DNA of 64,000 nt from Bacillota bacterium (GCA_012842395.1 DUSX01000017.1:186001-250000); one strand, 5' to 3'; positions 1 to 64,000 are shown, numbered from the stretch's first letter. The notes: generated by a model not told the origin, from the letters alone. A program made the numbers and translations.

Positions 1-2
1 CC

Positions 3-155
3 TTGCGCGCAGCCGTTTTCTTGCAATACAAGGTCACCGAGTACGGCGGGCATGATGAGTCTGCTTCTCTGCTCTTGATGGCGGTAAGGATGTCGCTGCT
101 CGCACGACGAGGCGCCTGGGATTCGGACGGAGCCCGCCTCGAATTCAAGTGGTGA
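3..155 (+). CDS. C-terminal end of an unidentified protein (partial)
   Basis: An open frame enters from the left edge and gives 50 residues ending ARLEFKW before TGA. The start lies outside the window. The end overlaps the stop of the convergent protease gene by about 11 bp, as is common for tail-to-tail neighbours. No motif is recognisable, and the fragment could be chance open frame in GC-rich DNA. Confidence 0.35.
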   Translation: MRAAVFLQYKVTEYGGHDESASLLLMAVRMSLLARRGAWDSDGARLEFKW

Positions 156-1236
156 CGCCCAGAGCGTCCAACACGCTGGTCATTCTATTGTAGATCGTCG
201 ATCTATCGGAGCCGGCGAACAAGAGGCCCACCGCCCGCACCTCGGCGTCCACTAGGACCGACCCGGAATCGCCTCCGTCAGCCATTGGGCTCGTCACGAT
301 CTGATCCCTGAAAATCGCCGTGACGTTGCCAGAGTATACCACCCTAACCGTCGTGTCGACCGATGTTATTTCGCCGGTCGTCACCCCCGTTGTCCGGCCG
401 CTCTTTCTCACCGCCATTCCGAGCTCCGGCTCGGTCACGCCCCGGAGCTCGCCCAAGTCAAGGATAGATGGTTCAATGGAGTCGGGGCGGAGCGGCCTGG
501 CGAGCGCCGCGTCCACGGTGTTCGCCGCAAACGGGAACTGCCTTATTACTATCTCGACGCGCGCCGACGTTCCGGTCGCGCGCAGCCAGTTGTTCATCGC
601 CTTCTCGGCGGCCCTCGAGGCCATGCATGCAGGCACCCTGCCGGACATATGAATCGGCACAAACCTTTCCAGGACAGCTATGCGGTCCCGCTCGACCGTC
701 CCCCCGTCGGCCGCTCCCGGCTGGACGATCGGGTCGCCCGCCCTTGCCCTGCCATCGCGACCCGAAGTCGCATTTGCCAGCACATGGTTGCACGAGAGGA
801 TGAAAGGCTCGCCCGTTTTATTGTCCCATACGACCGCCCCAAATGTGCCGGCTGTCGTCTGATAGTGCCCTATGCTCACGCCCGGCCGCGCCGGGCGCAT
901 CCGCTCCAGCCTGCGTGCACATGAGCCCGAGGTCGGGGCGCCGACCGTGCTGCTCACGTTCTCCTCCCCATGGTCAGCAGCACCCACGCGAGCTCCAAGG
1001 AAACGTATCTCTCCGACCTCCACCACATCGGTGGGGATCCCACGCACTTCGGCGGGCACCATGTCCTGAGCCTCGAGGACCCTTCCCGGAACCTTCTGCT
1101 TCACGAGGACCACGATGCACTCAGCGGAAGTCCGCACGCCAGCTGTGGCCTTGTATCCACGCCCCACGCCTACAACGTTGGGCAGGCTCATCAGTCTCAA
1201 GGTCTCGTCCTCGAGGACACGGGATATTCGGGCCAT
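145..1236 (-). CDS. Trypsin-like serine protease
   Basis: A 363-residue protein with a trypsin-fold (S1-like) protease domain. The N-terminal 90 residues look like the lead-in seen in bacterial Nal1-type or chymotrypsin-like peptidases. His151 in SCNHV is the likely catalytic histidine, Asp242 in NTVDAAL a plausible acid, and Ser324 in GGDSGS the nucleophile. No clear signal peptide is seen, so its location is uncertain. The ATG is preceded by GAGGTGATT at normal distance. It lies 59 bp after the subtilisin-like gene on the same strand, so the two are probably co-transcribed. The substrate is unknown. Confidence 0.8.
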   Translation of the reverse strand: MARISRVLEDETLRLMSLPNVVGVGRGYKATAGVRTSAECIVVLVKQKVPGRVLEAQDMVPAEVRGIPTDVVEVGEIRFLGARVGAADHGEENVSSTVGAPTSGSCARRLERMRPARPGVSIGHYQTTAGTFGAVVWDNKTGEPFILSCNHVLANATSGRDGRARAGDPIVQPGAADGGTVERDRIAVLERFVPIHMSGRVPACMASRAAEKAMNNWLRATGTSARVEIVIRQFPFAANTVDAALARPLRPDSIEPSILDLGELRGVTEPELGMAVRKSGRTTGVTTGEITSVDTTVRVVYSGNVTAIFRDQIVTSPMADGGDSGSVLVDAEVRAVGLLFAGSDRSTIYNRMTSVLDALGVTT

Positions 1237-1295
1237 ACTGAATCACCTCGCCACTCACAGGAAAGCCGGGGGCTTGAGGACCCGGGCTCGGGTTT

Positions 1296-2477
1296 CTAGG
1301 CGGACAGGCGCACGCGTGTTACTGCCGCGCCTGCGTTCACCACGCCCGACCCTTGTTGATCTGGAGAGAACCCTGGCAGCTTGGTAGCCGTCCGGCACAG
1401 AACCTCTCGAACACCATCTCTCGCGAGCCCAGGGGAGATGGAGAGGAGCAAAGCCGCGGCTCCCGTCACATGAGGGCATGCCATGGACGTCCCGGTCAGG
1501 CTCTTGTAACCGCCCTCCCTGTACGTCGAGTAGATGTCTTCCCCTGGAGCAGCCATCGCCACCTGCTCGCCCGAGTTGCTGAACGCCGCGATCCGGTCGT
1601 CGCGGGTTGAAGCGGCGACGGCAATGACGTTGGGGTCGCGGGCCGGATAGAGCACGTTGTCGCGTCTGCCGTCGTTGCCAGCGGCGGCTACCATGATGAT
1701 GCCGGTTTGCGCCGCCTTCTGGATAGCCATCGCCAGGGCTTTACTGGAGTCGATCGTCCCGAAGCTCATGTTGATGATGTGCACGCGGTTCGCGATGCAC
1801 CATTCCACGCCCTGCACGATATCGGATACCTGCCCCTGTCCTTTCGAGTCAAACGCCTTGACTGCGTACAGCCTTGCTTCGGGGGCAACGCCCACGACCC
1901 CGAGATCGTTGTTGCAAGCGGCGATGATGCCCGCCACGTGGGTGCCGTGGCCGTTGTCATCGATGACGTTCGTCGTCTCGTTGATGCAATCGAAGCCGCC
2001 GTCGATGTTGGCTTTGAGGTCCGGGTGGTTCATGTCAATTCCCGTGTCAAGGACGGCCACACGCACACCTCTGCCGCTCGCATGGGCCCACGCCTCGGGC
2101 GCCCGGACCTTGGCGATTCCCCACGGGACTATCTGCTGGCGCGGACGCGGGCGCGGTCTCGGGACGAAAAAGCAAGCGCTGTTTATGGAGATGACGAGGT
2201 CGTCCTCGACCCACGCCACCTCGCCCGCGCGCGAAAGGAGGCCCATGGCCGTAGCTTCCTCGGGGAAAACGCATGCAGCGCCGTTGACGATCGGCAGTTG
2301 CTTCTTGAGCTTTCCTCCGCACTCCTCAACTATGGAGCGGACCCTGTCAGGGTCCACGTCGGGCTTGAACAACACGATCTTGCGGACGGGCCGGGGCCCT
2401 GTGTCCCGTGCGCTCTGGCGCAGTCTGCGCACGAGAGCGGCAAGTGCCATGAGGTAGACGACATAACTCGGGAGCAT
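1296..2477 (-). CDS. Subtilisin-like serine protease (S8 family)
   Basis: A 393-residue subtilase with the full triad: Asp144 in AVLDTGID, His177 in GHGTHVAG and Ser331 in GTSMACPH, with Asn268 as the oxyanion residue. Residues about 30-95 look like an I9-type inhibitor propeptide, so the enzyme is probably made as a zymogen. The N-terminus (LPSYVVYLMALAALV) is hydrophobic and may be a short signal or anchor. The start is an ATG behind GGAGG. The length is normal for a bacterial S8 protease. It lies just downstream of three tiny membrane-protein genes on the same strand. Confidence 0.9.
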   Translation of the reverse strand: MLPSYVVYLMALAALVRRLRQSARDTGPRPVRKIVLFKPDVDPDRVRSIVEECGGKLKKQLPIVNGAACVFPEEATAMGLLSRAGEVAWVEDDLVISINSACFFVPRPRPRPRQQIVPWGIAKVRAPEAWAHASGRGVRVAVLDTGIDMNHPDLKANIDGGFDCINETTNVIDDNGHGTHVAGIIAACNNDLGVVGVAPEARLYAVKAFDSKGQGQVSDIVQGVEWCIANRVHIINMSFGTIDSSKALAMAIQKAAQTGIIMVAAAGNDGRRDNVLYPARDPNVIAVAASTRDDRIAAFSNSGEQVAMAAPGEDIYSTYREGGYKSLTGTSMACPHVTGAAALLLSISPGLARDGVREVLCRTATKLPGFSPDQQGSGVVNAGAAVTRVRLSA

Positions 2478-2579
2478 GCGTCTAATCCTCCTTTATGGCA
2501 GACTTCGATGACGCTAAATGATATTCCGAACGAGAGACGACGGTGAGTCATGGAACCGCGCGGCGCCGGGCTCCGCGCA

Positions 2580-2613
2580 GAAGGGCCCCGGCCCTGGAGG
2601 CCGAAGGCCCTTC
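2580..2613 (-). terminator. Hairpin between microprotein genes and the subtilase
   Basis: GAAGGGCC at 2580-2587 pairs with GGCCCTTC at 2606-2613, and the stem can be extended by CGCA/TGCG with one bulge. It lies between the last microprotein gene and the subtilase. No clear U-tract follows, so it may be an attenuating or processing hairpin. Confidence 0.45.
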
Positions 2614-2643
2614 GTGCGAGGAGGCTGTGAGTTGGTACCGAGG

Positions 2644-2757
2644 TCATGCTCGCCGGGCATAGCTTGCGGCGAGCGTTGTGGAGAACGCCACGAGCTGCGG
2701 CAGCAACAGAACGAACAGGAGTATGATGATCCACCAGTGTTCGAGTTGCTGTACCAC
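2644..2757 (-). CDS. 37-residue single-pass membrane microprotein (paralogue 1)
   Basis: A GTG-started frame of 37 residues beginning MVQQLEHWW, followed by the hydrophobic run IIILLFVLLLP and a tail ending SYARRA. GGAGGAG lies 7 nt before the GTG, strong support for translation. It shares the WWIIILLF core with the next two genes upstream but has a diverged C-terminus without the PWSK ending. It reads as a single transmembrane helix with a short N-terminus. The function is unknown. The hydrophobic pattern recalls small spore-associated YjcZ-type peptides, but I cannot show homology. Confidence 0.7.
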   Translation of the reverse strand: MVQQLEHWWIIILLFVLLLPQLVAFSTTLAASYARRA

Positions 2758-2805
2758 CTTTTTGCTCCTCCCCGGTTCCCCGGCTTCACCCGCCCGCCGG
2801 ACGCG

Positions 2806-2913
2806 TCACGCGTTCTTGCTCCACGGGAAGAACGGGAAGAAGATGAGGAACATTGGGATGAGGAGGATGAAGAGCAATATGATTATCCACCAGAATTCGA
2901 GCTCCTGGGTCAT
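2806..2913 (-). CDS. 35-residue single-pass membrane microprotein (paralogue 2)
   Basis: An ATG-started frame of 35 residues starting MTQELEFWWIIILLF and ending FPWSKNA. The centre is one long hydrophobic helix with Pro20 near its middle. An AAAGGGGGG site lies just upstream. It is nearly identical in length and sequence to the gene at 3046-3153, with most differences conservative (I/V, F/L), which suggests selection on the protein. The function is unknown. Confidence 0.75.
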   Translation of the reverse strand: MTQELEFWWIIILLFILLIPMFLIFFPFFPWSKNA

Positions 2914-3045
2914 GAGAAGCCCCCCTTTCCTCACTTTTCATGAGGTTCCGCACCGTCTGGCTCTAGCCCACGCCGGGCCGACCCGCCGGACGGACCACCG
3001 GATACTCCCGTTGCCCTGCCTCCCCGCGTGCAGGCCTTCATGGGA

Positions 3046-3153
3046 TCAGGCCTTCTTGCTCCAAGGGAAGAGCGGGAAGAAGACCAGGAACATCGGGATG
3101 AGCAGGACGAACAGCAGTATGATTATCCACCAGAACTCGATCTCTTGGGTCAC
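3046..3153 (-). CDS. 35-residue single-pass membrane microprotein (paralogue 3)
   Basis: A GTG-started frame of 35 residues, MTQEIEFWWIIILLF onward, ending FPWSKKA. GGGAGGT sits 7 nt upstream of the GTG. An ATG a few bases further upstream is in a different frame and gives no family match, so the GTG is preferred. It is the first of three tandem paralogues in transcription order. Nothing recognisable lies in the 270 bp between it and the upstream 67-residue gene. Confidence 0.75.
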   Translation of the reverse strand: MTQEIEFWWIIILLFVLLIPMFLVFFPLFPWSKKA

Positions 3154-3424
3154 CTGTCATACCTCCCTTCGTCTCCATGCGCAGGGGCACCTGAAGGACC
3201 CACCGTCCTTCCTTCTTCGTGCCTAACGACGTCCCCGCCCGCGCGCGATCGCTCCATACGACCCCCGCCTCGCTACTATCATATGGAGCGCCGCCCGGGT
3301 TTGCTCCTCGCCACGACACCAGCTCTCATCTCACCGGCTCCATCGCACGCCCGATCCAGGCGTTGGCAGACGCCCAGCCCGGCCCAGGAGGTCCGCCACA
3401 GGTCGTCCTGGGCTGCACGCGCCT

Positions 3425-3628
3425 CTACTTGGCGTCGGTGTACAGGCCGCCCGAGAACGGCGGGCCGTCTCCGGATACAGGTGGGGGCGGGACGGCTGGC
3501 GACGGAACGAAGAACGCGAGGATCGCGGCTACCAAGAAGAATATGCTGCCCAAAAGGTCGAGAACGTCTATGATCCTGTCCAGACTGGTCTGCTCCGCAA
3601 CCCTTCCTCGTAGTCTTTTGAGGAGCAC
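3425..3628 (-). CDS. Small membrane protein, 67 residues, unknown function
   Basis: A GTG start behind GAGGAGG gives VLLKRLRGRVAEQ, then a hydrophobic segment (LLGSIFFLVAAILAFFV) and a proline- and glycine-rich tail ending LYTDAK. One transmembrane helix is predicted by eye, with a basic N-terminus and an extended tail. A longer in-frame version starting near 3679 lacks a ribosome site. It follows the 121-residue gene by 57 bp and probably belongs to the same transcript as the microproteins. Confidence 0.6.
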   Translation of the reverse strand: MLLKRLRGRVAEQTSLDRIIDVLDLLGSIFFLVAAILAFFVPSPAVPPPPVSGDGPPFSGGLYTDAK

Positions 3629-3685
3629 GTCGTGGTCACCTCCTCGAAGGCGACCCTCTCCAAGGCGCGAGCACCTCATCCCTCC

Positions 3686-4051
3686 TTATCCCTCGGCATG
3701 CGGGACGCCCAGATCGCCACCGTCCACCGGGCGCGACGAGAGAGCGTCCTTGACCTCCGCAGGCACGTCTTGCGCGCTCAGGTCAGCGACCGCCTGGAGA
3801 ACGACGCTCACGAGTTGACGTCGGGTTTCCTCGGGCATTGCGGCGAGTAGCCCCTGAGCGATCTTCGTCAATTCAAGAGGGTCAAAAAGCTGAGACGTAG
3901 AGTAACCAAACCCGCTCAGAAGGCCTTTGAGCGTCTCCTGGTTTTCAGGCGAGATCCCCGCTTCACGGAGGATCCCCGCAAGCGACCCTCCCTGGTTTTC
4001 CTGAAGACCCTTGCGGATTCTAGCTACAAGTTCCTCCATGTCGTTCGCCAT
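3686..4051 (-). CDS. Hypothetical helical protein, 121 residues
   Basis: The protein starts MANDMEELVARIRKGLQ and appears soluble and largely alpha-helical, with a Gly/Phe/Tyr stretch (LLSGFGYSTSQLF) in the middle and an acidic end. GGAAGGTGGG precedes the ATG at slightly long spacing. It is the first gene of the minus-strand cluster leading to the microproteins and proteases, and it is divergent from the 251-residue coiled-coil gene. I recognise no family. Confidence 0.6.
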   Translation of the reverse strand: MANDMEELVARIRKGLQENQGGSLAGILREAGISPENQETLKGLLSGFGYSTSQLFDPLELTKIAQGLLAAMPEETRRQLVSVVLQAVADLSAQDVPAEVKDALSSRPVDGGDLGVPHAEG

Positions 4052-4309
4052 GTGTGTTATGTCCCACCTTCCCGGCCTGGTGCTTCCCGCACGGACCGGA
4101 GTACTATGGCAGGGCGGTGCCCTGCGCTGATAGATCGTATTCGGATCGGGGTGCTTTGGTGAAGAGGAACAGCCGGCCTAAGGCTGCCAGCGCCTACGGG
4201 GGAAGTGGGAGACCTGCGCCGCCTCGCACAGTTGTGAGCCAGCCTCATATAATGTAGTGCCGACCGTACGAGACTCTACGGGTATAGATAGGCAGCGGGG
4301 TGGTTTTCC

Positions 4310-5065
4310 ATGGAGGTTCAGGATACCAGGGATTCCCGTCGAGAGATACAGACGTTACAGGAGGCGGTCGCCCAGCAGACCTTGATACTGCAACGGTTGG
4401 AGCGAGGCCTCAAAAGGCTCGAGGAATCTTACGACAACGTGTCGTTGAGGCTCGAAGCCATCGAAACCGCCCGGCAAGGAAACGGCCCGGGGGGCGCGGC
4501 CCTTGCGCCTGAGAAGGGGCAGGCCGGAAACACCGGGAACGCTGCAAAACCCACCGTCGGGAACAGGGAGTACATGCGAGATCGGGCTTCCCGCGCGCAC
4601 AGCAGCCCGGCCGCCACGAACGTCCCAGAGGCCGTGAACGCCCCCGCCGCTAACCCCCGACCACCCGAACCCGGCGAACCCACGCAAGGCGACGGCGGAC
4701 AAAGCGAGACCCCGGCAAGGCCCGGCACGCCGGCTTCGCGCCCGGATCTGCTCGCCCGTGCGAAGGTAGCCATCCGCAGCGCCATCGCCGACGGCACCGT
4801 GAACAACACTTTGGACAAGGTCCAATCCTCGCTCAAGCTGGCTGACGAGGCAGCGGGGGCTCTTGCCCAGATCAGCGCGCTTGTCAAGTCCTCGCTGACC
4901 GAAAGCGCAAGCTTACAGGGATCCGGACCGCCTCCCATCCCGGGCGGCTCCATCACGCTCCTCCTGGAGCTTGCAAAGACGCCGCAGTTCCAAAGGTTTG
5001 CCGCGAGCATGCTCACGCAGTTCCTGAAAGATGCGGACCCGGCCGCTCGGGAGTCCACAGGCTAG
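4310..5065 (+). CDS. Hypothetical protein with N-terminal coiled coil, 251 residues
   Basis: Residues about 8-50 form a heptad-like coiled coil (EIQTLQEAVAQQTLILQRLE). Residues about 55-140 are a low-complexity linker rich in Pro, Ala and Gly. The C-terminal 110 residues are helical, with segments such as DKVQSSLKLADEAAGALAQI and a last amphipathic region (LLLELAKTPQFQRFAASML). There is no signal peptide or clear membrane segment. It is followed 61 bp later by a plus-strand microprotein related to the minus-strand trio, so the two may be co-expressed. Family unknown. Confidence 0.65.
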   Translation: MEVQDTRDSRREIQTLQEAVAQQTLILQRLERGLKRLEESYDNVSLRLEAIETARQGNGPGGAALAPEKGQAGNTGNAAKPTVGNREYMRDRASRAHSSPAATNVPEAVNAPAANPRPPEPGEPTQGDGGQSETPARPGTPASRPDLLARAKVAIRSAIADGTVNNTLDKVQSSLKLADEAAGALAQISALVKSSLTESASLQGSGPPPIPGGSITLLLELAKTPQFQRFAASMLTQFLKDADPAARESTG

Positions 5066-5126
5066 CCTGACCGGACCCAACCGAACCGGGGCGCGACCTG
5101 CCCGACTTCGAAAGGAGGTAGCGTAG

Positions 5127-5237
5127 ATGACCCAGGAATTCTATACCATAATGTGGATAATCCTCATCTGCCTCATCGTATTCATTCCCATCATATTCCT
5201 GTTCTTCTTCATCCCGCTTGGCTCGAAGGCGAACTGA
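5127..5237 (+). CDS. 36-residue single-pass membrane microprotein (plus-strand relative)
   Basis: An ATG 6 nt after AAAGGAGGTA gives 36 residues starting MTQEFYTIMWIILICLIVF and ending PLGSKAN. The MTQE start, the Trp-Ile-Ile onset of the helix, the central Pro and the Ser-Lys near the end match the minus-strand trio, although the helix itself has diverged. It lies between the coiled-coil gene and a perfect 17-bp hairpin. Function unknown. Confidence 0.75.
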   Translation: MTQEFYTIMWIILICLIVFIPIIFLFFFIPLGSKAN

Positions 5238-5266
5238 TGAAGAAAAGCAACGCCACCGCCACGTCG

Positions 5267-5312
5267 CGACCGAGGGGGTGGGCGCCATCCGGGCAGCCCA
5301 CCCCCTCGGTCG
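5267..5312 (+). terminator. Perfect 17-bp hairpin, probable terminator
   Basis: Positions 5267-5283 and 5296-5312 are exact reverse complements around a 12-nt loop. The hairpin sits 30 bp after the plus-strand microprotein, between convergent transcription units (sucD ends at 5451 on the other strand). There is no U-tract on either side, so it may act as a bidirectional block or mRNA end. Confidence 0.6.
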
Positions 5313-5376
5313 TGCGCCCATTCGCAGGCCGGTCCCGTGATGCACCGTTTGTCAAGGCACCCCGCTCGGAACGCCC

Positions 5377-5440
5377 TCCCCGGGGGGCAAAACCCGCAAC
5401 CCTAGCGGCGTCAAGAAAGCAGACGAAAACTTATGGCGCC
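5377..5440. repeat. Family A repeat, truncated copy (A1)
   Basis: Only one arm of the dispersed palindromic element is present. It has the string GCAACCCTAGCGGCGTCAAG followed by an AGACGAAAACTT block and ends ACTTATGGCGCC. The same arm occurs at the outer ends of the copies near 21.2 kb and 53.9 kb. Confidence 0.7.
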
Positions 5441-5450
5441 GTACCTAGAG

Positions 5451-6332
5451 CTACAAGCCGAGCGCCCGCCCTGTCAGGTTAGCTATCTCCGCAATGGTGT
5501 CGGCAACGGGCACGCCCACGGCCCGGAACGCCCTCACCTTCGACTCCGCAGTTCCCATGCTGCCCGAGACTATAGCACCGGCGTGCCCCATGCGTTTGCC
5601 GGGCGGTGCGGTGCGCCCCGACACGAAGGCGATCACCGGCTTACTCATGTGATCGCGGATGAACGCCGCCGCGTCTTCCTCGTCCTGCCCGCCGATCTCA
5701 CCGATGAGGACCACTGCCTTGGTGCTTGGATCCTGCTCGAACTCGGCAAGGCAATCGACGAAGGTCGTCCCGATGACCGGGTCGCCGCCGACGCCCACAC
5801 ACGTAGACTGCCCTATCCCCGTGGACGTCAGGAGGTTCACCACCTCGTACGTGAGCGTCCCGCTTCTCGACACGAGTCCGACCGGGCCGGGAACAAAGAT
5901 GCGCCCCGGCATGATCCCCACAAGGGTTTCGCCGCTCGTCACGATCCCCGGGCAGTTCGGCCCGATGATGCGTCCTCTCCAGCCACGTGCTTTCGCAGCG
6001 TCAAGCACGGCCAGCACGTCCAAAGTCGGTATGCCCTCCGTAATGCACACCACCGTCTCGACCCCGGCCGCGAGCGCCTCGGCCACGGCATCAGCGGCCG
6101 CAGGAGCCGGCACGAACACGCACGACGCGTTGGCGCCCGCACGTTCCACAGCCTCGGCCACCGTGTCGTACACGGGCACTCCATCCACCTCGGACCCGCC
6201 GCGGCCCGGGGTCACACCCGCCACCACGCTCGTGCCATACTCCCTCATGCGGTTTGTGTGGAACCGGCCCTCCCTGCCGGTTATGCCCTGAACGACAAGC
6301 CTGGTGCCACTTCCCACGAAGATGCCCATCAT
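5451..6332 (-). CDS. sucD: Succinate-CoA ligase, alpha subunit
   Basis: A 293-residue cytoplasmic subunit that binds CoA and carries the phospho-histidine of ADP- or GDP-forming succinyl-CoA synthetase. It interconverts succinyl-CoA with succinate plus nucleoside triphosphate. The N-terminal Rossmann CoA domain has [13 protein letters not shown], and the C-terminal part has the active-site loop GHAGAIVSG with the histidine. Two adjacent ATG codons overlap the stop of sucC; the second is better spaced from GGGGGAGG. Length is normal. It is the last gene of the long minus-strand array. Confidence 0.96.
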
Positions 6333-7474
6333 ACGACCTCCCCCGCGGCAAGCGCCACCGCCCTCTTTGCTGCATCCGCCATGTCCTCCACGGCGATCAT
6401 CATGGGGGTCCCGCGCAGAAGCGCTCTGCCTTCCTCTTCTCTCGTTCCCACCAGCCGCACGACCATCGGCACGCGCACGCCCACCGACTCCGCAGCCGCA
6501 AGAAGCCCGGAGGCCACTTCATCGCAGCGTGTGATGCCGCCGAAGACATTTATGAGGATCGATTTCACGCGGCTGTCCATGAGAATGAGCTCCAGAGCGT
6601 TCTTCACCACGTCGGCCCTGGCCCCGCCGCCAATGTCCAGGAAGTTCGCGGCGCGGCCACCCTCGGCGCTGATGGCGTCGAGCGTGGCCATGACGAGGCC
6701 CGCGCCGTTTCCGATGACGCCGATGTTGCCGTCCACTTTGACGTAGGTGAGGCCTCGCCTGTGGGCCTCCCGCTCGAGGGGGTCGTCGCTTTCATCCTCG
6801 GCGAGCGCCTGATACTCTGGATGTCGGAAAAGAGCGTTATCATCAATGGTGATCTTGGCGTCCGCAGCGACCACGTTGCCGTCCTCCGAGACCATGAGGG
6901 GGTTGATCTCCGCAAGGGACGCGTCCTCCCGAACAAAGAGCCGGAAGAGAGCGGCGAGGTACGCCCCTGCGTGGCTCACCGCCTTCCTGTCGAACCCGGC
7001 CGCGATCGCAAGCGACCTTGCCTCCCATGGTTCGAAGCCCGCTCTAGGGCTCACCCAGACCCTGGCGATCTTCTCCGGCGCCCGCGCGGCAACCTCCTCG
7101 ATGTCGACCCCGCCCTCGCTGCTCGCCATCACCACGATCGCGCGACGGGCGCGGTCAACGGTGATCCCGGCGTAATACTCCTTCTCAGCTCTCACAGCCT
7201 CTTCCACAAGCACCTTTGTCACGGCGAGGCCCTTGATGTTCATCCCGAGGATACGCGCGGCCTGGATCCTGGCCTCGTCGGGCGTGCCCGCAACCGCGAT
7301 GCCCCCGGCCTTGCCCCTCCCGCCCACGCGCACCTGGGCCTTCACGGCGACCACGCACCCGAGCCTGGCAGCGATCTCGCCCGCCTCATGGGCGGTGCTC
7401 GCCACTTCGCCCCTCGGGGTACGGATCCCGTAACGTCGCATTATCTCCTTCGCCTGGTATTCATGAAGCTTCAT
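6329..7474 (-). CDS. sucC: Succinate-CoA ligase, beta subunit
   Basis: A 381-residue ATP-grasp subunit, starting [17 protein letters not shown] as is typical for the family. The C-terminal region ([16 protein letters not shown]) is the part that contacts the alpha subunit and CoA pocket. It overlaps both korC upstream and sucD downstream by 4 bp, which implies translational coupling. With the adjacent 2-oxoacid:ferredoxin oxidoreductase it links 2-oxoglutarate and succinate. Confidence 0.96.
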
Positions 7475-8019
7475 GTTCGACCCGCTGCCTCCCTCGCGCG
7501 CTCAATCCCCAGCCTGAACGCCTTAAGGTTGACATCCTCGGTTCCTCTCGGGACGCGATCGCCGAGCGCACGCTCCGCGGCCTCCAGGCTTACGAGCCCT
7601 GCGGTCCCAACAAGCGCGCCCAGGGCCACCATGTTGGCGGTCACCTGCCGACCGACCTCGTGCCTGGCGATATCAGTGATCGGGAGGAGCACCACGCGCG
7701 CGCCTTCCACGGTCGGCACTGTCTTGACGCTCGTTTCGTCCACGATGACAATGCCACCGGGCTTGACGCTCTCTGCGTACTTGTTGCATGCTTCCTGCGA
7801 CATCACCAGGACGACGTCGGGGACGCCGACCCTTGGGTAGTCGATGGGTTCGTCCGCGATTATGACCTCGGCGCGGCTCGCTCCCCCGCGCGCCTCCGGC
7901 CCGTATGACTGGGTCTGGACCACCTCGTGACCGTCGCGGATGGCCGCCTCGGCGAGGATGATGCCCGCGAGGATGAGCCCCTGTCCACCGCTCCCGGACA
8001 GCCGCACCTCGTTACGCAT
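7471..8019 (-). CDS. korC: 2-oxoacid:ferredoxin oxidoreductase, gamma subunit
   Basis: A 182-residue gamma subunit with the glycine-rich GSGGQGLILAGIILAEAA opening typical of the POR/KOR gamma family and the conserved QSYGPEARGG segment. Start chosen at the ATG (MRNEVRL) behind GAGGGGGT; an upstream TTG is also in frame. It overlaps korB and sucC by a few bases. Adjacent sucCD suggests 2-oxoglutarate as substrate, but related 2-oxoacids cannot be excluded. Confidence 0.9.
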   Translation of the reverse strand: MRNEVRLSGSGGQGLILAGIILAEAAIRDGHEVVQTQSYGPEARGGASRAEVIIADEPIDYPRVGVPDVVLVMSQEACNKYAESVKPGGIVIVDETSVKTVPTVEGARVVLLPITDIARHEVGRQVTANMVALGALVGTAGLVSLEAAERALGDRVPRGTEDVNLKAFRLGIERAREAAGRT

Positions 8020-8845
8020 CCTTTTCAACCCCCTCGTCCTGGGCCGCCCTGATCAAGGCAGCGTATCGCTGCGTATATTCGGGCCTGGCTCTCGCACCGA
8101 GCTCGCCTATCTTGAACTTGCACGCAAGCTCATCCGGAGACAGCTTCGCCGCTGCGGCCACCGGCACAGCGTGCTCTTTCTGCCATTTCAACATCTCCAC
8201 AGCGGACTTCATGTTGTTGCGTCTCCCATAGTAGGTGGGGCACTGCGTGATGGCCTCGACGAACGAGAACCCGTCAGTCGCTATGGCCTTCGCAATGAGC
8301 TTCGATAAGAGCAGAGCGTGATAGGCGGTGCCGCGAGCCACATAGCTTGCCCCCGCCGCGTAGACCAGCTCGCAGAGGTCGAAGGGCTCCTCGATGTTCC
8401 CATACGGCGCTGTGCTCGCCAGGCTTCCTGTCGGAGTCATCGGCGAGTACTGACCGTTCGTCATCCCGTAGATGCTGTTGTTGAAGCATATGGTGGTGAT
8501 CCCGATGTTCCGGCGGGCGGCGTGTATGAGGTGGTTTCCACCAATCGCAGCGGCGTCGCCATCCCCGGTGAGCACGATCACCTTCAGCTCCGGCTTCACC
8601 ATCTTGATCCCCGTGGCAAAGGCGATGGCACGGCCGTGGGTCGTGTGGAGGGTATTGAAATCGAGATACCCGGGCGCGCGAGAGGCACACCCGATGCCCG
8701 AGACGACACACACCTGGTCCTTATCGAGGCCATTCGCGTCTATGGCCCGCAACACGGCTCCGAGCACTATCCCATGGCCACAGCCTGCGCACCAGATATG
8801 AGGCATCTTGCTCGTCCGCAGGTAATGGGTTACAGGCATTGCCAT
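8012..8845 (-). CDS. korB: 2-oxoacid:ferredoxin oxidoreductase, beta subunit (TPP-binding)
   Basis: About 277 residues. The protein binds thiamine diphosphate and an Fe-S cluster. WCAGCGHG near the start, GIGCAS and the TPP motif GDGDAAAIGGNH are all present, followed by NNSIYGMTNGQ. The ATG used here gives MAMPVTHYL, while an in-frame GTG lies four codons upstream but too close to the ribosome site. Product and context indicate CoA-dependent oxidative decarboxylation of 2-oxoglutarate, or reductive carboxylation of succinyl-CoA in reverse. Confidence 0.93.
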   Translation of the reverse strand: MAMPVTHYLRTSKMPHIWCAGCGHGIVLGAVLRAIDANGLDKDQVCVVSGIGCASRAPGYLDFNTLHTTHGRAIAFATGIKMVKPELKVIVLTGDGDAAAIGGNHLIHAARRNIGITTICFNNSIYGMTNGQYSPMTPTGSLASTAPYGNIEEPFDLCELVYAAGASYVARGTAYHALLLSKLIAKAIATDGFSFVEAITQCPTYYGRRNNMKSAVEMLKWQKEHAVPVAAAAKLSPDELACKFKIGELGARARPEYTQRYAALIRAAQDEGVEKDA

Positions 8846-8853
8846 CGCTCCGC

Positions 8854-9990
8854 TCACACCTCCTGCAGTGTCGCCAGGATCTCGTCTGGCGTGATGGGCT
8901 CAGAATCCACGCGGGAGAGGCCCAGTACTCGGGCGCGGCCCGCGGAAGCCCTCTCAACCTCCAAGACGAGCTGGCCCATATTCATCTCCGGAACAACTAT
9001 GGCCCTCGCCCGCTCGGCCACCCTTCGCACGTGTCCCTCGGGAAACGGCCAGAGCGTCTTCGCCTTTATAAGACCGGCCTTAAGGCCTTGGGCCCGTGCG
9101 TCCCGGACCGCTCTCATAGCCGCCCTAGCGGTCACGCCGTAGGCGAAGACGGCAACGTCGGCATCGTCCACCATGAACTCGTCCACGAACGTAACGTGGG
9201 GCGCCGCCTTTCTCATCTTCGCGTCAAGGCGTCGCGTGAGGGCGTCCACTTCAGAAGCCTTTGTAGTGGGGAATCCGGTCTCGTCATGCGTGAGCCCCGT
9301 CACGTGATAGCGGTATCCGGACCCGAAATCGGCCATCGGAGGGACGAGGTCCTCGCCCGCGGCGTAGGGAAGGTACGCGTCCGGCGGCACCTTCGGTCGT
9401 GGCCGCTCCACGAGCTTGATCTCGCTCGCATCCGGAACCACGACCTTCTCCCGCATATGGGCGATGATCTCGTCCATGAGGAATATCACGGGCATTCGCC
9501 AGCGCTCCGAGATGTTGAATGCCTCGACTATGAGCGTGAAGGTCTCAGCGACCGATGACGGGCACAGGACCACGATCGGGTGATCCCCATGAGTTCCCCA
9601 GCGCGCCTGCATTACATCGCCCTGTGCCGGGGCCGTGGGCACGCCTGTGCTCGGCCCCACCCGCTGCACGTTCACGATGACGCACGGGACCTCGGTATAC
9701 GCGGCGAAACCTATGCCCTCCTGCTTCAGAGAGAACCCCGGCCCGCTGGTGGCGGTCATGGACTTCGCTCCAGCGAGCGAAGCCCCGATGATCGCGGAGA
9801 TGCTCGCGATCTCGTCCTCCATCTGCATGAACTTCCCGCCAACCTTAGGCAAGACGAGGGCGAGCTCCTCCGCGATCTCGGTGGACGGCGTTATGGGATA
9901 GCCCGCAAAGAACCGCAGCCCAGCGGCGATCGCTCCCTCCGCGCACGCCTCGTCTCCCTGCATCAGCCTCGTGCCGACCTTGCTAAGCAT
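8854..9990 (-). CDS. korA: 2-oxoacid:ferredoxin oxidoreductase, alpha subunit
   Basis: A 378-residue alpha subunit beginning MLSKVGTRLMQGDEACAEGA, with the family signature GYPITPSTEIAEELA and a transketolase-like C-terminal part. The start is the ATG at 9990, behind GGGGAGGTG. A longer reading to about 10167 is only the shadow of the ferredoxin gene and is rejected. It overlaps the ferredoxin-type subunit by 8 bp and abuts korB. Confidence 0.95.
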   Translation of the reverse strand: MLSKVGTRLMQGDEACAEGAIAAGLRFFAGYPITPSTEIAEELALVLPKVGGKFMQMEDEIASISAIIGASLAGAKSMTATSGPGFSLKQEGIGFAAYTEVPCVIVNVQRVGPSTGVPTAPAQGDVMQARWGTHGDHPIVVLCPSSVAETFTLIVEAFNISERWRMPVIFLMDEIIAHMREKVVVPDASEIKLVERPRPKVPPDAYLPYAAGEDLVPPMADFGSGYRYHVTGLTHDETGFPTTKASEVDALTRRLDAKMRKAAPHVTFVDEFMVDDADVAVFAYGVTARAAMRAVRDARAQGLKAGLIKAKTLWPFPEGHVRRVAERARAIVVPEMNMGQLVLEVERASAGRARVLGLSRVDSEPITPDEILATLQEV

Positions 9991-10267
9991 CCGCGTCACC
10001 TCCCCGCTCACAAGACGAGATGCCGCTGCGTGAGGCCGGCACCACCACGATCGCGAGGTCAGGGCACATGATCTCGCAGAGCCGGCAGCGTGTACACTTT
10101 TCGGGGTGCGCAACCTGCGCCTTCCCCCCTTCTGGTCTCGCGAGAACCCCCTTCGGACAGAAGGCAACGCAGATATCGCACCCCTTGCACCACTTCTGGT
10201 TGATCTCCACCGGAGCTTCGGCCAGCCGCGCCTCGACGGGTGGCCCCATCTCAGTGCTCCCAGGCAT
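9983..10267 (-). CDS. korD: Ferredoxin-type delta subunit of 2-oxoacid oxidoreductase
   Basis: A 94-residue protein with two 4Fe-4S motifs: CKGCDICVAFCP at about residue 27 and CTRCRLCEIMCP further on. This is the separate delta subunit of four-subunit POR/KOR enzymes and passes electrons between the TPP site and free ferredoxin. The ATG behind GGAGGCGGGTGACG is preferred over a GTG two codons upstream. It is the first kor gene in transcription order. Confidence 0.92.
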   Translation of the reverse strand: MPGSTEMGPPVEARLAEAPVEINQKWCKGCDICVAFCPKGVLARPEGGKAQVAHPEKCTRCRLCEIMCPDLAIVVVPASRSGISSCERGGDADA

Positions 10268-10316
10268 CGTCACCCGCCTCCTATTTCACACTCTGCGACG
10301 CACGATTAGAGGGACA

Positions 10317-11948
10317 TCACGGCACCACCGGGTTGGCACCCGGCTTGGTTTCGCGACGAGCGTACGGCGGCAAAATCATCGGGGACACCCTCTCCCTCCC
10401 GATCCCCGCCTCGTCAAGCTCCTCATGATAGCGCCTGACGTGTTCGAGTGTGAGCCTCCCCGGCTTCACGCTCCGGGCTCTCTCGGCAGCAGCCATCCCC
10501 GCACGCCTGCCAAAGACCACCACGTCGAGGAGGGAGTTTCCCATGAGCCGGTTTCTGCCGTGAACGCCCCCGGAGGTCTCGCCTGCCACGAAAAGATTCT
10601 CCACGCAGGTGCTTGTGTCGTCGGATATCTCCACGCCGCCGTTCTGGTAGTGAAGGGTGGGATACACGAGGACCGGTTCCTTCCTCATGTCGATCCCAAA
10701 GCGCTTGTACTGGCGGAACATTGCCGGAAGCGCCCTTTGGATCGTGCCATCACCGTGGATGTGTTCTATCATTGGCGAGTCAAGCCACACCCCATGCTGG
10801 CCCGTCTCGGTGATGACGCCCGTGCCCCGCTCATGGCACTCCCGCAGGATGGCGCTGGACACAGCGTCCCTCGTTTCGAGCGGATACACGAACTGCTCGC
10901 CCCGGACGTTCACGAGCTGCGCTCCTAGACCGCGCACCTTTTCGGTGATGAGAAGGCCTAGGATCTGCTCGGGGTACGCCGCCCCAGTGGGATGGAACTG
11001 GGTCGCATCGAGAAAGATGAGGTTCGCGCCCATCCGGTAGGCCATGACCAGCCCGTCCGCGGTGGCCCCGTAGTGGTTCGTCGTGGGGAACCCGGCCACG
11101 TGAAGCCTCCCGAACCCTCCCGTGGCCAAGATGACGGTCTTCGCCCGTACCACGAAGAATTCCCTGGTCTCGAGGTTCATGAGAACGGCGCCCGTGCACC
11201 GCCCCTCGCCGTCCGAAAGAAGTTCCACGGCGGGCGAGAACTCGATGACCGGTATCTCTCTATTGCGCACCTCGTCGCGGAGAGTTCGCATGATCTCCGC
11301 TCCGGAGTAGTCCCGGGCCGCATGCATCCGTTTGCGCGACGTGCCGCCACCGTGCTGAGTGACCATGGTCCCGTCGGGGTCCTTATCGAACATGCACCCT
11401 AGGTCTTCGAGCCACCTTATCACGAGGGGCGCATCGTGGACGAGCGCCCTCACCAAGTCGGGCTTGTTGACGAATCCACCGCCGCCGATGACATCGAGAT
11501 AATGAATCATAGGAGAGTCGTTGGGTTTATCGGCGGCCTGTATGCCGCCCTGGGCCATCATCGTATTGGCGTCGCCCAACCTGAGCTTGGTGACCTGAAG
11601 CACGTTCGCCCCTGCAGCCTGGGCCATCAACGCTGCCGAAGACCCCGCTCCGCCGCCCCCGACCACCAGCACGTCCACATCGTAGTCGATCTTGTCGAGG
11701 GGGAAAGTGTCCGGGTCAAGCCTGCTCCTCGCCTCTAGGACGTCCACGAGCTCATGGGGCATCATCGAGCCTCGTGACGGTCCTACTTTCACCGGGCGCA
11801 TGGTATCGGGACGGAAGTCAGGGTGAAACCGGCGGAGAAGATCCTGTTTCTCCGCGGCGCTCAGCCTGGGATGCTTCTCCGTGTACCGTCTCTCGCGCGA
11901 CGCCTCGACGAGGCGGATCGACTCAATCATCTGCGGAGTATAGGCCAC
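10317..11948 (-). CDS. Soluble fumarate reductase/succinate dehydrogenase-type flavoprotein
   Basis: A 543-residue FAD protein of the SdhA/FrdA/TfrA family. The dinucleotide fold VDVLVVGGGGAGSSAALMAQ lies at about residue 84, after an unusual 80-residue N-terminal extension. The signature HGGGTSRKR is the FAD-linking histidine region, with LDATQFHPTG in the capping domain and GETSGGVHGRNRLMGNS near the C-terminus. The start is a GTG after GGAGGG. No membrane-anchor subunit is encoded next to it, so the enzyme is probably cytosolic. With the Hdr genes upstream it resembles thiol:fumarate-type or Hdr-linked enzymes rather than a quinone-linked complex. Confidence 0.88.
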   Translation of the reverse strand: MAYTPQMIESIRLVEASRERRYTEKHPRLSAAEKQDLLRRFHPDFRPDTMRPVKVGPSRGSMMPHELVDVLEARSRLDPDTFPLDKIDYDVDVLVVGGGGAGSSAALMAQAAGANVLQVTKLRLGDANTMMAQGGIQAADKPNDSPMIHYLDVIGGGGFVNKPDLVRALVHDAPLVIRWLEDLGCMFDKDPDGTMVTQHGGGTSRKRMHAARDYSGAEIMRTLRDEVRNREIPVIEFSPAVELLSDGEGRCTGAVLMNLETREFFVVRAKTVILATGGFGRLHVAGFPTTNHYGATADGLVMAYRMGANLIFLDATQFHPTGAAYPEQILGLLITEKVRGLGAQLVNVRGEQFVYPLETRDAVSSAILRECHERGTGVITETGQHGVWLDSPMIEHIHGDGTIQRALPAMFRQYKRFGIDMRKEPVLVYPTLHYQNGGVEISDDTSTCVENLFVAGETSGGVHGRNRLMGNSLLDVVVFGRRAGMAAAERARSVKPGRLTLEHVRRYHEELDEAGIGRERVSPMILPPYARRETKPGANPVVP

Positions 11949-11961
11949 TGCTCTGTCCCTC

Positions 11962-12642
11962 CTACTCCGGCTCTATGTCCCGCTCATTGTAAAGCCTTTC
12001 GAGCTCGGCCCGCTCCAGCCTGGTCATTTCATCGAGGGCCTGGTCGAACTTGCCGTCCAGTATCTCTTGGACTCTCGTGGCAAGGTGCTGCGCCCTCGGG
12101 GCAATGTGCCTCGCGTACAGTCTCCGGGCGAGGATCGCTATGTTGTACTGCACGGTCTCGGCCGGGCAACGAACCGCACAAAGGCCGCACATGAGGCAGT
12201 CGAAGGACATATCAGCCGTGCGTGCTATGTCGCCCCTCATGGCCGCCGCCATGTAGTTCATGACGTCGAGCTCCTGCGGACAGACTTTCGTGCAGGTGTT
12301 GCAGCCGAGACATCTTGAGAGTTCCGGGTACGCTTTCAAGAGGTCAGCAAGGGTCGGGCGCATCTCCTCAATGTCGTAGGTCGCCTTGTGGGCGGGGAAA
12401 ACGGGTATCTGGGCGAGATACATCCCGTCTTCAACTATGGTCTGGCAGGCGAGGCCCACTTTGATCCTGTAGTCGCCGGGCATGCGGTACACAGTGCCGC
12501 ACGCGCCGCAGAATCCCCCGCGGCACCCGCAGCCGCGGACGAACTGGTAGCCGGCGTACTCCATGGCTTTCATGATAGTGAGGCCCTTCGGCACCTCGTA
12601 CGCCTTTCCCATGATGAAAACCCTGACCATCTCCTGTGCCAT
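11962..12642 (-). CDS. Fumarate reductase-type iron-sulfur subunit
   Basis: A 226-residue protein. A plant-type 2Fe-2S domain has Cys40, 45, 48 and 66 (GCRGGFCGACG), followed by two 4Fe-4S motifs, CLGCNTCTKVCP and CLMCGLCAVRCP. This differs from ordinary SdhB/FrdB in the spacing of clusters and resembles the N-terminal part of TfrB, without a fused CCG domain. That domain is supplied by the separate HdrB. It lies 13 bp before the flavoprotein gene and probably connects that flavin to the Hdr proteins. Confidence 0.85.
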   Translation of the reverse strand: MAQEMVRVFIMGKAYEVPKGLTIMKAMEYAGYQFVRGCGCRGGFCGACGTVYRMPGDYRIKVGLACQTIVEDGMYLAQIPVFPAHKATYDIEEMRPTLADLLKAYPELSRCLGCNTCTKVCPQELDVMNYMAAAMRGDIARTADMSFDCLMCGLCAVRCPAETVQYNIAILARRLYARHIAPRAQHLATRVQEILDGKFDQALDEMTRLERAELERLYNERDIEPE

Positions 12643-12671
12643 GCGATCACCTCCCGCCGGTACAGCCGAAG

Positions 12672-13754
12672 CTACCTGGGCTCGAGCTCCTCTTCCCTGA
12701 ACGTCGTGAAGGGCAGTTCCTCAGCTAGATTCCTGCCGGGCACGTAATTGAATATCGCTTGAGTCCGCCTCGAGGCCATGGCGAAGAGGCGGAAAAGCGG
12801 CAGGTCCTGCTGGCAAGCCTGCTCACACTGCCCACACCCCACACACGAAAGGGACATGTGATTCATCCTCGTGAGGTGGTACAGGATCGTCTCAGAGGGT
12901 ACCTTGAGCGCACCCTTCCTCCTCGCTTTCCTCATGAACTGGCCGAGCTCGTACTCGAACGTATCGGTGTCGAAGATGCACTCCTTGCAGTAGCACACGG
13001 GACACGCCACGCGACACCCACGGCACCCCGTGCACGCCGCGAGCTGTCTCGCAAACGTCTCGATGCCGTCGAAACCGGACGCGGCCATGAAAAGCTCGTA
13101 AGACTCTTGCCTTTGCCGCGCAAGCACTCCTAAGGCCTCCCGGCGCTTGCGCGCTGCGATCTCGCCGTCCCCGAGGCCGAGCTCCTCCACAGCCGCGGCC
13201 ACGGCGGGGTCGAGGTCACCGTGAACCGAGACGAGCACGCCTTCTCGTTCGTCCAACCCGATAAGCCCAAGCGTCACGCCGGGCAGCGCATCCTCCAGCG
13301 GAGCCGGGGTTAGGCAGACACGGCAAGCTTGCCTCATGTCGAGGCTATCAGCGTTTCCGTTAGCTGCCCTGTATGCCACCGGGTCATAGGTGCCTTCGCA
13401 GTCGATGCCCAGGGCCACAACGTTCTCGGGCGCGGCTTGCCTCAACTTCATGAGCTCTACGAGAGCGCGTCCCTCACATGGCCGCAAAACGGCGGCGACT
13501 CTCCCGGAAGGGCGCTTGCGAACCACCTCCGACACTACCCGGGCCGCGCTCACGGTCATGACGGGCGCGAGCGGTCGCCCGAACTCCTCCACGATGCGCG
13601 GGTCCTTTGCCAGAACGCAACTCGTGACGCCCGGCGCTGCTTCGGCCGGAACCACGAGGCCGTCCACCACCCCGGTCTCCAGCAGCCTTGCGAGGAATCT
13701 CGCCAGCGCCTTCTCTCTCCCCTCTTCTCCCACCGCGAGCAAAAGATCTTTCAT
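12672..13754 (-). CDS. FrhB/FdhB-like iron-sulfur flavoprotein
   Basis: A 360-residue protein related to the coenzyme F420 hydrogenase/dehydrogenase beta family. The N-terminal and middle parts (RVAAVLRPCEGRALVELMKL, ALGIDCEGTYDP) carry the family pattern. Cysteine motifs are CTGCRGCRVACPVCYCKEC and, near the C-terminus, CVGCGQCEQAC. The start is the ATG at 13754 (MKDLLLAVGEEG); the longer upstream frame is non-coding. In Hdr-linked systems such proteins bring in electrons from a soluble donor. The donor here (NADH, formate, ferredoxin) cannot be read from sequence. Confidence 0.8.
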   Translation of the reverse strand: MKDLLLAVGEEGREKALARFLARLLETGVVDGLVVPAEAAPGVTSCVLAKDPRIVEEFGRPLAPVMTVSAARVVSEVVRKRPSGRVAAVLRPCEGRALVELMKLRQAAPENVVALGIDCEGTYDPVAYRAANGNADSLDMRQACRVCLTPAPLEDALPGVTLGLIGLDEREGVLVSVHGDLDPAVAAAVEELGLGDGEIAARKRREALGVLARQRQESYELFMAASGFDGIETFARQLAACTGCRGCRVACPVCYCKECIFDTDTFEYELGQFMRKARRKGALKVPSETILYHLTRMNHMSLSCVGCGQCEQACQQDLPLFRLFAMASRRTQAIFNYVPGRNLAEELPFTTFREEELEPR

Positions 13755-13789
13755 GGCCACACCTCGATGCTGCACGTGTCTATGCTGCA

Positions 13790-14221
13790 TCACGCGATCC
13801 ACAGCGCCCGTGCAGGATTGGGCCCCAAAGCCCTCAGGGCGTCGGTCATGTCGCGCACGGTCTTCGCAAAGAGCGCGCCCTCGCTTGCGCTGATGAACCT
13901 GAACCACACGCGGCGGCTGTCTATGCCGAACTCGTCCAGGATCGCCGAGAGCACCGCCATCCGACGCCTTGCTTTGTAGTTGCCGTTCACGTAGTGACAG
14001 TCTCCCGGGTGACACCCGCCGATGAGGACCCCGTCGGCGCCATCCAGAAGAGCCTTCAAGACATACATCGGATCCACCGAGCCCGAGCACATGACACGGA
14101 TGGGCCTCACGTTCGGAGGGTACTGCATCCTCGACACGCCCGCGAGGTCAGCACCCGTGTACGTGCACCAGTTGCACAGGAACGCGACGATCCTGGGTTC
14201 GAAGTCCAGGCTGGACACCAT
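13790..14221 (-). CDS. mvhD: MvhD-type iron-sulfur subunit
   Basis: A 143-residue protein of the MvhD family, which transfers electrons into HdrA through a 2Fe-2S cluster. Family features are AFLCNWCTYTGADLAG, RVMCSGSVDP and GGCHPGDCHYVNGN. Length is normal. The ATG at 14221 (MVSSLDFEP) is preferred because everything upstream overlaps the HdrA stop region in another register. It sits directly between the double HdrA and the FrhB-like gene. Confidence 0.92.
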   Translation of the reverse strand: MVSSLDFEPRIVAFLCNWCTYTGADLAGVSRMQYPPNVRPIRVMCSGSVDPMYVLKALLDGADGVLIGGCHPGDCHYVNGNYKARRRMAVLSAILDEFGIDSRRVWFRFISASEGALFAKTVRDMTDALRALGPNPARALWIA

Positions 14222-14282
14222 AACCGCCCCCCTCCGTCGCTTGGCATCCGCGCTGGGGCACTCGGACCGGCCGGAGGCCGGG

Positions 14283-17200
14283 CTACCCGAGAGAGGCTTC
14301 CAACGCTGACGCAATGCGCTCCGCCTCGAACCCGGCATGCGACGCGGCGCCGGATGGACACGCCGCCTGACACGCCCCGCAACCCCGACAAAGGTACTCG
14401 TCCACCACCGCCACCCCAGCCTCCTCGTCAATAGACCGGGCACCGTAAGCACAAACGTCCACGCATACCCCGCACGCAGCGCATCGCCTCGCCCGGACGT
14501 ATGAGACGTTCTGAACGGTCCGTGCCTCCCTGGCGGCAAGGTACAGCCCCGCTCGCGCCGCTGCGGCCTGGGCAGAGACGAGCGCATCGGCCAAGAGGCT
14601 GGGCGCCCTCGCAAGGCCGCACACATACACGCCAGGCGTGAGGCAGTCCACAGGCTGGACCTTGGGGTTAGCCTCGGCTAGAAAGCCGTAACGGTCAACG
14701 GGCACCCCGAGGTCCGCGGCAAGCTTAGGATCCGCCGAACCTTCCACCCCGGTGGAGAATACGACAAGGTCGGCGGGCAGGACCATCGCCTCGCCGAGGA
14801 CCTCGTCGAAGACCTCCACCGCGAGCCCAGGGCCGCCGCTTGATTGGAGTCCCCCACCGTTCAGAGCGAGCTTGGGCCATGTGCCGTCGGGATGCCTTAC
14901 AAACACCACCCCCATCCGCCGCGCCCGCTCGTAGTACGCCTCGAAGAGCCCGGACACGCGAATGTCATGGTGAAGCACGTACACCTCCACGCCCGGGCGC
15001 TCTTCCTTGAGCCGGATAGCGTTTTTGATGGCGTGAGCACAGCAAACCTGACTGCAGTAGGGCCTCTCCTCGTCGCGGGACCCGGCACACTGTATCATGA
15101 CCACGCTTCGGACGTCGCCCGGAACACGGACCGCCGGCCACAGGCGCGCCTCGAGCTCTTGTTGGGTCAAGACGCGCACTCCGTCCCGGGCCCCCAGGCG
15201 CGCGGGAACGGGCGCTTCGACTCCTCCCGTCGCTAGGATCACGACACCGCAGTCGATTTCCAGAGCACCGGCGGCGCCGTCGGGGCTTTTGGCGCCCTCG
15301 GACACATCCCGCTCGATGCCAGACGCTCCGCCGGCCGCGCTCTCATGGTGGCGGACGATACAGAGCCGAAAGCCACCCTCATTTCTCCTTATCGACGCGA
15401 CATGCGCCAGGGTGTGGATAGTGATGCGACCGCTTGCCCTCACGCGATCCTCGAGGTTCGCAAGGATATCCCTGACATCGGCGCCGTCGAGCGTACGAGC
15501 GAGGAGACGCGCCCTGCCACCGAGGGTGCTCTGCTTCTCAACAAGGTGGACTTCGTGGCCGAGGTCCGCAAGGGAGGCCGCGGCCTCCATTCCCGCGGGG
15601 CCGCCGCCGATAACCACCGCCCCTGCGGGGATCGCCCGGGAGCGCTGCTCGAGCGGCCTCGCAAGGCGCACCGCCGCGACAGCCATCGCCACGAGATCGC
15701 GAGCCTTTGTCGTGGCCTCCAAGGGATCCGCGTGAACCCAGCCACACTGCTCTCGCACGTTTGCTACCTCGATCATGCCGCACGGGATGCCTGCCATTGA
15801 AAGCTCCGCCTCTATGGAGCCGAGCACGTTCCTTGGCGAGCACGCGGCGACCACCACCCGGTTGGCGGCATTGGCCGCGACCTCCCGGACGAGGTCCGCG
15901 ATCCCTTCCGGCGTGCATATGGATGCGATTTCCTTCACAATCACGACGTCGTCTACGTCCTTGGCGGCGATCGCTTCGGCCAGCGCCGCGGCCAGCCCGG
16001 CGGGGTCGAGGCTGCCCATGGACGATGGGCACCTGCACAGGAAGACGCCGATCCTCGGCTCGTCCTCAGCGCTTCGGCCCGCCTGAACCTGGAGAGGAGA
16101 TGTTCCGGGAGTCGCCGTGGCCACGCGCCTTGCGGGCACGGCAACTGGGCCCGTGTTTCGACCGAGCACCTGGAGAGCACGCAAGGCGCACGCTCCCGAC
16201 CTTGCGACTGCACTCGGGATGTCTTGCGGACCCGAGGCTCCCCCACAGACGAAAATGCCCGGACGAGAGGTCTCAACGCCCTGGAGCCGACCCCGGAAGG
16301 CGCTTATGAACCCGAACTCGTCCCGCTCCACCTCGAGCGCGGCGCCGAGCGCCTCAAGGTCCCGGCTGGGAATGAGGCCGTTCGAGAGCACCACGAGGTC
16401 GAAGCTCTGGCGCCTGACCGCCCCGCCCACCTCGGAGCACACCTTGAGCGCCCCCTCCCTCTCCTCGATCCCCGAGACCCTGCAGTTCTCGAACTCCACG
16501 CCGAGGGACCTGGCGCGGGCATAATACTCCTCGTATCCTTTCCCGATGGCTCTCAGGTCCGTATAAAAGACTTTCACCCGTGCCTCCGGCGCGAGGGTCT
16601 TGGCGATGATGGCTTCCTTGACAGCGTACATGCAGCAGACTGAGAAGCAGTAGGGGCTAGCCTTCGACCTGTCACGAGAGCCAACGCATTGGATGAAAGC
16701 AACCCGGGTCGGCTTTCTGCCGTCCCCGGGCCGGACGAGTCGGCCCGAGGTCGGGCCAGAGGCGCTCACCATCCTTTCGAATTCCAGGCCCGTGATGACG
16801 TTCTTCGAAGGATCGTACGAGTACTCTGGGCGCACGCGAGGGTCGCAAAGGGTTGCCCCGACGCATACGATGATGGCCGCCACATGGAGCTCGGTCCGGG
16901 CTTCCTTACGGGACAGGTCAATGGCACCCCTCGGGCATCCTTCGATACACCTTCCGCACCTCGTGCATGTCGTTTCATTCACGACGAATCCCGCCGGCAC
17001 GCTGCGGTGGCTCGGAGCGTATATTGCCTTGTGATCCCGCATCCCGAGGTATGAGGGCTCATGTGTTGTAACGGGACACACTCTCTCGCACTCGCCGCAT
17101 CCATCGCAGAGATCGCGCCTGACGTATTCCGGGGAGGTTATCACGGTCGCCCGATAGTCCCCGACATCCCCGGACACGTGGGTCACCCTGCTCCTCGCCA

Positions 17201-17489
17201 TGAGTGTGATGCGAGGATGCCGCTCCACCTCTATGACCGGGCAGTAGGCCGGATTCCTCGGGGACATGTGGCATACCCCGCAGCTGTCGGTCGGGAAGGT
17301 CTTGTCGAGAAAGCCCCACAGCCCGCCCACCGCGGGGGACGAATCCACCAGGTACACGTGCGCGCCCGCATCCGCCAGGATGAGCGAGGCGTGCATCCCG
17401 GCCACGCCTGCCCCTATGACCAGCACGGATCCTTTCGAACCCACTCCGGGCGAACCCGCCCCGGGCGTCATCGTCGCGCTCATGCTCAT
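14283..17489 (-). CDS. hdrA: Double-module HdrA (heterodisulfide reductase A-like)
   Basis: At about 1068 residues this is roughly 1.6 times a normal HdrA. The first module has an FAD fold (VLVIGAGVAGMHASLILADA), a cysteine cluster in SCGVCHMSP, and two 4Fe-4S motifs (CDGCGECERVCP, CTRCGRCIEGCP). A linker near residue 490 resembles the N-terminal domain of the neighbouring HdrA (RIGVFLCRCPSSMG). A second FAD fold (AVVIGGGPAGMEAAASLADL) follows, then C-terminal clusters CAACGVCVDVCAY and CRGCGACQAACP. Two flavins suggest a bifurcating or branching role. The ATG behind GGGGGAAG is chosen over a GTG 24 codons upstream. Confidence 0.9.
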   Translation of the reverse strand: MSMSATMTPGAGSPGVGSKGSVLVIGAGVAGMHASLILADAGAHVYLVDSSPAVGGLWGFLDKTFPTDSCGVCHMSPRNPAYCPVIEVERHPRITLMARSRVTHVSGDVGDYRATVITSPEYVRRDLCDGCGECERVCPVTTHEPSYLGMRDHKAIYAPSHRSVPAGFVVNETTCTRCGRCIEGCPRGAIDLSRKEARTELHVAAIIVCVGATLCDPRVRPEYSYDPSKNVITGLEFERMVSASGPTSGRLVRPGDGRKPTRVAFIQCVGSRDRSKASPYCFSVCCMYAVKEAIIAKTLAPEARVKVFYTDLRAIGKGYEEYYARARSLGVEFENCRVSGIEEREGALKVCSEVGGAVRRQSFDLVVLSNGLIPSRDLEALGAALEVERDEFGFISAFRGRLQGVETSRPGIFVCGGASGPQDIPSAVARSGACALRALQVLGRNTGPVAVPARRVATATPGTSPLQVQAGRSAEDEPRIGVFLCRCPSSMGSLDPAGLAAALAEAIAAKDVDDVVIVKEIASICTPEGIADLVREVAANAANRVVVAACSPRNVLGSIEAELSMAGIPCGMIEVANVREQCGWVHADPLEATTKARDLVAMAVAAVRLARPLEQRSRAIPAGAVVIGGGPAGMEAAASLADLGHEVHLVEKQSTLGGRARLLARTLDGADVRDILANLEDRVRASGRITIHTLAHVASIRRNEGGFRLCIVRHHESAAGGASGIERDVSEGAKSPDGAAGALEIDCGVVILATGGVEAPVPARLGARDGVRVLTQQELEARLWPAVRVPGDVRSVVMIQCAGSRDEERPYCSQVCCAHAIKNAIRLKEERPGVEVYVLHHDIRVSGLFEAYYERARRMGVVFVRHPDGTWPKLALNGGGLQSSGGPGLAVEVFDEVLGEAMVLPADLVVFSTGVEGSADPKLAADLGVPVDRYGFLAEANPKVQPVDCLTPGVYVCGLARAPSLLADALVSAQAAAARAGLYLAAREARTVQNVSYVRARRCAACGVCVDVCAYGARSIDEEAGVAVVDEYLCRGCGACQAACPSGAASHAGFEAERIASALEASLG

Positions 17490-17644
17490 GATCACCACTT
17501 CCCCCGGCGGCCTCGCAGCGCCATCTCGCTGCGACGGCAAGCCGCCCGACCTACGAGCCACGGCGACCTACGGCGACCCTGGCAGCCCTCGAATCTGCCA
17601 ACGCGAGCCCGCACTCTATGGTGCATGTGCGGATTCCCCACAGC

Positions 17645-19591
17645 CTATCCGACCACTGCGTCAACCATCGACAGCACCTGGGACCTTGCCGAGTTCCTCT
17701 GGCGAGTCGCACCGCCCGGGCAGGCCACAACGCAAGCGCCGCATCCCTCGCAGAGGACCTCGTTCACGGCCGCCACGCGCCGCCTCTCGTCGAGCGTGCG
17801 AGCGTCGTACGGACACGCGTCCACGCACACGCCGCACCCGCTGCACAACTCCTCGTCCACCACGGCCACGGTCGGCGCGTGCGCAAGCCGTTCGGCGGAG
17901 AAGAGCGCAAGCACCTTTGCAGCGGCTGAGCCAGCCTGGGTCACGGTGTCCGGAATGTCCTTGGGGGCCTGGGCGCATCCGGCGATGTACACGCCTCGCG
18001 TGAGACTTTCTACCGGACGAAGCTTGGGATGCGCTTCAGAGAAGAACCCGTACTGGTCCGTAGCAGCCTTCAGTGCCCTCGCAAGCTCTTTCGCGCCGCT
18101 TGCGGGCACGATGGCCGTGGCAAGCACAACCATGTCCGCGCGGATCTCCACTTTCTTGCCGGAGAGGGTGTCTACGCCGAACACCACGAGGCTGTCACCG
18201 TCCTGGAACACCCGGGCGACCCTGCCCCTCAGGTACAGCACTCCTTCTTCGGTGGCTTGCAGCACGAACTCCTCGTAGCCCTTGCCCCCGGCGCGGATGT
18301 CCATATAGAAGATGTACGGCTGACCATCAGGCACCTTGTGCTTGTATAGACGGGCGTGTTTGGCCGTGTACATGCAGCAGATCTTGGAGCAATACGGATA
18401 CCCTTTCTCCTGGTCACGGGACCCCACACACTGGATGAACACGACCTCTTTCGGCACCTTGCCGTCGGACGGGCGCCTTATCTCCCCCTGGGTCGGGCCG
18501 GACGCGGAGTTGAGGCGCTCGAACTCGAGGCCGTCTATGACGTCGGGATAGACGCCGTACCCGTATTCACCCACTTGCGCCTTGGGGTAGAGGTCGTAGC
18601 CCGTGGCAACCACGATGGCCCCCACCTTCTCCTCGAGGAGCACATCGCATTGCCCGAAGTCGACGGCTCCCACCGGACACACCTTCTCGCAAATCCCGCA
18701 CTTGCCTTTCGTGAAATGCCTGCAGGCCTCGGCGTGGATCACGGGTTTGTGGGGAACAGCCTGCGGGAAAGCGATAGCTATCGCCGGCTCCTCCGCGTGA
18801 CCCCGCTCGAACGAAGACAACGTTCTCGACGGGCATTTCTCACTGCACACACCGCAGCCGGTGCAGACGTCCCAATTGACGTAGGTCGCTCTCCTACGGA
18901 TCCTTACGGAGAAATTCCCCACATACCCTGACACCGACTCGATCTCGCTGTTTGTGATGAGCTTGATCAAGGGGTGTCTGCCCACCTCCGAGGTCTTCGG
19001 CGTGAGGATGCACTGCGAGCAATCGAGGGTCGGGAACGTCTCCGAGAGCTGCGCCATGTGACCGCCGATATACGGCAGACGCTCTACGAGCACGACCTCG
19101 TGCCCGGCATCGGCGATGTCCAGCGCGGCCTGCATGCCCGCGATGCCGGCGCCCACGACGAGCGCGCGCCTGGTCACGGGCACAGACAACGGCACCAGGG
19201 GCTCATCGCCTCGGACTTTCTCGAATGATGCCCGAACCAGCTCAACAGCCTTGTCCGTCGCCCGGTCCGGTTCGTCCTGGTGAGGCCAGCTACATTGCTC
19301 GCGGATGTTTGCGATCTCGCACCTGTATGGGTTCAGCCCGGCGCTCTCCGCCACCGCCTGAAACGTGGCCTCATGCATGGCGGGCGAACACGCTGCCACG
19401 ACCACGCTGTCGAGCCGCTCCCTCTTGACAGCATCTCTGATGAGCTGTTGCCCCGGGTCAGAGCACATGTACCGGTAGTCTTGGGCGAAGGCGACTCCCG
19501 GCCAGCCAGAAACCTCCCGAACCACCCTCGCCACATCCACGACCCCTCCGATGTTCAGGCCACACCAGCACACGAACACGCCTGTTCTCAT
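17645..19591 (-). CDS. hdrA: Heterodisulfide reductase subunit A-like protein
   Basis: A 648-residue canonical-length HdrA. It has the N-terminal domain GVFVCWCGLNIGG, the FAD fold ALVVGAGIAGMQAALDIADA, the cysteine set FPTLDCSQCILTPK, and 4Fe-4S motifs CTGCGVCSEKCP, CGICEKVCP, CSGCGVCVDACPY and CEGCGACVVACP. In characterised systems HdrA is the flavin hub of electron bifurcation between HdrBC and ferredoxin. It overlaps the hdrB stop by 4 bp, so the two are translationally coupled. Confidence 0.95.
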   Translation of the reverse strand: MRTGVFVCWCGLNIGGVVDVARVVREVSGWPGVAFAQDYRYMCSDPGQQLIRDAVKRERLDSVVVAACSPAMHEATFQAVAESAGLNPYRCEIANIREQCSWPHQDEPDRATDKAVELVRASFEKVRGDEPLVPLSVPVTRRALVVGAGIAGMQAALDIADAGHEVVLVERLPYIGGHMAQLSETFPTLDCSQCILTPKTSEVGRHPLIKLITNSEIESVSGYVGNFSVRIRRRATYVNWDVCTGCGVCSEKCPSRTLSSFERGHAEEPAIAIAFPQAVPHKPVIHAEACRHFTKGKCGICEKVCPVGAVDFGQCDVLLEEKVGAIVVATGYDLYPKAQVGEYGYGVYPDVIDGLEFERLNSASGPTQGEIRRPSDGKVPKEVVFIQCVGSRDQEKGYPYCSKICCMYTAKHARLYKHKVPDGQPYIFYMDIRAGGKGYEEFVLQATEEGVLYLRGRVARVFQDGDSLVVFGVDTLSGKKVEIRADMVVLATAIVPASGAKELARALKAATDQYGFFSEAHPKLRPVESLTRGVYIAGCAQAPKDIPDTVTQAGSAAAKVLALFSAERLAHAPTVAVVDEELCSGCGVCVDACPYDARTLDERRRVAAVNEVLCEGCGACVVACPGGATRQRNSARSQVLSMVDAVVG

Positions 19592-20469
19592 GCCGTAACC
19601 TCACTCCCCATGGACCGGACCGAGCGCACGAGCGGCGCAGGAGAAATCAAATGGTTCTCAAGGGCCAACACGTCCTCCGGCAGGCCTAGGGCGAGGGCGA
19701 GGAGCTGCGTGAAATAGACGACCGGGACGCCTCTTGCGGCACGGCCGCCGGCGCCCTGCTGTGACGCGTCGAGATTGTACTGGCACAGAGGGCAGCTCGT
19801 CACGATGACCTGGGCTCCCCTCGCCTTCGCCGATTCGACCACCTTTCTGCTCGGCTCGGAAGCAGGCTCCCCGGGTTCGAGCGCGACATAGCTCCCGCAA
19901 CACTCTATCTTGTAGGGGTAGTCCACTACTCTGCACCCGAGGGCGGCAAGAAAGTCCTCAAGGATGTGAGGGGATTCCGGGTCATCGAACGCAAGCTCGT
20001 CGTGGGGACGTAGGAGGAGGCAACCGTAATACGGAGCGGCGGCGAGGTCAGCGAGGGATCCGGTCGCGCGCCGGGCGAGCGTCTCGAAGCCTACATCGTC
20101 GCGGAGCACCTCAAGAAAGTGACGGACCTCGACCTCGCCCTCGTAATCCGCCTCGATGAAGGAGTTCACCTTGTCGCGGCGGTCGGCGTCGGTGCGCATC
20201 ACGTGGTTTGTGCGTTTCAGCACGTTGTAGCAGGCGGAGCACAACGTCACAAGGCGCCCGCCCATCTTGCTGGCGGACGCGAGGGCCCGAGCCGGAGACA
20301 CGAGCGGAAAGGAGTTGTCTGCCTGGAGCGGAAACGTAGCCCCACAGCACTGCCACTCCGGGAGTTCCTCAAGATGGATGCCGAGGACGCGCGCCGAGGC
20401 GAGGGCTGATTTCTCGAAGCCTCTGGCCTTCCCCCGAAGGGTGCATCCGGGGAAATACGCGTAGCCCAT
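19588..20469 (-). CDS. hdrB: Heterodisulfide reductase subunit B-like protein
   Basis: A 293-residue protein with two CCG domains: CCGATFPL with a later CSACYNVLKRTNH, and CCGSYVALEPG with CPLCQYNLD. In methanogen HdrB these ligate the non-cubane 4Fe-4S clusters that reduce disulfides. This organism probably lacks CoM-S-S-CoB, so the true acceptor is unknown; the fumarate-reductase subunits downstream are candidates. The ATG has only a weak ribosome site. Confidence 0.93.
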   Translation of the reverse strand: MGYAYFPGCTLRGKARGFEKSALASARVLGIHLEELPEWQCCGATFPLQADNSFPLVSPARALASASKMGGRLVTLCSACYNVLKRTNHVMRTDADRRDKVNSFIEADYEGEVEVRHFLEVLRDDVGFETLARRATGSLADLAAAPYYGCLLLRPHDELAFDDPESPHILEDFLAALGCRVVDYPYKIECCGSYVALEPGEPASEPSRKVVESAKARGAQVIVTSCPLCQYNLDASQQGAGGRAARGVPVVYFTQLLALALGLPEDVLALENHLISPAPLVRSVRSMGSEVTA

Positions 20470-20601
20470 CTCGCTTCGCCACGAACCGCCTCTGCCATCC
20501 AGCGGTGGTTCGCGGCAACCCTCCTCCCTTATTCCTCGTCCGGGTCGAAGAAGCCTTTACTCCCTAACCTCCCTGTCCACGCTGCCCATCGTCGGGCGCC
20601 T

Positions 20602-21000
20602 TCACGTGTACTTTCTGAAGCCAGCAACGAATGCCTGCTCCGGCGCGTTGTCGAGAACGTGTTCCGGAAGGCCCGCGGGGTCCACGTGCCTTCCACCAGA
20701 GCGTAAGAGCGTCACGCGCAGCGCCTCCATGACGTTCGGCAGGCTCACGCCCCTCGGACAGCGTGCGCTGCAAGCAAGGCACGATGCGCAGACCCAGATC
20801 GCGCGGGAAGCAAGCGCCTCTTCAACGCAACCGAGCTGGACAAGCCTCACTACCTGGTGCGGCAGGAGATCCATCGACGCTCCCATGACACACCCCGCCG
20901 AGCACTTGCCACACTGGTAGCACGAGACGACGTCCTCACCGCTGATGTCCAGCAGTCTCCGTCTGCTGTCGTTGCTCACCAAGTCTCGCGTGAGCCTCAA
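20602..21000 (-). CDS. hdrC: Heterodisulfide reductase subunit C-like protein
   Basis: A 132-residue 4Fe-4S protein with CYQCGKCSAGC and CASCLACSARCPRG, ending FVAGFRKYT as HdrC proteins do. It passes electrons between HdrA and HdrB. It is shorter than many HdrC proteins but has both clusters and the normal end. Translation seems to start at TTG behind GGGGAGCG; the nearby ATG is out of frame. The upstream gap contains a family A repeat. Confidence 0.9.
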   Translation of the reverse strand: MRLTRDLVSNDSRRRLLDISGEDVVSCYQCGKCSAGCVMGASMDLLPHQVVRLVQLGCVEEALASRAIWVCASCLACSARCPRGVSLPNVMEALRVTLLRSGGRHVDPAGLPEHVLDNAPEQAFVAGFRKYT

Positions 21001-21022
21001 AGTCCATCGCTCCCCGGCCGCG

Positions 21023-21236
21023 CCCGGCCACGACTAAGCAGATCGCCACAAGTTCGCGCTGCTTTTCAGCGCGCAAGTCTTGTCCGGGGTTGCCGGTGTT
21101 GCCCTCCGGGGACGGCGCGCTTGCGGCGCGCCTCGTTCGAATTTGGCACACGGGCTGGCCAAATTCTCCACGCCCCGTCGTGCAAGCACCGGCAACCCTA
21201 GCACCCCCAAGAAAAGGGGCGAAAACTTCTGGCGCC
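21023..21236. repeat. Family A palindromic repeat (A2), with an uninterrupted family B target site
   Basis: The core, read on the minus strand, is TGCTTGCACGACGGGGCGTG followed by GAGAATTTGGC, then an inner hairpin and GGCAACCC-type arms. The right end is ACTTCTGGCGCC. Its left flank at 21023-21070 matches the sequence surrounding the family B element at 27345-27453 but without the insertion, with CCACA at 21046-21050 at the junction. The region lies between hdrC and the malic enzyme gene and has no coding capacity. Confidence 0.75.
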
Positions 21237-21267
21237 ATGCTTAGGCCGCCGGGCGTGCGATCTTGCT

Positions 21268-22605
21268 TCAAACCCTGGGTGCCTTCTTCACGATCCCGTT
21301 TTCCATGAGCAACTTCGCGGTCTCACGCGATCGGCTGATCATGGCCTCAGCGTTCTTGTATAGTTCGTCCCATGTTAGAGCGAGACGCGCCACTCCTTGC
21401 TCGATGGCTTTCCTGCCCACAGCTGCGGCTTCCCTTGGGTAGACCTCCCACTCGTCCATCGTGGGGATGATGTAGTCGCGAGAGAGGCCTTTGTCCTCGG
21501 CACATCTCGCAAGCTCGAGAGCGGCGGCGAGACACATCTCATCGGTGATGGTCTTCGCCCTGACGTCCAGGGTGCCTCTGAAGATCGCGGGGAATCCCAG
21601 CGAGTTGTTGACCTGGTTCGGAAAATCGGACCGTCCGGTCGCCACGACAGCCGCCCCGGCTTCCGTTGCGTCCCATGGCCATATCTCAGGCACGGGATTG
21701 GCGCACGCGAACACGATCGCGTCGTTCGCCATCGACCTCACCCACTCAGGATGGATCACGCCCGGGCCGGGCTTGGAGAGCGCTATCACCACGTCCGCTC
21801 CGCGCATGGCATCGGGGACTTGGCCATCAAGGCCGCGCTCGTTGGTTCGCTGTGCAAGCTCCCACTTTTCCTTGTGAGTCTTGGCAAGCTCCGTGCGGCC
21901 TTTGTGAAGCGTGCCTTTGGTATCGCACATCACTATCCTGCCGGGATCTGCGCCCGCAGCGATTATGAGCCACGCGGTGCGGATGTTGGCAGCGCCTGCA
22001 CCGATCATGGCGATGTTCACCTTGGCGAGGTCCTTCCCCACCAACTTCAAGGCGTTCACGAGGCCTGCGACCGTCACCGCTGCCGTGCCCTGCTGGTCGT
22101 CGTGCCAGACGGGGATCTCGGCTTCCTCACGTAACCGCTCGAGCACATAGAAACATTTGGGTTGCTCGATGTCCTCGAGGTTCACCCCACCGAAAGACGG
22201 CTGGATCCACTTCACTGCGGAGATTATCTCGTCGGGATCCTTCGTTGCAAGACAGATCGGGAACGCGTCCACGCCACCCAAGTACTTGAAGAGCAGGGCC
22301 TTGCCTTCCATCACAGGTAGGCCGGCTTCCGGCCCGATGTCGCCGAGGCCTAGCACCCTCGTGCCATCGGACACCACGGCAACTGTGTTCCATTTGTTGG
22401 TGTAGGAGTAAACAAGCTCCCTGTTCTGTGCGATCTCCTTGCAGGGAGCGGCGACGCCGGGTGAATACCATATAGCAAAATCCTGGAAGTCACGGATCTC
22501 GCACTTGGGAATCGTTTCGATCTTTCCCCGATAAAAAGGGTGAAGCTTCAGCGCATCTTCCGCAGGCTTCTTTGCCTTCGCAACAAGATCTTCTTTCTCG
22601 CTCAC
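21268..22605 (-). CDS. Malic enzyme (malate dehydrogenase, oxaloacetate-decarboxylating)
   Basis: A malic enzyme of about 445 residues catalysing reversible oxidative decarboxylation of malate to pyruvate with NAD(P). Characteristic pieces are WYSPGVAAPCKEI, LGLGDIGPEAGLPVMEGKALLFK, the metal/substrate region VWHDDQQGTAAV, the nucleotide fold MIGAGAANIRTAWLI and FPNQVNNSLGFPAIFRG. Length is typical of the short bacterial type without a phosphotransacetylase tail. A GTG start behind AGAGGGGG is preferred; an ATG eight codons upstream is possible. It is the first gene of the array leading to hdr, frd, kor and suc. Confidence 0.94.
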   Translation of the reverse strand: MSEKEDLVAKAKKPAEDALKLHPFYRGKIETIPKCEIRDFQDFAIWYSPGVAAPCKEIAQNRELVYSYTNKWNTVAVVSDGTRVLGLGDIGPEAGLPVMEGKALLFKYLGGVDAFPICLATKDPDEIISAVKWIQPSFGGVNLEDIEQPKCFYVLERLREEAEIPVWHDDQQGTAAVTVAGLVNALKLVGKDLAKVNIAMIGAGAANIRTAWLIIAAGADPGRIVMCDTKGTLHKGRTELAKTHKEKWELAQRTNERGLDGQVPDAMRGADVVIALSKPGPGVIHPEWVRSMANDAIVFACANPVPEIWPWDATEAGAAVVATGRSDFPNQVNNSLGFPAIFRGTLDVRAKTITDEMCLAAALELARCAEDKGLSRDYIIPTMDEWEVYPREAAAVGRKAIEQGVARLALTWDELYKNAEAMISRSRETAKLLMENGIVKKAPRV

Positions 22606-22650
22606 GCCACCGATGCCCCCTCTTTCCATTATTGCAAGTATCTAAGTATG

Positions 22651-22835
22651 TCGCCAAAAGCTCGCGCTAGTTTCCGGCAGAGGGGTCCTGCCCAGGGTCA
22701 CCGGTGCTTGCACGACGGGGCGTGGAGAATTCGGCAGGCTTGCGCGCCGAATTCGAACCAGGCGCGCCGCAAGCGCGCGGTCCCCAGAGGGCAACAACGG
22801 CAACCCTGGCAGCGTCAAGAAAGGAGACGACGTAC
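22651..22835. repeat. Family A palindromic repeat (A3)
   Basis: A plus-oriented copy with GGTGCTTGCACGACGGGGCG, then GTGGAGAATTCGG, the GCGCGCCGCAAGCGCGC block and an arm ending CAAGAAAGGAGACGACGTA. It aligns well with the reverse complement of the copy at about 21.08-21.24 kb. It occupies most of the 327-bp gap upstream of the malic enzyme. The rest of the gap shows only a short direct repeat (GAGTCACTAC twice near 22885). Confidence 0.8.
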
Positions 22836-22932
22836 CCACGCCCGACCCCGTCGCCCACAGCGGCCGCGAACAGCGAGCGCGAGTCACTACCGAGTCACTA
22901 CGAGGAACCATGAGTCCGAGAGCCGCAAGAAA

Positions 22933-23178
22933 CTAAAGCCTGGCTAGATCGTCCGGTATCCTCGCATCTCCGATACGCCCGCAAGACATCGGACACTTCC
23001 AAGCCAGGCCATGCCGCTCTGCGACCCGGGATGCCTCCCTCGCACGCCGCAGTCGGTGGGTCGATCTCAAGGCCGACCCCACCACTTTGTACAGTTCCTC
23101 GGCCGCGATCCCGGTCGGGGGTTTCGCGTGCTCGCCGAAGAACATTGTTCGCTGCATCACAGAGTTTTCCTTCAACAT
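22933..23178 (-). CDS. Hypothetical small protein, 81 residues
   Basis: An open frame follows the TRAP permease on the same strand, with third-position GC similar to real genes. The protein (GEHAKPPTGIAAEELYKVVG, then an Arg-rich helix and a Cys-containing end) has no recognised domain. The ribosome site is poor, and a TTG start at 23241 would add 21 residues. It may be a minor operon member or a gene remnant. Confidence 0.35.
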   Translation of the reverse strand: MLKENSVMQRTMFFGEHAKPPTGIAAEELYKVVGSALRSTHRLRRAREASRVAERHGLAWKCPMSCGRIGDARIPDDLARL

Positions 23179-23271
23179 GGCGGCCACAAAACCCTTCTCG
23201 TCCGTTCCCCGCGCCTCACACGGCAACCCTTTCCTCCACAAAGCCGAACCCGCACCGAGTAGCCCGTCATG

Positions 23272-25290
23272 TCATCGCGAGCGCGGCAGCCCCGTTTGAG
23301 GCCTCCCTCGCCGCACTCTAGCAACTTGAGCTGCGTACACGGCACCTATCACCAAAAGCCCGATGATATCAGTGGAGATGTGAGGGTGGATGAGCAGGAG
23401 CCCTCCGATGAAAAGAAGCAGCCTTTCCACGACCCCCGCCGACGTGAGGAGCCATCCCTCCACCGCCGCGCCGACCGCGATCATGCCGATGACGGCGCCG
23501 ATTATGATTCTGGCGGTGTCCAGCCACGACACCGTGCCGATAAGGAGCAGCGAAGGAGCATACACGAAAAAGTACGGGATCAAGAACGCTGCTATGGATA
23601 GCTTGGTGGCCTCGATCCCGGTCTTTACGGGGTTCGATTTCGCTATCCCTGCCCCGGCGAAAGCCGCAAGAGCCACGGGCGGCGTCACGTCGGCAACGAT
23701 CCCGAAATAGAACGCGAACATGTGCGCAGCCATCACCGGCACACCGAGCTTCATAAGGGCTGGCGCCGCTATGGTCGATGTGATGACGTAGTTCGCCGTG
23801 GTCGGCGCGCCCATCCCGAGCACCAAGGACGTCAACATCGTGAAGAAAAGCGTGGGAAGGAGCTGGCCTCGGGCCAAGAGGATGAGACCGTTTGCGAGCT
23901 TCAAACCGAGGCCGGTGAGGGTGACGGTCCCAACGATCATGCCCGCCGCGGCACACGCTATCACAACACCGAGGGCGTTCCTGGCTCCCTGCTCGAGCGC
24001 GGTGACGACATCCCGGGGTTTCATTCTGGTCGCCCTGGAGAGACAGCTCGCCAACACCGCCACGACGAGGCCCCAAAGCGCCGCTCTCATCGGAGTGCTG
24101 CCCTCGACGAGCAGATAGACGATTGCTACCAAGGGGAGGAACAGCTGCCCGCGCTGGCGCATAATATCCCAGAACCTCGGCAACTGCTCTTTGGGAAGGC
24201 CACGGAGGCCGGTCTTCTTGGCCTCGAGGTGGACGACGATGAACACACCGGTGAAATAGAGGATGGCCGGGATGATAGCTGACTTCGCGACTTGCAGGTA
24301 CGGAACCCCGATGAACTCCGCCATCAGGAAGGCAGCCGCACCCATGATCGGGGGCATGATCTGACCGCCGGTCGACGCCGACGCCTCAACCGCTCCCGCG
24401 AACTCCGGCCGGTATCCGAGCCTTTTCATCATGGGAATCGTGAAGCTCCCGGACCCAACCGTGTTAGCAACAGAGCTCCCGGACACCGTTCCTTCGAGAG
24501 CACTCGTGATGACAGCGACCTTCGCTGGGCCACCCGCTGCGTGGCCGGCTATGGAGTTCGCGATGTCTATGAAGAATTGCCCGATGCCGGTCTTCTCTAG
24601 AAACGCCCCGAAGAGGATGAAAAGGAATATGAACGTGGATGAGACGCCGAGCGGGATGCCGAAGATCCCCTCGGTGGTATAGAACATGTGCCCTACCAGC
24701 CTCTCGAGAGACGCGCCGCGATGCCCGAAGAACCCAGGCACGTATCGTCCGAAATGCGCATAAGCAAGGAAACACCCCACGACGACCAGTATCGGAGTCC
24801 CCACCACGCGTCTCGTAGCCTCGAGCACGAGAAGGATGCCGATGGCGCCCACGGCTATGTCGGTCGCAGTGTAGGCGCCCGCCCGCACCAAGAGCGCCTC
24901 GAAATTCACGACGAGATAGCCCATGACCAGAGCACCGGCGGCGGCCAACCCCACGTCGTACCACGCCAGCGTGCGAATGCCTTTGCGGGATGCCGGGTAG
25001 AGAAGATACGCCAGCACCACGCCGAATCCCAGGTGCACGGCCCTTTGTATCTGTGCAGGGAGGACGCCGAAGGCTGCGGTATAGAGCTGGAAAACGGAGA
25101 ACGCAACCGCGATGACGCCCACGACAACCGAATAGATCCCCGGGATCCTCCGGTACGCGGACTCCCTGTCATACTTCATGAGGATATCCTCGATCTCAGC
25201 CTGGCTTACGGGCTTTTCCTCCGCAATGTCTCGGGGCGCGCCCGGGCCTTCCCCGACTCCCTTCGGAGCCTCCCCTATCCTCTTTTCCAC
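23272..25290 (-). CDS. TRAP transporter fused 4TM/12TM permease (TAXI type)
   Basis: A 672-residue inner-membrane protein. An N-terminal cytoplasmic stretch is followed by DctQ-like helices (IYSVVVGVIAVAFSVFQLY) and then the DctM-like large domain with GQIMPPIMGAAAFLMAEFIG and VLGMGAPTTANYVITS. Fused QM permeases are typical of TAXI-type TRAP systems, which use a Na+ or H+ gradient and a periplasmic-type binding protein. The start is a GTG behind GGGGAGG, overlapping the DUF1850 gene. The substrate is probably a dicarboxylate or related acid, inferred only from nearby malic enzyme. Confidence 0.93.
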   Translation of the reverse strand: MEKRIGEAPKGVGEGPGAPRDIAEEKPVSQAEIEDILMKYDRESAYRRIPGIYSVVVGVIAVAFSVFQLYTAAFGVLPAQIQRAVHLGFGVVLAYLLYPASRKGIRTLAWYDVGLAAAGALVMGYLVVNFEALLVRAGAYTATDIAVGAIGILLVLEATRRVVGTPILVVVGCFLAYAHFGRYVPGFFGHRGASLERLVGHMFYTTEGIFGIPLGVSSTFIFLFILFGAFLEKTGIGQFFIDIANSIAGHAAGGPAKVAVITSALEGTVSGSSVANTVGSGSFTIPMMKRLGYRPEFAGAVEASASTGGQIMPPIMGAAAFLMAEFIGVPYLQVAKSAIIPAILYFTGVFIVVHLEAKKTGLRGLPKEQLPRFWDIMRQRGQLFLPLVAIVYLLVEGSTPMRAALWGLVVAVLASCLSRATRMKPRDVVTALEQGARNALGVVIACAAAGMIVGTVTLTGLGLKLANGLILLARGQLLPTLFFTMLTSLVLGMGAPTTANYVITSTIAAPALMKLGVPVMAAHMFAFYFGIVADVTPPVALAAFAGAGIAKSNPVKTGIEATKLSIAAFLIPYFFVYAPSLLLIGTVSWLDTARIIIGAVIGMIAVGAAVEGWLLTSAGVVERLLLFIGGLLLIHPHISTDIIGLLVIGAVYAAQVARVRRGRPQTGLPRSR

Positions 25291-25886
25291 CAGAACCTCC
25301 CCCTGAACAAGAATGCAGCCGCGGGGGCATGAACCACCCTCAGGGTGAGGGCCGTCCCCGGCTCCGCCAGGTTCGCAAGCACAACGGTCTCGCCGGGGAT
25401 CGTAAGCGCATGCCCAGGTACCGAGCTTACGGCCAGCCGAAGTTCGCCGATGCGCCGGCGAAGCCCGGTGATTCTCATCCTCCCCCCGTCCAGGACAAAT
25501 CGAGCGCCCTTGTCGGCGGTCGTTGGCAGCCCGGCGCCGAAGGATTCGTATACCGTCTCGACGAGGTAGATCGCAAGGTCCGGACCGACTGCGAAGACCT
25601 CGCGGACCGGGGTCCGTTCCACAGAGTGAACGAACCTCACCTCGAACCTGGCTCCAACCGACACCGGGGCGAAGTGCAATAGGGGACCGAGCGGGCTCTC
25701 CCTTACCTCGAGGGCCACTAGCCCGGGAACGAGCGACGCCACCCCGGCTGCCAGAATCACCAGCGCAAGCGCGGTTATAGCGCGCCCCTTGCGTCCTTCA
25801 CCCTGAGGGAGTCTCCCTATGCATCCGGCATCATCATCGCGACGCCCCATGGGCGAGCCGCTGGCCATCCCCTCACTCGCACCCAC
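25275..25886 (-). CDS. DUF1850 protein, TRAP accessory
   Basis: A 203-residue protein with one N-terminal transmembrane segment (ITALALVILAAGVASLVPG) followed by a beta-rich external domain. FVHSVERTPVREVF and YESFGAGLPT are the recognisable DUF1850 features. Genes of this family usually lie beside TAXI TRAP permeases, exactly as here, but their role is not settled. A GTG start follows the SBP stop by 1 bp; in-frame ATGs lie 6 and 12 codons later. Confidence 0.85.
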   Translation of the reverse strand: MGASEGMASGSPMGRRDDDAGCIGRLPQGEGRKGRAITALALVILAAGVASLVPGLVALEVRESPLGPLLHFAPVSVGARFEVRFVHSVERTPVREVFAVGPDLAIYLVETVYESFGAGLPTTADKGARFVLDGGRMRITGLRRRIGELRLAVSSVPGHALTIPGETVVLANLAEPGTALTLRVVHAPAAAFLFRGRFWWKRG

Positions 25887-25887
25887 G

Positions 25888-26847
25888 TCATTTCACGAGA
25901 CCTTTTTCTCTGAAATACCTCTCGGCCCCGGGATGCAGCGGCGTGCTGACGCCCGTGAGAGCGCCCGCCAGGGTTATCTCGCTGCCCTTGGCGTGGGCCT
26001 TCGCAAGTTCGGGGAGGTTCTCGAATAGCGCCCGGGTCATCTGGTAGACCAGACCTGCGTCAAGGTCCGACCGCGCGATGAGAACCGCCTGGACCGCCAC
26101 GGTTTTCGCGTCTTTGGTCTGGTTGATGTATGTCCCTGCGGGGATGACGGCCTCGCCGTAGAAGCCATACTTGCCATGTAGCTTCTTGTACATGTCCTGC
26201 GGGATCTCGACGATCTTGATCTTGTGCTGCGTAGCCACGTCTTGGATCCCGGCGTTCGGTATGCCCGACGTAACGAAGAAGGCATCGATGTGCTTGTCCT
26301 TGAAGGCTTCCGCGGACTCGGCGAAACTCAAGTACTGCACCTGGGCAAGGTCTTTGTAACTAAGGCCGTACGCTTCAAGGATCTGCCTCGCGTTCGCCTC
26401 GGTTCCGCTGCCAGGCGCTCCGACCGACACCCTCTTCCCCTTGAGGTCGGCCACGGAGTTTATCCCGGAACTCGCGGACGCGACGATCTGGATAAGCTCA
26501 GGGTAAAGAGAGGCAATCACGCCGAAGCTCTGTAGCTTTCCGTCCTTCTCGAAAAACTCCGTCCCGTTCCAGGCGTAGTCCGCGGTGTCGGTCTGCACGA
26601 GCGCGAGATCAACTTCCTTCTGATGAATCATCCTCAAGTTCGCGATGGAAGCACCCGTGCTCTGGACGGTGACATTGACATCCTTCACCTTCTCGTTGAT
26701 GAGCTGCGCCATCGCACCGCCCAGAGGATAGTAGGTCCCCGCCGTTCCGCCAGTGGCCATGACAAGCTGTGCCACAGCCGCAAACGACGCGGACGCCACG
26801 CCGAGCACAAGACACATGGTGACAGCGGCCAACACGACTCTTCTCAT
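25888..26847 (-). CDS. TAXI family TRAP transporter solute-binding protein
   Basis: A 319-residue exported binding protein. The signal peptide is MRRVVLAAVTMCLVLGVASASFA. The mature protein begins AQLVMATGGTAGTYYPLGGAMA, the hallmark of TAXI proteins, and contains the conserved VSVGAPGSGTEANARQILEAYG. The ATG follows GGGGAGG. It is the first gene of a minus-strand operon with the DUF1850 protein and fused permease. The bound substrate cannot be deduced. Confidence 0.94.
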   Translation of the reverse strand: MRRVVLAAVTMCLVLGVASASFAAVAQLVMATGGTAGTYYPLGGAMAQLINEKVKDVNVTVQSTGASIANLRMIHQKEVDLALVQTDTADYAWNGTEFFEKDGKLQSFGVIASLYPELIQIVASASSGINSVADLKGKRVSVGAPGSGTEANARQILEAYGLSYKDLAQVQYLSFAESAEAFKDKHIDAFFVTSGIPNAGIQDVATQHKIKIVEIPQDMYKKLHGKYGFYGEAVIPAGTYINQTKDAKTVAVQAVLIARSDLDAGLVYQMTRALFENLPELAKAHAKGSEITLAGALTGVSTPLHPGAERYFREKGLVK

Positions 26848-27071
26848 TTCCTAGGCCTCCCCACCCAGAGATTCCTTAGAATCGGTTGATTACTCTTTCA
26901 AGAGCGATCATTCGACGGACCCGGGCGTCTTCCTTCCCTAGGCGCCTGCCCCGGCTCTCCGCCTTCGGCTTGGCTTGCAAGTGAAACCGCGCGCCCGCCC
27001 GTGCCATCGCCGGACCGCCGGGGGCTCGCCTGAGGGGTTTTTCGAAGATCCGCCCGACGCCCCTGACTAGT

Positions 27072-27302
27072 TCACTGTCCGCTCCCCTTCGAAAGCAGCT
27101 TTTTCAACAAGTCTCCCACGCGTTCCTTCGCGGCGGCGGTTGCCTCCTCGTCTGGCTCCACGCGAACCTTGAGAACCATGCCCTCGCGGACGCCTTCGGG
27201 CAAGGCTGGCAGGGGCCATATGATCGCCTCATTCTCGGATTCACGCACAAGGAGCACGGCTTTCCCGCTTTCGATCCTGTCCACGGTGACCCTTATCTCC
27301 AT
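27072..27302 (-). CDS. DUF3006 domain protein
   Basis: A 76-residue protein starting MEIRVTVDRIESGKAVLLV, a small beta-barrel-like DUF3006 domain with a charged helical tail. These proteins are common in Firmicutes, often near secreted hydrolases, and have no established function. The 224 bp separating it from the TAXI gene show nothing recognisable. Confidence 0.8.
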   Translation of the reverse strand: MEIRVTVDRIESGKAVLLVRESENEAIIWPLPALPEGVREGMVLKVRVEPDEEATAAAKERVGDLLKKLLSKGSGQ

Positions 27303-27344
27303 GATTCTCGGCCCTCCCGGCCACGACCCAAGTAGACCGCCACA

Positions 27345-27453
27345 GGGCTGTTGGACTTTCCCACATTATGCCACGTCAGCCCGGGTGAAGTCAACGGAGC
27401 CGCCGCCGGGGTCGTTGGGACTGGCAGCCACTGGGGAAGCTCAACGGTCTCCA
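27345..27453. mobile_element. Family B MITE-like element (B1) inside a family A-type flank
   Basis: About 109 bp with imperfect terminal inverted repeats (left GGCTGTTGGACTTTCCCAC, right reading GTTGAGCTTCCCCA inward) and no coding capacity. CCACA occurs at both borders (27340-27344 and 27454-27458). The flanks (27317-27344 and 27459-27478) match 21023-21070, where the insertion is absent and a single CCACA is present. This is what an insertion with a 5-bp target duplication looks like. Confidence 0.7.
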
Positions 27454-27478
27454 CCACAAGCTGGCGCTGCTCTTCAGC

Positions 27479-27845
27479 ATGCCTGTCTTTCTATACCGAG
27501 CGACGTATTCCTTCATGTTGGCCTCGCGTCGTGCTTCGGCTTCGAGCGCTTGAGACGGGCGGCGTTCCGCGCGGAAAATCCCGGCGCGCGCGTGGTCCGA
27601 AAGAGGAAACGAGCCATCGCAAGGCGAATAAAACACTGTTCTGGATGGCGCGCCGTTTGCTCCATCACCCGCGAGCTATTCGAGACAGGCCACGCGTGTC
27701 GCGCGCGCGTAAACAAGTCGTGCGTGAGACAACACGAGGGCAGTGAGGCGAATCTCAGATCTGGGCCGTGGTGCACGCGATTCGGAGCATGGGGACGAGC
27801 ATGGGGAGGCATATCTTTACCCCAATCGGTTCCTTAACCTGCTGC
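27479..27845. other. Intergenic stretch without recognisable genes
   Basis: No frame here has a good ribosome site or a recognisable product. The sequence is slightly richer in A/T than the genes around it. It separates the family B insertion from the promoter of the livK transcript. Confidence 0.5.
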
Positions 27846-27874
27846 TTGACTACGCGGGCGCTCCATGATATAGT
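27846..27874 (+). promoter_or_regulatory. Sigma-70/A-type promoter of the first liv operon
   Basis: TTGACT at 27846-27851 and TATAGT at 27869-27874 are separated by exactly 17 bp. Transcription would begin near 27881, about 290 nt upstream of livK. Confidence 0.75.
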
Positions 27875-27880
27875 CGTTGA

Positions 27881-28174
27881 AACAACTCATACCAGAGCTG
27901 CCAAGCCGGGCGCGAGAGCCCGGACGGAAGCAGGTGTGGGCCATCTACTCGAGCGCAGCGCGGACGGCATGCTTCATTGCTTCGGGGTCCGTCCCTGTGA
28001 CAAAGGGCAGGCGGACCTGCGCTGCGGGCATATTTCAGACGGCGGGGAGGGCCGGCGCTCTCTCCCGGAGGAGGTGACCAGTCGGGCGTAAACTCGTACA
28101 CATATCCGAAGGTTTGTAATGGAGCAGGCTAGGAAAAACCGGCAACCTTGCGCAAAACGAGGAGGTAGTGAGCA
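27881..28174 (+). promoter_or_regulatory. Long structured 5' leader of the liv operon
   Basis: The leader contains a perfect stem CCGGGC-GCGAGA-GCCCGG nested in an outer CTGC/GCAG pairing with CAAG opposite ACGGAA. A second long arm pairs CGCAGCGC with GCGCTGCG around an inner GGACGG/CCGTCC hairpin. It ends with GAGGAGG before the livK GTG. I recognise no known riboswitch class. Length and organisation suggest regulation, possibly by ligand or by attenuation. Confidence 0.45.
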
Positions 28175-29302
28175 GTGAGAAGGTTCATACTATGCTTCGT
28201 TTTGGTTATTGCCCTTGTTTCGCTGGGAGCGGTGGCATACTCGGCGGAGCCCATCGTCATCGGATTCAACCTTGAGATGACGGGGCAGGTGGCCGCATAC
28301 GGCCAGGCAGCGTGGGAAGGGGTCAACCTTATCAAGGAGCTTGTCAAGCCCGAGGTCCTTGGCAGGCCGGTTGTCTTCAAGCTCCTCGATAACAAGTCAG
28401 ACAAGGTCGAGGCTGCTAACGCCGCCTCCCGCCTCATCGAAAACGACAAGGCCGTCGCGATAATCGGGCCCACGATCAGCGGCAACATGCTCGCCGCCGG
28501 CGAGATCTGCGAGAAGAAACAGGTCCCGATTATCGGCCCTACGACCACGAACCCCCTCTGCACCCAGGGCAAGAAGTACGTCTTCCGCGCGTGCTTCATC
28601 GACCCGTTCCAGGCGTCCATCGCGGCAACATATTGCTACAGAGACCTCAAAGCCAAGACCGCCGCGATCCTCTCCGACATAGCCAACGACTACTGCATCG
28701 CTCTCGGAACCATGTTTGAGAAGGAGTTCATCAAGCTCGGCGGCAAGGTGCTCACTCACCAGAAGTGCAAGTACGGCGACCAGGACTTCAGCGCGCAGCT
28801 CACCGAGATCAAGAACAAGAACCCCGACGTCATCTACATCCCCAACTACTACCAAGAGACCGCCCTTGCTGTCCGTCAGGCGCGGGACCTCGGCCTCACT
28901 CAACCTGTCTTTGGAGCCGACGGGATAGCTACTGAGGAGTTCCTGTCCATAGGCGGGAAGGCCGTGGAGGGCGTCCAGCACACAACCTTCTGGCATGAGA
29001 AGGCGGCCGTGACGGACATCGGCAAGAAATACGTCGAGCTTTACAAGAAGAAATTCGGAGCCGACAGCGAGGTTAACGTGTTCGGCGCCCTCGGCGCGGA
29101 CTGCTACTTGATAGTCCTCGACGCGATCAAGAGGGCCGGGTCGGATGATCCCAAGAAGATCGCCCAGGCCATAGAAGACACGAAGGACTTGCCGGTGGTG
29201 ACCGGGCCCGTCACGATCGAGAACGGCGACGCGATTAAACCCGTGGTATTCAGGATCGTGAGGAACGGTAAGTGGGATTACCAGTCGATCGTGTATCCGT
29301 GA
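28175..29302 (+). CDS. livK: Branched-chain amino-acid-type ABC transporter substrate-binding protein
   Basis: A 375-residue exported binding protein. The signal peptide is MRRFILCFVLVIALVSLGAVAYSA. The mature domain has the type I periplasmic-binding fold (PIVIGFNLEMTGQVAAYGQA, AIIGPTISGNMLAAG, DVIYIPNYYQETALAVRQA). GGAGG precedes the GTG start. It is the first gene of livK-livHMGF. The ligand is probably a branched-chain or other amino acid, but this family also binds amides and organic acids. Confidence 0.92.
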   Translation: MRRFILCFVLVIALVSLGAVAYSAEPIVIGFNLEMTGQVAAYGQAAWEGVNLIKELVKPEVLGRPVVFKLLDNKSDKVEAANAASRLIENDKAVAIIGPTISGNMLAAGEICEKKQVPIIGPTTTNPLCTQGKKYVFRACFIDPFQASIAATYCYRDLKAKTAAILSDIANDYCIALGTMFEKEFIKLGGKVLTHQKCKYGDQDFSAQLTEIKNKNPDVIYIPNYYQETALAVRQARDLGLTQPVFGADGIATEEFLSIGGKAVEGVQHTTFWHEKAAVTDIGKKYVELYKKKFGADSEVNVFGALGADCYLIVLDAIKRAGSDDPKKIAQAIEDTKDLPVVTGPVTIENGDAIKPVVFRIVRNGKWDYQSIVYP

Positions 29303-29478
29303 CGGCTGCCTACGGCTGCTTACGGGCGATCGCTTGACGCATGTGCACGAAGGGACCCTCGTTTGCCTGAAAGGGAGCGGGGTCGGAAACGCCCGTTCGT
29401 CGCGGCGCCGCCGGCAGGGATAGCTTGAGCAGGTCTCGGTTGAGGCGCCGCGGTGCGAAATCAGCTCCAGTCATCACA

Positions 29479-29530
29479 GGGGGCAAGGAGGGCCGTGGCT
29501 GTGAAAACGGCAAGGTTCCTTCTTGCCCCC
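29479..29530 (+). promoter_or_regulatory. Hairpin covering a leader-peptide ribosome site
   Basis: GGGGGCAAGGAGG at 29479-29491 can pair with CCTTCTTGCCCCC at 29518-29530 with one mismatch. The left arm contains the Shine-Dalgarno of the small frame at 29501, and the right arm lies inside that frame. It sits between livK and livH. Confidence 0.4.
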
Positions 29531-29560
29531 GTCCGGTATCTTGCGAGTCCTCTAGGGTAG
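29501..29560 (+). CDS. Possible 19-residue leader peptide
   Basis: A GTG 9 nt after AAGGAGG opens a 19-codon frame, MKTARFLLAPVRYLASPLG. Four of its 19 residues are leucine and one is valine. Its position just ahead of livH, together with the overlapping hairpin, suggests translation-linked control of permease expression relative to livK. It could also be chance. Confidence 0.35.
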   Translation: MKTARFLLAPVRYLASPLG

Positions 29561-29596
29561 CGGCGCGTGACGTCGCCTTTTAAGGAGTAGATGCGA

Positions 29597-30490
29597 ATGA
29601 CGCTCGAGACTTTCATTCAGCAACTCATGAACGGCATCTCTCTCGGGAGCCTTTATGCGCTGATCGCCATCGGGTACACGATGGTTTACGGCATTCTAAG
29701 GCTCATCAACTTCGCTCACAGCGATATCTTCATGGTGGGCGCGTACTTCGCGTTCTTCCTGGTGGCCATATTCCGGCTGCCATGGGGCGTATCAGCGATC
29801 CTCGCCATAGTGCTCACGGCCCTCGTCGGAATCATAGTTGATAGGGCGGCATACCGTCCCGTGAGAAATGCACCGAGGATATCTGCGCTGATGACGGCCG
29901 TGGGGGTTTCGTTCTTCCTGGAGAACCTGGGGCTTGTGACCGTGGGGGCACGGCCGAAGGCTTTCCAAAGGCCCGACATCATGGCGAGGGTGATAAAGAT
30001 CGGGCCCGCCGCCGTGTCAGGTGTGTCGATCTGGGTTCCCATCCTTAGCCTAGCCCTGCTTGCGCTCCTCTTGTTCATCGTGTACCGCACCAAAGTCGGC
30101 ATGGCCATGAGGTCCGTCTCCACGGACATCGAGACGACCCGGCTGATGGGAGTGGACGTGGACCGGGTGATATCATACACCTTCGCAATAGGCTCAGCTC
30201 TGGCCGCAGCCGGCGGCATAATGTGGGCCTGCAAGTACCCACAGATCAACCCGCTTATGGGAATCTACCCCGGATGGAAGGCGTTCACCGCGGCGGTGGT
30301 CGGCGGCATCGGCAACATCACCGGAGCAATGCTCGGGGGCTTCCTCATCGGGCTCGTCGAGATCATGACCGTCGCGCTCTTGCCTGGCCTTTCAGGCTAT
30401 CGGGACGGCATAATCTTCACGTTGCTCCTGGTTTTCCTGCTCCTCCGCCCGACCGGGATCCTTGGTGAACCCCTAAAGGAGAAGGTGTGA
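29597..30490 (+). CDS. livH: Branched-chain-type ABC transporter permease LivH
   Basis: A 297-residue membrane permease. It begins MTLETFIQQLMNGISLGSLYALIAIGYTMVYG, with about eight hydrophobic helices and the cytoplasmic GVDVDRVISYTFAIGSALAAAGG coupling region. The second of two in-frame ATGs is better spaced from AAGGAG. It is 1 bp from livM, so the permease genes are coupled. Confidence 0.93.
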   Translation: MTLETFIQQLMNGISLGSLYALIAIGYTMVYGILRLINFAHSDIFMVGAYFAFFLVAIFRLPWGVSAILAIVLTALVGIIVDRAAYRPVRNAPRISALMTAVGVSFFLENLGLVTVGARPKAFQRPDIMARVIKIGPAAVSGVSIWVPILSLALLALLLFIVYRTKVGMAMRSVSTDIETTRLMGVDVDRVISYTFAIGSALAAAGGIMWACKYPQINPLMGIYPGWKAFTAAVVGGIGNITGAMLGGFLIGLVEIMTVALLPGLSGYRDGIIFTLLLVFLLLRPTGILGEPLKEKV

Positions 30491-30491
30491 C

Positions 30492-31580
30492 ATGGAGAGA
30501 AGACGTCTGCACCTTGTTTTGACGCTTGCCCTCATAGTTGTGCTCTTTCTCGCCCTGTGGTGGGCCGACACACACCTCGGGGAGTTCCCGCTGCGGGTGG
30601 CACGCACAGGCGCGATATACGTGGTCGCGGCGGTTGCGTACAATCTCGTCAACGGCGTTACGGGCCAATTCTCACTCGGGCCTAACGGGTTCATGGCGCT
30701 CGGGGGGTACACCACGGCCCTCCTCATCCTGCCTCTCCAGCAGAAGCAGTTCGTGTGGTTCCTCGAGCCTCTCATGTGGCCCTTCAACTCGTTTTCGTTC
30801 CCTGGTTACCTCTTCGGCCTCGCCGTCCTGCTGGGTGGCGTCATGGGAGCGATAGGGGCGCTTCTCGTGGGCATCCCCTCGTTCAGGTTGCGCGGGGACT
30901 ACCTCGCCATAGCCACGTTCGGTTTCGGCGAGATAATCTTCGTTCTCGCCAACAACCTCATTCGGCTGACCAACGGTCCCCTGGGAATGAAGGGCATACC
31001 CGAGTACGCCAACGTATACTGGTGCTTCGGGGCGGCCGTCGTGGCGACGCTGGTTGTAAGCAATATCGCGAACTCAAGCTACGGGCGAGCCATGAAAGCC
31101 ATACGTGACGACGAGATCGCAGCAGAGGCCATGGGAGTCAATGTTTTCCGAACCAAGATGCTGGCCTTCGTTACAAGCGGCTTCTTCGGAGGAGTGGCTG
31201 GCGGCCTTCTGGTCTCGCTCATCACGACCATCTCCCCGACCCTGTTCACTTTCGGAATGACGTTCAACCTGCTCATTATCATCGTGCTTGGAGGCCTTGG
31301 GAGCATAACCGGATCGGTCGTCACAGGGCTTGGGTTCGCCGTCGTCTCCGAGCTCCTGCGGGTTGTGGAGGCACCCATCGACATCGGGTCACTCCATATC
31401 CCGGGCGTCCCCGGCATGAGGATGGTCGTGTTCTCAATACTCCTCGTTCTGCTCATGATCTTCTATCGACGCGGCCTCTTCGGCCAGTTCGAGCTATCGT
31501 GGGACTGGGTTCTGTCCGTGCTCAGAGTTACCAGGGGGGTGCGAGAGTGGAAGCGCGAACGCAAGACGGAGTCGTCCTGA
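30492..31580 (+). CDS. livM: Branched-chain-type ABC transporter permease LivM
   Basis: A 362-residue membrane protein. Helices start after a short basic N-terminus, and the family motif GVFRLRGDYLAIATFGFGE-like segment (SFRLRGDYLAIATFGFGEI) and the coupling loop MGVNVFRTKMLAFVTSGFFGG are clear. RBS AAGGAG precedes the ATG. The C-terminal end overlaps the start of livG by 34 bp. Confidence 0.93.
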   Translation: MERRRLHLVLTLALIVVLFLALWWADTHLGEFPLRVARTGAIYVVAAVAYNLVNGVTGQFSLGPNGFMALGGYTTALLILPLQQKQFVWFLEPLMWPFNSFSFPGYLFGLAVLLGGVMGAIGALLVGIPSFRLRGDYLAIATFGFGEIIFVLANNLIRLTNGPLGMKGIPEYANVYWCFGAAVVATLVVSNIANSSYGRAMKAIRDDEIAAEAMGVNVFRTKMLAFVTSGFFGGVAGGLLVSLITTISPTLFTFGMTFNLLIIIVLGGLGSITGSVVTGLGFAVVSELLRVVEAPIDIGSLHIPGVPGMRMVVFSILLVLLMIFYRRGLFGQFELSWDWVLSVLRVTRGVREWKRERKTESS

Positions 31581-32335
31581 CCCTCGATCACGTGACCATA
31601 AAGTTCGGCGGGCTCGTGGCCGTGAACGACTTTTCCCTCGACATCAGAAAGGGCGAGCTCGTCGGGCTCATAGGGCCCAACGGCGCGGGCAAGACGACGG
31701 TCTTCAACATAATCACGGGCCAGTATTCGCCCACCAGCGGCCGGGTGATCTTCGAAGGACAAGACATCACAGGATGGCGCCCCGACCTCATAGCCGCAAT
31801 AGGCATTGCCAGAACGTTCCAAAACGTCCGCCTTTTCACGGGTCTGACCGTGCTCGACAACGTCCTCGTGTCGCAACACCTGAGGCTGAAGTCCTCGTTC
31901 CTCTCGGCCGCGTTCCAACTGCCGGGTTATGTCCAGGAAGACCGGGACGCGCGCGAGCGCGGAATGGCGCTGCTCGAACGGGTAGGGCTCGCAGACCTCG
32001 CGAGGGAGCAGGCAGGCAGCCTCCCGTACGGCCAGCAGCGCCGCCTCGAGATCGCGCGGGCGCTCGCGACGAGGCCTCGGCTCCTCCTGTTGGATGAGCC
32101 AGCGGCGGGCATGAACCCTGAGGAAACAACACAGCTGATGAAGTTCATCTGTCGCGTCCGGGACGATTTCAACCTCACGATCTTTCTCATCGAACATGAC
32201 ATGCGGCTTGTGATGGGGATCTGCGAGCGGATACGCGTGATCGACTATGGAGTCTCGATCGCCGAGGGAACCCCGCAGGAGATCCAGTCGAACCCCAGAG
32301 TCATAGCGGCCTACCTGGGCGAGGAGGAGAAGTAG
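31547..32335 (+). CDS. livG: ABC transporter ATP-binding protein LivG
   Basis: A 262-residue ATPase with Walker A GPNGAGKTT, signature LPYGQQRRLEIARALA, Walker B LLLLDEPAAGMNPEE and the LivG-specific EHDMRLVMGICERI. The start is taken as the GTG behind a GGGGGGT site. An in-frame start at 31499 would overlap livM by 82 bp and extend beyond the usual N-terminus. Confidence 0.93.
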   Translation: MEARTQDGVVLTLDHVTIKFGGLVAVNDFSLDIRKGELVGLIGPNGAGKTTVFNIITGQYSPTSGRVIFEGQDITGWRPDLIAAIGIARTFQNVRLFTGLTVLDNVLVSQHLRLKSSFLSAAFQLPGYVQEDRDARERGMALLERVGLADLAREQAGSLPYGQQRRLEIARALATRPRLLLLDEPAAGMNPEETTQLMKFICRVRDDFNLTIFLIEHDMRLVMGICERIRVIDYGVSIAEGTPQEIQSNPRVIAAYLGEEEK

Positions 32336-32336
32336 C

Positions 32337-33041
32337 ATGCTCAAGATCAGAGACCTCCACGTTTATTATGGCGGCATTCACGCGCTCAAGGGGATCTCCA
32401 TGGACGTGCCCGAGGGCAAGATCGTCACGCTCATAGGCGCGAACGGGGCCGGCAAGAGCACCACCCTGCGCGCCATCACGGGCCTTGTGAAAGCCCGGCG
32501 GGGGTCCATCGAGCTCAAGGGCCAGAACATCGTCGGAAAGCCGAGCCACCACATCGTGCGCTCGGGAGTAGCGATGGTGCCGGAGGGCCGCAAGATATTC
32601 CGCAACCTCACCGTCCTGGAGAACCTAATGATGGGGGCGTACCCACGGCAGGACACCGCGGGCATACAACAGGACCTGGACTGGGTGACCACTCTCTTCC
32701 CGAGACTCAAGGAGCGCTTCTCGCAGAAGGGCGGCACGCTTTCCGGAGGCGAGCAGCAGATGCTCGCGGTGGGCAGGGCTCTCATGTCACGGCCGAGGCT
32801 GCTGTGCCTCGACGAGCCGTCCCTGGGGCTAGCGCCTGTCCTCATGCGCGAGGTATTCAAGGCGCTTACCCGGATACACGACGAGGGGTGCACGATCCTC
32901 CTGATAGAGCAGAACGCCAAGGCTGCCCTAAAACTAGCCGACTACGCGTACGTGCTGGAAACTGGGGCAATCACGATGGAGGGTCCCGGACCGGAGCTTT
33001 TGGAGAACGAGGCCGTTCGCAAGGCTTACCTGGGAGAGTAG
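32337..33041 (+). CDS. livF: ABC transporter ATP-binding protein LivF
   Basis: A 234-residue ATPase starting MLKIRDLHVYYGGIHALKG, with Walker A GANGAGKSTT, the LivF signature LSGGEQQMLAVGRAL, Walker B LLCLDEPSLGLAP and switch LLIEQNAKAAL. It follows livG by 1 bp with GGAGGAG as ribosome site and is the last gene of this liv operon. The 117 bp after it separate it from the convergent XRE gene; I see no clear terminator there. Confidence 0.94.
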   Translation: MLKIRDLHVYYGGIHALKGISMDVPEGKIVTLIGANGAGKSTTLRAITGLVKARRGSIELKGQNIVGKPSHHIVRSGVAMVPEGRKIFRNLTVLENLMMGAYPRQDTAGIQQDLDWVTTLFPRLKERFSQKGGTLSGGEQQMLAVGRALMSRPRLLCLDEPSLGLAPVLMREVFKALTRIHDEGCTILLIEQNAKAALKLADYAYVLETGAITMEGPGPELLENEAVRKAYLGE

Positions 33042-33158
33042 GAAAAGGCCGGACCGGCCGGCGTCTCGCAGCAGTTGTCAGAACGCTGTAGGCCCCAGCT
33101 CTGTCCGCTGCCTGCTGCCGCACGAGCGGGCCTGCCGCGCCTTACGCAGAGCCACGAT

Positions 33159-33941
33159 TCACGCCGAGCCAAGCCCGGACCTCTTGAGCAGGGCGATCAT
33201 CTCGAAAACGAACCGGATCTCGCGCTCGCTCATGGTGCATACAGCGCTCAAAAGCATCTGGACATTGGGGTCCTGCAGCACGGTCCGGAGATCTTTGCTC
33301 ATCCCCGGAAGGAGCTCCTCGGCGCCCTCGCTGTCCAGCACCAAGTAGCAGGGGGACACGCCAAGGGCTGAAGCTATCTTGTTCACTGTCTTCAGCGAGG
33401 GCGAGACGCGTCCCAGCTCGATTTGGCCGATAAGCGCAGCCGAAACCCCGGCCTTCGCGGCCACCTCGGCCTGAGTCATGCCGAGTTTGTCCCTCAGCCT
33501 CCTGAGCTTTTCGCCGAGGAGGCCGTTGCGCTCGCTGGGCGACATGACGACAGACAGCGGAACGCGCAGCACGCGCGCGAGCTTCTTCAGGACGGACACG
33601 GCAGGCCGCACGTTTCCGCGCTCTATCTCGCTCAGATACGTGCTGGATATGCCAGCCGCAGACGCGACTTCCTTCAGGGTCATGCCCCTGTCCTCGCGGG
33701 CGAGACGCAGCCTGTCACCGAGCCCGATGCCATGATGCCCCTGGTCTTCGGAGATCCCGATGACCTCGGACCTGCTCAGGCCGAGCGCATCCGCAAGCCG
33801 TGTGAGCGCCTCCAGGGATGGGGTCTTGGCACCGCGCTCTATCTCGCTCAGGTACGAATAGGAAAGCCCCGCCTTCGAGGCAAGCTCAACGAGCGTAAGC
33901 CCTTTTGCCTTTCTCGCGGCCCTTACCCGCTCGCCTGACAC
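33159..33941 (-). CDS. Transcriptional regulator with three tandem XRE-type HTH domains
   Basis: A 260-residue DNA-binding protein with three consecutive Cro/C1-type HTH units: VRAARKAKGLTLVELASKAG, LRLAREDRGMTLKEVASAAG and LRRLRDKLGMTQAEVAAKAG. Each is followed by a serine/threonine recognition helix and an ERG or LGR turn. The C-terminal 65 residues are a helical region. The GTG at 33941 behind AAGGGAG is chosen; the longer frame upstream lacks domain sequence. It is convergent with livF and divergent from fmdB. Tandem HTH units suggest an extended operator. Confidence 0.85.
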   Translation of the reverse strand: MSGERVRAARKAKGLTLVELASKAGLSYSYLSEIERGAKTPSLEALTRLADALGLSRSEVIGISEDQGHHGIGLGDRLRLAREDRGMTLKEVASAAGISSTYLSEIERGNVRPAVSVLKKLARVLRVPLSVVMSPSERNGLLGEKLRRLRDKLGMTQAEVAAKAGVSAALIGQIELGRVSPSLKTVNKIASALGVSPCYLVLDSEGAEELLPGMSKDLRTVLQDPNVQMLLSAVCTMSEREIRFVFEMIALLKRSGLGSA

Positions 33942-34094
33942 CAGACACCGCGCTCCCTTCAACGCCCAAGGTTGGTCGAGCTCGTGAAGACGCCCATGAA
34001 ACCGTGGATGAATACACCATGAACGGGGTTGGTAGGGCAAAACCGATGCACCCGTGCTGCACCCCATCAGGCCGCCGCAGGCCGCCCCTGGTAC

Positions 34095-34124
34095 ATTGTA
34101 GCACTTTGTGGTACGCTTCACAAA
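34095..34124 (-). promoter_or_regulatory. Promoter and probable operator of the XRE regulator
   Basis: On the minus strand, TTGTGA (34118-34123) and TACAAT (34095-34100) are spaced 17 bp. An inverted repeat, TTTGTG at 34105-34110 and CACAAA at 34119-34124 on the plus strand, overlaps the -35 and spacer, as an autoregulatory operator would. The predicted leader is about 147 nt. Confidence 0.65.
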
Positions 34125-34210
34125 TGCATCCGGCGGGAGAAGCGCGAGGAAATGATTCCGGGCCCCCCATGGATTCAAGGACGCCAGCGAGCCGGGTCGA
34201 AGGGGCGTTA

Positions 34211-34239
34211 TTGACACGAGCCAAGGAGCGGCGTATAGT
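34211..34239 (+). promoter_or_regulatory. Sigma-70/A-type promoter of the FmdB-like gene
   Basis: Consensus TTGACA at 34211-34216 and TATAGT at 34234-34239 with a 17-bp spacer. It is directed at the zinc-ribbon gene, with a start near 34246 and a leader of about 80 nt. Confidence 0.8.
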
Positions 34240-34326
34240 ACGTAATTGGCGCGGGATACGCGGCGCTCCGTCCCCTAGAGGGCGCCCACGATGCGCCGAG
34301 TTTTCTAAAGGAGGGATTATCTCGAC

Positions 34327-34590
34327 ATGCCTACGTATGAGTACTACTGTGAGAAGTGCGGCCGTTTCGAGGAACTCCAGCGCATGTCGGATGAGCCCCT
34401 CTCCCGCTGTCCCACCTGTGGCGGCCCGGTCAGGCGGCTCATCAGCAGAAACGTGAGCATCATCTTCAAAGGCTCTGGGTTCTACACAACCGACAATCGC
34501 AGCGCTGACTACAAGGAGAAGGCCAAACAGGACGGCGAGGCTACGTCTCCGTCAGGATCGCTGAAGGCGCGTGATGCGGCGGGCGCATAG
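34327..34590 (+). CDS. FmdB-family zinc ribbon protein
   Basis: An 87-residue protein starting [18 protein letters not shown], with a second pair CPTCGG. The four cysteines form a zinc ribbon, followed by [12 protein letters not shown], standard for FmdB proteins. The tail is charged. AAAGGAGG precedes the ATG. It has a consensus promoter and stands alone, so it is probably expressed strongly. The cellular role of the family is not well defined. Confidence 0.88.
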
Positions 34591-34630
34591 AGTCCCTTCC
34601 ACGTCGTCCGTTCTGCCCGAAAAAGGCTCG

Positions 34631-34673
34631 GTGTGCCTGGTGCCCCGTGAGAAGAGGCGGGCACCAGGCACAC
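34631..34673 (+). terminator. 15-bp perfect hairpin after the FmdB gene
   Basis: GTGTGCCTGGTGCCC at 34631-34645 pairs exactly with GGGCACCAGGCACAC at 34659-34673. The stem is followed by a short T-containing stretch (GTTTCG). It lies between convergent genes and may serve both. Similar CCTGGTGCC palindromes are often found dispersed in bacterial genomes. Confidence 0.6.
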
Positions 34674-34757
34674 GTTTCGTACCCCAGCTCTGCGCTTACG
34701 GTGCTCTCATGGCGTTGCGGCCAGTGTTAGGTGGAGGTGCGAAGGTCCTTCCGAGAA

Positions 34758-36509
34758 TCACTTCGTCCCGCCAGCCGACGCTGCCTGCCTGCCGTGCGAA
34801 ACCCAGGATTTCGGGAGCGCCCCCTTCACGACCTCTCCGAGGAACGGCATCACGTAATAGTCAAGCCCGAACGCCCTTCCGGCTCCGGCGAGCATCGCTA
34901 TGGAAACCATCACGAACCAGATGTCACCGCCGGCCCCAGAGAGGGCGAAGTTCACGTTCATGAATATGGACCCTAGCGCCGCAAGGGTCGTGAACAAGCC
35001 AAATATGAGGGCGAGCCCAAGCGCGAGCTCGGTGAGGGTCACGACCCACTGGAAGAAGAGGGCATGCGGGAAGACAAACGTCTCCATGAACCACCTGTAC
35101 CATCCAGGCGTCCCCGGGCCCATCGGCATCAGCGAAGATCCCGACACAAGCTTGTCGCCGGAGACAAGAAACCCCTCGCGAATCTTGCCGATTCCAGACA
35201 AAAGCCACTCGTACCCGAGGAACACCCTCAGGATCACCAGCCAGGCGAGGCTGACCTTGACGTTTGCGTGCTTCATGAGACCGGAAAGCACCCCTCTCGC
35301 GTTTATCATCTCGTGTCTCAGATACTTGAGTATGACCCGTAGGCCTCCAACCCCCCACTGGTAGTGGAGGTTCACCAAGTGCTTCATGACGGTCGCAGGA
35401 TAGCTCCACAGTGAGATGCCCATGAGGTCTGCCACGGAGTAATGGCTGCCAATCGAGACCATCACGCCGTGCAGGTGGGGCCGGAACTTGCGCTTAGGCG
35501 CCCCCTTGATGTCCGCGGCTATGTTCCGGGCGGCGCACGCCCCTCCCTGAAGGGCCGACTCGACAAGCGCGGGAAGCTCGCCTTTCTCGTCCACAAAGAG
35601 GCAGTTGTCACCTACGGCGTACACGTCGCTGTGGCCATCTACCTGCAGGTATTCGTTAACCACGAGGCGCCCGCGCTTCTTGCAGTTGAAGCCCTTATCC
35701 TGAAGAAACGTCGTGGTCCGGACCCCGCCCGTCCAGATGACCGTGCGCGTGCGTATCTTTGCGCCGGACTTCAGCGTAAGCTCGTCTGGCTTCACTTCCA
35801 CTATCGGGGAATTCGTGAGCACGGTGATGCCCTTCGCTCGCATGACCTCGGCCGCCCTGCATGCGAGGTTCTCGGCAAGCGTCGGCAAGATGCGCGGCAA
35901 CGCCTCGACAACGTACACGGTTACCGAAAAACGCGAGATGCCAAACTCCCGGCAGAGGTCAGGCACCCACTCCGCGAGCTCCCCCGCCATCTCGACGCCG
36001 GTGAAGCCACCGCCTCCAACTACGAACGTGAGCAACTCCTGGCGTTTGACCGGGTCACTCTCAGCGGACGCAAGCTCGAACATGCGGCGCACGTGTGCCC
36101 TTATCCGCCGGGCATCCTCCAGAGACCATAGGGTCAAGGCGTTCTCGGCCATCCCTGGAATGCCGTAAAACTCCGGTTCGCTGCCGCACGCCAGGATGAG
36201 ATAATCGTAGGGATACTCCGCCGACTCCGATGTGAGCACCTTCCTCTCGAGGTCGATCCCGGTGATGAGATCCTGCACGACCCTGACCCTGCTCCTCCCG
36301 AAGATGTCGGCAAGAGGGATCTGCACGCTGTCTTCATGGACGCGGGCCCCTGCGACCTCGTGGAGTTCGGTCAGGAGTATATGCCGGTCGTTCTTGTCGA
36401 TGAGCGTGATCTCGGCTTCGTCGCGTCCAAGCATCTTCTGCAAGGTCTTGGCCGCATGAATCCCCCCGTACCCCGCTCCGAGAATGACCACCCTCTTTTT
36501 GTCCGCCAT
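34758..36509 (-). CDS. ndh2: Type II NADH dehydrogenase with C-terminal membrane domain
   Basis: A 583-residue protein. Residues 1-400 are an NDH-2-type NAD(P)/FAD oxidoreductase: FAD fold RVVILGAGYGGIHAAKTLQ, NADH site VVGGGGFTGVEMAGELAEW and the FAD-proximal VYAVGDNC. The last 150 residues hold about four helices of DoxX type (LAWLVILRVFLGYEWLLSGI, ALGLALIFGLFTTLAALGS). It would pass electrons from NADH to membrane quinone. The added membrane domain resembles the Ndh2 of extracellular electron transfer loci. The start ATG follows GGGAGGAATGG. It is divergent from apbE with interleaved promoters. Confidence 0.9.
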   Translation of the reverse strand: MADKKRVVILGAGYGGIHAAKTLQKMLGRDEAEITLIDKNDRHILLTELHEVAGARVHEDSVQIPLADIFGRSRVRVVQDLITGIDLERKVLTSESAEYPYDYLILACGSEPEFYGIPGMAENALTLWSLEDARRIRAHVRRMFELASAESDPVKRQELLTFVVGGGGFTGVEMAGELAEWVPDLCREFGISRFSVTVYVVEALPRILPTLAENLACRAAEVMRAKGITVLTNSPIVEVKPDELTLKSGAKIRTRTVIWTGGVRTTTFLQDKGFNCKKRGRLVVNEYLQVDGHSDVYAVGDNCLFVDEKGELPALVESALQGGACAARNIAADIKGAPKRKFRPHLHGVMVSIGSHYSVADLMGISLWSYPATVMKHLVNLHYQWGVGGLRVILKYLRHEMINARGVLSGLMKHANVKVSLAWLVILRVFLGYEWLLSGIGKIREGFLVSGDKLVSGSSLMPMGPGTPGWYRWFMETFVFPHALFFQWVVTLTELALGLALIFGLFTTLAALGSIFMNVNFALSGAGGDIWFVMVSIAMLAGAGRAFGLDYYVMPFLGEVVKGALPKSWVSHGRQAASAGGTK

Positions 36510-36694
36510 CCACCATTCCTCCCACGCGTTCTTTTCCCGGCCGGCCGGACGGCTCCCCCGGGCCTTGCCCACAGCCGCCCAGCCACCCATTTGTGATTGT
36601 GACGACTATCACACACGCCGCCCTAGCTATTTAAAGTTTCGCCGCGCTCCCTTGGAGCCCGGCTTGTCGCTCCAGTCTCGCTTGCGCTGTTTCA

Positions 36695-36732
36695 ACTATA
36701 CCATAGACAGTTTCGCCAGACAATGGTACAAT
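36695..36732. promoter_or_regulatory. Interleaved divergent promoters between ndh2 and apbE
   Basis: Plus strand: TAGACA (36704-36709), 17 bp, TACAAT (36727-36732), directed at apbE. Minus strand: TTGTCT (36718-36723), 17 bp, TATAGT (36695-36700), directed at ndh2. The two overlap almost completely and are related by a dyad TACCAT (36699-36704) and ATGGTA (36723-36728). One regulator bound here could control both directions. Confidence 0.7.
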
Positions 36733-36865
36733 CACAGTGTTCCGGCAGGGCGTTTCGACAGCTTGCGGCGCACGGCGGTCCGGCGCAGCTCATGGCCCCT
36801 CATAGCCCGAGGGCCTCTCGTTTAAGGCTGCGTCCTGAACGGTAGAGCAAGGACGGCGTACGATT

Positions 36866-38092
36866 GTGACTGTGAACGTGAAAACGAGCACAAAGATAAA
36901 CACGCGCCTAGACGCCCCTACATGCGCGGACGCCCGCAATGCCGGCGGTGCCGCCCGGACGGGCCTGAACGTTGAGCGCCGTCCACCGGTTCCATCGGTT
37001 GCACGTCCGGCTACGGTCCTGCGGGCGGTCCGTGGCATCATAGCTCTCATAGTCCTGCTGGCGGCGGCCGTGGCGGTCGGAGGCTGCCAGGGTTTCGATG
37101 GCGGCAAGCCAAGCGCATCGGCCCGGACCGGCTTCGCCCTGGGGACCCTCGTCCAAGTGCGGGCGTACGCCTCGGGCGGGCCTGCGGACGAAGCGGTTGA
37201 AGAGGCTATGGCCCGCATCAGGGAAGTCGAGGCACTAATGAGCGTGAATGTCCCGTCCAGCGACGTCGCGGCGGTGAACCGCGAGTCGGGACGCTTGCCA
37301 ACCAAGGTAGCCGAGGATACACTGTATGTGGTGAAGAAGGCCATTGAATACGGCGACTTAAGCGGCGGAAAGTTCGACGTGGCGATAGGCCCGCTGGTCG
37401 AACTGTGGGGTATCGGCACCGACCACGCGAGGGTGCCTGCGCCAAGCGAGATCGAAGCGGCAAAGTCGCTGGTCGATTACAGGAGCGTAGAACTGGACGA
37501 GTCAGCCAGCACCGTGCGCCTCAAGAAGCCCGGCATGGCCATCGATCTCGGGGCGATCGCGAAAGGCTTCGCTGCTGACGAGGCCGCCGAGACGCTGGTA
37601 AAACGCGGAGTGAGGAGCGCGTTCATCGACCTCGGCGGGAACATCCTGGTGGTCGGGTCGAAGCCTGACGGCTCGCCTTGGAGAGTGGGAATACAAGATC
37701 CGTGGAAGGAGCGCGGCGCCACCTTCGCGGTCGTGCCTGTGCGCGACACAGCGGTGGTATCATCCGGTACCTATGAACGTTTCTTCGAGAAATACGGAAG
37801 GCGCTACCACCACATAATCGACCCGGACACGGGATACCCGGCCGAGACAGGCATCGTGAGCGCGACGGTCCTGGCTCGCCGTGCGGTGGACGCGGATGCC
37901 CTATCCACCACGGTGTTCCTCCTGGGGCCGTCTGAAGGGATGAAGCTCATCGCGGGTCTCCCGGGACTCGAAGCCGTGATCGTCACCGAGGACCGGCAGG
38001 TAATCGCGTCCCCGGGCCTTCGCGGAGTCATAGAAGTCAACAAGGGATGGGCGGTCAAGTTCTATGGGCTTGAAAACGTTCAGGAAGGCTGA
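36866..38092 (+). CDS. apbE: FAD:protein FMN transferase
   Basis: A 408-residue lipoprotein-like enzyme that attaches FMN to threonine in target proteins outside the membrane. After a long basic N-terminus the helix IIALIVLLAAAVAVGGC ends in a lipobox cysteine. The catalytic part has IDLGAIAKGFAADEA, SAFIDLGGNILVVGSKPDG and HHIIDPDTGYPAETG. The start is a GTG with a weak AAGGA site. It is followed by a NusG-II gene that overlaps its end. The likely target is the exported protein at 42735-43418. Confidence 0.92.
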   Translation: MTVNVKTSTKINTRLDAPTCADARNAGGAARTGLNVERRPPVPSVARPATVLRAVRGIIALIVLLAAAVAVGGCQGFDGGKPSASARTGFALGTLVQVRAYASGGPADEAVEEAMARIREVEALMSVNVPSSDVAAVNRESGRLPTKVAEDTLYVVKKAIEYGDLSGGKFDVAIGPLVELWGIGTDHARVPAPSEIEAAKSLVDYRSVELDESASTVRLKKPGMAIDLGAIAKGFAADEAAETLVKRGVRSAFIDLGGNILVVGSKPDGSPWRVGIQDPWKERGATFAVVPVRDTAVVSSGTYERFFEKYGRRYHHIIDPDTGYPAETGIVSATVLARRAVDADALSTTVFLLGPSEGMKLIAGLPGLEAVIVTEDRQVIASPGLRGVIEVNKGWAVKFYGLENVQEG

Positions 38093-38483
38093 CCTCATCC
38101 TTGCGCTCGTCATCGTGGGCGCGGCCGCCGGCATCCTGGCGGGGCGAACACTTGGCCGGGCCTGGCAAGGGGTCGCTCGGGCCGGGCGAGAGGTAGTGAT
38201 AGAGGTCGATAACCGGCATTTCCGCACGGTGCCTTTCTCACAAGTGAAAGGGGTCGCGACCGTGGACGTTCACGCGCCCGGCGGTCATACCGTTGTCGTC
38301 GAGATCGCCGACGACGGGCGCGCGAGGGTCCGTTCATCGGATTGCCCGGACAAAGTGTGCGTCAAGACCGGCTGGATAGAGCACCCTGGGGAGATCATCG
38401 TGTGTCTCCCCAATAGGGCGGTAGTGAAGATCCAGGGTTCGGCGGGCGCTTCCAAGCCTGCGCTCGATGGTATCGCGTATTGA
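38064..38483 (+). CDS. NusG domain II-containing membrane protein
   Basis: A 139-residue protein with one N-terminal membrane segment (LILALVIVGAAAGILAGRTL) and an external NusG-II domain of about 85 residues. The domain has DVHAPGGHTVVVEIAD, a CPDKVC pair of cysteines and GEIIVCLPNRAVVKI, as in EetA-like proteins. It overlaps apbE by 29 bp, implying coupled translation. Genes of this type regularly sit between apbE and a Gx transporter in Firmicutes; the biochemical role is not established. Confidence 0.85.
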   Translation: MGLKTFRKADLILALVIVGAAAGILAGRTLGRAWQGVARAGREVVIEVDNRHFRTVPFSQVKGVATVDVHAPGGHTVVVEIADDGRARVRSSDCPDKVCVKTGWIEHPGEIIVCLPNRAVVKIQGSAGASKPALDGIAY

Positions 38484-38541
38484 ATCATGAGTTGCCATGT
38501 GATTGCGGACGTGAGACCGCCGGAGGGCCGGAAGGAGGAAA

Positions 38542-39162
38542 ATGGGTTTCCGCGCGGGCGCCGGGTCATCCCGGCGCCGCGTGCGGCTTCCATGCGGGAT
38601 GACGAGAACACGGAGATTGACACACATATCTATCTATACGGCACTCGCCCTCGTGCTCCACATAACAGAGAGCTTCATCCCAGTGCCCTTCATGGTCCCC
38701 GGGGCTAAGCTGGGCCTCGCAAACATAGTCACACTCCTCGTGATCGTCCTTTCAGGAACGTATGACGCCTTCATCGTGGTGGCCCTGCGGACCTTTCTCG
38801 GGTCGCTCCTCTCTGGCGCACTCACGAACTTCGCGTTCAGCGTCGTCGGAGGCATGCTCGCGACCGTAGTGATGTCCGTCGCGTACAAGCGCTTCAGCGG
38901 GGTGTTTGGTCTCGTCGGCGTGAGCGTCCTGGGAGCCATATCCCACAATATCGGCCAGCTCCTTGTGGCTGGAATCGTCGTGGGCACCATGGGCGTGTAC
39001 GCTTACCTGCCCGTGCTCCTGTTGGCCGGGGTCGCTACGGGGTACTTCGTCGGAATTGCCGCTGGGTACGTCCTGAGATTTCTGCCGAAAGCCGTCGCGC
39101 AGTCGGCCGATGCCGGGTGGCCGGACGACGCGCGGGCACATGAGGTCCCAAGGCTTCCCTGA
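38542..39162 (+). CDS. Gx transporter family / heptaprenyl diphosphate synthase component I-like protein
   Basis: A membrane protein of about 206 residues with five or six helices. Features are ESFIPVPFMVPGAKLGLANI, LLSGALTNFAFSVVGG and ISHNIGQLLVAGIV, typical of the Gx transporter family (ECF S-component-like, formerly heptaprenyl diphosphate synthase component I). AAGGAGG lies only 3 nt before the ATG used. A start 19 codons downstream (MTRTRRLTHIS) fits the family N-terminus better but lacks a clear ribosome site. It matches the EetB position of flavin-based electron transfer loci. Confidence 0.87.
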   Translation: MGFRAGAGSSRRRVRLPCGMTRTRRLTHISIYTALALVLHITESFIPVPFMVPGAKLGLANIVTLLVIVLSGTYDAFIVVALRTFLGSLLSGALTNFAFSVVGGMLATVVMSVAYKRFSGVFGLVGVSVLGAISHNIGQLLVAGIVVGTMGVYAYLPVLLLAGVATGYFVGIAAGYVLRFLPKAVAQSADAGWPDDARAHEVPRLP

Positions 39163-39193
39163 AGCCGGGCGCGACAGGAGATGGAGAAAACCG

Positions 39194-40270
39194 ATGGGCA
39201 AACCTTTGGTATCCGGGTGGTCGTCTCATCCTTTGCTTGCCGAAAGCTTGAAAAAGGTCGAGGCCTACCTCGAAGAGCAGCTATCCACCGGCCACAGCCT
39301 CATTTCGGACGCGGTGATGTCTCTCCTCAGGGCAGGCGGGAAGCGCGTTCGTCCCGCGCTCGTTCTGGCATCGGGGATGTTCGGCGAAGCCGACCTTTCC
39401 AAGCTCGTGCCGGTCGCCTCGGCCATCGAAATCGTCCACATGGCAACGCTGATTCACGACGATATCATCGACGGCGCGGATACCAGAAGAGGAGTGAAAA
39501 CCGTTCACGCACGCTACGGACCTGATGTAGCGGTCTTCACAGGAGATTATCTCTTCACCAGGGCCTTTCGCATACTGTCGGAGTACGCGAGCCACGAAAT
39601 GCTGTCCTCCGTAGCCAGGGCCGTCCAGGAGGTCTGCGAGGGAGAGATCGAGCAGTACGAGAGCAGGCGCAACGTGGCCGTGTCCTTCGGCCAGTATCTG
39701 CGGCGGATCCGCCAAAAGACCGCTATGCTCTTCGCCCTAAGCTGCTACGCGGGCGCCCTCGTCGCGGAAGCGCCGAGGAGCACCGCGGACGCGCTTCGCC
39801 GCTTCGGGCTCCACCTCGGAGTCGCGTTTCAGATCGCCGACGACATCCTGGATTTCTCCCAGGACAGCGCGACCACTGGAAAGCCTGCCGGGCACGACAT
39901 CGCCTGCGGCGTATACACGCTGCCGGTCATATACGCGCTGGAAAGCGCCAAGTGGTCCAATGAACTGCGAAATCTCTTGAACGGCCTGGATGTGAACGGC
40001 GCTTCTCCCGGCTCCTCCGGCTGCGAAAACGAGCCTTGTGGGAGCCGGAACGGGAACGCCGCCGGCGACAGCGCGCGCGACGCGGCCTGGGACGCGGCTC
40101 GCGAGCGCGTCATCGCGATCGTGCGAGAATCGGGCGCCCTCCGGCGGGCGTCACGAACCGCCGAGAGGTGCGCCGCCCGAGCCAAGCGCTGCCTTGCTTC
40201 CCTTCCCGATGGAGCCGGCAAGGACATCCTCACCGACATCTTGGTGAGCGCCGTGTACCGCTCCAGCTGA
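39194..40270 (+). CDS. Polyprenyl diphosphate synthase
   Basis: A 358-residue trans-polyprenyl synthase that makes the side chain of menaquinone. The first Asp-rich motif is LIHDDIIDGADTRRG and the second FQIADDILDFSQD, with GKRVRPALVLASGM near the start. An insertion of about 40 residues rich in Gly, Ala and Asn (around residues 255-300) is unusual and probably a surface loop. The ATG after AGGAG at 39194 is chosen; a longer frame overlaps the Gx gene. It corresponds to DmkB in electron-transfer loci. Confidence 0.92.
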   Translation: MGKPLVSGWSSHPLLAESLKKVEAYLEEQLSTGHSLISDAVMSLLRAGGKRVRPALVLASGMFGEADLSKLVPVASAIEIVHMATLIHDDIIDGADTRRGVKTVHARYGPDVAVFTGDYLFTRAFRILSEYASHEMLSSVARAVQEVCEGEIEQYESRRNVAVSFGQYLRRIRQKTAMLFALSCYAGALVAEAPRSTADALRRFGLHLGVAFQIADDILDFSQDSATTGKPAGHDIACGVYTLPVIYALESAKWSNELRNLLNGLDVNGASPGSSGCENEPCGSRNGNAAGDSARDAAWDAARERVIAIVRESGALRRASRTAERCAARAKRCLASLPDGAGKDILTDILVSAVYRSS

Positions 40271-40392
40271 GTGCCGACCCGCAGCTCGGGGGAGAGCGCT
40301 GTGGGTTCCCCGCATTCCGATGCAGACGAGCACCCGGCATGTCAGGCACTCGCACCGGGCACGCGGAAGCGGAAGGTTGAGAAAACGTGACC

Positions 40393-41112
40393 CTAGGCAC
40401 CCGCCTGAGACGAGGCTATCTGCGGGGCGGCCTCCGTAGGCGCCTTGGGCTGCACTTGTCCGAGGAGTTCGAGCCCGTTTATGACCAGCCTGAACCTGCA
40501 GCCCAGAAGCGAGGCCGCTTGCTTGCACATCTCCATGCGAGTCAGGTATATCTCGAAATAATCCATGATCTGGCACTCGGTAGTATCAAAGGATATATCC
40601 AGCGTAATGGTCTTGCGTTTGCTATCCACCGTCAAGGCTGAATCGGTTATGGCGAGGTTGACCCTGTCGTGGATGTCATGCGCCCGCCTCATCCTTACCC
40701 GGGTTCGGTGAGCGTCGCTCTTATCGGCGATGATGAGCGCCGCCGACACTGGGCTCACGGGGATGCCTATCTCCTCTTCGTGGTTGGCTATGGCCGTCGT
40801 GATCGTGCAGATCTCGTCCAGCGGCATTCCCAGCATGCGAAGCTCCGTGAACACGATGTTCGCGCCGGTGGGCCCGTGGTACTTCCGATTGTGCATGTTC
40901 CCGATGTCATGCAGATAACCTGAGATGGCTCCGAGCTCGACCGTCCTCTCGTCGTATCCTAAGCTCCTCAGAATGTACGCCGTCATCGTGGACACGTACG
41001 TCACGTGGCGCAGTCCGTGTTCGGTGTAACCGAGCAGCGACAAGTACTCGTTGGCCTTGCTTATGAGCAACCGGAAATTGGCATTCCCTTGGACGTCTTT
41101 TAGCGTCAACAC
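40393..41112 (-). CDS. HD-domain phosphohydrolase
   Basis: A 239-residue protein with an HD metal-dependent phosphohydrolase domain. GYLHDIGNMHN supplies the HD pair, with upstream histidines in EHGLRHVTYVS and downstream IANHEEEIG and IIADKSDAHR. Such enzymes hydrolyse nucleotides or cyclic dinucleotides; the substrate is not evident. The start is a GTG (or the TTG next to it) behind GGGAGGGAGG. A longer reading frame upstream is low-complexity and rejected. Confidence 0.85.
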   Translation of the reverse strand: MLTLKDVQGNANFRLLISKANEYLSLLGYTEHGLRHVTYVSTMTAYILRSLGYDERTVELGAISGYLHDIGNMHNRKYHGPTGANIVFTELRMLGMPLDEICTITTAIANHEEEIGIPVSPVSAALIIADKSDAHRTRVRMRRAHDIHDRVNLAITDSALTVDSKRKTITLDISFDTTECQIMDYFEIYLTRMEMCKQAASLLGCRFRLVINGLELLGQVQPKAPTEAAPQIASSQAGA

Positions 41113-41462
41113 GCTCCTCCCTCCCGCAACACTCTCCTTGGCTATACCATAATACCACATTCCCTTCCCACTGCACACAGTCCCGCCCGCACCAGCCCCC
41201 AGCCCGCCGTCGGTCGGCCCGCCCCCGCCCCGCCGGGCCAGGGACAAAGCCGCGCCCGGACTATGCGGCTGGTCACGGACGGGGCGCGGCGCGTGCCCAC
41301 AATGCGCGATGCCACACGCTGTGCCTGGCAACCAGCTCTTAAGATGGGAAGATCTGAAGGGTGACAACCCAGGCCCGCCCATGTATCATGGCTCAAGGGA
41401 TCGGGACATCGACACATCCGATGCCTCCCATCCAACATTCCTTCCAAAGGAGGAGAGGTGTC
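41113..41462. other. Intergenic region between HD gene and LysM gene
   Basis: A 350-bp divergent gap, very GC-rich near 41170-41270 (CCCGCC-type runs), with no convincing frame. The A/T-rich GGTATTATGGTATAG region close to the HD gene may hold its promoter, but no clear -35 is seen. Confidence 0.4.
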
Positions 41463-42464
41463 TTGCGTCACATCGTACGACACTCGCTGGTTCTGGGGCT
41501 CGCCATCCTCGCCGCGCTGGCGTTGCCGGCGATGACATGGGCGGCGGCACAAGGTGAGCAGCAGTCCACGCGTGGCTTGCTCGCCCACCCCTCGTTCCGG
41601 GCGGGGCAGAGCAACCAGGCGTACTACCGCGGAACGACCGCCCAGGCGCCCGCCGAGGTTGCAGTCGGTCCGGTAAACCTTGACTGGCAGAACTTGTACC
41701 AGGCGCAACTGCGCGTGAACAACGGGCAGGATACCTGGAGGCTGGATCCGGTTCAGGTGGCCCGTCTCGAAGGCGCAAGCCTCGGGTTCGACCCGGCGCA
41801 GGATAAGTACACCCTGGTATCGAAGGTCGACGTCGGGAGGAACTCGGGAACTGGTGAGGCTCAGGTGCTCGTGGAGCACTCCGGGCGGGCCTATATCGTG
41901 CAGCTCATTCAGCCTTTCGGACCCGGCCCCGGCATGATATGGACGGTCAATTCCGTACGCGAGATCACATCTGCCGATGAAGCAAACGCGGTCGCGCGTC
42001 AGGCCTCGATCTCCTTCCAGTACCTCGGCCCGTACGGGCCGGCCCTGGCCACGTGGCGGGGTGAACCCGCAGCACAGCCCCAGGCTCCCGTCACCACGAC
42101 GCCGGTGCGGCCTGGGCAAGTCTACTACGTGCAACCCGGGGACACTCTTTGGGCGATCTCCGTGAAGAACGGCGTCGCTCTCTACAGGCTCATTGAGCTC
42201 AACCCGACCGTAGACGCGAACGCCCTGTGGGTGGGCCAGGTTATCATCATTCAAACGCCGAACGACCCTTGGGCGGTCCCAGGCCAAAGCGCGAATTGCG
42301 GGTCGCGCGCGGCTTCCCAAGGCACGGTGCACATCGTCGAGCCGGGCGATACTCTCTGGCAGATCGCGCTGAGGTACAACGCCCCTGTGCAGGCGATCAT
42401 GGAGGCGAACGGCATCACTGACGCCAACGTTCTCTGGGTCGGCCAGAGGCTCGTCATCCCGTAA
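41463..42464 (+). CDS. Exported protein with two C-terminal LysM domains
   Basis: A 333-residue secreted protein starting at TTG 8 nt after AAAGGAGG. The signal peptide LVLGLAILAALALPAMTWAAA is followed by a domain of about 180 residues without a recognised family (VGPVNLDWQNLYQAQLRVNN). Two LysM repeats follow, YYVQPGDTLWAISVKNGV and HIVEPGDTLWQIALRYNAP, which bind peptidoglycan. Its likely role is attachment to the cell wall or spore coat. An upstream ATG at about 41391 has a poorer signal sequence and no ribosome site. Confidence 0.88.
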   Translation: MRHIVRHSLVLGLAILAALALPAMTWAAAQGEQQSTRGLLAHPSFRAGQSNQAYYRGTTAQAPAEVAVGPVNLDWQNLYQAQLRVNNGQDTWRLDPVQVARLEGASLGFDPAQDKYTLVSKVDVGRNSGTGEAQVLVEHSGRAYIVQLIQPFGPGPGMIWTVNSVREITSADEANAVARQASISFQYLGPYGPALATWRGEPAAQPQAPVTTTPVRPGQVYYVQPGDTLWAISVKNGVALYRLIELNPTVDANALWVGQVIIIQTPNDPWAVPGQSANCGSRAASQGTVHIVEPGDTLWQIALRYNAPVQAIMEANGITDANVLWVGQRLVIP

Positions 42465-42610
42465 CCTCCGGACCCCATTCCCATTCCGTGTTCCGACCCC
42501 CTGTGGACCAGGGGACCACCCGTCGTGAGCGCGTGCGAACACCGGTCTCAGTCTCATGGGAGCACAGGACGGCGAACGGATGGAGAATGGATGGAGGACA
42601 CATGGACGAT

Positions 42611-42669
42611 GCGCGCAGAAGGCCGGGCGCCGCCCCCGCTCTAGGAGGGGCGCCCGGCCTTCTGCGCGC
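42611..42669. terminator. Perfect 21-bp hairpin between convergent genes
   Basis: Positions 42611-42631 and 42649-42669 are exact reverse complements around a 17-nt loop. The hairpin separates the LysM gene (plus) from the FMN-binding gene (minus). GC content is high and there is no strong U-tract. It is probably a shared terminator. Confidence 0.65.
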
Positions 42670-42734
42670 CTGCCTGCGTCGTGCTTAGTTCTTGCAACGC
42701 CAGCCCTCTTTTAGCGACCTTGAGCAACGGCCGC

Positions 42735-43418
42735 TCAGAGCAAGCCAGCCTGCTTCAGCGCGTTCTCGTATGCGTAGAGGTACTCGTGGTAGCTGTGGGT
42801 AGCACCGCTTATGGCATCGATCTTCTTCAGGTCCGTTTGCGCCTTCACAGCGAGTTCCGGAAACTTGTCGAAGAACTCCTTCGCGGCCTTGGAACCGTAG
42901 TCCGCGCCCTTCGCCGGCATGAGGGTGTCATAATCGGACTTCTTCGTTATGAACTCAACCTTTGTGACCTTCTTACCCGCCACGGTCACCGCAAGAAGAG
43001 TGTTGCCATTCACTGGGTTTTTGGCAAGCCCGTAGAACACGTTCCCTTTGTACTTGCCGCTCGCTATGTCAAGAGCCATCTGCGTCGCCTTCATGTAGTC
43101 GTTGCGCGACTGAGTCGCGCCGCTCACAGCGTCTATCGCGGCCTTTTGGTTCTTTACAACCATGAGGGGATATTCCCGGAACAAGGCCTTTGCCGGCTCA
43201 TGTTTGTACGATTGAGGCTTGTCCGGGTTTATCATGTTGACATCGACTATGCGCCCGAACTGGATCACGACCTCGATGACGACATCGCCGCGATCGTTCG
43301 CGACATAGCCTATGTACGACCCGTCCTTGTACGCCGGCGCCTCAGCCCCGAGCGTCACGGCGCTCGCCAAGGCGACTACCGCTATCGCAACTGCCAATAA
43401 CACCCAAGCTTTCCTCAC
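42735..43418 (-). CDS. Exported protein with two FMN-binding domains (PplA-like)
   Basis: A 227-residue secreted or anchored protein. The N-terminal hydrophobic segment is AWVLLAVAIAVVALASAV, without a lipobox cysteine. Two FMN-binding domains follow, each with an ApbE attachment motif: DAVSGATQS (Thr102) and DAISGATHS (Thr207). Covalent FMN on these threonines would make it an extracytoplasmic electron carrier. The GTG start follows AAAGGAG. It has its own promoter and lies in the same neighbourhood as apbE and ndh2. Listeria PplA has the same two-FMN design but is a lipoprotein. Confidence 0.9.
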   Translation of the reverse strand: MRKAWVLLAVAIAVVALASAVTLGAEAPAYKDGSYIGYVANDRGDVVIEVVIQFGRIVDVNMINPDKPQSYKHEPAKALFREYPLMVVKNQKAAIDAVSGATQSRNDYMKATQMALDIASGKYKGNVFYGLAKNPVNGNTLLAVTVAGKKVTKVEFITKKSDYDTLMPAKGADYGSKAAKEFFDKFPELAVKAQTDLKKIDAISGATHSYHEYLYAYENALKQAGLL

Positions 43419-43581
43419 TGTCGTTACATCTCCTTTCTGGTTTGTGAAAACGACGACTTTCACAACCGCCCCCACGCCCTACACTCTCATCCCCCCTGAT
43501 ATGTGCTGCGTTTCACAATCGGCACATCTCTCCACAGGCCTGCAAGCACAGTGTTTCCATACCGGCTTGTGTGCCATTACA

Positions 43582-43610
43582 ATTATACTATGGCCACCCC
43601 TGGTCCGCAA
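43582..43610 (-). promoter_or_regulatory. Promoter of the FMN-binding protein gene
   Basis: On the minus strand TTGCGG (43605-43610) and consensus TATAAT (43582-43587) are spaced 17 bp. The start would be near 43575, leaving a leader of about 155 nt. Nothing else in the 43419-43698 gap is recognisable. Confidence 0.65.
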
Positions 43611-43698
43611 CGCGGAATTTCCGGTCCGCCCCTCGGCGAGCCGGCCCGAAGACACGCAACCTCCAATGCAAATACAACGCGAGCCATTGTTGACGCGG

Positions 43699-43738
43699 GC
43701 AGGGCCGGACGCCGCCTGCGTGCGGCGCCCGGCCCTGC
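43699..43738. terminator. Long hairpin after the second livK gene
   Basis: GCAGGGCCGG plus CGCCGC at 43699-43715 pairs with 43722-43738, giving 16 of 17 pairs around a 6-nt loop. It lies beyond the stop of the minus-strand livK and upstream of the FMN-protein promoter, so it probably insulates the two units. Confidence 0.6.
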
Positions 43739-43817
43739 ACTGTCCTGAACCGATGGTGCAAGAGGATGGTGCGATGGAAGGACGGTGACTCGACGAGTCG
43801 AAACCGCCACCTTCCCG

Positions 43818-45023
43818 TCAGATCTTGAGCTTGACCCAGTCAGAGATGACCTTCACGGAGTCCTCCTCGAATTTGGGCTTCTCGAACCTCATGAAGTACA
43901 TCGAGCTCTTCCCGGACCGCCACTGCGGTGTGTACGTTATGCCCTTAGCCATTATGCCGTTCCAATCCTTCAGCGTCTCAAGCGCGGCGATAAGCTTGTC
44001 ACGGGTGACGTCGCTCCCGGCCCGCCTCAAGCCCTCGCAGAACACCTCGGCGGCGATGAAGCCCGCGGCTGCGAAGGCGCTCGGCATCTCGTTCGGGAAG
44101 CTCTTTTGATAGATCTCAAGGTACTTTTGGGAATCTGGGTCCGTGCCCAGGACAGGCACCCACCCGGGTGCGATGAGCCCAACGCAGGCTTCCCCAGCGA
44201 GGCTCGGCATTTGGACAGGGTCCGCGTTCACGTACGTCGTGAGGAACTGGGCCGAAAGGCCCATGGTCGCAGCCTGTTTCAGGAAGCCCGCGCACGGTTT
44301 GATAGTGGAGTAGATGATGACCGCCTCCGGCTTCGCCTGAATCAGCTTGAGCACCTGGGAGCTGAAATCCACGTCGGCCGCGCCGAAGTTCACGACAGCC
44401 ACAGGCTCGATTCCGTATGTCACGAGCTGTTCCTTCACGCCCCGAAGGCCCTCGGAACCAATGTCCGTTTGCTCACAGGCCACGGCGATCCTCTTCATCT
44501 TCAGGTTCTCCACGACGTACTGGGCGATGATGCGGCCTTCGCTGATGTAGTTGGGCTGTACCGGGAAGAAGTACTTCTTCGGCGGGAACGCCAGAACACT
44601 CACGCCGGTTCCCTGGTACACTGACGGAACTTGCTTCTCCATGATGTAGTCGATCGTTGCCACCACGCCAGGAGTCCCGAGGGTACCCACCAAGGCGAAC
44701 ACCTTGTCTTGCTCAACCAGCTTCTTCACCGCGGCCATGCTCCGCGACGCCTGGAACCCGTCGTCCTCCACGATGAGCTTGATCTTGCGACCGTTTATCC
44801 CCCCAAGGGAGTTGACCCAGTTGAGATAAGCCTCCATGCCCTTGCGCATGTTGATGCCGACCACCGCGGCGGGCCCGGACTGGTCTTGGAAGGTTCCGAT
44901 GAGCACCTGATCATCGGTCACCCCGGGCACCTGCGCCGCTCCGGCCGAGGCAAAGGTCCCGGCGAAGCTCGCGACGAGCGCAAGCGTCAAGAACGTCCCC
45001 ACCAGCAAAGTGCACCTTCTCAC
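43818..45023 (-). CDS. livK: ABC transporter substrate-binding protein (second LivK-type)
   Basis: A 401-residue exported type I binding protein. The signal peptide is VRRCTLLVGTFLTLALVASFAGTFASAGAA. The mature part starts with VTDDQVLIGTFQDQSGPAAVVG and contains FALVGTLGTPGVVATIDYI. The GTG at 45023 behind GGAGGCGAGG mirrors the start of the other LivK. The sequence differs greatly from the first LivK (28175-29302), so a different ligand is likely. It is the last gene of its operon, 58 bp after livF. Confidence 0.92.
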   Translation of the reverse strand: MRRCTLLVGTFLTLALVASFAGTFASAGAAQVPGVTDDQVLIGTFQDQSGPAAVVGINMRKGMEAYLNWVNSLGGINGRKIKLIVEDDGFQASRSMAAVKKLVEQDKVFALVGTLGTPGVVATIDYIMEKQVPSVYQGTGVSVLAFPPKKYFFPVQPNYISEGRIIAQYVVENLKMKRIAVACEQTDIGSEGLRGVKEQLVTYGIEPVAVVNFGAADVDFSSQVLKLIQAKPEAVIIYSTIKPCAGFLKQAATMGLSAQFLTTYVNADPVQMPSLAGEACVGLIAPGWVPVLGTDPDSQKYLEIYQKSFPNEMPSAFAAAGFIAAEVFCEGLRRAGSDVTRDKLIAALETLKDWNGIMAKGITYTPQWRSGKSSMYFMRFEKPKFEEDSVKVISDWVKLKI

Positions 45024-45081
45024 GTCATCCTCGCCTCCCGATTCTGGATTCATACTAATCGATGCTCGTGATGCTCGTAAT

Positions 45082-45801
45082 TCAAGCGTGCGCGGCACCG
45101 GCTCCGAGGTACGAACGTTTCACCTCCTCGCTCTTCAAAAGGCTTTCGCTCTGACCCGAGAGAACGATTCGCCCAGTCTCGAGGATATAAGCCCTTGTCG
45201 AAACGCCGAGCGCGAGGCGGGCGTTCTGCTCGACCAAGAGGATGGTCGTCCCTTCCGCGTTGAGCGTCCTTATGATATCGAATATCTGCCTTGTCATGAT
45301 CGGCGCGAGCCCGAGAGACGGCTCATCGAGGAGAAGCACCTTGGGCCGGGCCATAAGGGCCCGGCCGATGGCAAGCATCTGCTGCTCGCCGCCGGAGAGC
45401 GTGCCGGCCGGCTGACGCTCCCTCTCCTTGAGCACGGGGAAATGCGTGTACACCCTGTCGAAGTCCTGAGCGACCGCCTTCCGGTCGCGCCGCGCGTAGG
45501 TTCCTATCAGAAGGTTCTCCTTGACGGACAGTTCAGGGAAGATCTGGCGTCCCTCGGGTGCCTGCACGATCCCCATTTGGACTATGCGCTCTGGTGCGAA
45601 GCCGTCGATACGCTCGCCCACGAACTCGATCCTACCCCGCCTCGGGCGCACCACTCCCGATATCGCCCGGAGAGTAGTGGTCTTGCCAGCTCCGTTCGCC
45701 CCAAGAAGCGCCACGATCTCTCCCTCGGATACGTCAATGGAGACCTGCCGAAGCGCGAGGACCAAGCCGTAGTATACGTCGATGTCACAAAGCCGGAGCA
45801 T
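45082..45801 (-). CDS. livF: ABC transporter ATP-binding protein LivF (second set)
   Basis: A 239-residue ATPase with Walker A GANGAGKTTT, signature LSGGEQQMLAIGRAL, Walker B VLLLDEPSLGLAP and VEQNARLAL. The ATG giving MLRLCDIDVYYG is 9 nt from GGGGAGG; an ATG three codons upstream is too close. It overlaps livG by 17 bp. Confidence 0.94.
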   Translation of the reverse strand: MLRLCDIDVYYGLVLALRQVSIDVSEGEIVALLGANGAGKTTTLRAISGVVRPRRGRIEFVGERIDGFAPERIVQMGIVQAPEGRQIFPELSVKENLLIGTYARRDRKAVAQDFDRVYTHFPVLKERERQPAGTLSGGEQQMLAIGRALMARPKVLLLDEPSLGLAPIMTRQIFDIIRTLNAEGTTILLVEQNARLALGVSTRAYILETGRIVLSGQSESLLKSEEVKRSYLGAGAAHA

Positions 45802-46564
45802 TTTGGGCATCCTCCCCGAGGTAGGCCTCGATAACCTGCGGATCGCGCTGAACCTCGAGAGGCGTTCCCTCAGCGATCTTGCTCCCGAAGTTCATAACCG
45901 TGATCTTGTCGCACAGGCCCATCACTATGGACATGTCATGTTCCACGAGAAGCACCGTGATCCCAAGGTCGTCCCGCACTTTCCTGATTACGCCGGCGAG
46001 CTCGGCACGTTCCGTAGAGTTCATGCCCGCCACGGGTTCGTCCAGCAGAAGGAGCCTTGGCCGCGATACCAGTGTGCGTGCGAGTTCGACCAGCTTCTGA
46101 ACGCCGTACGGCAGGCCGTACGCAAGCCTAGGGCCGTACTCGGCGATGCCCAGCATCCGGAGGATCTCCGCCGCCCTCTCCCGGAGACCCGCCTCTTCGT
46201 GACGTGCCCGCGGGCCCAGGAACGCCCCGCGCACGAAATCCACAGACCCAATTGTGTGGAGCCCGAGGAGCACGTTATCTATGACGGTCTGCCCCCGGAA
46301 GAGCTCAACGTTCTGAAACGTCCTGCTGATCCCTCTAAGGACAACCTCGTGCGGCTCACACGCAAGCTCCCTGCCCGCGAACCGGATGACGCCCGCAGCA
46401 GGCTTAGTGAACCTGCTGATGCAATTGAACACCGTGCTCTTCCCGGCGCCGTTCGGACCGATGAGACCATGGATCGCTCCGTCCTCCACCGTAAAGCTCA
46501 GATCATTTACCGCAACGAGACCTCCGAATCTCACGGTCACACCCTCGAGTTCAAGCAGCGCCAC
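45785..46564 (-). CDS. livG: ABC transporter ATP-binding protein LivG (second set)
   Basis: A 259-residue ATPase with a GTG start inside the end of livM. Walker A GPNGAGKST, the LivG-type signature LPYGVQKLVELARTL, Walker B LLLLDEPVAGMNSTE and VEHDMSIVMGLCDKI are present. The signature lacks the usual QQRR sequence (VQKL), a mild variation within the LivG family. Confidence 0.93.
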   Translation of the reverse strand: MALLELEGVTVRFGGLVAVNDLSFTVEDGAIHGLIGPNGAGKSTVFNCISRFTKPAAGVIRFAGRELACEPHEVVLRGISRTFQNVELFRGQTVIDNVLLGLHTIGSVDFVRGAFLGPRARHEEAGLRERAAEILRMLGIAEYGPRLAYGLPYGVQKLVELARTLVSRPRLLLLDEPVAGMNSTERAELAGVIRKVRDDLGITVLLVEHDMSIVMGLCDKITVMNFGSKIAEGTPLEVQRDPQVIEAYLGEDAQNAPAL

Positions 46565-47660
46565 GTTTGGCCGACCCCCTCGCCCCGAAACCCCTTCTCA
46601 TCCCTAGCCTCGCCTTCAGCCAGGACCAAGCTGGCAAGAGCCTCCACGGCAAGCTTACGAGACCGTGCGGAAGAAAGAGGACCACCACGATGAGCGAAAT
46701 CCCCGTGAGCACCAGAGGCAGGTTCTTCACCCTGCTGAAAACATGCGGCAGCAGCGTCATGAACACGGCTCCTAGCACCGACCCGGGAAGACTTCCCAGC
46801 CCGCCCACGACTATCGACGCAAGGAGCGTGAGCGACACGCTCAGGTTGAAGTCGAACGGGCTGATGAACTTGACCAGGTGGGCGTAAAGGCTGCCAGCGA
46901 CTCCTGCGTAGAACGCGCTTATGGCGAATGCGGCCGTCTTGTACTTGGCCAGGTTAACCCCCATGGCCTGGGCTGCGATCTCGCTGTCGCGCACAGCCAT
47001 GAGGGCCCTTCCCGGCCTCGTCCGGAGCATGTTCCGCGCCGCCGCCAGCATAAGCCAGGTGATGGCCAGCGCCAGGTAATAGTAACGCAGGTCTGTGTTG
47101 AAGCCAAAGCCGAACAGCGACGCCGCCGGAGCTTTCATCCCCTGGTAACCACCGGTGAACCCTTCCCACACGGCGAATAGCTGGCTTACCGCGACCCCAA
47201 ACCCCAGCGTTGCAATGGCGAGATAATGGCCGTGAAGCCGGAGCGCGGGGATGCCCAGGCCGAAACCAACGGCGGCGGTAAGGAGCGCGGCGACGGGCAT
47301 GGCTATCACGAACGGCACGCCCAACCGGCCGGTGAGCATCGCCGAGGCATATGCACCGATGGCCATGAATCCCGCATGTCCAATGGATATCTGCCCAGTG
47401 AAACCGGTCAGGATATTGAGCCCCAGAGCAAGTATGATATTGACCATCACGAGATCATAGAGATAGACCACATAAGCCCTGCCCAGCGCCACTGTTACGA
47501 GCGGGAGGGCAACGAGCGCCACCACCCAGACGGCCAAGCGCCCCGCTGGCGTTGACACTGCGCGCATCGTGGCCCGCGCAACGCCACCCCCACCGTCGGC
47601 GGCGCGGCCTGGACTTGTGGCTGAAGCGTCCTTCTGCTTGTTCGACGAGCTCACACCCAC
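46551..47660 (-). CDS. livM: ABC transporter permease LivM (second set)
   Basis: A 369-residue membrane protein with a long hydrophilic N-terminus and a GTG start. The helices contain NIILALGLNILTGFTGQISIG and IPALRLHGHYLAIATLGFG, with the coupling region MGVNLAKYKTAAFAISAFYAG. A charged tail follows the last helix. It lies 5 bp after livH. Confidence 0.92.
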   Translation of the reverse strand: MGVSSSNKQKDASATSPGRAADGGGGVARATMRAVSTPAGRLAVWVVALVALPLVTVALGRAYVVYLYDLVMVNIILALGLNILTGFTGQISIGHAGFMAIGAYASAMLTGRLGVPFVIAMPVAALLTAAVGFGLGIPALRLHGHYLAIATLGFGVAVSQLFAVWEGFTGGYQGMKAPAASLFGFGFNTDLRYYYLALAITWLMLAAARNMLRTRPGRALMAVRDSEIAAQAMGVNLAKYKTAAFAISAFYAGVAGSLYAHLVKFISPFDFNLSVSLTLLASIVVGGLGSLPGSVLGAVFMTLLPHVFSRVKNLPLVLTGISLIVVVLFLPHGLVSLPWRLLPAWSWLKARLGMRRGFGARGSAKRGAA

Positions 47661-47665
47661 TGTGC

Positions 47666-48535
47666 TTACACCTTCCTCTTGGGGGGTGTTCCGAGTATCC
47701 CGCTCGGGCGGACGCAGAGCACCGCGACTATCAACGCGAAGGCGAACGTGCTCTTGAGCTGCGTAGAGATGTACCCTGCAACGATGTTCTCCAGCACTCC
47801 GAGCAGAAGACCTCCCACGACCGCGCCGGGCAGGCTCGAAAACCCGCCGAGCACGGCCGCGGTGAACGCCTTGATCTGCACCTCAGCCATCATGTTGGGG
47901 CTCAGGAACGTGGTCGGAGCGATCAGGATCCCCGCCACCGCGCCGAGCACCGAGCTCATTCCCCACGTGAGCGAGTACACACGCGGCACGGGCACGCCCA
48001 TGAGCCTCGCTGCCCTGGCGTTCTGACTCGTGGCCCTTATTGCTATCCCAGCCATGGTGAACCTGAGCACGAGGTACAGTCCCAGGGCCATCGCGCAAGT
48101 CACAGCGAGCACAAGAAGGCTGTCGCGGGTGATGATGATCCCGCCCAAAACGAACGGCCGCCCCTTCACGGCGTATGGGAAGCTCACGGGGTCGAACCCC
48201 CATACCCATCCTGCCGCGCCGTTGAAAACCATGAAAAGACCGAGGGTCATTATCATCATGCTAATGAGCGGGCCGTTCTGGATGGGCCTCAGGAACACTC
48301 GCTCTACCAGCATCCCGAAGATCGCCGCGAAAGCGAGCGCTCCGAGCGCCGCGACCGCATACGGCAGGCCCGCGCGAGCGAGGAGAGTGTATGCAACAAA
48401 CGTCGAGACCATGGCCATCTCGCCGTGGGCGAAGTTCACTATGTCCATGGTTCGGTAGACCAACACGAGACCTAGCGCAGCCAAGGCGTACAGGCACCCT
48501 GCCGCAAGCCCGCTCACGATCTGCTGGCCCAACAT
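47666..48535 (-). CDS. livH: ABC transporter permease LivH (second set)
   Basis: A 289-residue membrane permease starting MLGQQIVSGLAAGCLYALAALGLVLVYRTMDIVNFAHGE, the standard LivH opening. The C-terminal half has AAVLGGFSSLPGAVVGGLLLG. It follows a small 66-residue gene by 14 bp. Confidence 0.93.
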   Translation of the reverse strand: MLGQQIVSGLAAGCLYALAALGLVLVYRTMDIVNFAHGEMAMVSTFVAYTLLARAGLPYAVAALGALAFAAIFGMLVERVFLRPIQNGPLISMMIMTLGLFMVFNGAAGWVWGFDPVSFPYAVKGRPFVLGGIIITRDSLLVLAVTCAMALGLYLVLRFTMAGIAIRATSQNARAARLMGVPVPRVYSLTWGMSSVLGAVAGILIAPTTFLSPNMMAEVQIKAFTAAVLGGFSSLPGAVVGGLLLGVLENIVAGYISTQLKSTFAFALIVAVLCVRPSGILGTPPKRKV

Positions 48536-48549
48536 GGTACCACCAACCC

Positions 48550-48750
48550 CTACTCCTGCTCGAGCAGGTCAATCTCATCGCGAATGAACTCGACAGCTTC
48601 GTCCATGCGCGCAAATCGCCGTTCGTAGCCGCTCTGGATGTTCTTAACGGAGATCCTGAGAGCTGGCGAACACTGGGCGTCATCGGCCTCGGTCCCGCCG
48701 AGCCTCACAAACCTCACTATGAAGGACGCGATCACGATCTCTCTTGCCAT
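48550..48750 (-). CDS. Small hypothetical protein, 66 residues
   Basis: The protein starts MAREIVIASFIVRFVRLGG and ends with an acidic helix (EAVEFIRDEIDLLEQE). AGGAG lies before the ATG and the codon use fits the neighbours. It is tightly linked to livH, so it may be expressed with the second transporter. Family unrecognised. The 177 bp before it, after the thiolase gene, show nothing recognisable. Confidence 0.65.
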   Translation of the reverse strand: MAREIVIASFIVRFVRLGGTEADDAQCSPALRISVKNIQSGYERRFARMDEAVEFIRDEIDLLEQE

Positions 48751-48927
48751 CCGTGCGCTCTCCTACTCTCATATGTTGGGCCACGCAAGATGCCGCAGCA
48801 GCAGTGGTGCCGCCCTCGGGCTCGGACATCGACCACGCGCCGGCCGCCGCGCGGCGTGCCCCGGTGCCCCGAACGGGACCCGGGGGCGTGTCGGTCGCCA
48901 CGTGCCGGTCGCGGTCGCCGCGAAGGA

Positions 48928-50124
48928 TCACATGGCGACGTTGGCACCCCGCCGGACCACAGCTGCCAGTCCCATGCCGCCGCCCACGCAAAGGGTGGCG
49001 AGGCCAAGCCGCGCGGCCGTCCTCTTCATCTCATGAAGCAAAGTCACCAGGATCCTGGCACCGCTCGCGCCTATCGGATGCCCTAACGCAATCGCACCGC
49101 CGTTCACGTTGACCTTCTCCGGATCCCAGCCGAGCTCCCGACCAACTGCCAGGGACTGCGCGGCGAAAGCCTCGTTCGCCTCGATGAGGTCGATCTGATC
49201 GAGGACGAGCCCAGCTTTGGCGAGCGCCTTTCGCGTGGCTGGCACAGGTCCCAGCCCCATCTCCGACGGCTCGACACCCACCGACGCGTAGCTTACGATG
49301 GTCGCCATCGGCTCGAGGCCGCGAGACACCGCTTCCTCTTGCGACATCACCACGACGGCGGCTGCACCGTCGTTGATGCCGGAGGCGTTTCCTGCGGTCA
49401 CGGTACCGTCTTTCTTGAAGGCGGGCCGCAGGGCAGCCAGCTTCTCGATGGTGGTTCCGAAGCGCGGGTGTTCGTCGCGGGCGAACCTCACGACCTCGCC
49501 CTTCCTCGCCCGGACCTCCACCGGGACGATCTCTTCGTCAAACCGTCCCTCTGTGATGGCTCTCTGGGCCCTCTCTTGGCTGCGCAACGCGAACTCGTCC
49601 TGTTCGCGCCTGGAGATGCCGTATTTCTCGGCGAGGTTCTCCGCGGTGACCCCCATGTGCACATCGGTGATGGCGCACCACAGGCCATCCCTTATCATGC
49701 TGTCGGTAAGCTCGCCATGGCCCATGCGGTACCCTGTCCTTGCTCGCGTAAGCAGGTAAGGGGCCTGGTTCATGTTCTCCATGCCGCCGGCCACGACGAC
49801 GTCCGCATCGCCGAGCATCACGGCCTGCGCGGCGAGGATGACAGCCTTGAGGCCGGAGCCGCACACCTTGTTGATGGTCATCGAAGGGACCTCGACGGGC
49901 ACTCCGGCCTTGATCGCGGCCTGTCTCGCCGGATTCTGGCCTTGTCCCGCCTGCAGGATGTTGCCCATTATGACCTCGTCGACGTCCGAGGGTGCAACGC
50001 GCGCGCGCCTGAGCGCCTCCTCGATGACCACCGCGCCAAGCTCCCACGCGGGGACCTCGGCCAAGGTCCCACCGAAAGTTCCTATCGCCGTCCTGACCGC
50101 GCTGACGATCACAGCCTGCCTCAC
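48928..50124 (-). CDS. Acetyl-CoA acetyltransferase (thiolase)
   Basis: A 398-residue thiolase with active-site Cys in [11 protein letters not shown], the [11 protein letters not shown] histidine motif and a final [11 protein letters not shown] cysteine. This is the full catalytic set for condensing or cleaving acyl-CoA at the beta-keto bond. The GTG start behind AGGAGG gives [19 protein letters not shown]; an extended upstream frame is not supported. It sits between the KAS III-like gene and the liv operon. Confidence 0.94.
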
Positions 50125-50186
50125 AGTGCGCCCTCCTTTACAGATGGATGACACTGCCTCGCCAGAGATCGCTTTCTCGCCAGACA

Positions 50187-51191
50187 TCACTTCATGTGGA
50201 GCGCAACACCCGCCTGGTTGTAACCAACACCTGACCCCACGAGCACCACGAGGTCGCCCGACTTGATCTTGCCTTTTCTTATGGCATCGTCGAAGCACAT
50301 AGGAATGCAGGCGGAGCCGGTGTATCCGTACTCCTCCATGATCCAGTGGGTCTTCTCGATTGGGAGGCCCAACGTCTCCATGACGAGGAATATCGATGGC
50401 AGCCGCACCTGCGTGAAGATGGCCATGTCGATGTCCTGAATCGAGAAGCCGCCCCGCTCTGCGAGGCTCCGCACGATCTTGGGCCAGCCTTCGTGGTTGA
50501 CCTCCGGCGGATAGGCCTGTGTGAGCCGCACCTTCGTGCGGCCCGCCTGCACCGACTCCACGCTGGCCGGCTCGAAGGTGCCTCCTGAATAGATGCCCCA
50601 GTGCTTGTGGTATGAGCCGTCCGCGAGATAGGCCGAAGTGATGAAGCCAGGCTTAGAATCCACGCCGAGCACGGCCGCCCCAGCCCCGTCTCCATAGAAG
50701 AAGGACGTCACATCGGTGGGGTCGGCGAGCTTGCTCATCATGTAGGCCCCTATGACCAGGACGTAATTCATCCACGAGTTCGACTCGAGCAGGCTCGCAC
50801 CGATCGCCACGCCTGTCGGAAACGACGCGCAGGCGCAACCGATGTCGAATGTGCCAGCGTTTGGCGCTCCCAACTTGTGCTGGACCACGACCGATGTAGC
50901 TGGCGTTATGTAATCAGGGCTGTCGGTCCCGACGATGATCATGTCAAGTTGCTCGGGCTTCACGCCAGCATTCTCCAGAGCAGCCTGAGCCGCCCTGACC
51001 GCCAAATCCGACGTAGCCCAATCCCGCGGGGCGTACCAGCGCCGCTTTATCCCTGAGCTCTTCTGAAACTTGCCGATCACGACGCCTAGGCCCGGCGAGG
51101 CCTTTTCGATCTGCTCGGCCATGGCGTCGTTCGTGACCTCGATCTCGGGAAGATACTGTCCGGTGCCAATGATGGTGGCGCATCGTTTCAT
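50187..51191 (-). CDS. KAS III-like acyltransferase with altered active site
   Basis: A 334-residue thiolase-fold protein resembling 3-oxoacyl-ACP synthase III. The nucleophile is present in [13 protein letters not shown]. By eye alignment, the usual PHQAN histidine position is FTQVR and the usual GNTSA asparagine position is GYTGSA, so both other catalytic residues seem replaced. Such changes occur in KAS III relatives that do not decarboxylate malonyl-ACP but transfer or condense acyl groups. Neighbouring CoA-transferase, thiolase and reductase suggest acyl-CoA chemistry. The reaction is unknown. Confidence 0.8.
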
Positions 51192-51225
51192 TTGAATTCC
51201 CTCCAGACGCGGCGTGCCGTTGCCG

Positions 51226-52518
51226 CTAGATGTACTGAAGCGCCTTGGCCTCCGATCTGAGCCATTCTCGGAAGTCAGGATGGGCGATGCTTATGAGAGC
51301 CTCCACTCGCTGCCTGATGTTCTTGGCCTTGAGCCTGGCAATGCCGTACTCGGTAACGACGTAGTCCACATCCGCCCGGTGGACAGATACCACCTGACCA
51401 TCCTTGAAGCACGGCACTATCGTGGAAATCGTGCCGTTCTTCGCAGTTGACCTTAGCGCGAGGATGGACTTTCCTCCTGGCGACATCTGCGCCCCCATGC
51501 AGGTATTCATCGCGCCGCCGGTGCCGCTGTATTGCTTCGTGCCTATGGTTTCAGAGTTCGCCTGACCGGTGAGATCCACCTGCATCGTCGTGTTGATGCT
51601 CACCATCTTGTAGTTCTTGGCGATGACGTACGGGTCGTTGGTGACGTACCCGCCATGGAGCTCGACGCCGAGGTTGTCATCGATGAAGTCGTACAGCTTC
51701 CTCGTCCCCATGGCGAAGCAGCCTACCATCTTTCCCGGCCAGAGCGTCTTCCGACGCCCGGTTATGACGCCCGCGTCGAAGAGGTCCACCATGCCGTCGG
51801 TGAGCATCTCGGTGTGCACCCCGAGGTCGTGCTTCCCTTCGAGGCACTTCGCAATGGCATTGGGAATCCCGCCAATGCCCAGCTGGATCGTGCTGCCATC
51901 CTCGATGAGGCTGGCGACGTTTCTGCCGATCTCCATTTCCACTTCAGTGGGCACGATCGGCTCGACCTCGGGCAGGGGCACCGTGTTCTCCACCACGTAA
52001 TCTACCTGGGAGATGTGTATCTGGGTGTCGCCGAGCGTGCGTGGGAGGTTCTCGTTGATCTCGAGCACAACCATTTTCGCCACCTCGATGAGGGGCTTCT
52101 CGTAGGTAAGGCTCAGAGAGAGGGACATATACCCGTTCTTGTCCATGGGCGTGGCGGTGCCCCAGAAGATGTCGGGCGGGTCTATGTCTCGTTTCTTGAG
52201 AGCGCACTCGTGCAGGTGGTTCGGCATGAACGTCACGGTCCCCGCGGGGTGAGCCCTATATGAATGAGGGCCATAGTACCAAGCCTCATTGAGGAAATGG
52301 CCCTTCATCTCGGGCTTCAGGAAGTCATAGTCCCTCATGAGAAGGCAGGACATGATCCTTACGTTCTCGAGCTCGTCCTTTCGAGACGAGATCGCCCCGA
52401 GAAGGCCCGGCGGCTCCGCCGCGGCCATGGCGACCACTATGGACTGACCCGACTTCACCTTCGCGACCGCTTCTTCGATGGTGATGAGTTTCTCTCGGTA
52501 GAGCTCCTTCGGGTTCAA
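51226..52518 (-). CDS. Acetyl-CoA hydrolase/transferase family CoA-transferase
   Basis: A 430-residue protein similar to 4-hydroxybutyrate or butyrate:acetate CoA-transferases. Supporting segments are QLGIGGIPNAIAKCLEG in the N-terminal half and NSETIGTKQYSGTGG in the C-terminal half, with the likely catalytic glutamate in the latter. It moves CoA between carboxylic acids. The start is TTG behind GGGAGGG. Context suggests activation of an imported acid, or release of a product. Confidence 0.9.
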   Translation of the reverse strand: MNPKELYREKLITIEEAVAKVKSGQSIVVAMAAAEPPGLLGAISSRKDELENVRIMSCLLMRDYDFLKPEMKGHFLNEAWYYGPHSYRAHPAGTVTFMPNHLHECALKKRDIDPPDIFWGTATPMDKNGYMSLSLSLTYEKPLIEVAKMVVLEINENLPRTLGDTQIHISQVDYVVENTVPLPEVEPIVPTEVEMEIGRNVASLIEDGSTIQLGIGGIPNAIAKCLEGKHDLGVHTEMLTDGMVDLFDAGVITGRRKTLWPGKMVGCFAMGTRKLYDFIDDNLGVELHGGYVTNDPYVIAKNYKMVSINTTMQVDLTGQANSETIGTKQYSGTGGAMNTCMGAQMSPGGKSILALRSTAKNGTISTIVPCFKDGQVVSVHRADVDYVVTEYGIARLKAKNIRQRVEALISIAHPDFREWLRSEAKALQYI

Positions 52519-52542
52519 CGCGATCCCTCCCGCACAAAGAGG

Positions 52543-53283
52543 TCAGAGCACGAGGCCGCCGTCAACCTGCAGGACCGCCCCGTTCACGAAATCCGCCTCG
52601 TCGGAGGCGAGGTACAAGTATGCGTACGCGATGTCCTTCGGTGCTCCAAGCCTCCCGAGGGGGGTCTTCTCCTTTATGGACGCGAGGATCTTCTCGGGCA
52701 CCGTGGCCATCATGTCGGTCATGGTGAAGCCGGGAGCGACGGCGTTGACGTTGATGCCCTTGCGCCCGAGCTCCTTGGCCCAGCCCCGCGTCATCCCGAT
52801 GATCGCAGCCTTTGAGGCTATGTAGTTGGTCTGGCCGATGTTTCCATATATGCCCACCACTGAGGACGTGTTGACGATCTTGCCGCGACCCTGCCCTATC
52901 ATGACCGGAGCGACGGCCCTCGTACAGTTGAATACACCCTTGAGATTCACGTTGATGACCTTGTCCCACTGCTCGTCGGTCATCTTCACGAGGAGGGCAT
53001 CCGCCGTGACACCGGCGTTGTTCACCAGAACGTCGATCCGGCCGAACTCCTTGAGGGTCTCGTCAACCATGGCCTTCACGCTCTCGGGGGACGTAACGTC
53101 GACGTAAACCGCGATGGCAACCCCGCCGGCCTCCTGAATCTCGCGCGCCGTTGACTTCGCCCACTCCTCGTTTACGTCACACACGACTACCTTGGCGCCC
53201 TCCCTGGCAAAGAGCAGCGCCGCTTCTTTGCCCAGGCCCCTCCCCGACCCCGTGATGATCGCAACTTTGTCCTTCAGCCTCAC
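52543..53283 (-). CDS. Short-chain dehydrogenase/reductase (FabG-like)
   Basis: A 246-residue SDR with cofactor motif TGSGRGLGKEAALL, NNAGVT, catalytic Ser in VNTSSVVGIYG and the YIASKAA tyrosine-lysine pair, ending GAVLQVDGGLVL. It probably interconverts 3-oxoacyl and 3-hydroxyacyl thioesters with NAD(P)H. The start is a GTG behind GGAGG. It is the first gene of the operon through CoA-transferase, KAS III-like, thiolase and liv. Confidence 0.93.
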   Translation of the reverse strand: MRLKDKVAIITGSGRGLGKEAALLFAREGAKVVVCDVNEEWAKSTAREIQEAGGVAIAVYVDVTSPESVKAMVDETLKEFGRIDVLVNNAGVTADALLVKMTDEQWDKVINVNLKGVFNCTRAVAPVMIGQGRGKIVNTSSVVGIYGNIGQTNYIASKAAIIGMTRGWAKELGRKGINVNAVAPGFTMTDMMATVPEKILASIKEKTPLGRLGAPKDIAYAYLYLASDEADFVNGAVLQVDGGLVL

Positions 53284-53339
53284 CAGTAGCCGCCTCCTCT
53301 TGTGATAGCTTTCACCGCTGCCTTAGTGGGGTTGCGCGA

Positions 53340-53450
53340 GACCGTTGGTTCTTCCCACATTATGCCATCTCGCCCAGTTGAAGTCCGCGAAGCCGTCGGT
53401 CGCCGAGGCTGCCCGGGTTGGCAGTTAGTGGGGAAGTCCAACAGCCTCGT
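53340..53450. mobile_element. Family B MITE-like element (B2)
   Basis: The ends read GACCGTTGGTTCTTCCCAC and, inward from the right, GGCTGTTGGACTTCCCCAC. The interior contains CATTATGCCA as in the 27.3-kb copy and GTTGGCAG near the right end. It sits in the upstream region of the FabG gene. No clear target duplication is visible for this copy. Confidence 0.65.
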
Positions 53451-53469
53451 GCGTCACCTTTCGCGTTAT

Positions 53470-53634
53470 TGCCAGCAGTTGCCCGGTTGCCTGTGTTGCC
53501 CCTGGGACGGCGCCCCGAGCGGAGCGCGCTCCGCGAGAACCCAGCCAGTCAGGCCGGTGGCAGGGCAGGCGCTCCACCGCGCAAGCACCGTCAACCTTAA
53601 CGCCTTTGAGAAAAGAGACGAAAGCTCGTTCGCC
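53470..53634. repeat. Family A palindromic repeat, diverged copy (A4)
   Basis: The minus-oriented copy has TTGCCTGTGTTGCCCCTGGGACGGCG, represented here by its two ends, and GCAAGCACCGTCAACCTTAA on the right, followed by GAGAAAAGAGACGAAAGC. It lies directly next to the family B copy. Confidence 0.6.
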
Positions 53635-53721
53635 TTCCGCTCAATCCGCCAGCGAGGGCCCTGGTCGCCCGGCATTCGCCCGTGTCATGCGGTCGAGTTC
53701 AATTGCACAGGAATCGCTTTT

Positions 53722-53765
53722 ATCGTATCGCGAGCCGTTACAGAGCGGTTACAGAGGTGTTACAG
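53722..53765 (-). promoter_or_regulatory. Three 11-bp-spaced direct repeats with -10 box: probable BTAD-regulator operator
   Basis: GTTACAG occurs at 53737-53743, 53748-53754 and 53759-53765, each exactly 11 bp apart. Read on the minus strand as CTGTAAC, the last repeat is followed after 9 bp by TACGAT (53722-53727). Streptomyces-type BTAD activators bind heptamer repeats of this spacing ahead of the -10 box. The arrangement points at the downstream FabG operon. Confidence 0.6.
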
Positions 53766-53883
53766 GAGGTATTGAAGTGTTGCGGGCAGCCATTCTCAAC
53801 AGTGACTCCCCGCAAACGATGCTGCCGCTGCCTGTTCCGGGCCTTGTTCCCAAGCGAGAAACGCGCGTCCTCGTCCTGAGTGC

Positions 53884-54040
53884 GGCGCCATAAGTCTTCG
53901 TCTCCTTTGTTGATGGCGCCAGGGTTGCCTGTTGCCGGTGCTTGCACGACGGGGCGTGAGGAATTTCGCTATCTCGCGAGCCAAATTGCTACGAACAAAG
54001 CGCCCTCTGGGTCGCGACGACGTTTGAAGGGGAGGGGCAG
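53884..54040. repeat. Family A palindromic repeat (A5)
   Basis: The plus-oriented copy begins GGCGCCATAAGTC, contains GGTGCTTGCACGACGGGGCG and GAGGAATTTCGC, and fades into CGCCCTCTGGGTCGCGACG. It lies between the regulator gene's stop and the direct repeats. The whole 53284-54076 gap thus holds non-coding elements only. Confidence 0.75.
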
Positions 54041-54076
54041 TCGGCAACAAGCTTCGGCCCGGCTTGAAGGGCGCGG

Positions 54077-57000
54077 TCAGAAGGCGGAAAGGAGTCTGGC
54101 CTTTTCCAGCAGTCTTGCGGTCTCAGGCGCAGGGTACACACCCATCTCGGCGCGAAGCGCGGCGGCGCATCTCTCGTAGGTTCGGACGGCCATTGCCCGG
54201 TTGCGCCTGGAGAGATAGCATCTCATGAGCAGCCTGTATGCCTCCTCCCAGCACGGGTCCTTTGCGAGGATCTCGTCGCAAACGTGGATGCACTCGTCGA
54301 TCTCACCCTGGTCGAGCAAGAGCTCCGCGAACCTCTGTGCCGCCCGCAGGTACGTGGCAAAGAGCCTTTCCCGCTCTACGCTGGCCCAATCCTCATACAA
54401 GCAGTCTTGCAGGAAATCACCCTGGTAAAGGTGGAGCGCGCTGCGCAAGAGCTCGCAAGCGCCTCTGCGATCGGCCGGCTCCAATTTGGTCGCTTTCGCC
54501 ACGAGGCTCTCGAACTCGTCTGCATCGACCCAGTACCCGGAGAGGGGATTCAGGCCGTAAAGCGGCCCCTCGCGGCGAACGTAAAACGGTGCCAGGCGCG
54601 CGGGCCTGCCGGGCTCGATCGCATTCAACATCGCGTTGAGCACGACCTTGAAATGCGCGGAGGCAACGTCCGGCTCGAGCTCGGGCCAGAGCATCTCGAG
54701 GATCTGGTCCTTGTGGAGGAAGCCCTTCCTATGCACGATAAGCAGCTGAAACAGGGTCTTCGCCTTTTCGCGCTGCCACTCGCGCGAGGAGATCTCCTGT
54801 CTCCCGCGGTAGACTCTGAAAGGCCCGAGCGTTCGCACGTGGAGGGTGTACCCTGGGTGGAAATCGACGTTGAGCAGACCCGTCGCGTCGCGTAACCACG
54901 TCACGTAGTCGCGGTCCACTCCGCGGTGTCTTGCCTCTATCAGCACAGGCGCCAGGACGCCGAGATCCCTGGGACCGAAAAGTGTCCTGCGGGTGAACAG
55001 GAACTCATAACTATGGGTATGCACCGACTCGATAAGGGTCTCGAGGCTCTCTCCGAGCGCCCTCTCATCCCGCCGCCTCAACGCAAGCACGGTGCGCCAC
55101 AGGTCGCAGACGGTGCTGCAGTATGCGTCGCCGCACTCATCGAACGTCCTCTTTGCAGCCTCCAGCCAGTGTGCAGCCCGGTCGTCTTCACCGCCCGAAG
55201 CCAACCCAGCACCCACGCCGAGCTGGACGAACCCGGCGAGCCATTCATCCCCGGCAGCCCTGCATATGTCGAGCGCCTCGCCGGCCAGGCGTTCGCCCTC
55301 AGCTGCCTCGCCTGACGACGCTCGCAGGAGCGCGAGACCCATGAGAGGCTCGGCCCGGCCCCGCGCGACCTTGATGCTGTCCACAATGTCTAGAGCCCGC
55401 CTGTAGCAGGTTTCGGCGTCCAGGCTGGATCCCGAGGCGGGCCCGGCGACGGGTGCGTGAAGCGGAGCGGAGGCGAACACCGCGGGCGCCACCTGCCTTG
55501 CGTGGCCGAGCCGCATGTATCCCACCGCCTCCACGAACGGCGCCTTGAGATCCCGCCCGAGCTGGATCCCGGCCTCAGCACACTTGGTGGCGAGCTCGCC
55601 CTCGCCAATCAATGAATAGATCAGCGAAAGCAGCAGCTGAGTCTCCCTGTGAGACCGAGGGGGCCTCAGGCCGTCTGCTCTCTCCTCGCTCGCCTTACGC
55701 TTGAGCGACTCAAGAGCGGCGGAGAGCCTGCCCGTCCTAAGCTGGACCCTTATATCGAGCTCGTCTTCTATTGCATGGTGGATGAGCCGTTCAGCAGCCT
55801 GCGCGTACTTTACAGCGGCCGAGAGCTGTCCCTGGTTAGTCTTGTTCTCTGCCATCATCCTGAGGAGATTCGCTCGTTCCCAGGTGTCGTCCGGCGGGAG
55901 CATCCGCAAAGCTTCCTTGAGCAGAGCTTCACTCTTGGCAGGCTGAACCGTGTCAAGGTATACCATCGCTTTCCCCTTGAGGGCCCTGCTTCTCCCGATC
56001 CTGTCGCCTCTTCTTTCGAATATCTCGTTGGCCACACTGTACCACGCGACCGCGTCGTCGTAGTTGCTCGTAAGGCGGTGAACGTCAGCCCTCCGAAGAA
56101 TGAGGTCGGGATGGGCCTCCAGCACGGGCCCGGGCAGTTCGCCGATCCAGCCCACCAGAGCGTCGAACATGCCGCGCTGCACGAGGTCCGGCGCTATCCC
56201 GGAAAGCACGCTCGCCGCACTCTCGTAATCACCTGCGGCGAGGAAGTGTCCGACGGCGAGGGAAGGCCTCCCGGAGCTCAGGTAGAACTGCGCCGCCTTA
56301 CGGTTCCCGTTCTGCCATCGCTCGCGATCCCGGCGCGCGAGTCCCCGCAAGAACTCCCTGAAGAGATGGTGGAACCTGTATGTACCCGCGCCCGCAGCGT
56401 ACACGAACAGGCCGTCAGCCTCGAGCCGCTCGATGATCCGCGCGCTATCCTTCCTGTCCGAAATGTGATCGCACGCGTCGGGGACCAGCTCTTCGAGAAC
56501 CGCCGCATCCATCAGGAACTCTTTCACGTCATCATCCTGCTTGGCCAGGACCTCGGCGGCAAGGTACTCGAATACGCCCTGCAAAGTGCCAGGTGGGCCC
56601 GCGAGAAGGTCCTCCAGAGCCATGCCCTGTCTAAGGCCGTGCCATATCATCTCCAACGCGATGATCCAGCCCTCAGTGCGCTCCGACAGCACTTCCACCT
56701 GCTCGCGGGAGATCGCCCAACCATACGGCCCTTGGAAGAGCGCCTCTATCTCATCGCCCGTGAACGCGAGGTCTTTCTCGCTGATCTCCAGGAGCTCACC
56801 CTTCACGCGCCATCTCGCCACGGACACAAAAGCCGGCCTCTTCCTCGTGGAGAGGACCAAGTGGAGCTTGGGAGGCATCTCATCCACGAGGTGCTCCACC
56901 AGCCCATCGATCTCCGGAGCGTTCGAGACCAGATGGTAGTCGTCTACAACGAGCACCGAGTCATCGGTGACGTGGTCGAGCACGTCGTTGACGAGGGAGT

Positions 57001-57349
57001 CGACCGCGGCAAACCGTGTGGACCGGTCGTGGTCGCCCTCTAGCAAAGCTAGGGCTCGGCCTCCCACCGATGGGCGCGCCGTGCGAATGGCCCAGACCAC
57101 GTGCAGAACGAAAGCGTGGGGATCGGAATCCGTTTCCCCCACCGTGTACCAGAAACACGGGACACGATGATCCGCGAGGTACGTGGCGAGCCCGGTGCTC
57201 TTCCCGTAACCAGGCCCCGCTTGGAGAATGGTGATAGGATGGAGCACTATTCCCTCGAAAACCCGAGCCAGCCTCGGTCTCTTCAGAAACTGCTTGCGCG
57301 GCACCGGTGGCACGAATTTCGTCCGAACTATGGGAGCCTCGCGGGCCAT
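54077..57349 (-). CDS. Large MalT/BTAD-type transcriptional regulator
   Basis: A 1090-residue signal-transducing ATPase activator. The N-terminal AAA/STAND-type NTPase has Walker A GPGYGKST (about residues 45-52) and Walker B VLVVDDYHLV. A helical repeat region (TPR/MalT-like, about 350-830) follows. The C-terminus holds a winged-helix DNA-binding domain (LGPFRVYRGRQEISSREWQREKAKTLFQLL) and a bacterial transcriptional activation domain (BTAD, about 965-1085). The start ATG behind GGAGG (MAREAPIVRTKF) is chosen over one eight codons upstream. It lies just upstream of the FabG operon, its probable target, and follows fapA. Confidence 0.88.
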   Translation of the reverse strand: MAREAPIVRTKFVPPVPRKQFLKRPRLARVFEGIVLHPITILQAGPGYGKSTGLATYLADHRVPCFWYTVGETDSDPHAFVLHVVWAIRTARPSVGGRALALLEGDHDRSTRFAAVDSLVNDVLDHVTDDSVLVVDDYHLVSNAPEIDGLVEHLVDEMPPKLHLVLSTRKRPAFVSVARWRVKGELLEISEKDLAFTGDEIEALFQGPYGWAISREQVEVLSERTEGWIIALEMIWHGLRQGMALEDLLAGPPGTLQGVFEYLAAEVLAKQDDDVKEFLMDAAVLEELVPDACDHISDRKDSARIIERLEADGLFVYAAGAGTYRFHHLFREFLRGLARRDRERWQNGNRKAAQFYLSSGRPSLAVGHFLAAGDYESAASVLSGIAPDLVQRGMFDALVGWIGELPGPVLEAHPDLILRRADVHRLTSNYDDAVAWYSVANEIFERRGDRIGRSRALKGKAMVYLDTVQPAKSEALLKEALRMLPPDDTWERANLLRMMAENKTNQGQLSAAVKYAQAAERLIHHAIEDELDIRVQLRTGRLSAALESLKRKASEERADGLRPPRSHRETQLLLSLIYSLIGEGELATKCAEAGIQLGRDLKAPFVEAVGYMRLGHARQVAPAVFASAPLHAPVAGPASGSSLDAETCYRRALDIVDSIKVARGRAEPLMGLALLRASSGEAAEGERLAGEALDICRAAGDEWLAGFVQLGVGAGLASGGEDDRAAHWLEAAKRTFDECGDAYCSTVCDLWRTVLALRRRDERALGESLETLIESVHTHSYEFLFTRRTLFGPRDLGVLAPVLIEARHRGVDRDYVTWLRDATGLLNVDFHPGYTLHVRTLGPFRVYRGRQEISSREWQREKAKTLFQLLIVHRKGFLHKDQILEMLWPELEPDVASAHFKVVLNAMLNAIEPGRPARLAPFYVRREGPLYGLNPLSGYWVDADEFESLVAKATKLEPADRRGACELLRSALHLYQGDFLQDCLYEDWASVERERLFATYLRAAQRFAELLLDQGEIDECIHVCDEILAKDPCWEEAYRLLMRCYLSRRNRAMAVRTYERCAAALRAEMGVYPAPETARLLEKARLLSAF

Positions 57350-57369
57350 GGGGTCCTCCATCCCCTTTC

Positions 57370-59256
57370 TCACCTGATAACCAGGACTCCCTCGTCGTCG
57401 AGGAAAGCCTTGACGTCAAAACGGGTTGATTCGAACACGAAGCTGTCGCCGCCAACCTGGAACGTCGTGCCAGGATACACAACGCCGGCTCTGATCTGGC
57501 CGCTCGCGGCCACCTTGATCACCGACGAACAGGGCCACTGGCCTGGAGTGCCTACGCTGCCCACTTGTACCCTCTGGGCCGCATATATCTCGCCCCCTCG
57601 GACATTGCCCTTCACCCGCACCCCTTCCGCCGCGCTGAGGTTACAGTTGTAACAGCCCTTTTCGGCGACCAGTATGTCCCCGCCCGATTCCATCACGCTG
57701 TTCTGGGCGTACCCCACCACGATCCCCCCGCTGGTGCTCGGCGCCTTCTCGACCCAGTCTGCGATCGCCTCGACGCCCGCCCTCAAGGCGCTCAGGTGGT
57801 CCTGAAACGGTGCCCCAGGCAGATCCAGGGACGACATGGACTTGGCAACCTTGGCAATCAAGTCGGCCGCCTCCGCGGTCGCCTTCGGGAGTTCGACCCC
57901 GGCACCGCCCATGACCTCCTTGATTGAGGCCGCAAGCCTATCGAGCTCGCGCAGCCTCTGACCGACCAGACTGCGAGCCGGGGCGAGCCCCGGCCGCCCG
58001 TGCCCTCCTCGCGTCTGTTGTCGTTCGGAAGCGACCACCCCGTCCCGCTCCGGCGAGCTCGCCGCCGCCTGCAGCACGACCTGAAGCACGACCTCGAGCT
58101 GGCCCAGCGCACGCCGGACAGCCTCCAGAAGAGGGGCAAGACGGCTTGCAAGACCTTTCATTCCACCTGCTCGGAGGCGGCAATTGACGACGGACCCCTT
58201 GACCCTTATTCCCTCACCCGCAGTGATCATCGCACCCGCAGCGTGGCCGAGGACGGTGACACTGCCGCGGCCCTCCACGCGGGCGGCCTCAAGCACGTCG
58301 CCCCGCACGACTATGTCGCCGTTGAACCTCAGGTGGCCCGACGCTAGCCCCACGTTTCCGTCATGCACTATTACGGGCGCGACCTCGATGCGAGTGTACC
58401 TCGACCCGTACGAAACCGGCTTTCCGTCCCGCGTCGCAAGCACCTTCGCGCCGTCCTCCGAGAGCTCCGCTCCCTCACCGGCCCGCAGGCTCCACTCCCT
58501 CACCTCGCGCGGAGGAATCGCCTCACCGGTCACGGCACGTCCAGGCGTGCCTGGGACCGGCGGGTGGAGCACGGCCACTACATCGCCAGCACGCACGAAC
58601 GGAAACCTGTAACGTTCCCAATAGTCCACCCTGTCCTCCGCTTCTTCCCACACCACAGGCACGGGCTCGAGCTCGACAAGGTGTTCAACGAAGCCGTCTT
58701 TGCCCTCCTTCGGCGGGACTCCTCTCGCAACTACATGCGGGAGGCCGTCGGCATCGAGGACCGCTCTCTCCACGGCCTCCATGTCGATTCCAAACACCAC
58801 GCCCTTCGCTTTGAGGGCCTCCTCAACGTCCTCAGTGGTGACGGTCTTCTCGCAGACCTCCTCCTCGCCGGACCGGGCCTCGGAGTCGAGCCCGGCCGCG
58901 GCGTCTTCCTCGCCCAACACGGGTCGGACTATTCTCCGCGGTCTGACGACAGCGCTCGCTGACAGGCGATCGGCGCTGACGGTGATCTCAACCGACGCAG
59001 GCGCGATCTCCCTGGCTGCGGCAACCGGGACGACTGAACGCTCGGACGGCTCGTCGGCGTTCACATTTCCTTTTCTGCGCGCCCTGACCAGGACCTCGTG
59101 CCTTCCCGCTTCGGATGACGACTCACCGCCTGCACCTCTTGCATCGCTCACCACCTCGTACTCGACCTCGCAAGGCTCTGCCTCAAGAGCTTTCGAAGCC
59201 TTCTCGAGGGCCTCCTCCACAGTCCCAGCGCGGACGAGGACGTCGCCGGCCGGCAC
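57370..59256 (-). CDS. FapA (DUF342) family polymer-forming protein
   Basis: A 628-residue protein. Residues 1-45 (VLVRAGTVEEALEKASKAL) resemble a Jag-N-like fold. The centre holds the FapA domain (GKDGFVEHLVE, DVVAVLHPPVPGTPGRAVTG) and then a right-handed beta-helix-like segment (NGDIVVRGDVLEAARVEGRGSV). A coiled-coil insertion (about 365-510) precedes further beta-helix repeats (NCNLSAAEGVRVKGNVRGGEIYAAQ). The start is GTG behind GGGAGGTG. The cellular role of FapA proteins is poorly known. Confidence 0.85.
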   Translation of the reverse strand: MPAGDVLVRAGTVEEALEKASKALEAEPCEVEYEVVSDARGAGGESSSEAGRHEVLVRARRKGNVNADEPSERSVVPVAAAREIAPASVEITVSADRLSASAVVRPRRIVRPVLGEEDAAAGLDSEARSGEEEVCEKTVTTEDVEEALKAKGVVFGIDMEAVERAVLDADGLPHVVARGVPPKEGKDGFVEHLVELEPVPVVWEEAEDRVDYWERYRFPFVRAGDVVAVLHPPVPGTPGRAVTGEAIPPREVREWSLRAGEGAELSEDGAKVLATRDGKPVSYGSRYTRIEVAPVIVHDGNVGLASGHLRFNGDIVVRGDVLEAARVEGRGSVTVLGHAAGAMITAGEGIRVKGSVVNCRLRAGGMKGLASRLAPLLEAVRRALGQLEVVLQVVLQAAASSPERDGVVASERQQTRGGHGRPGLAPARSLVGQRLRELDRLAASIKEVMGGAGVELPKATAEAADLIAKVAKSMSSLDLPGAPFQDHLSALRAGVEAIADWVEKAPSTSGGIVVGYAQNSVMESGGDILVAEKGCYNCNLSAAEGVRVKGNVRGGEIYAAQRVQVGSVGTPGQWPCSSVIKVAASGQIRAGVVYPGTTFQVGGDSFVFESTRFDVKAFLDDEGVLVIR

Positions 59257-59277
59257 GTCCCATCACCTCCCGCCCTG

Positions 59278-60087
59278 TCATGGTTCAAGTAGAAAACTCC
59301 TGACGAGCTCGTTGAATTCCTGGGGTTTCTCGATAAAGAGAAGGTGTCCTGCGTTCTCCATGATGACCGCACGGGATCTAGGAATGCGCTCGGAAAGCAG
59401 GATAGCGTTCTCGGCCGGGACCACCTTGTCATCGCTGCCCGCCACCACCAGGGTGGGCGCCTGAATCTCCCGAAGGTGGGATTCGGTTTGCGGATCCGCA
59501 AGAAAAGCGCCACATGCGCTGAGCTGCCCGATATATGCGGAGCCGTTCTGAGGCCACGCGAGCTGGAACTCGGCCACCTTCGCGACAACCTCAGGGTTAC
59601 GCTCGACGAATCCCTCGGAAGTGGCGAGCGCGAGCCCTTGCCTCACGATGTCCTCCGGCGTTCCCTGCGGACGTGACGTGAAGAAGTTCAGCGCGGTCTG
59701 AGTCATCGGCTTCGCCGAGGGCCCTCCGAACATGGTCGACACCAACACGAGCTTTTCCACGCATTCCGGATGTGCCCAGGCGAGCGTCTGCGCAACGTAG
59801 CCGCCCATGGAGGCTCCGAGGACGTGCGCCTTCTCAAGCCCAATCTCCCTCAGAAGGGCCAAGGTGTCCTCCGCGAACACATTGATGGAATAGCCCTCCT
59901 TCGGCCTCGCGCTCCTCCCGACCCCCCTATTGTCGAACACGACCACCTTGAAATCGCGGGCGAAGTCATCCACCTGCCGGAAAAAGGACCAACCTCCGTG
60001 ACCCAGGCCCGCAATGAGCACGAGAGGAAACCCGTTCCCGTGGGTCTCATAATAGATACTCACCCCGTTGACAAAAGCCTCAGGCAT
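59278..60087 (-). CDS. Alpha/beta hydrolase
   Basis: A 269-residue hydrolase of the alpha/beta fold. The nucleophile elbow is LGASMGGYVAQ, the acid probably Asp in VAGSDDKVVPAE and the histidine in NAGHLLFIEKP. The oxyanion region is GLGHGGWSF. The ATG after GGAGG (MPEAFVNGVSIYY) is used. The substrate is unknown; esterases, lactonases and related enzymes share this pattern. It is the first gene of the unit fapA-regulator. Confidence 0.9.
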   Translation of the reverse strand: MPEAFVNGVSIYYETHGNGFPLVLIAGLGHGGWSFFRQVDDFARDFKVVVFDNRGVGRSARPKEGYSINVFAEDTLALLREIGLEKAHVLGASMGGYVAQTLAWAHPECVEKLVLVSTMFGGPSAKPMTQTALNFFTSRPQGTPEDIVRQGLALATSEGFVERNPEVVAKVAEFQLAWPQNGSAYIGQLSACGAFLADPQTESHLREIQAPTLVVAGSDDKVVPAENAILLSERIPRSRAVIMENAGHLLFIEKPQEFNELVRSFLLEP

Positions 60088-60289
60088 GCCCGACACCTCC
60101 TGCTTACTAAGTTAAACGCAAAGGCCGGCTTTCCTTCCCGGTAGTCAGAGCGGGCCAAATATGGGGGCGACCGGACTGCGCCCGGCCGGAAACGTGATCG
60201 AGCGGGCGAGGTCAAGGTATAGCCAGGCGGTGCGCAGCAGACGCGAACGCTTCACGGGCAGCTCGCGACCATGGCGGCCGGTTAAAAGA

Positions 60290-60344
60290 GAGGCGGCGCC
60301 CCCCGAGGAAGACCTGGTACGCGGGGACGGACCGGCGCCGCCTC
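60290..60344 (-). terminator. Intrinsic terminator of the OsmC gene
   Basis: GAGGCGGCGCC at 60290-60300 pairs with GGCGCCGCCTC at 60334-60344, with an inner CCCCG/CGGGG stem. On the minus strand the hairpin is followed by CTCTTTTAAC, giving a short U-tract. The rest of 60088-60369 shows no genes. Confidence 0.7.
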
Positions 60345-60369
60345 GTCGTCGTGCTGAAGCTACTAGACA

Positions 60370-60813
60370 TCAACGGGTTACGGTGAAGTCACCGTCAACC
60401 CGCACGCCTCGCAGGGTGTCTGAGACAGGGCAGCGGGATTTGATCATGTCGACGAGATTGCGGACGTTCTCCTCGGGTGAGCTGGACTTGATGTTCATCT
60501 TGAATCTGATGTGCTGGAAGCCTGTCCGTACATCTCTTCGCTTGCCGGTGAAGCCGTCGGGATCCAAGTCGCCCTCGAGGTCGACACGGAAGTCTTCGAG
60601 CTTGACCCCGCACGCAGGCGCAAACGCGACAGCGCATATGGTTATGCAGCCCCCGAGAGCCGAAAGCAGTAGCTCCACGGGATTCATCGCCCGGTTCCCG
60701 CCGCCCAGCTCCTTCGGCTCGTCCATTGACACCTCGAAACCCCGAACGTTCGCCTTACAGAGCAGCCCCTCGCCCGCGCTTCTCACCGAAGCGCGAAAGG
60801 TTTCCAACGCCAT
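60370..60813 (-). CDS. OsmC family protein
   Basis: A 147-residue protein of the OsmC/Ohr fold. The reactive cysteine lies in LSALGGCITICAVAFA and the second in KSRCPVSDTL, as in peroxide- or sulfane-handling members. NPVELLLSALGG is the typical family sequence. GGGAGG precedes the ATG. It may reduce organic hydroperoxides, consistent with an anaerobe's defence, but OsmC-like proteins vary in function. Confidence 0.9.
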   Translation of the reverse strand: MALETFRASVRSAGEGLLCKANVRGFEVSMDEPKELGGGNRAMNPVELLLSALGGCITICAVAFAPACGVKLEDFRVDLEGDLDPDGFTGKRRDVRTGFQHIRFKMNIKSSSPEENVRNLVDMIKSRCPVSDTLRGVRVDGDFTVTR

Positions 60814-61138
60814 AGTGGTCCATCCTCCCGTCAGACGTCAAGCTAGAGTATGCGTAGGTCTCCGTTCGTTGCCTAGTATCTCCCCGGGAGCGCGGGCGTA
60901 TAGATTATGCAAAGGCTGCGTCATCACCACTACACGACTAGCCCGATGTTGATGCGCAAGATCGGCGCTTGCCCGTACCCTGCAGCCACGCCCCTCCTCT
61001 CACGTTGTATGCGAGCGGAGCATATCGTGTAGCGGGAATCCTTCGCCGTCTCATACTTCGACCTTGTCTCTGCCCTTCGGGACGCGGGCGGAAGAAGGCA
61101 ACCATCGGAAGGCAGGGCCGGCGCGGGAGGCGCTTCCC
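60814..61138. other. Intergenic region between OsmC and a hypothetical gene
   Basis: A 325-bp divergent gap. No clear -35/-10 pair or repeat is visible for either gene. A frame starting at 61064 is in phase with the next gene but lacks a ribosome site, so it is treated as untranslated. Confidence 0.4.
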
Positions 61139-61507
61139 ATGGAGCGGCTTGAGATTCCGCAATCGAGAGTGCTCCAGATGGTGGTCAAGATCCAGTGGAC
61201 CGTGGATAACCTGCGGACCCTGGGCGCCGGCAGCATGTACCATCTTGCCTACAGGCCGTGTGAGATCTCATACGACGTCCTAGTGGACATAAACTCCGGC
61301 AAGGTTGGCCCGGGCACGCGCGCGGAAGTCATATTCATAGGCGGTCAACGCCCGGTAAAGGTGGCAGACGCGGTCATAGAGAACGTTGTGACATCAAAAG
61401 GGTTTCGGCGGTTTGATTTTCGCATTGTTAGAACCTTCCCTGCTGAGGAGGTATCCGCCAGCTACACAGATATAGGCATCCTCTGTCTGTACTCCCCGGC
61501 TCAATGA
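61139..61507 (+). CDS. Hypothetical protein, 122 residues
   Basis: The ATG follows GGGAGG at 8 nt and gives MERLEIPQSRVLQMVVKIQW. The remainder (YRPCEISYDVLVDINSGKVG, FRRFDFRIVRTFPAEEVSAS) looks like a small beta-rich domain without transmembrane segments. I recognise no family. It stands alone on the plus strand, convergent with the deacetylase gene. Confidence 0.6.
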   Translation: MERLEIPQSRVLQMVVKIQWTVDNLRTLGAGSMYHLAYRPCEISYDVLVDINSGKVGPGTRAEVIFIGGQRPVKVADAVIENVVTSKGFRRFDFRIVRTFPAEEVSASYTDIGILCLYSPAQ

Positions 61508-61566
61508 TCCCGCCTCACGGCCCACAGCCTACCAGCAGTATGCGGCGTGGACGGGGCATCCCGGCC

Positions 61567-62358
61567 TCATCTGGGGTCGTCGCGGCCGGGCTCCCCCAGC
61601 TTGAGCAATTCGGAGAGGGGCACTAATCTGTACCCTTTCTCGCGCAGGCCATCGATTATGCGCGGAAGCGCCTCGTGAATCTGTTTGCTGGAGTCGCTCG
61701 CGTGCATGAGGATGATGGCGCCCTTGAATGCCTGCTTCAGCACGCGGTCAACCATGAAATCCACGCCGGGGTTCTTCCAGTCGAGCGAATCAACCGCCCA
61801 TATGACTGTCTCGTACCCGCAGGCTCTCGCACTCTCCACCACGACATCGTCGTAGTCCCCATTTGGAGGACGGAAGAACGGAGCGACCCTTCCAGCCGCG
61901 CTCAGGAGGTCCTCGTGGGCGGTCTTGATGTTCTCCTCTACTACGTCTCGGTCGTAGCGGCTCAGGTTGACATGGGCATCCCCGTGGCTCCCTACGTCAT
62001 GGCCTGCGCTCACGATCTCCCGCACGATCTCGGCGTTCCTCTTGGCCCACGGGCCGGATAGAAAGAACGTGGCCCTCACGTTTTTCTCGCGCAAGATCTC
62101 GAGCACGCGAGGGGCTGTCTCGTGGCCCCAGCTGATGTCGAACGTCAGGGCGATCGCAGGCTCCGACGTCTTCACGTAGAACAGGGGCATGGTGGTCCTG
62201 GGCAACACCAGGATGGATTCGGTCACAGGGACGTAATGGTCCGCGGCCCATTCCACGCCGCGCCCTGCGAGAAGCCCTGCGAGAAAACCGAGCCCCAATA
62301 TGGCGCATGTCGCGAGCGCCCCCGTCAGGATGACCGCCCGTCGGCTTACGAGCAGCAT
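61567..62358 (-). CDS. PdaB-like polysaccharide deacetylase
   Basis: A 263-residue membrane-anchored or exported NodB-domain protein. The N-terminal helix is AVILTGALATCAILGLGFLAGLLAG. Deacetylase motifs are LTFDISWGHE, the metal-binding SHGDAHVN, FFRPPNGDYDD and ILMHASD. The second Asp of the common TFDDG motif is Ile, which is usual in the PdaB sporulation subgroup, so the gene hints at endospore formation. The ATG at 62358 behind GGGGGGTGG is used; a start 11 codons upstream (GTG) lies in a repeated GTGCACCGGGGG tract. Confidence 0.88.
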   Translation of the reverse strand: MLLVSRRAVILTGALATCAILGLGFLAGLLAGRGVEWAADHYVPVTESILVLPRTTMPLFYVKTSEPAIALTFDISWGHETAPRVLEILREKNVRATFFLSGPWAKRNAEIVREIVSAGHDVGSHGDAHVNLSRYDRDVVEENIKTAHEDLLSAAGRVAPFFRPPNGDYDDVVVESARACGYETVIWAVDSLDWKNPGVDFMVDRVLKQAFKGAIILMHASDSSKQIHEALPRIIDGLREKGYRLVPLSELLKLGEPGRDDPR

Positions 62359-62670
62359 CTTGCCACCCCCCGGTGCACTCCCCCGGTGCACTTTGACGTC
62401 GATACGCGTTCCCTGACAAATGGTATGCCGTGGTGAGCTGCCTTATTCTCCGCAGCGTCCGCAGCGTCCGCCCCGGGCCATGCTGCACTTCAGGCCGTCT
62501 TCCGATGAAGCCAAAGTCCCCCCCGACTACCGCGCGTCTGCACCCGGCAGGACTTTTGGGACTGAACAGCAAAGTACCATGGCAGAAGCCCCGCTTGACG
62601 GCAGAAGGGGGAACCCGGCACGGAGAGGAGGCGCTCGAGCCAACACCAGCACGAAGAAAGGAGAGACAGC
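62359..62670. other. Divergent intergenic region
   Basis: This 312-bp gap has a short direct repeat, GTGCACCGGGGG twice on the minus strand, close to the deacetylase start. No clear promoter elements were found for either flanking gene. Confidence 0.4.
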
Positions 62671-64000
62671 TTGGCAATGCAACTCAAATTCGTCGGTGCC
62701 ACTCGCACGGTCACAGGGTCATGCCACTACATCGAGACCGGGAACACCAGGTTCATTGTGGACTGCGGGATGTTCCAGGGAGAGAATGAAATCGAGAAGC
62801 TCAACCGCGTCGCGTTTCCGTTCGACCCGGCGGCGCTCGACTTCGTCCTCCTGACGCACGCCCACATCGATCACAGCGGCCTTATCCCGCGCTTGGTGCG
62901 AGAGGGGTTCAAAGGAAAGGTATACGCCAGCGCCGCCACGATCGATCTCTGCAAGATAATGCTCCTCGACAGCGCTCACATCCAAGAGCTCGAGGCCGGC
63001 TGGCAGCAACGCAAGGCGAAGAGAGCGGGCGAGGTTCCTTTCGAGCCGCTCTACACCGTGGACGATGCGGAGCGGAGCTTGTCCCACTTTGAGCCCGTCC
63101 CGTTTGGCCAGATGATCAACTTGGCCCCGGACGTGACGGTGAGGTTCCGCCACGCCGGGCACATCCTCGGGTCGGCCATAGTCGAGGTCTACCTGCACCA
63201 GACGAACCCCGGCGCTGGCCCTGCCTCTCTTTCTGAGCCCGCCGCGACCCCGGCAGTCAGAGCAGAGGAGGCGAAGATCGTTTTCTCGGGTGACCTCGGC
63301 AACGTGAACCAGCCTATCATCAAGGACCCGGAGTTCGTCTCCGACGCCGACTTTCTCGTGGTGGAATCCACTTACGGCAACCGCGTTCACGAAGACCGCA
63401 TGGGGAGCATGGAGAAACTACGCAAAGTCATCCAGGACACGTGGTCAAGGCGCGGAAACGTCATCATACCTGCCTTTGCCGTAGCCCGCACCCAGGACGT
63501 CGTGTATGATATCGCAAGGCTTGCCTACAGGCGTGAGATTCCCCCGGTCAAGGTGTTCATCGACAGCCCCATGGCGGTGTCAGCGACCGAGGTGTTCGAC
63601 AAGTATCGGGACCGGGACGAGTTCGACGTGGAGACCAGAGCCCTTATCGACGCCGGCGGCGACCCGTTCGACTTCCCGGGGCTCCAGTACGTGCAGACCG
63701 TCGAGGAATCGCGTTCCTTGAATGAGATCTCCAGCGGCGCGGTGATCATTTCCGCGAGCGGAATGTGCGACTTCGGCCGGATCAAACACCACCTCAAGCA
63801 CAACCTATGGAGGCCCGAGTGCACCGTGCTGTTCGTCGGCTTCCAAGCCCGGGGAACGCTTGGCCGCCGTCTTCAGGAGGGAGCCACGAGGGTGAAGATA
63901 TTCAACGAGGAGGTGGCGGTGAGAGCGTCCATAGAGTCAATTGACGGCTACTCTGCTCACGCGGATCGCGACGCCCTGCTTTACTGGGTGAAGAGCTTTC
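62671..64000 (+). CDS. Beta-CASP metallo-beta-lactamase fold hydrolase (partial)
   Basis: An open frame from TTG (or an ATG two codons later), behind AAAGGAG, runs through the window's right edge, giving 443 residues without a stop. It starts MQLKFVGATRTVTGSCHYIE, as in MBL-fold RNA-specificity-domain proteins. Metal motifs are LTHAHIDHSG, HAGHILGSA and FSGDLGN. The beta-CASP part has ESTYGNR, IPAFAVARTQ and ISASGMCDFGR, followed by the zinc-binding SAHADRD. An insertion of about 25 residues rich in Pro and Ala precedes FSGDLGN. The family consists of RNA nucleases or related hydrolases; the target here is unknown. Confidence 0.92.
   Translation, partial: MAMQLKFVGATRTVTGSCHYIETGNTRFIVDCGMFQGENEIEKLNRVAFPFDPAALDFVLLTHAHIDHSGLIPRLVREGFKGKVYASAATIDLCKIMLLDSAHIQELEAGWQQRKAKRAGEVPFEPLYTVDDAERSLSHFEPVPFGQMINLAPDVTVRFRHAGHILGSAIVEVYLHQTNPGAGPASLSEPAATPAVRAEEAKIVFSGDLGNVNQPIIKDPEFVSDADFLVVESTYGNRVHEDRMGSMEKLRKVIQDTWSRRGNVIIPAFAVARTQDVVYDIARLAYRREIPPVKVFIDSPMAVSATEVFDKYRDRDEFDVETRALIDAGGDPFDFPGLQYVQTVEESRSLNEISSGAVIISASGMCDFGRIKHHLKHNLWRPECTVLFVGFQARGTLGRRLQEGATRVKIFNEEVAVRASIESIDGYSAHADRDALLYWVKSF

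Follow-up and report, generated by a model that had tools for sequence, protein, structure and literature searches.

P1 to P4, four very short genes in the window (the whole 64-kb stretch of DNA that we analyzed), are real, conserved genes under purifying selection, and they probably encode single-helix proteins that belong to the spore envelope and are controlled by sigma-K. Most of our confidence in this reading concerns the assignment to sporulation; a structural role in the envelope as such we rate slightly below an even chance. The assessment draws on what we computed here: the conservation of the genes and the selection on them, a predicted helix, a footprinted promoter, the sharing of that promoter type with a SPOCS-domain protein, and the gene neighborhood.

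Four microprotein genes in an undescribed neighborhood

A preliminary description of the window had proposed a family of duplicated single-helix microproteins encoded by four short open reading frames (ORFs) at 2644-5237, each with a well-placed Shine-Dalgarno (SD) sequence. All four ORFs are present at these positions and encode 35 to 37 aa, a strong and well-spaced SD precedes each of P1, P2, P3, and P4, and the proposed family is supported. The P1-P2-P3 array has a subtilase gene on one side and, on the other, p84, p121, and p251-P4, which is divergent. The microproteins sit in an undescribed neighborhood of subtilase, p121, p251, and p84; searches of Pfam, NCBIfam, PHROGs, PADLOC, and PDB sequences returned no family for P1 to P4, p121, p251, or p84. 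The genes are as follows.

145-1236, minus strand: trypsin-like/NAL1-type serine protease, downstream of the subtilase
1296-2477, minus strand: S8 subtilase (Pfam PF00082, 9.8e-63), with an N-terminal hydrophobic segment and a propeptide
2644-2757, minus strand: P3 microprotein, GTG start, 37 aa, divergent C terminus, MVQQLEHWWIIILLFVLLLPQLVAFSTTLAASYARRA; the array's conserved third gene in both genera
2806-2913, minus strand: P2 microprotein, ATG start, 35 aa, MTQELEFWWIIILLFILLIPMFLIFFPFFPWSKNA; conserved array member
3046-3153, minus strand: P1 microprotein, GTG start, 35 aa, MTQEIEFWWIIILLFVLLIPMFLVFFPLFPWSKKA; orthologues with the same SD and position, purifying selection
3425-3628, minus strand: p84, small membrane protein; likely real start GTG 3628, 67 aa
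3686-4051, minus strand: p121, 121 aa, predicted to be helical and soluble, outside any known family; core of the module
4310-5065, plus strand: p251, with an N-terminal coiled-coil-like part, a Pro-rich linker, and a conserved C-terminal domain
5127-5237, plus strand: P4 microprotein, ATG start, 36 aa, MTQEFYTIMWIILICLIVFIPIIFLFFFIPLGSKAN; directly 3' of p251, purifying selection

The onset (M/V)xQExxxWxI given earlier for the family holds loosely. P3 begins VVQQL, with Q in place of E, and P4 has TQEFYTIMW, with one additional residue ahead of W; the corrected motif is M-x-Q-[EQ]-x4-5-W-I. Ser-Lys occurs near the C terminus of P1, P2, and P4, as had been claimed for three of the four proteins. 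For P2, the ATG at 2913 is supported by an SD, whereas the longer start at 2934 chosen by the ORF lister lacks that support. When we filtered the whole window for ORFs of 25 to 45 codons with an SD and a stretch with 17 of 18 residues hydrophobic, exactly P1 to P4 were recovered and nothing else; the same filter returned no ORF in any of 20 first-order Markov resamplings of the window. AlphaFold, applied to 16 sequences from the window and its relatives, predicts a single helix spanning residues 2 to 28, with a core pLDDT of about 95 for P1. Tryptic mass spectrometry would be nearly blind to these sequences; P1, for example, contains Lys at its end and nowhere else.

The subtilase contains the catalytic motifs DTG, HGTH, and GTSMA, and its alignment to pro-subtilisin E begins at residue 45. 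A PADLOC match labeled subtilase reflects shared fold only, and nothing else suggests phage defense. The serine protease at 145-1236 matches PF25608 (1.6e-5) and PF13365 (1.3e-4), both under the cutoff, and was seen only in the window's own bacterial family, in both genera. AlphaFold predicts p121 to be all-helical, albeit in a poor model (pLDDT 52). Its best PDB profile match, to the short helical protein 7bpn, covers only 37 positions (3.9e-6) and was not taken as homology.

Conservation and selection

Within the genus, a profile of P1 to P4 found four to five members in every one of the other five genomes; in the sister genus, four of the seven genomes had three members each. This result bears out the expectation of homologous short frames in related genomes. 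The P1-P2-P3 array is present in five of six genus genomes and in four of seven from the sister genus. P1 orthologues with the same SD and position occur in four of the five other genus genomes and in sister-genus genomes; P1 was not detected in the remaining genus member, G004. With that exception, the gene order P1-P2-P3, the GTG/ATG/GTG starts, and the SDs are all kept within the genus. P4 is located 3' of p251 in all four relatives read.

Interspecies differences at codon positions 1, 2, and 3, summed over pairs, were 45/4/53 for P1, 96/22/58 for P2, 91/33/80 for P3, and 83/52/124 for P4. Rather than being spread equally over codon positions, the pattern that the preliminary description had set against its own proposal, changes were fewest at position 2 in the P1 to P4 frames. 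In most interspecies pairs dN was below dS; the exceptions, few in number, were P2 and P3 pairs whose dS was very low. A comparison of paralogues within the window's own genome, which the same description had suggested, gave a dN of 0.06 and a dS of 0.67 for P1 versus P2.

Beyond these genomes, a contig scan with alignment A3 found only four metagenome-assembled genomes of the same genus, and the viral contigs searched held no relative of the microproteins. Weak profile matches in G018, in large ORFs of the G021 type, and in G037, G046, G056, and G058 were set aside, as they resemble pieces of unrelated membrane proteins or chance matches.

A sigma-K-type promoter upstream of the array

Two conserved elements upstream of the microprotein genes have the appearance of promoters.

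3277-3304, minus strand: GCAAA-N14-CATATGATA, the sigma-K-type promoter that serves P1-P2-P3; footprint in two genera
4246-4254, plus strand: conserved CATATAATG box upstream of p251-P4

The array promoter ends 124 nt upstream of the P1 start. Apart from the SD region, the sole block upstream of P1 conserved above background consists of GGAGCAAA, 14 nt, and CATATNATAGTA; this footprint (GGAGCAAA...CATATTATAGTA) is kept in both genera though its flanks have diverged, and its general form is CA[AC]-N14-15-CATATNATA. A scan for housekeeping promoters found none at this site. Between P1, P2, and P3 there is no second conserved promoter-like block; therefore, the three genes are probably carried on one transcript. 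In the CATATAATG box, TCATATAATGTA-TGCCG is invariant in four genus members and the sister genus has CATATAATATAATGC; the box is probably a second sporulation promoter, for p251-P4.

Similar promoters lie upstream of microprotein homologues in distant families, including Moorella, with a CAAC/CACC-like -35 and CATATNATA as the -10; of the 12 aligned promoters, 11 have C at -18 relative to the -10 box. Overall, the microprotein promoters have CA[AC][AC] at -35 and CATATNATA at -10.

In model organisms, spoIVA is a sigma-E gene, spoVFA is controlled by sigma-K, and SASP genes are controlled by sigma-G, and we assigned the sigma factor by footprinting these marker genes in the same genomes. The spoIVA footprint was AATAATC with CATATACATT, which is sigma-E-like; that of spoVFA was GGCACC with CATATATTA, sigma-K-like and the same in Moorella; and the SASP genes had a CATA -35. 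Published rules separate the two mother-cell types by the -35, which holds 'AC' under sigma-K and 'ATA' under sigma-E while the -10 boxes are similar (PMC3789822), and describe the sigma-K promoter as a 5-nt and a 10-nt block separated by 14 to 16 nt (PMC517825). The microprotein promoters combine an AC-type -35, a gap in this range, and a CATANNNTA-like -10. The spoVFA spacing is two bases longer than theirs; despite this difference, sigma-K is the best fit for the array promoter. Because the -10 of sigma-E is almost the same as that of sigma-K, control by sigma-E is a possible alternative.

The leader between the array promoter and P1 (3154-3276, minus strand) contains a second conserved stretch, GGTCCTTCAGGCGCC-CTGCGCA, which in four members of the genus lies a short way upstream of the SD.

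Promoter-pattern search of the genome

We searched the window's own genome with promoter patterns, blind to protein sequence. A first, stricter pattern found P1 only, and the relaxed pattern KCAH-N15-CATANNATA gave seven matches, compared to three in the control. Downstream of the seven lie the P1 array and two unlinked microprotein genes. One of these, a fifth family member also seen earlier by profile, encodes 41 aa (MAEITKPKGNWFDGGWWWIIILIAIILIPLFFIFFLFPLGG; G000:C17:260779-260904, minus strand; L058 10780-10905) about 10.8 kb past the right end of the window, and its own promoter, GTGTCACC...CATATGATA, recurs in all six genus genomes. The other, a sixth member of 40 aa (MADITKPGGGGGSWWWIIIIVIIVILILCCCFCFFPIFSE, MADITKPGGGGGSWWWIIII...; locus L074, promoter at G000:C17:3635-3662), was missed by every profile and found through the promoter pattern only. 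The genome therefore holds up to six paralogues, and the motif is able to find microproteins that a profile search misses.

Another match lies upstream of a protein with four SPOCS domains (PF12673, 5.4e-48), and another upstream of a 71-aa membrane protein (L077, L173, L168, L169), which has two helices, belongs to no family known so far, and is a candidate spore protein. The remaining matches precede a PucR-like regulator, recognized by eye, and a site without a convincing gene; some matches have no spore-related gene downstream. SPOCS domains are a hallmark of the SipL group of spore-coat morphogenetic proteins. The promoters of the SPOCS and 71-aa genes recur in both genera: in nine related genomes the promoters recur upstream of the SPOCS, 71-aa, and WWW-type microprotein genes, and the gene downstream of the SPOCS promoter was read in 9 of 10 genomes in all. 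The WWW-type form of the sister genus (e.g., MTDISKPNPSWCGGSWWWIIIIIIIICIVCFCLFGI) carries the same promoter type. Against the model of the CsxC exosporium family, the SPOCS protein scores 1e-4, a weak similarity far under the cutoff; CsxC was identified in the exosporium of C. sporogenes (PMC4942563).

Spread across families

Outside the window's own family, a reshuffled version of this gene set surrounds the microproteins in families f15 (Moorella), f121, and f93, and in f30 together with p121. Subtilase, p121, and microprotein genes are closely packed neighbors in f1, f15, f93, f121, and f39. Homologues of p84 adjoin p121 or microproteins in other families, and those of p251 lie beside p121 or the subtilase. 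Among 399 genomes of the phylum, the p121 profile matched 49 and the microprotein profile 25; 21 of these 25 also have p121. Counted by genus (n = 267), p121 occurs in 23, microproteins in 10, and both in 7 (hypergeometric p = 1.4e-6, uncorrected for kinship between genera).

As an independent test, we inspected the surroundings of p121 in genomes without a match to the microprotein profile. In eight of these (G036, G156, G185, G188, G346, G093, G079, and G275), Trp-rich microproteins of the WW type with clear SDs lie near p121 (e.g., MTEVTRSGCNNWWWIFIVIFIIILLLCCCCSVFFAF and MADVASRGLGFFWWWIIIIIIIIIIFFCCFCFFPFRVVATDA), and those of G188 and G346 have a promoter of the GTGTCACC-N14-CATATTATA type. 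In five f39 genomes, subtilase, p121, and p251 occur together with no microprotein detected nearby, which argues that the microproteins are not obligate protease subunits.

The acetyl-CoA synthase of carrier G028 differs from PDB 1oao, which is from Moorella thermoacetica, at only a few of 729 positions; judged by this protein, the carrier is a Moorella. In Moorella genomes, a gene for a methyl-accepting chemotaxis protein (L059 9649-11355) lies just beside p121. SpoIVA is present in all 25 microprotein carriers but also in 44 of the 45 genomes compared, and its presence is therefore uninformative as a test of sporulation.

Comparison with known small spore proteins and proteases

The nearest likeness is to the YjcZ proteins (tiny_TM_bacill; TIGR01732, PF09680), which are tiny single-helix proteins found in several copies per genome in endospore formers. 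P1 to P4 are likewise very short, with one predicted membrane helix (35 to 37 aa, helix 2 to 28), and some unlinked microprotein paralogues share with YjcZ a Gly-rich stretch ahead of the helix. Neither YjcZ model matched the microproteins of the window or the unlinked ones, whereas a YjcZ-like string used as a positive control scored 2e-14 (TIGR01732) and 1e-12 (PF09680); given this working control, the microproteins are not YjcZ members. In their helix, an Ile run and two or three paired or tripled Trp residues replace the FALIVVLFILLIIVG type of YjcZ, and, unlike YjcZ, they are tied to the subtilase/p121/p251 neighborhood. We therefore file P1 to P4 and their kin as a separate, unnamed Trp-Ile-rich family of probable sporulation microproteins with its own conserved neighborhood. 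By analogy, the best explanation is that they work like the YjcZ tiny proteins of Bacilli without belonging to them.

SpoVM and CmpA of Bacillus are small proteins of coat and cortex assembly that are expressed in the mother cell and work at the surface of the forespore. SpoVM, which sigma-E controls, is an amphipathic protein lying on the membrane. The microproteins resemble both in size and in the mother-cell expression and forespore-surface action proposed for them. They are set apart from SpoVM, as so described, in being uniformly hydrophobic and predicted to span the membrane and in having a sigma-K-type promoter. SPOCS proteins, as in SipL and CsxC, have no sequence relation to the microproteins; the SPOCS protein shares their promoter type and is probably co-expressed, as a co-regulated partner only. 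The window subtilase has the same catalytic fold as the Csp germination proteases and weakly matches the CspBA and CspC models; however, it falls far below the Csp cutoffs, and both its propeptide and the hydrophobic segment at its N terminus are its own.

Proposed role and alternatives

The preliminary description had offered spore components, membrane-protease regulators, and transporter regulators as possible functions. Spore components are favored because the conserved sigma-K-type promoter is shared with the coat-type SPOCS protein and the unlinked microproteins; nothing points to a transporter. P1 to P4 would be made in the mother cell late in sporulation under sigma-K, p251-P4 possibly from another promoter of similar kind. 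Each microprotein would form a single helix of ~25 residues that has its Trp pair close to the N terminus and carries a short basic tail. This helix would insert into the outer membrane of the forespore or into a layer derived from the mother cell, and the paralogues would pack side by side to give the coat or exosporium a hydrophobic layer. Subtilase, p121, p251, and p84 would belong to the same late program, the subtilase probably processing coat or exosporium components around the microprotein layer. The expression, location, packing, and protease role are what we infer from these patterns; a hydrophobic helix alone does not show a structural role.

The protease proposal retains some force, in that the subtilase adjoins the microproteins in several families. 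It reads them as membrane regulators or anchors of the S8 subtilase that bind the hydrophobic segment at its N terminus and govern how it matures or where it is placed; the tight clustering with subtilase and p121 in the five families named above and the presence of a membrane segment in both partners fit this. Yet no subtilase adjoins the unlinked paralogues in G016 or those near G000:C17:260900 and C17:3600, the f39 genomes carry subtilase-p121-p251 without a detectable microprotein, the window's genome has up to six paralogues, and association with a protease gene is accordingly not constant. We consider regulation of the subtilase unlikely, and a weaker reading than that of sporulation-envelope proteins.

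Holin-like peptides that permeabilize the mother-cell membrane under sigma-K timing, thereby releasing the spore, would share the promoter type, the small hydrophobic helix, the short basic tails, and the multiple copies. Such a lysis function seems improbable to us: the promoter type is that of a coat-type SPOCS protein, the conserved WWIII sequence and purifying selection go beyond the needs of membrane disruption, and neither PHROGs nor the viral contigs yielded a phage-type relative. The size, hydrophobicity, and tandem copies would also suit toxic peptides silenced by an antisense RNA, as in type I toxin-antitoxin systems. We found no sigma-70-like promoter on the opposite strand over the array (in a scan for that type only) and no Rfam family above threshold, and synteny and promoter are kept over several families, unlike mobile toxin-antitoxin loci; this explanation is very improbable. 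Finally, plus-strand ORFs of 141 and 182 aa run over the array, as expected in high-GC DNA, and the microprotein frames could be chance ORFs, or the real protein could lie on the opposite strand. This reading is refuted by the empty resampled windows, the conservation of codon position 2 in the microprotein frames, and SDs conserved in many species, and we give it practically no weight.

The spore-envelope reading of P1 to P4 can be extended, doubtfully, to one undescribed late-sporulation assembly system of the phylum, in which a membrane-anchored subtilase and its partners p121, p251, and p84 might build a spore layer of packed Trp-rich microproteins. If this is true, the layer could be one source of the unusual heat resistance seen in Moorella spores and others like them. 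Most spore-coat components outside Bacilli and Clostridium are still to be identified. A Moorella spore study detected no equivalents of SafA, CotE, SipL, or CotA by homology and calls these spores the most heat-resistant known in food spoilage (PMC8745062). The combined promoter and neighborhood signature exposes otherwise invisible genes of 30 to 45 residues and, for Moorella, which can be cultured, directly supplies a list of genes that are candidates for the coat.

The codons TGG TGG ATA ATC ATA of P1 and P2 are invariant at the DNA level across the genus. ATA is expected to be rare in this GC-rich genome, yet it is kept in this run, possibly because translation pauses there or because the DNA or RNA is under some other constraint.
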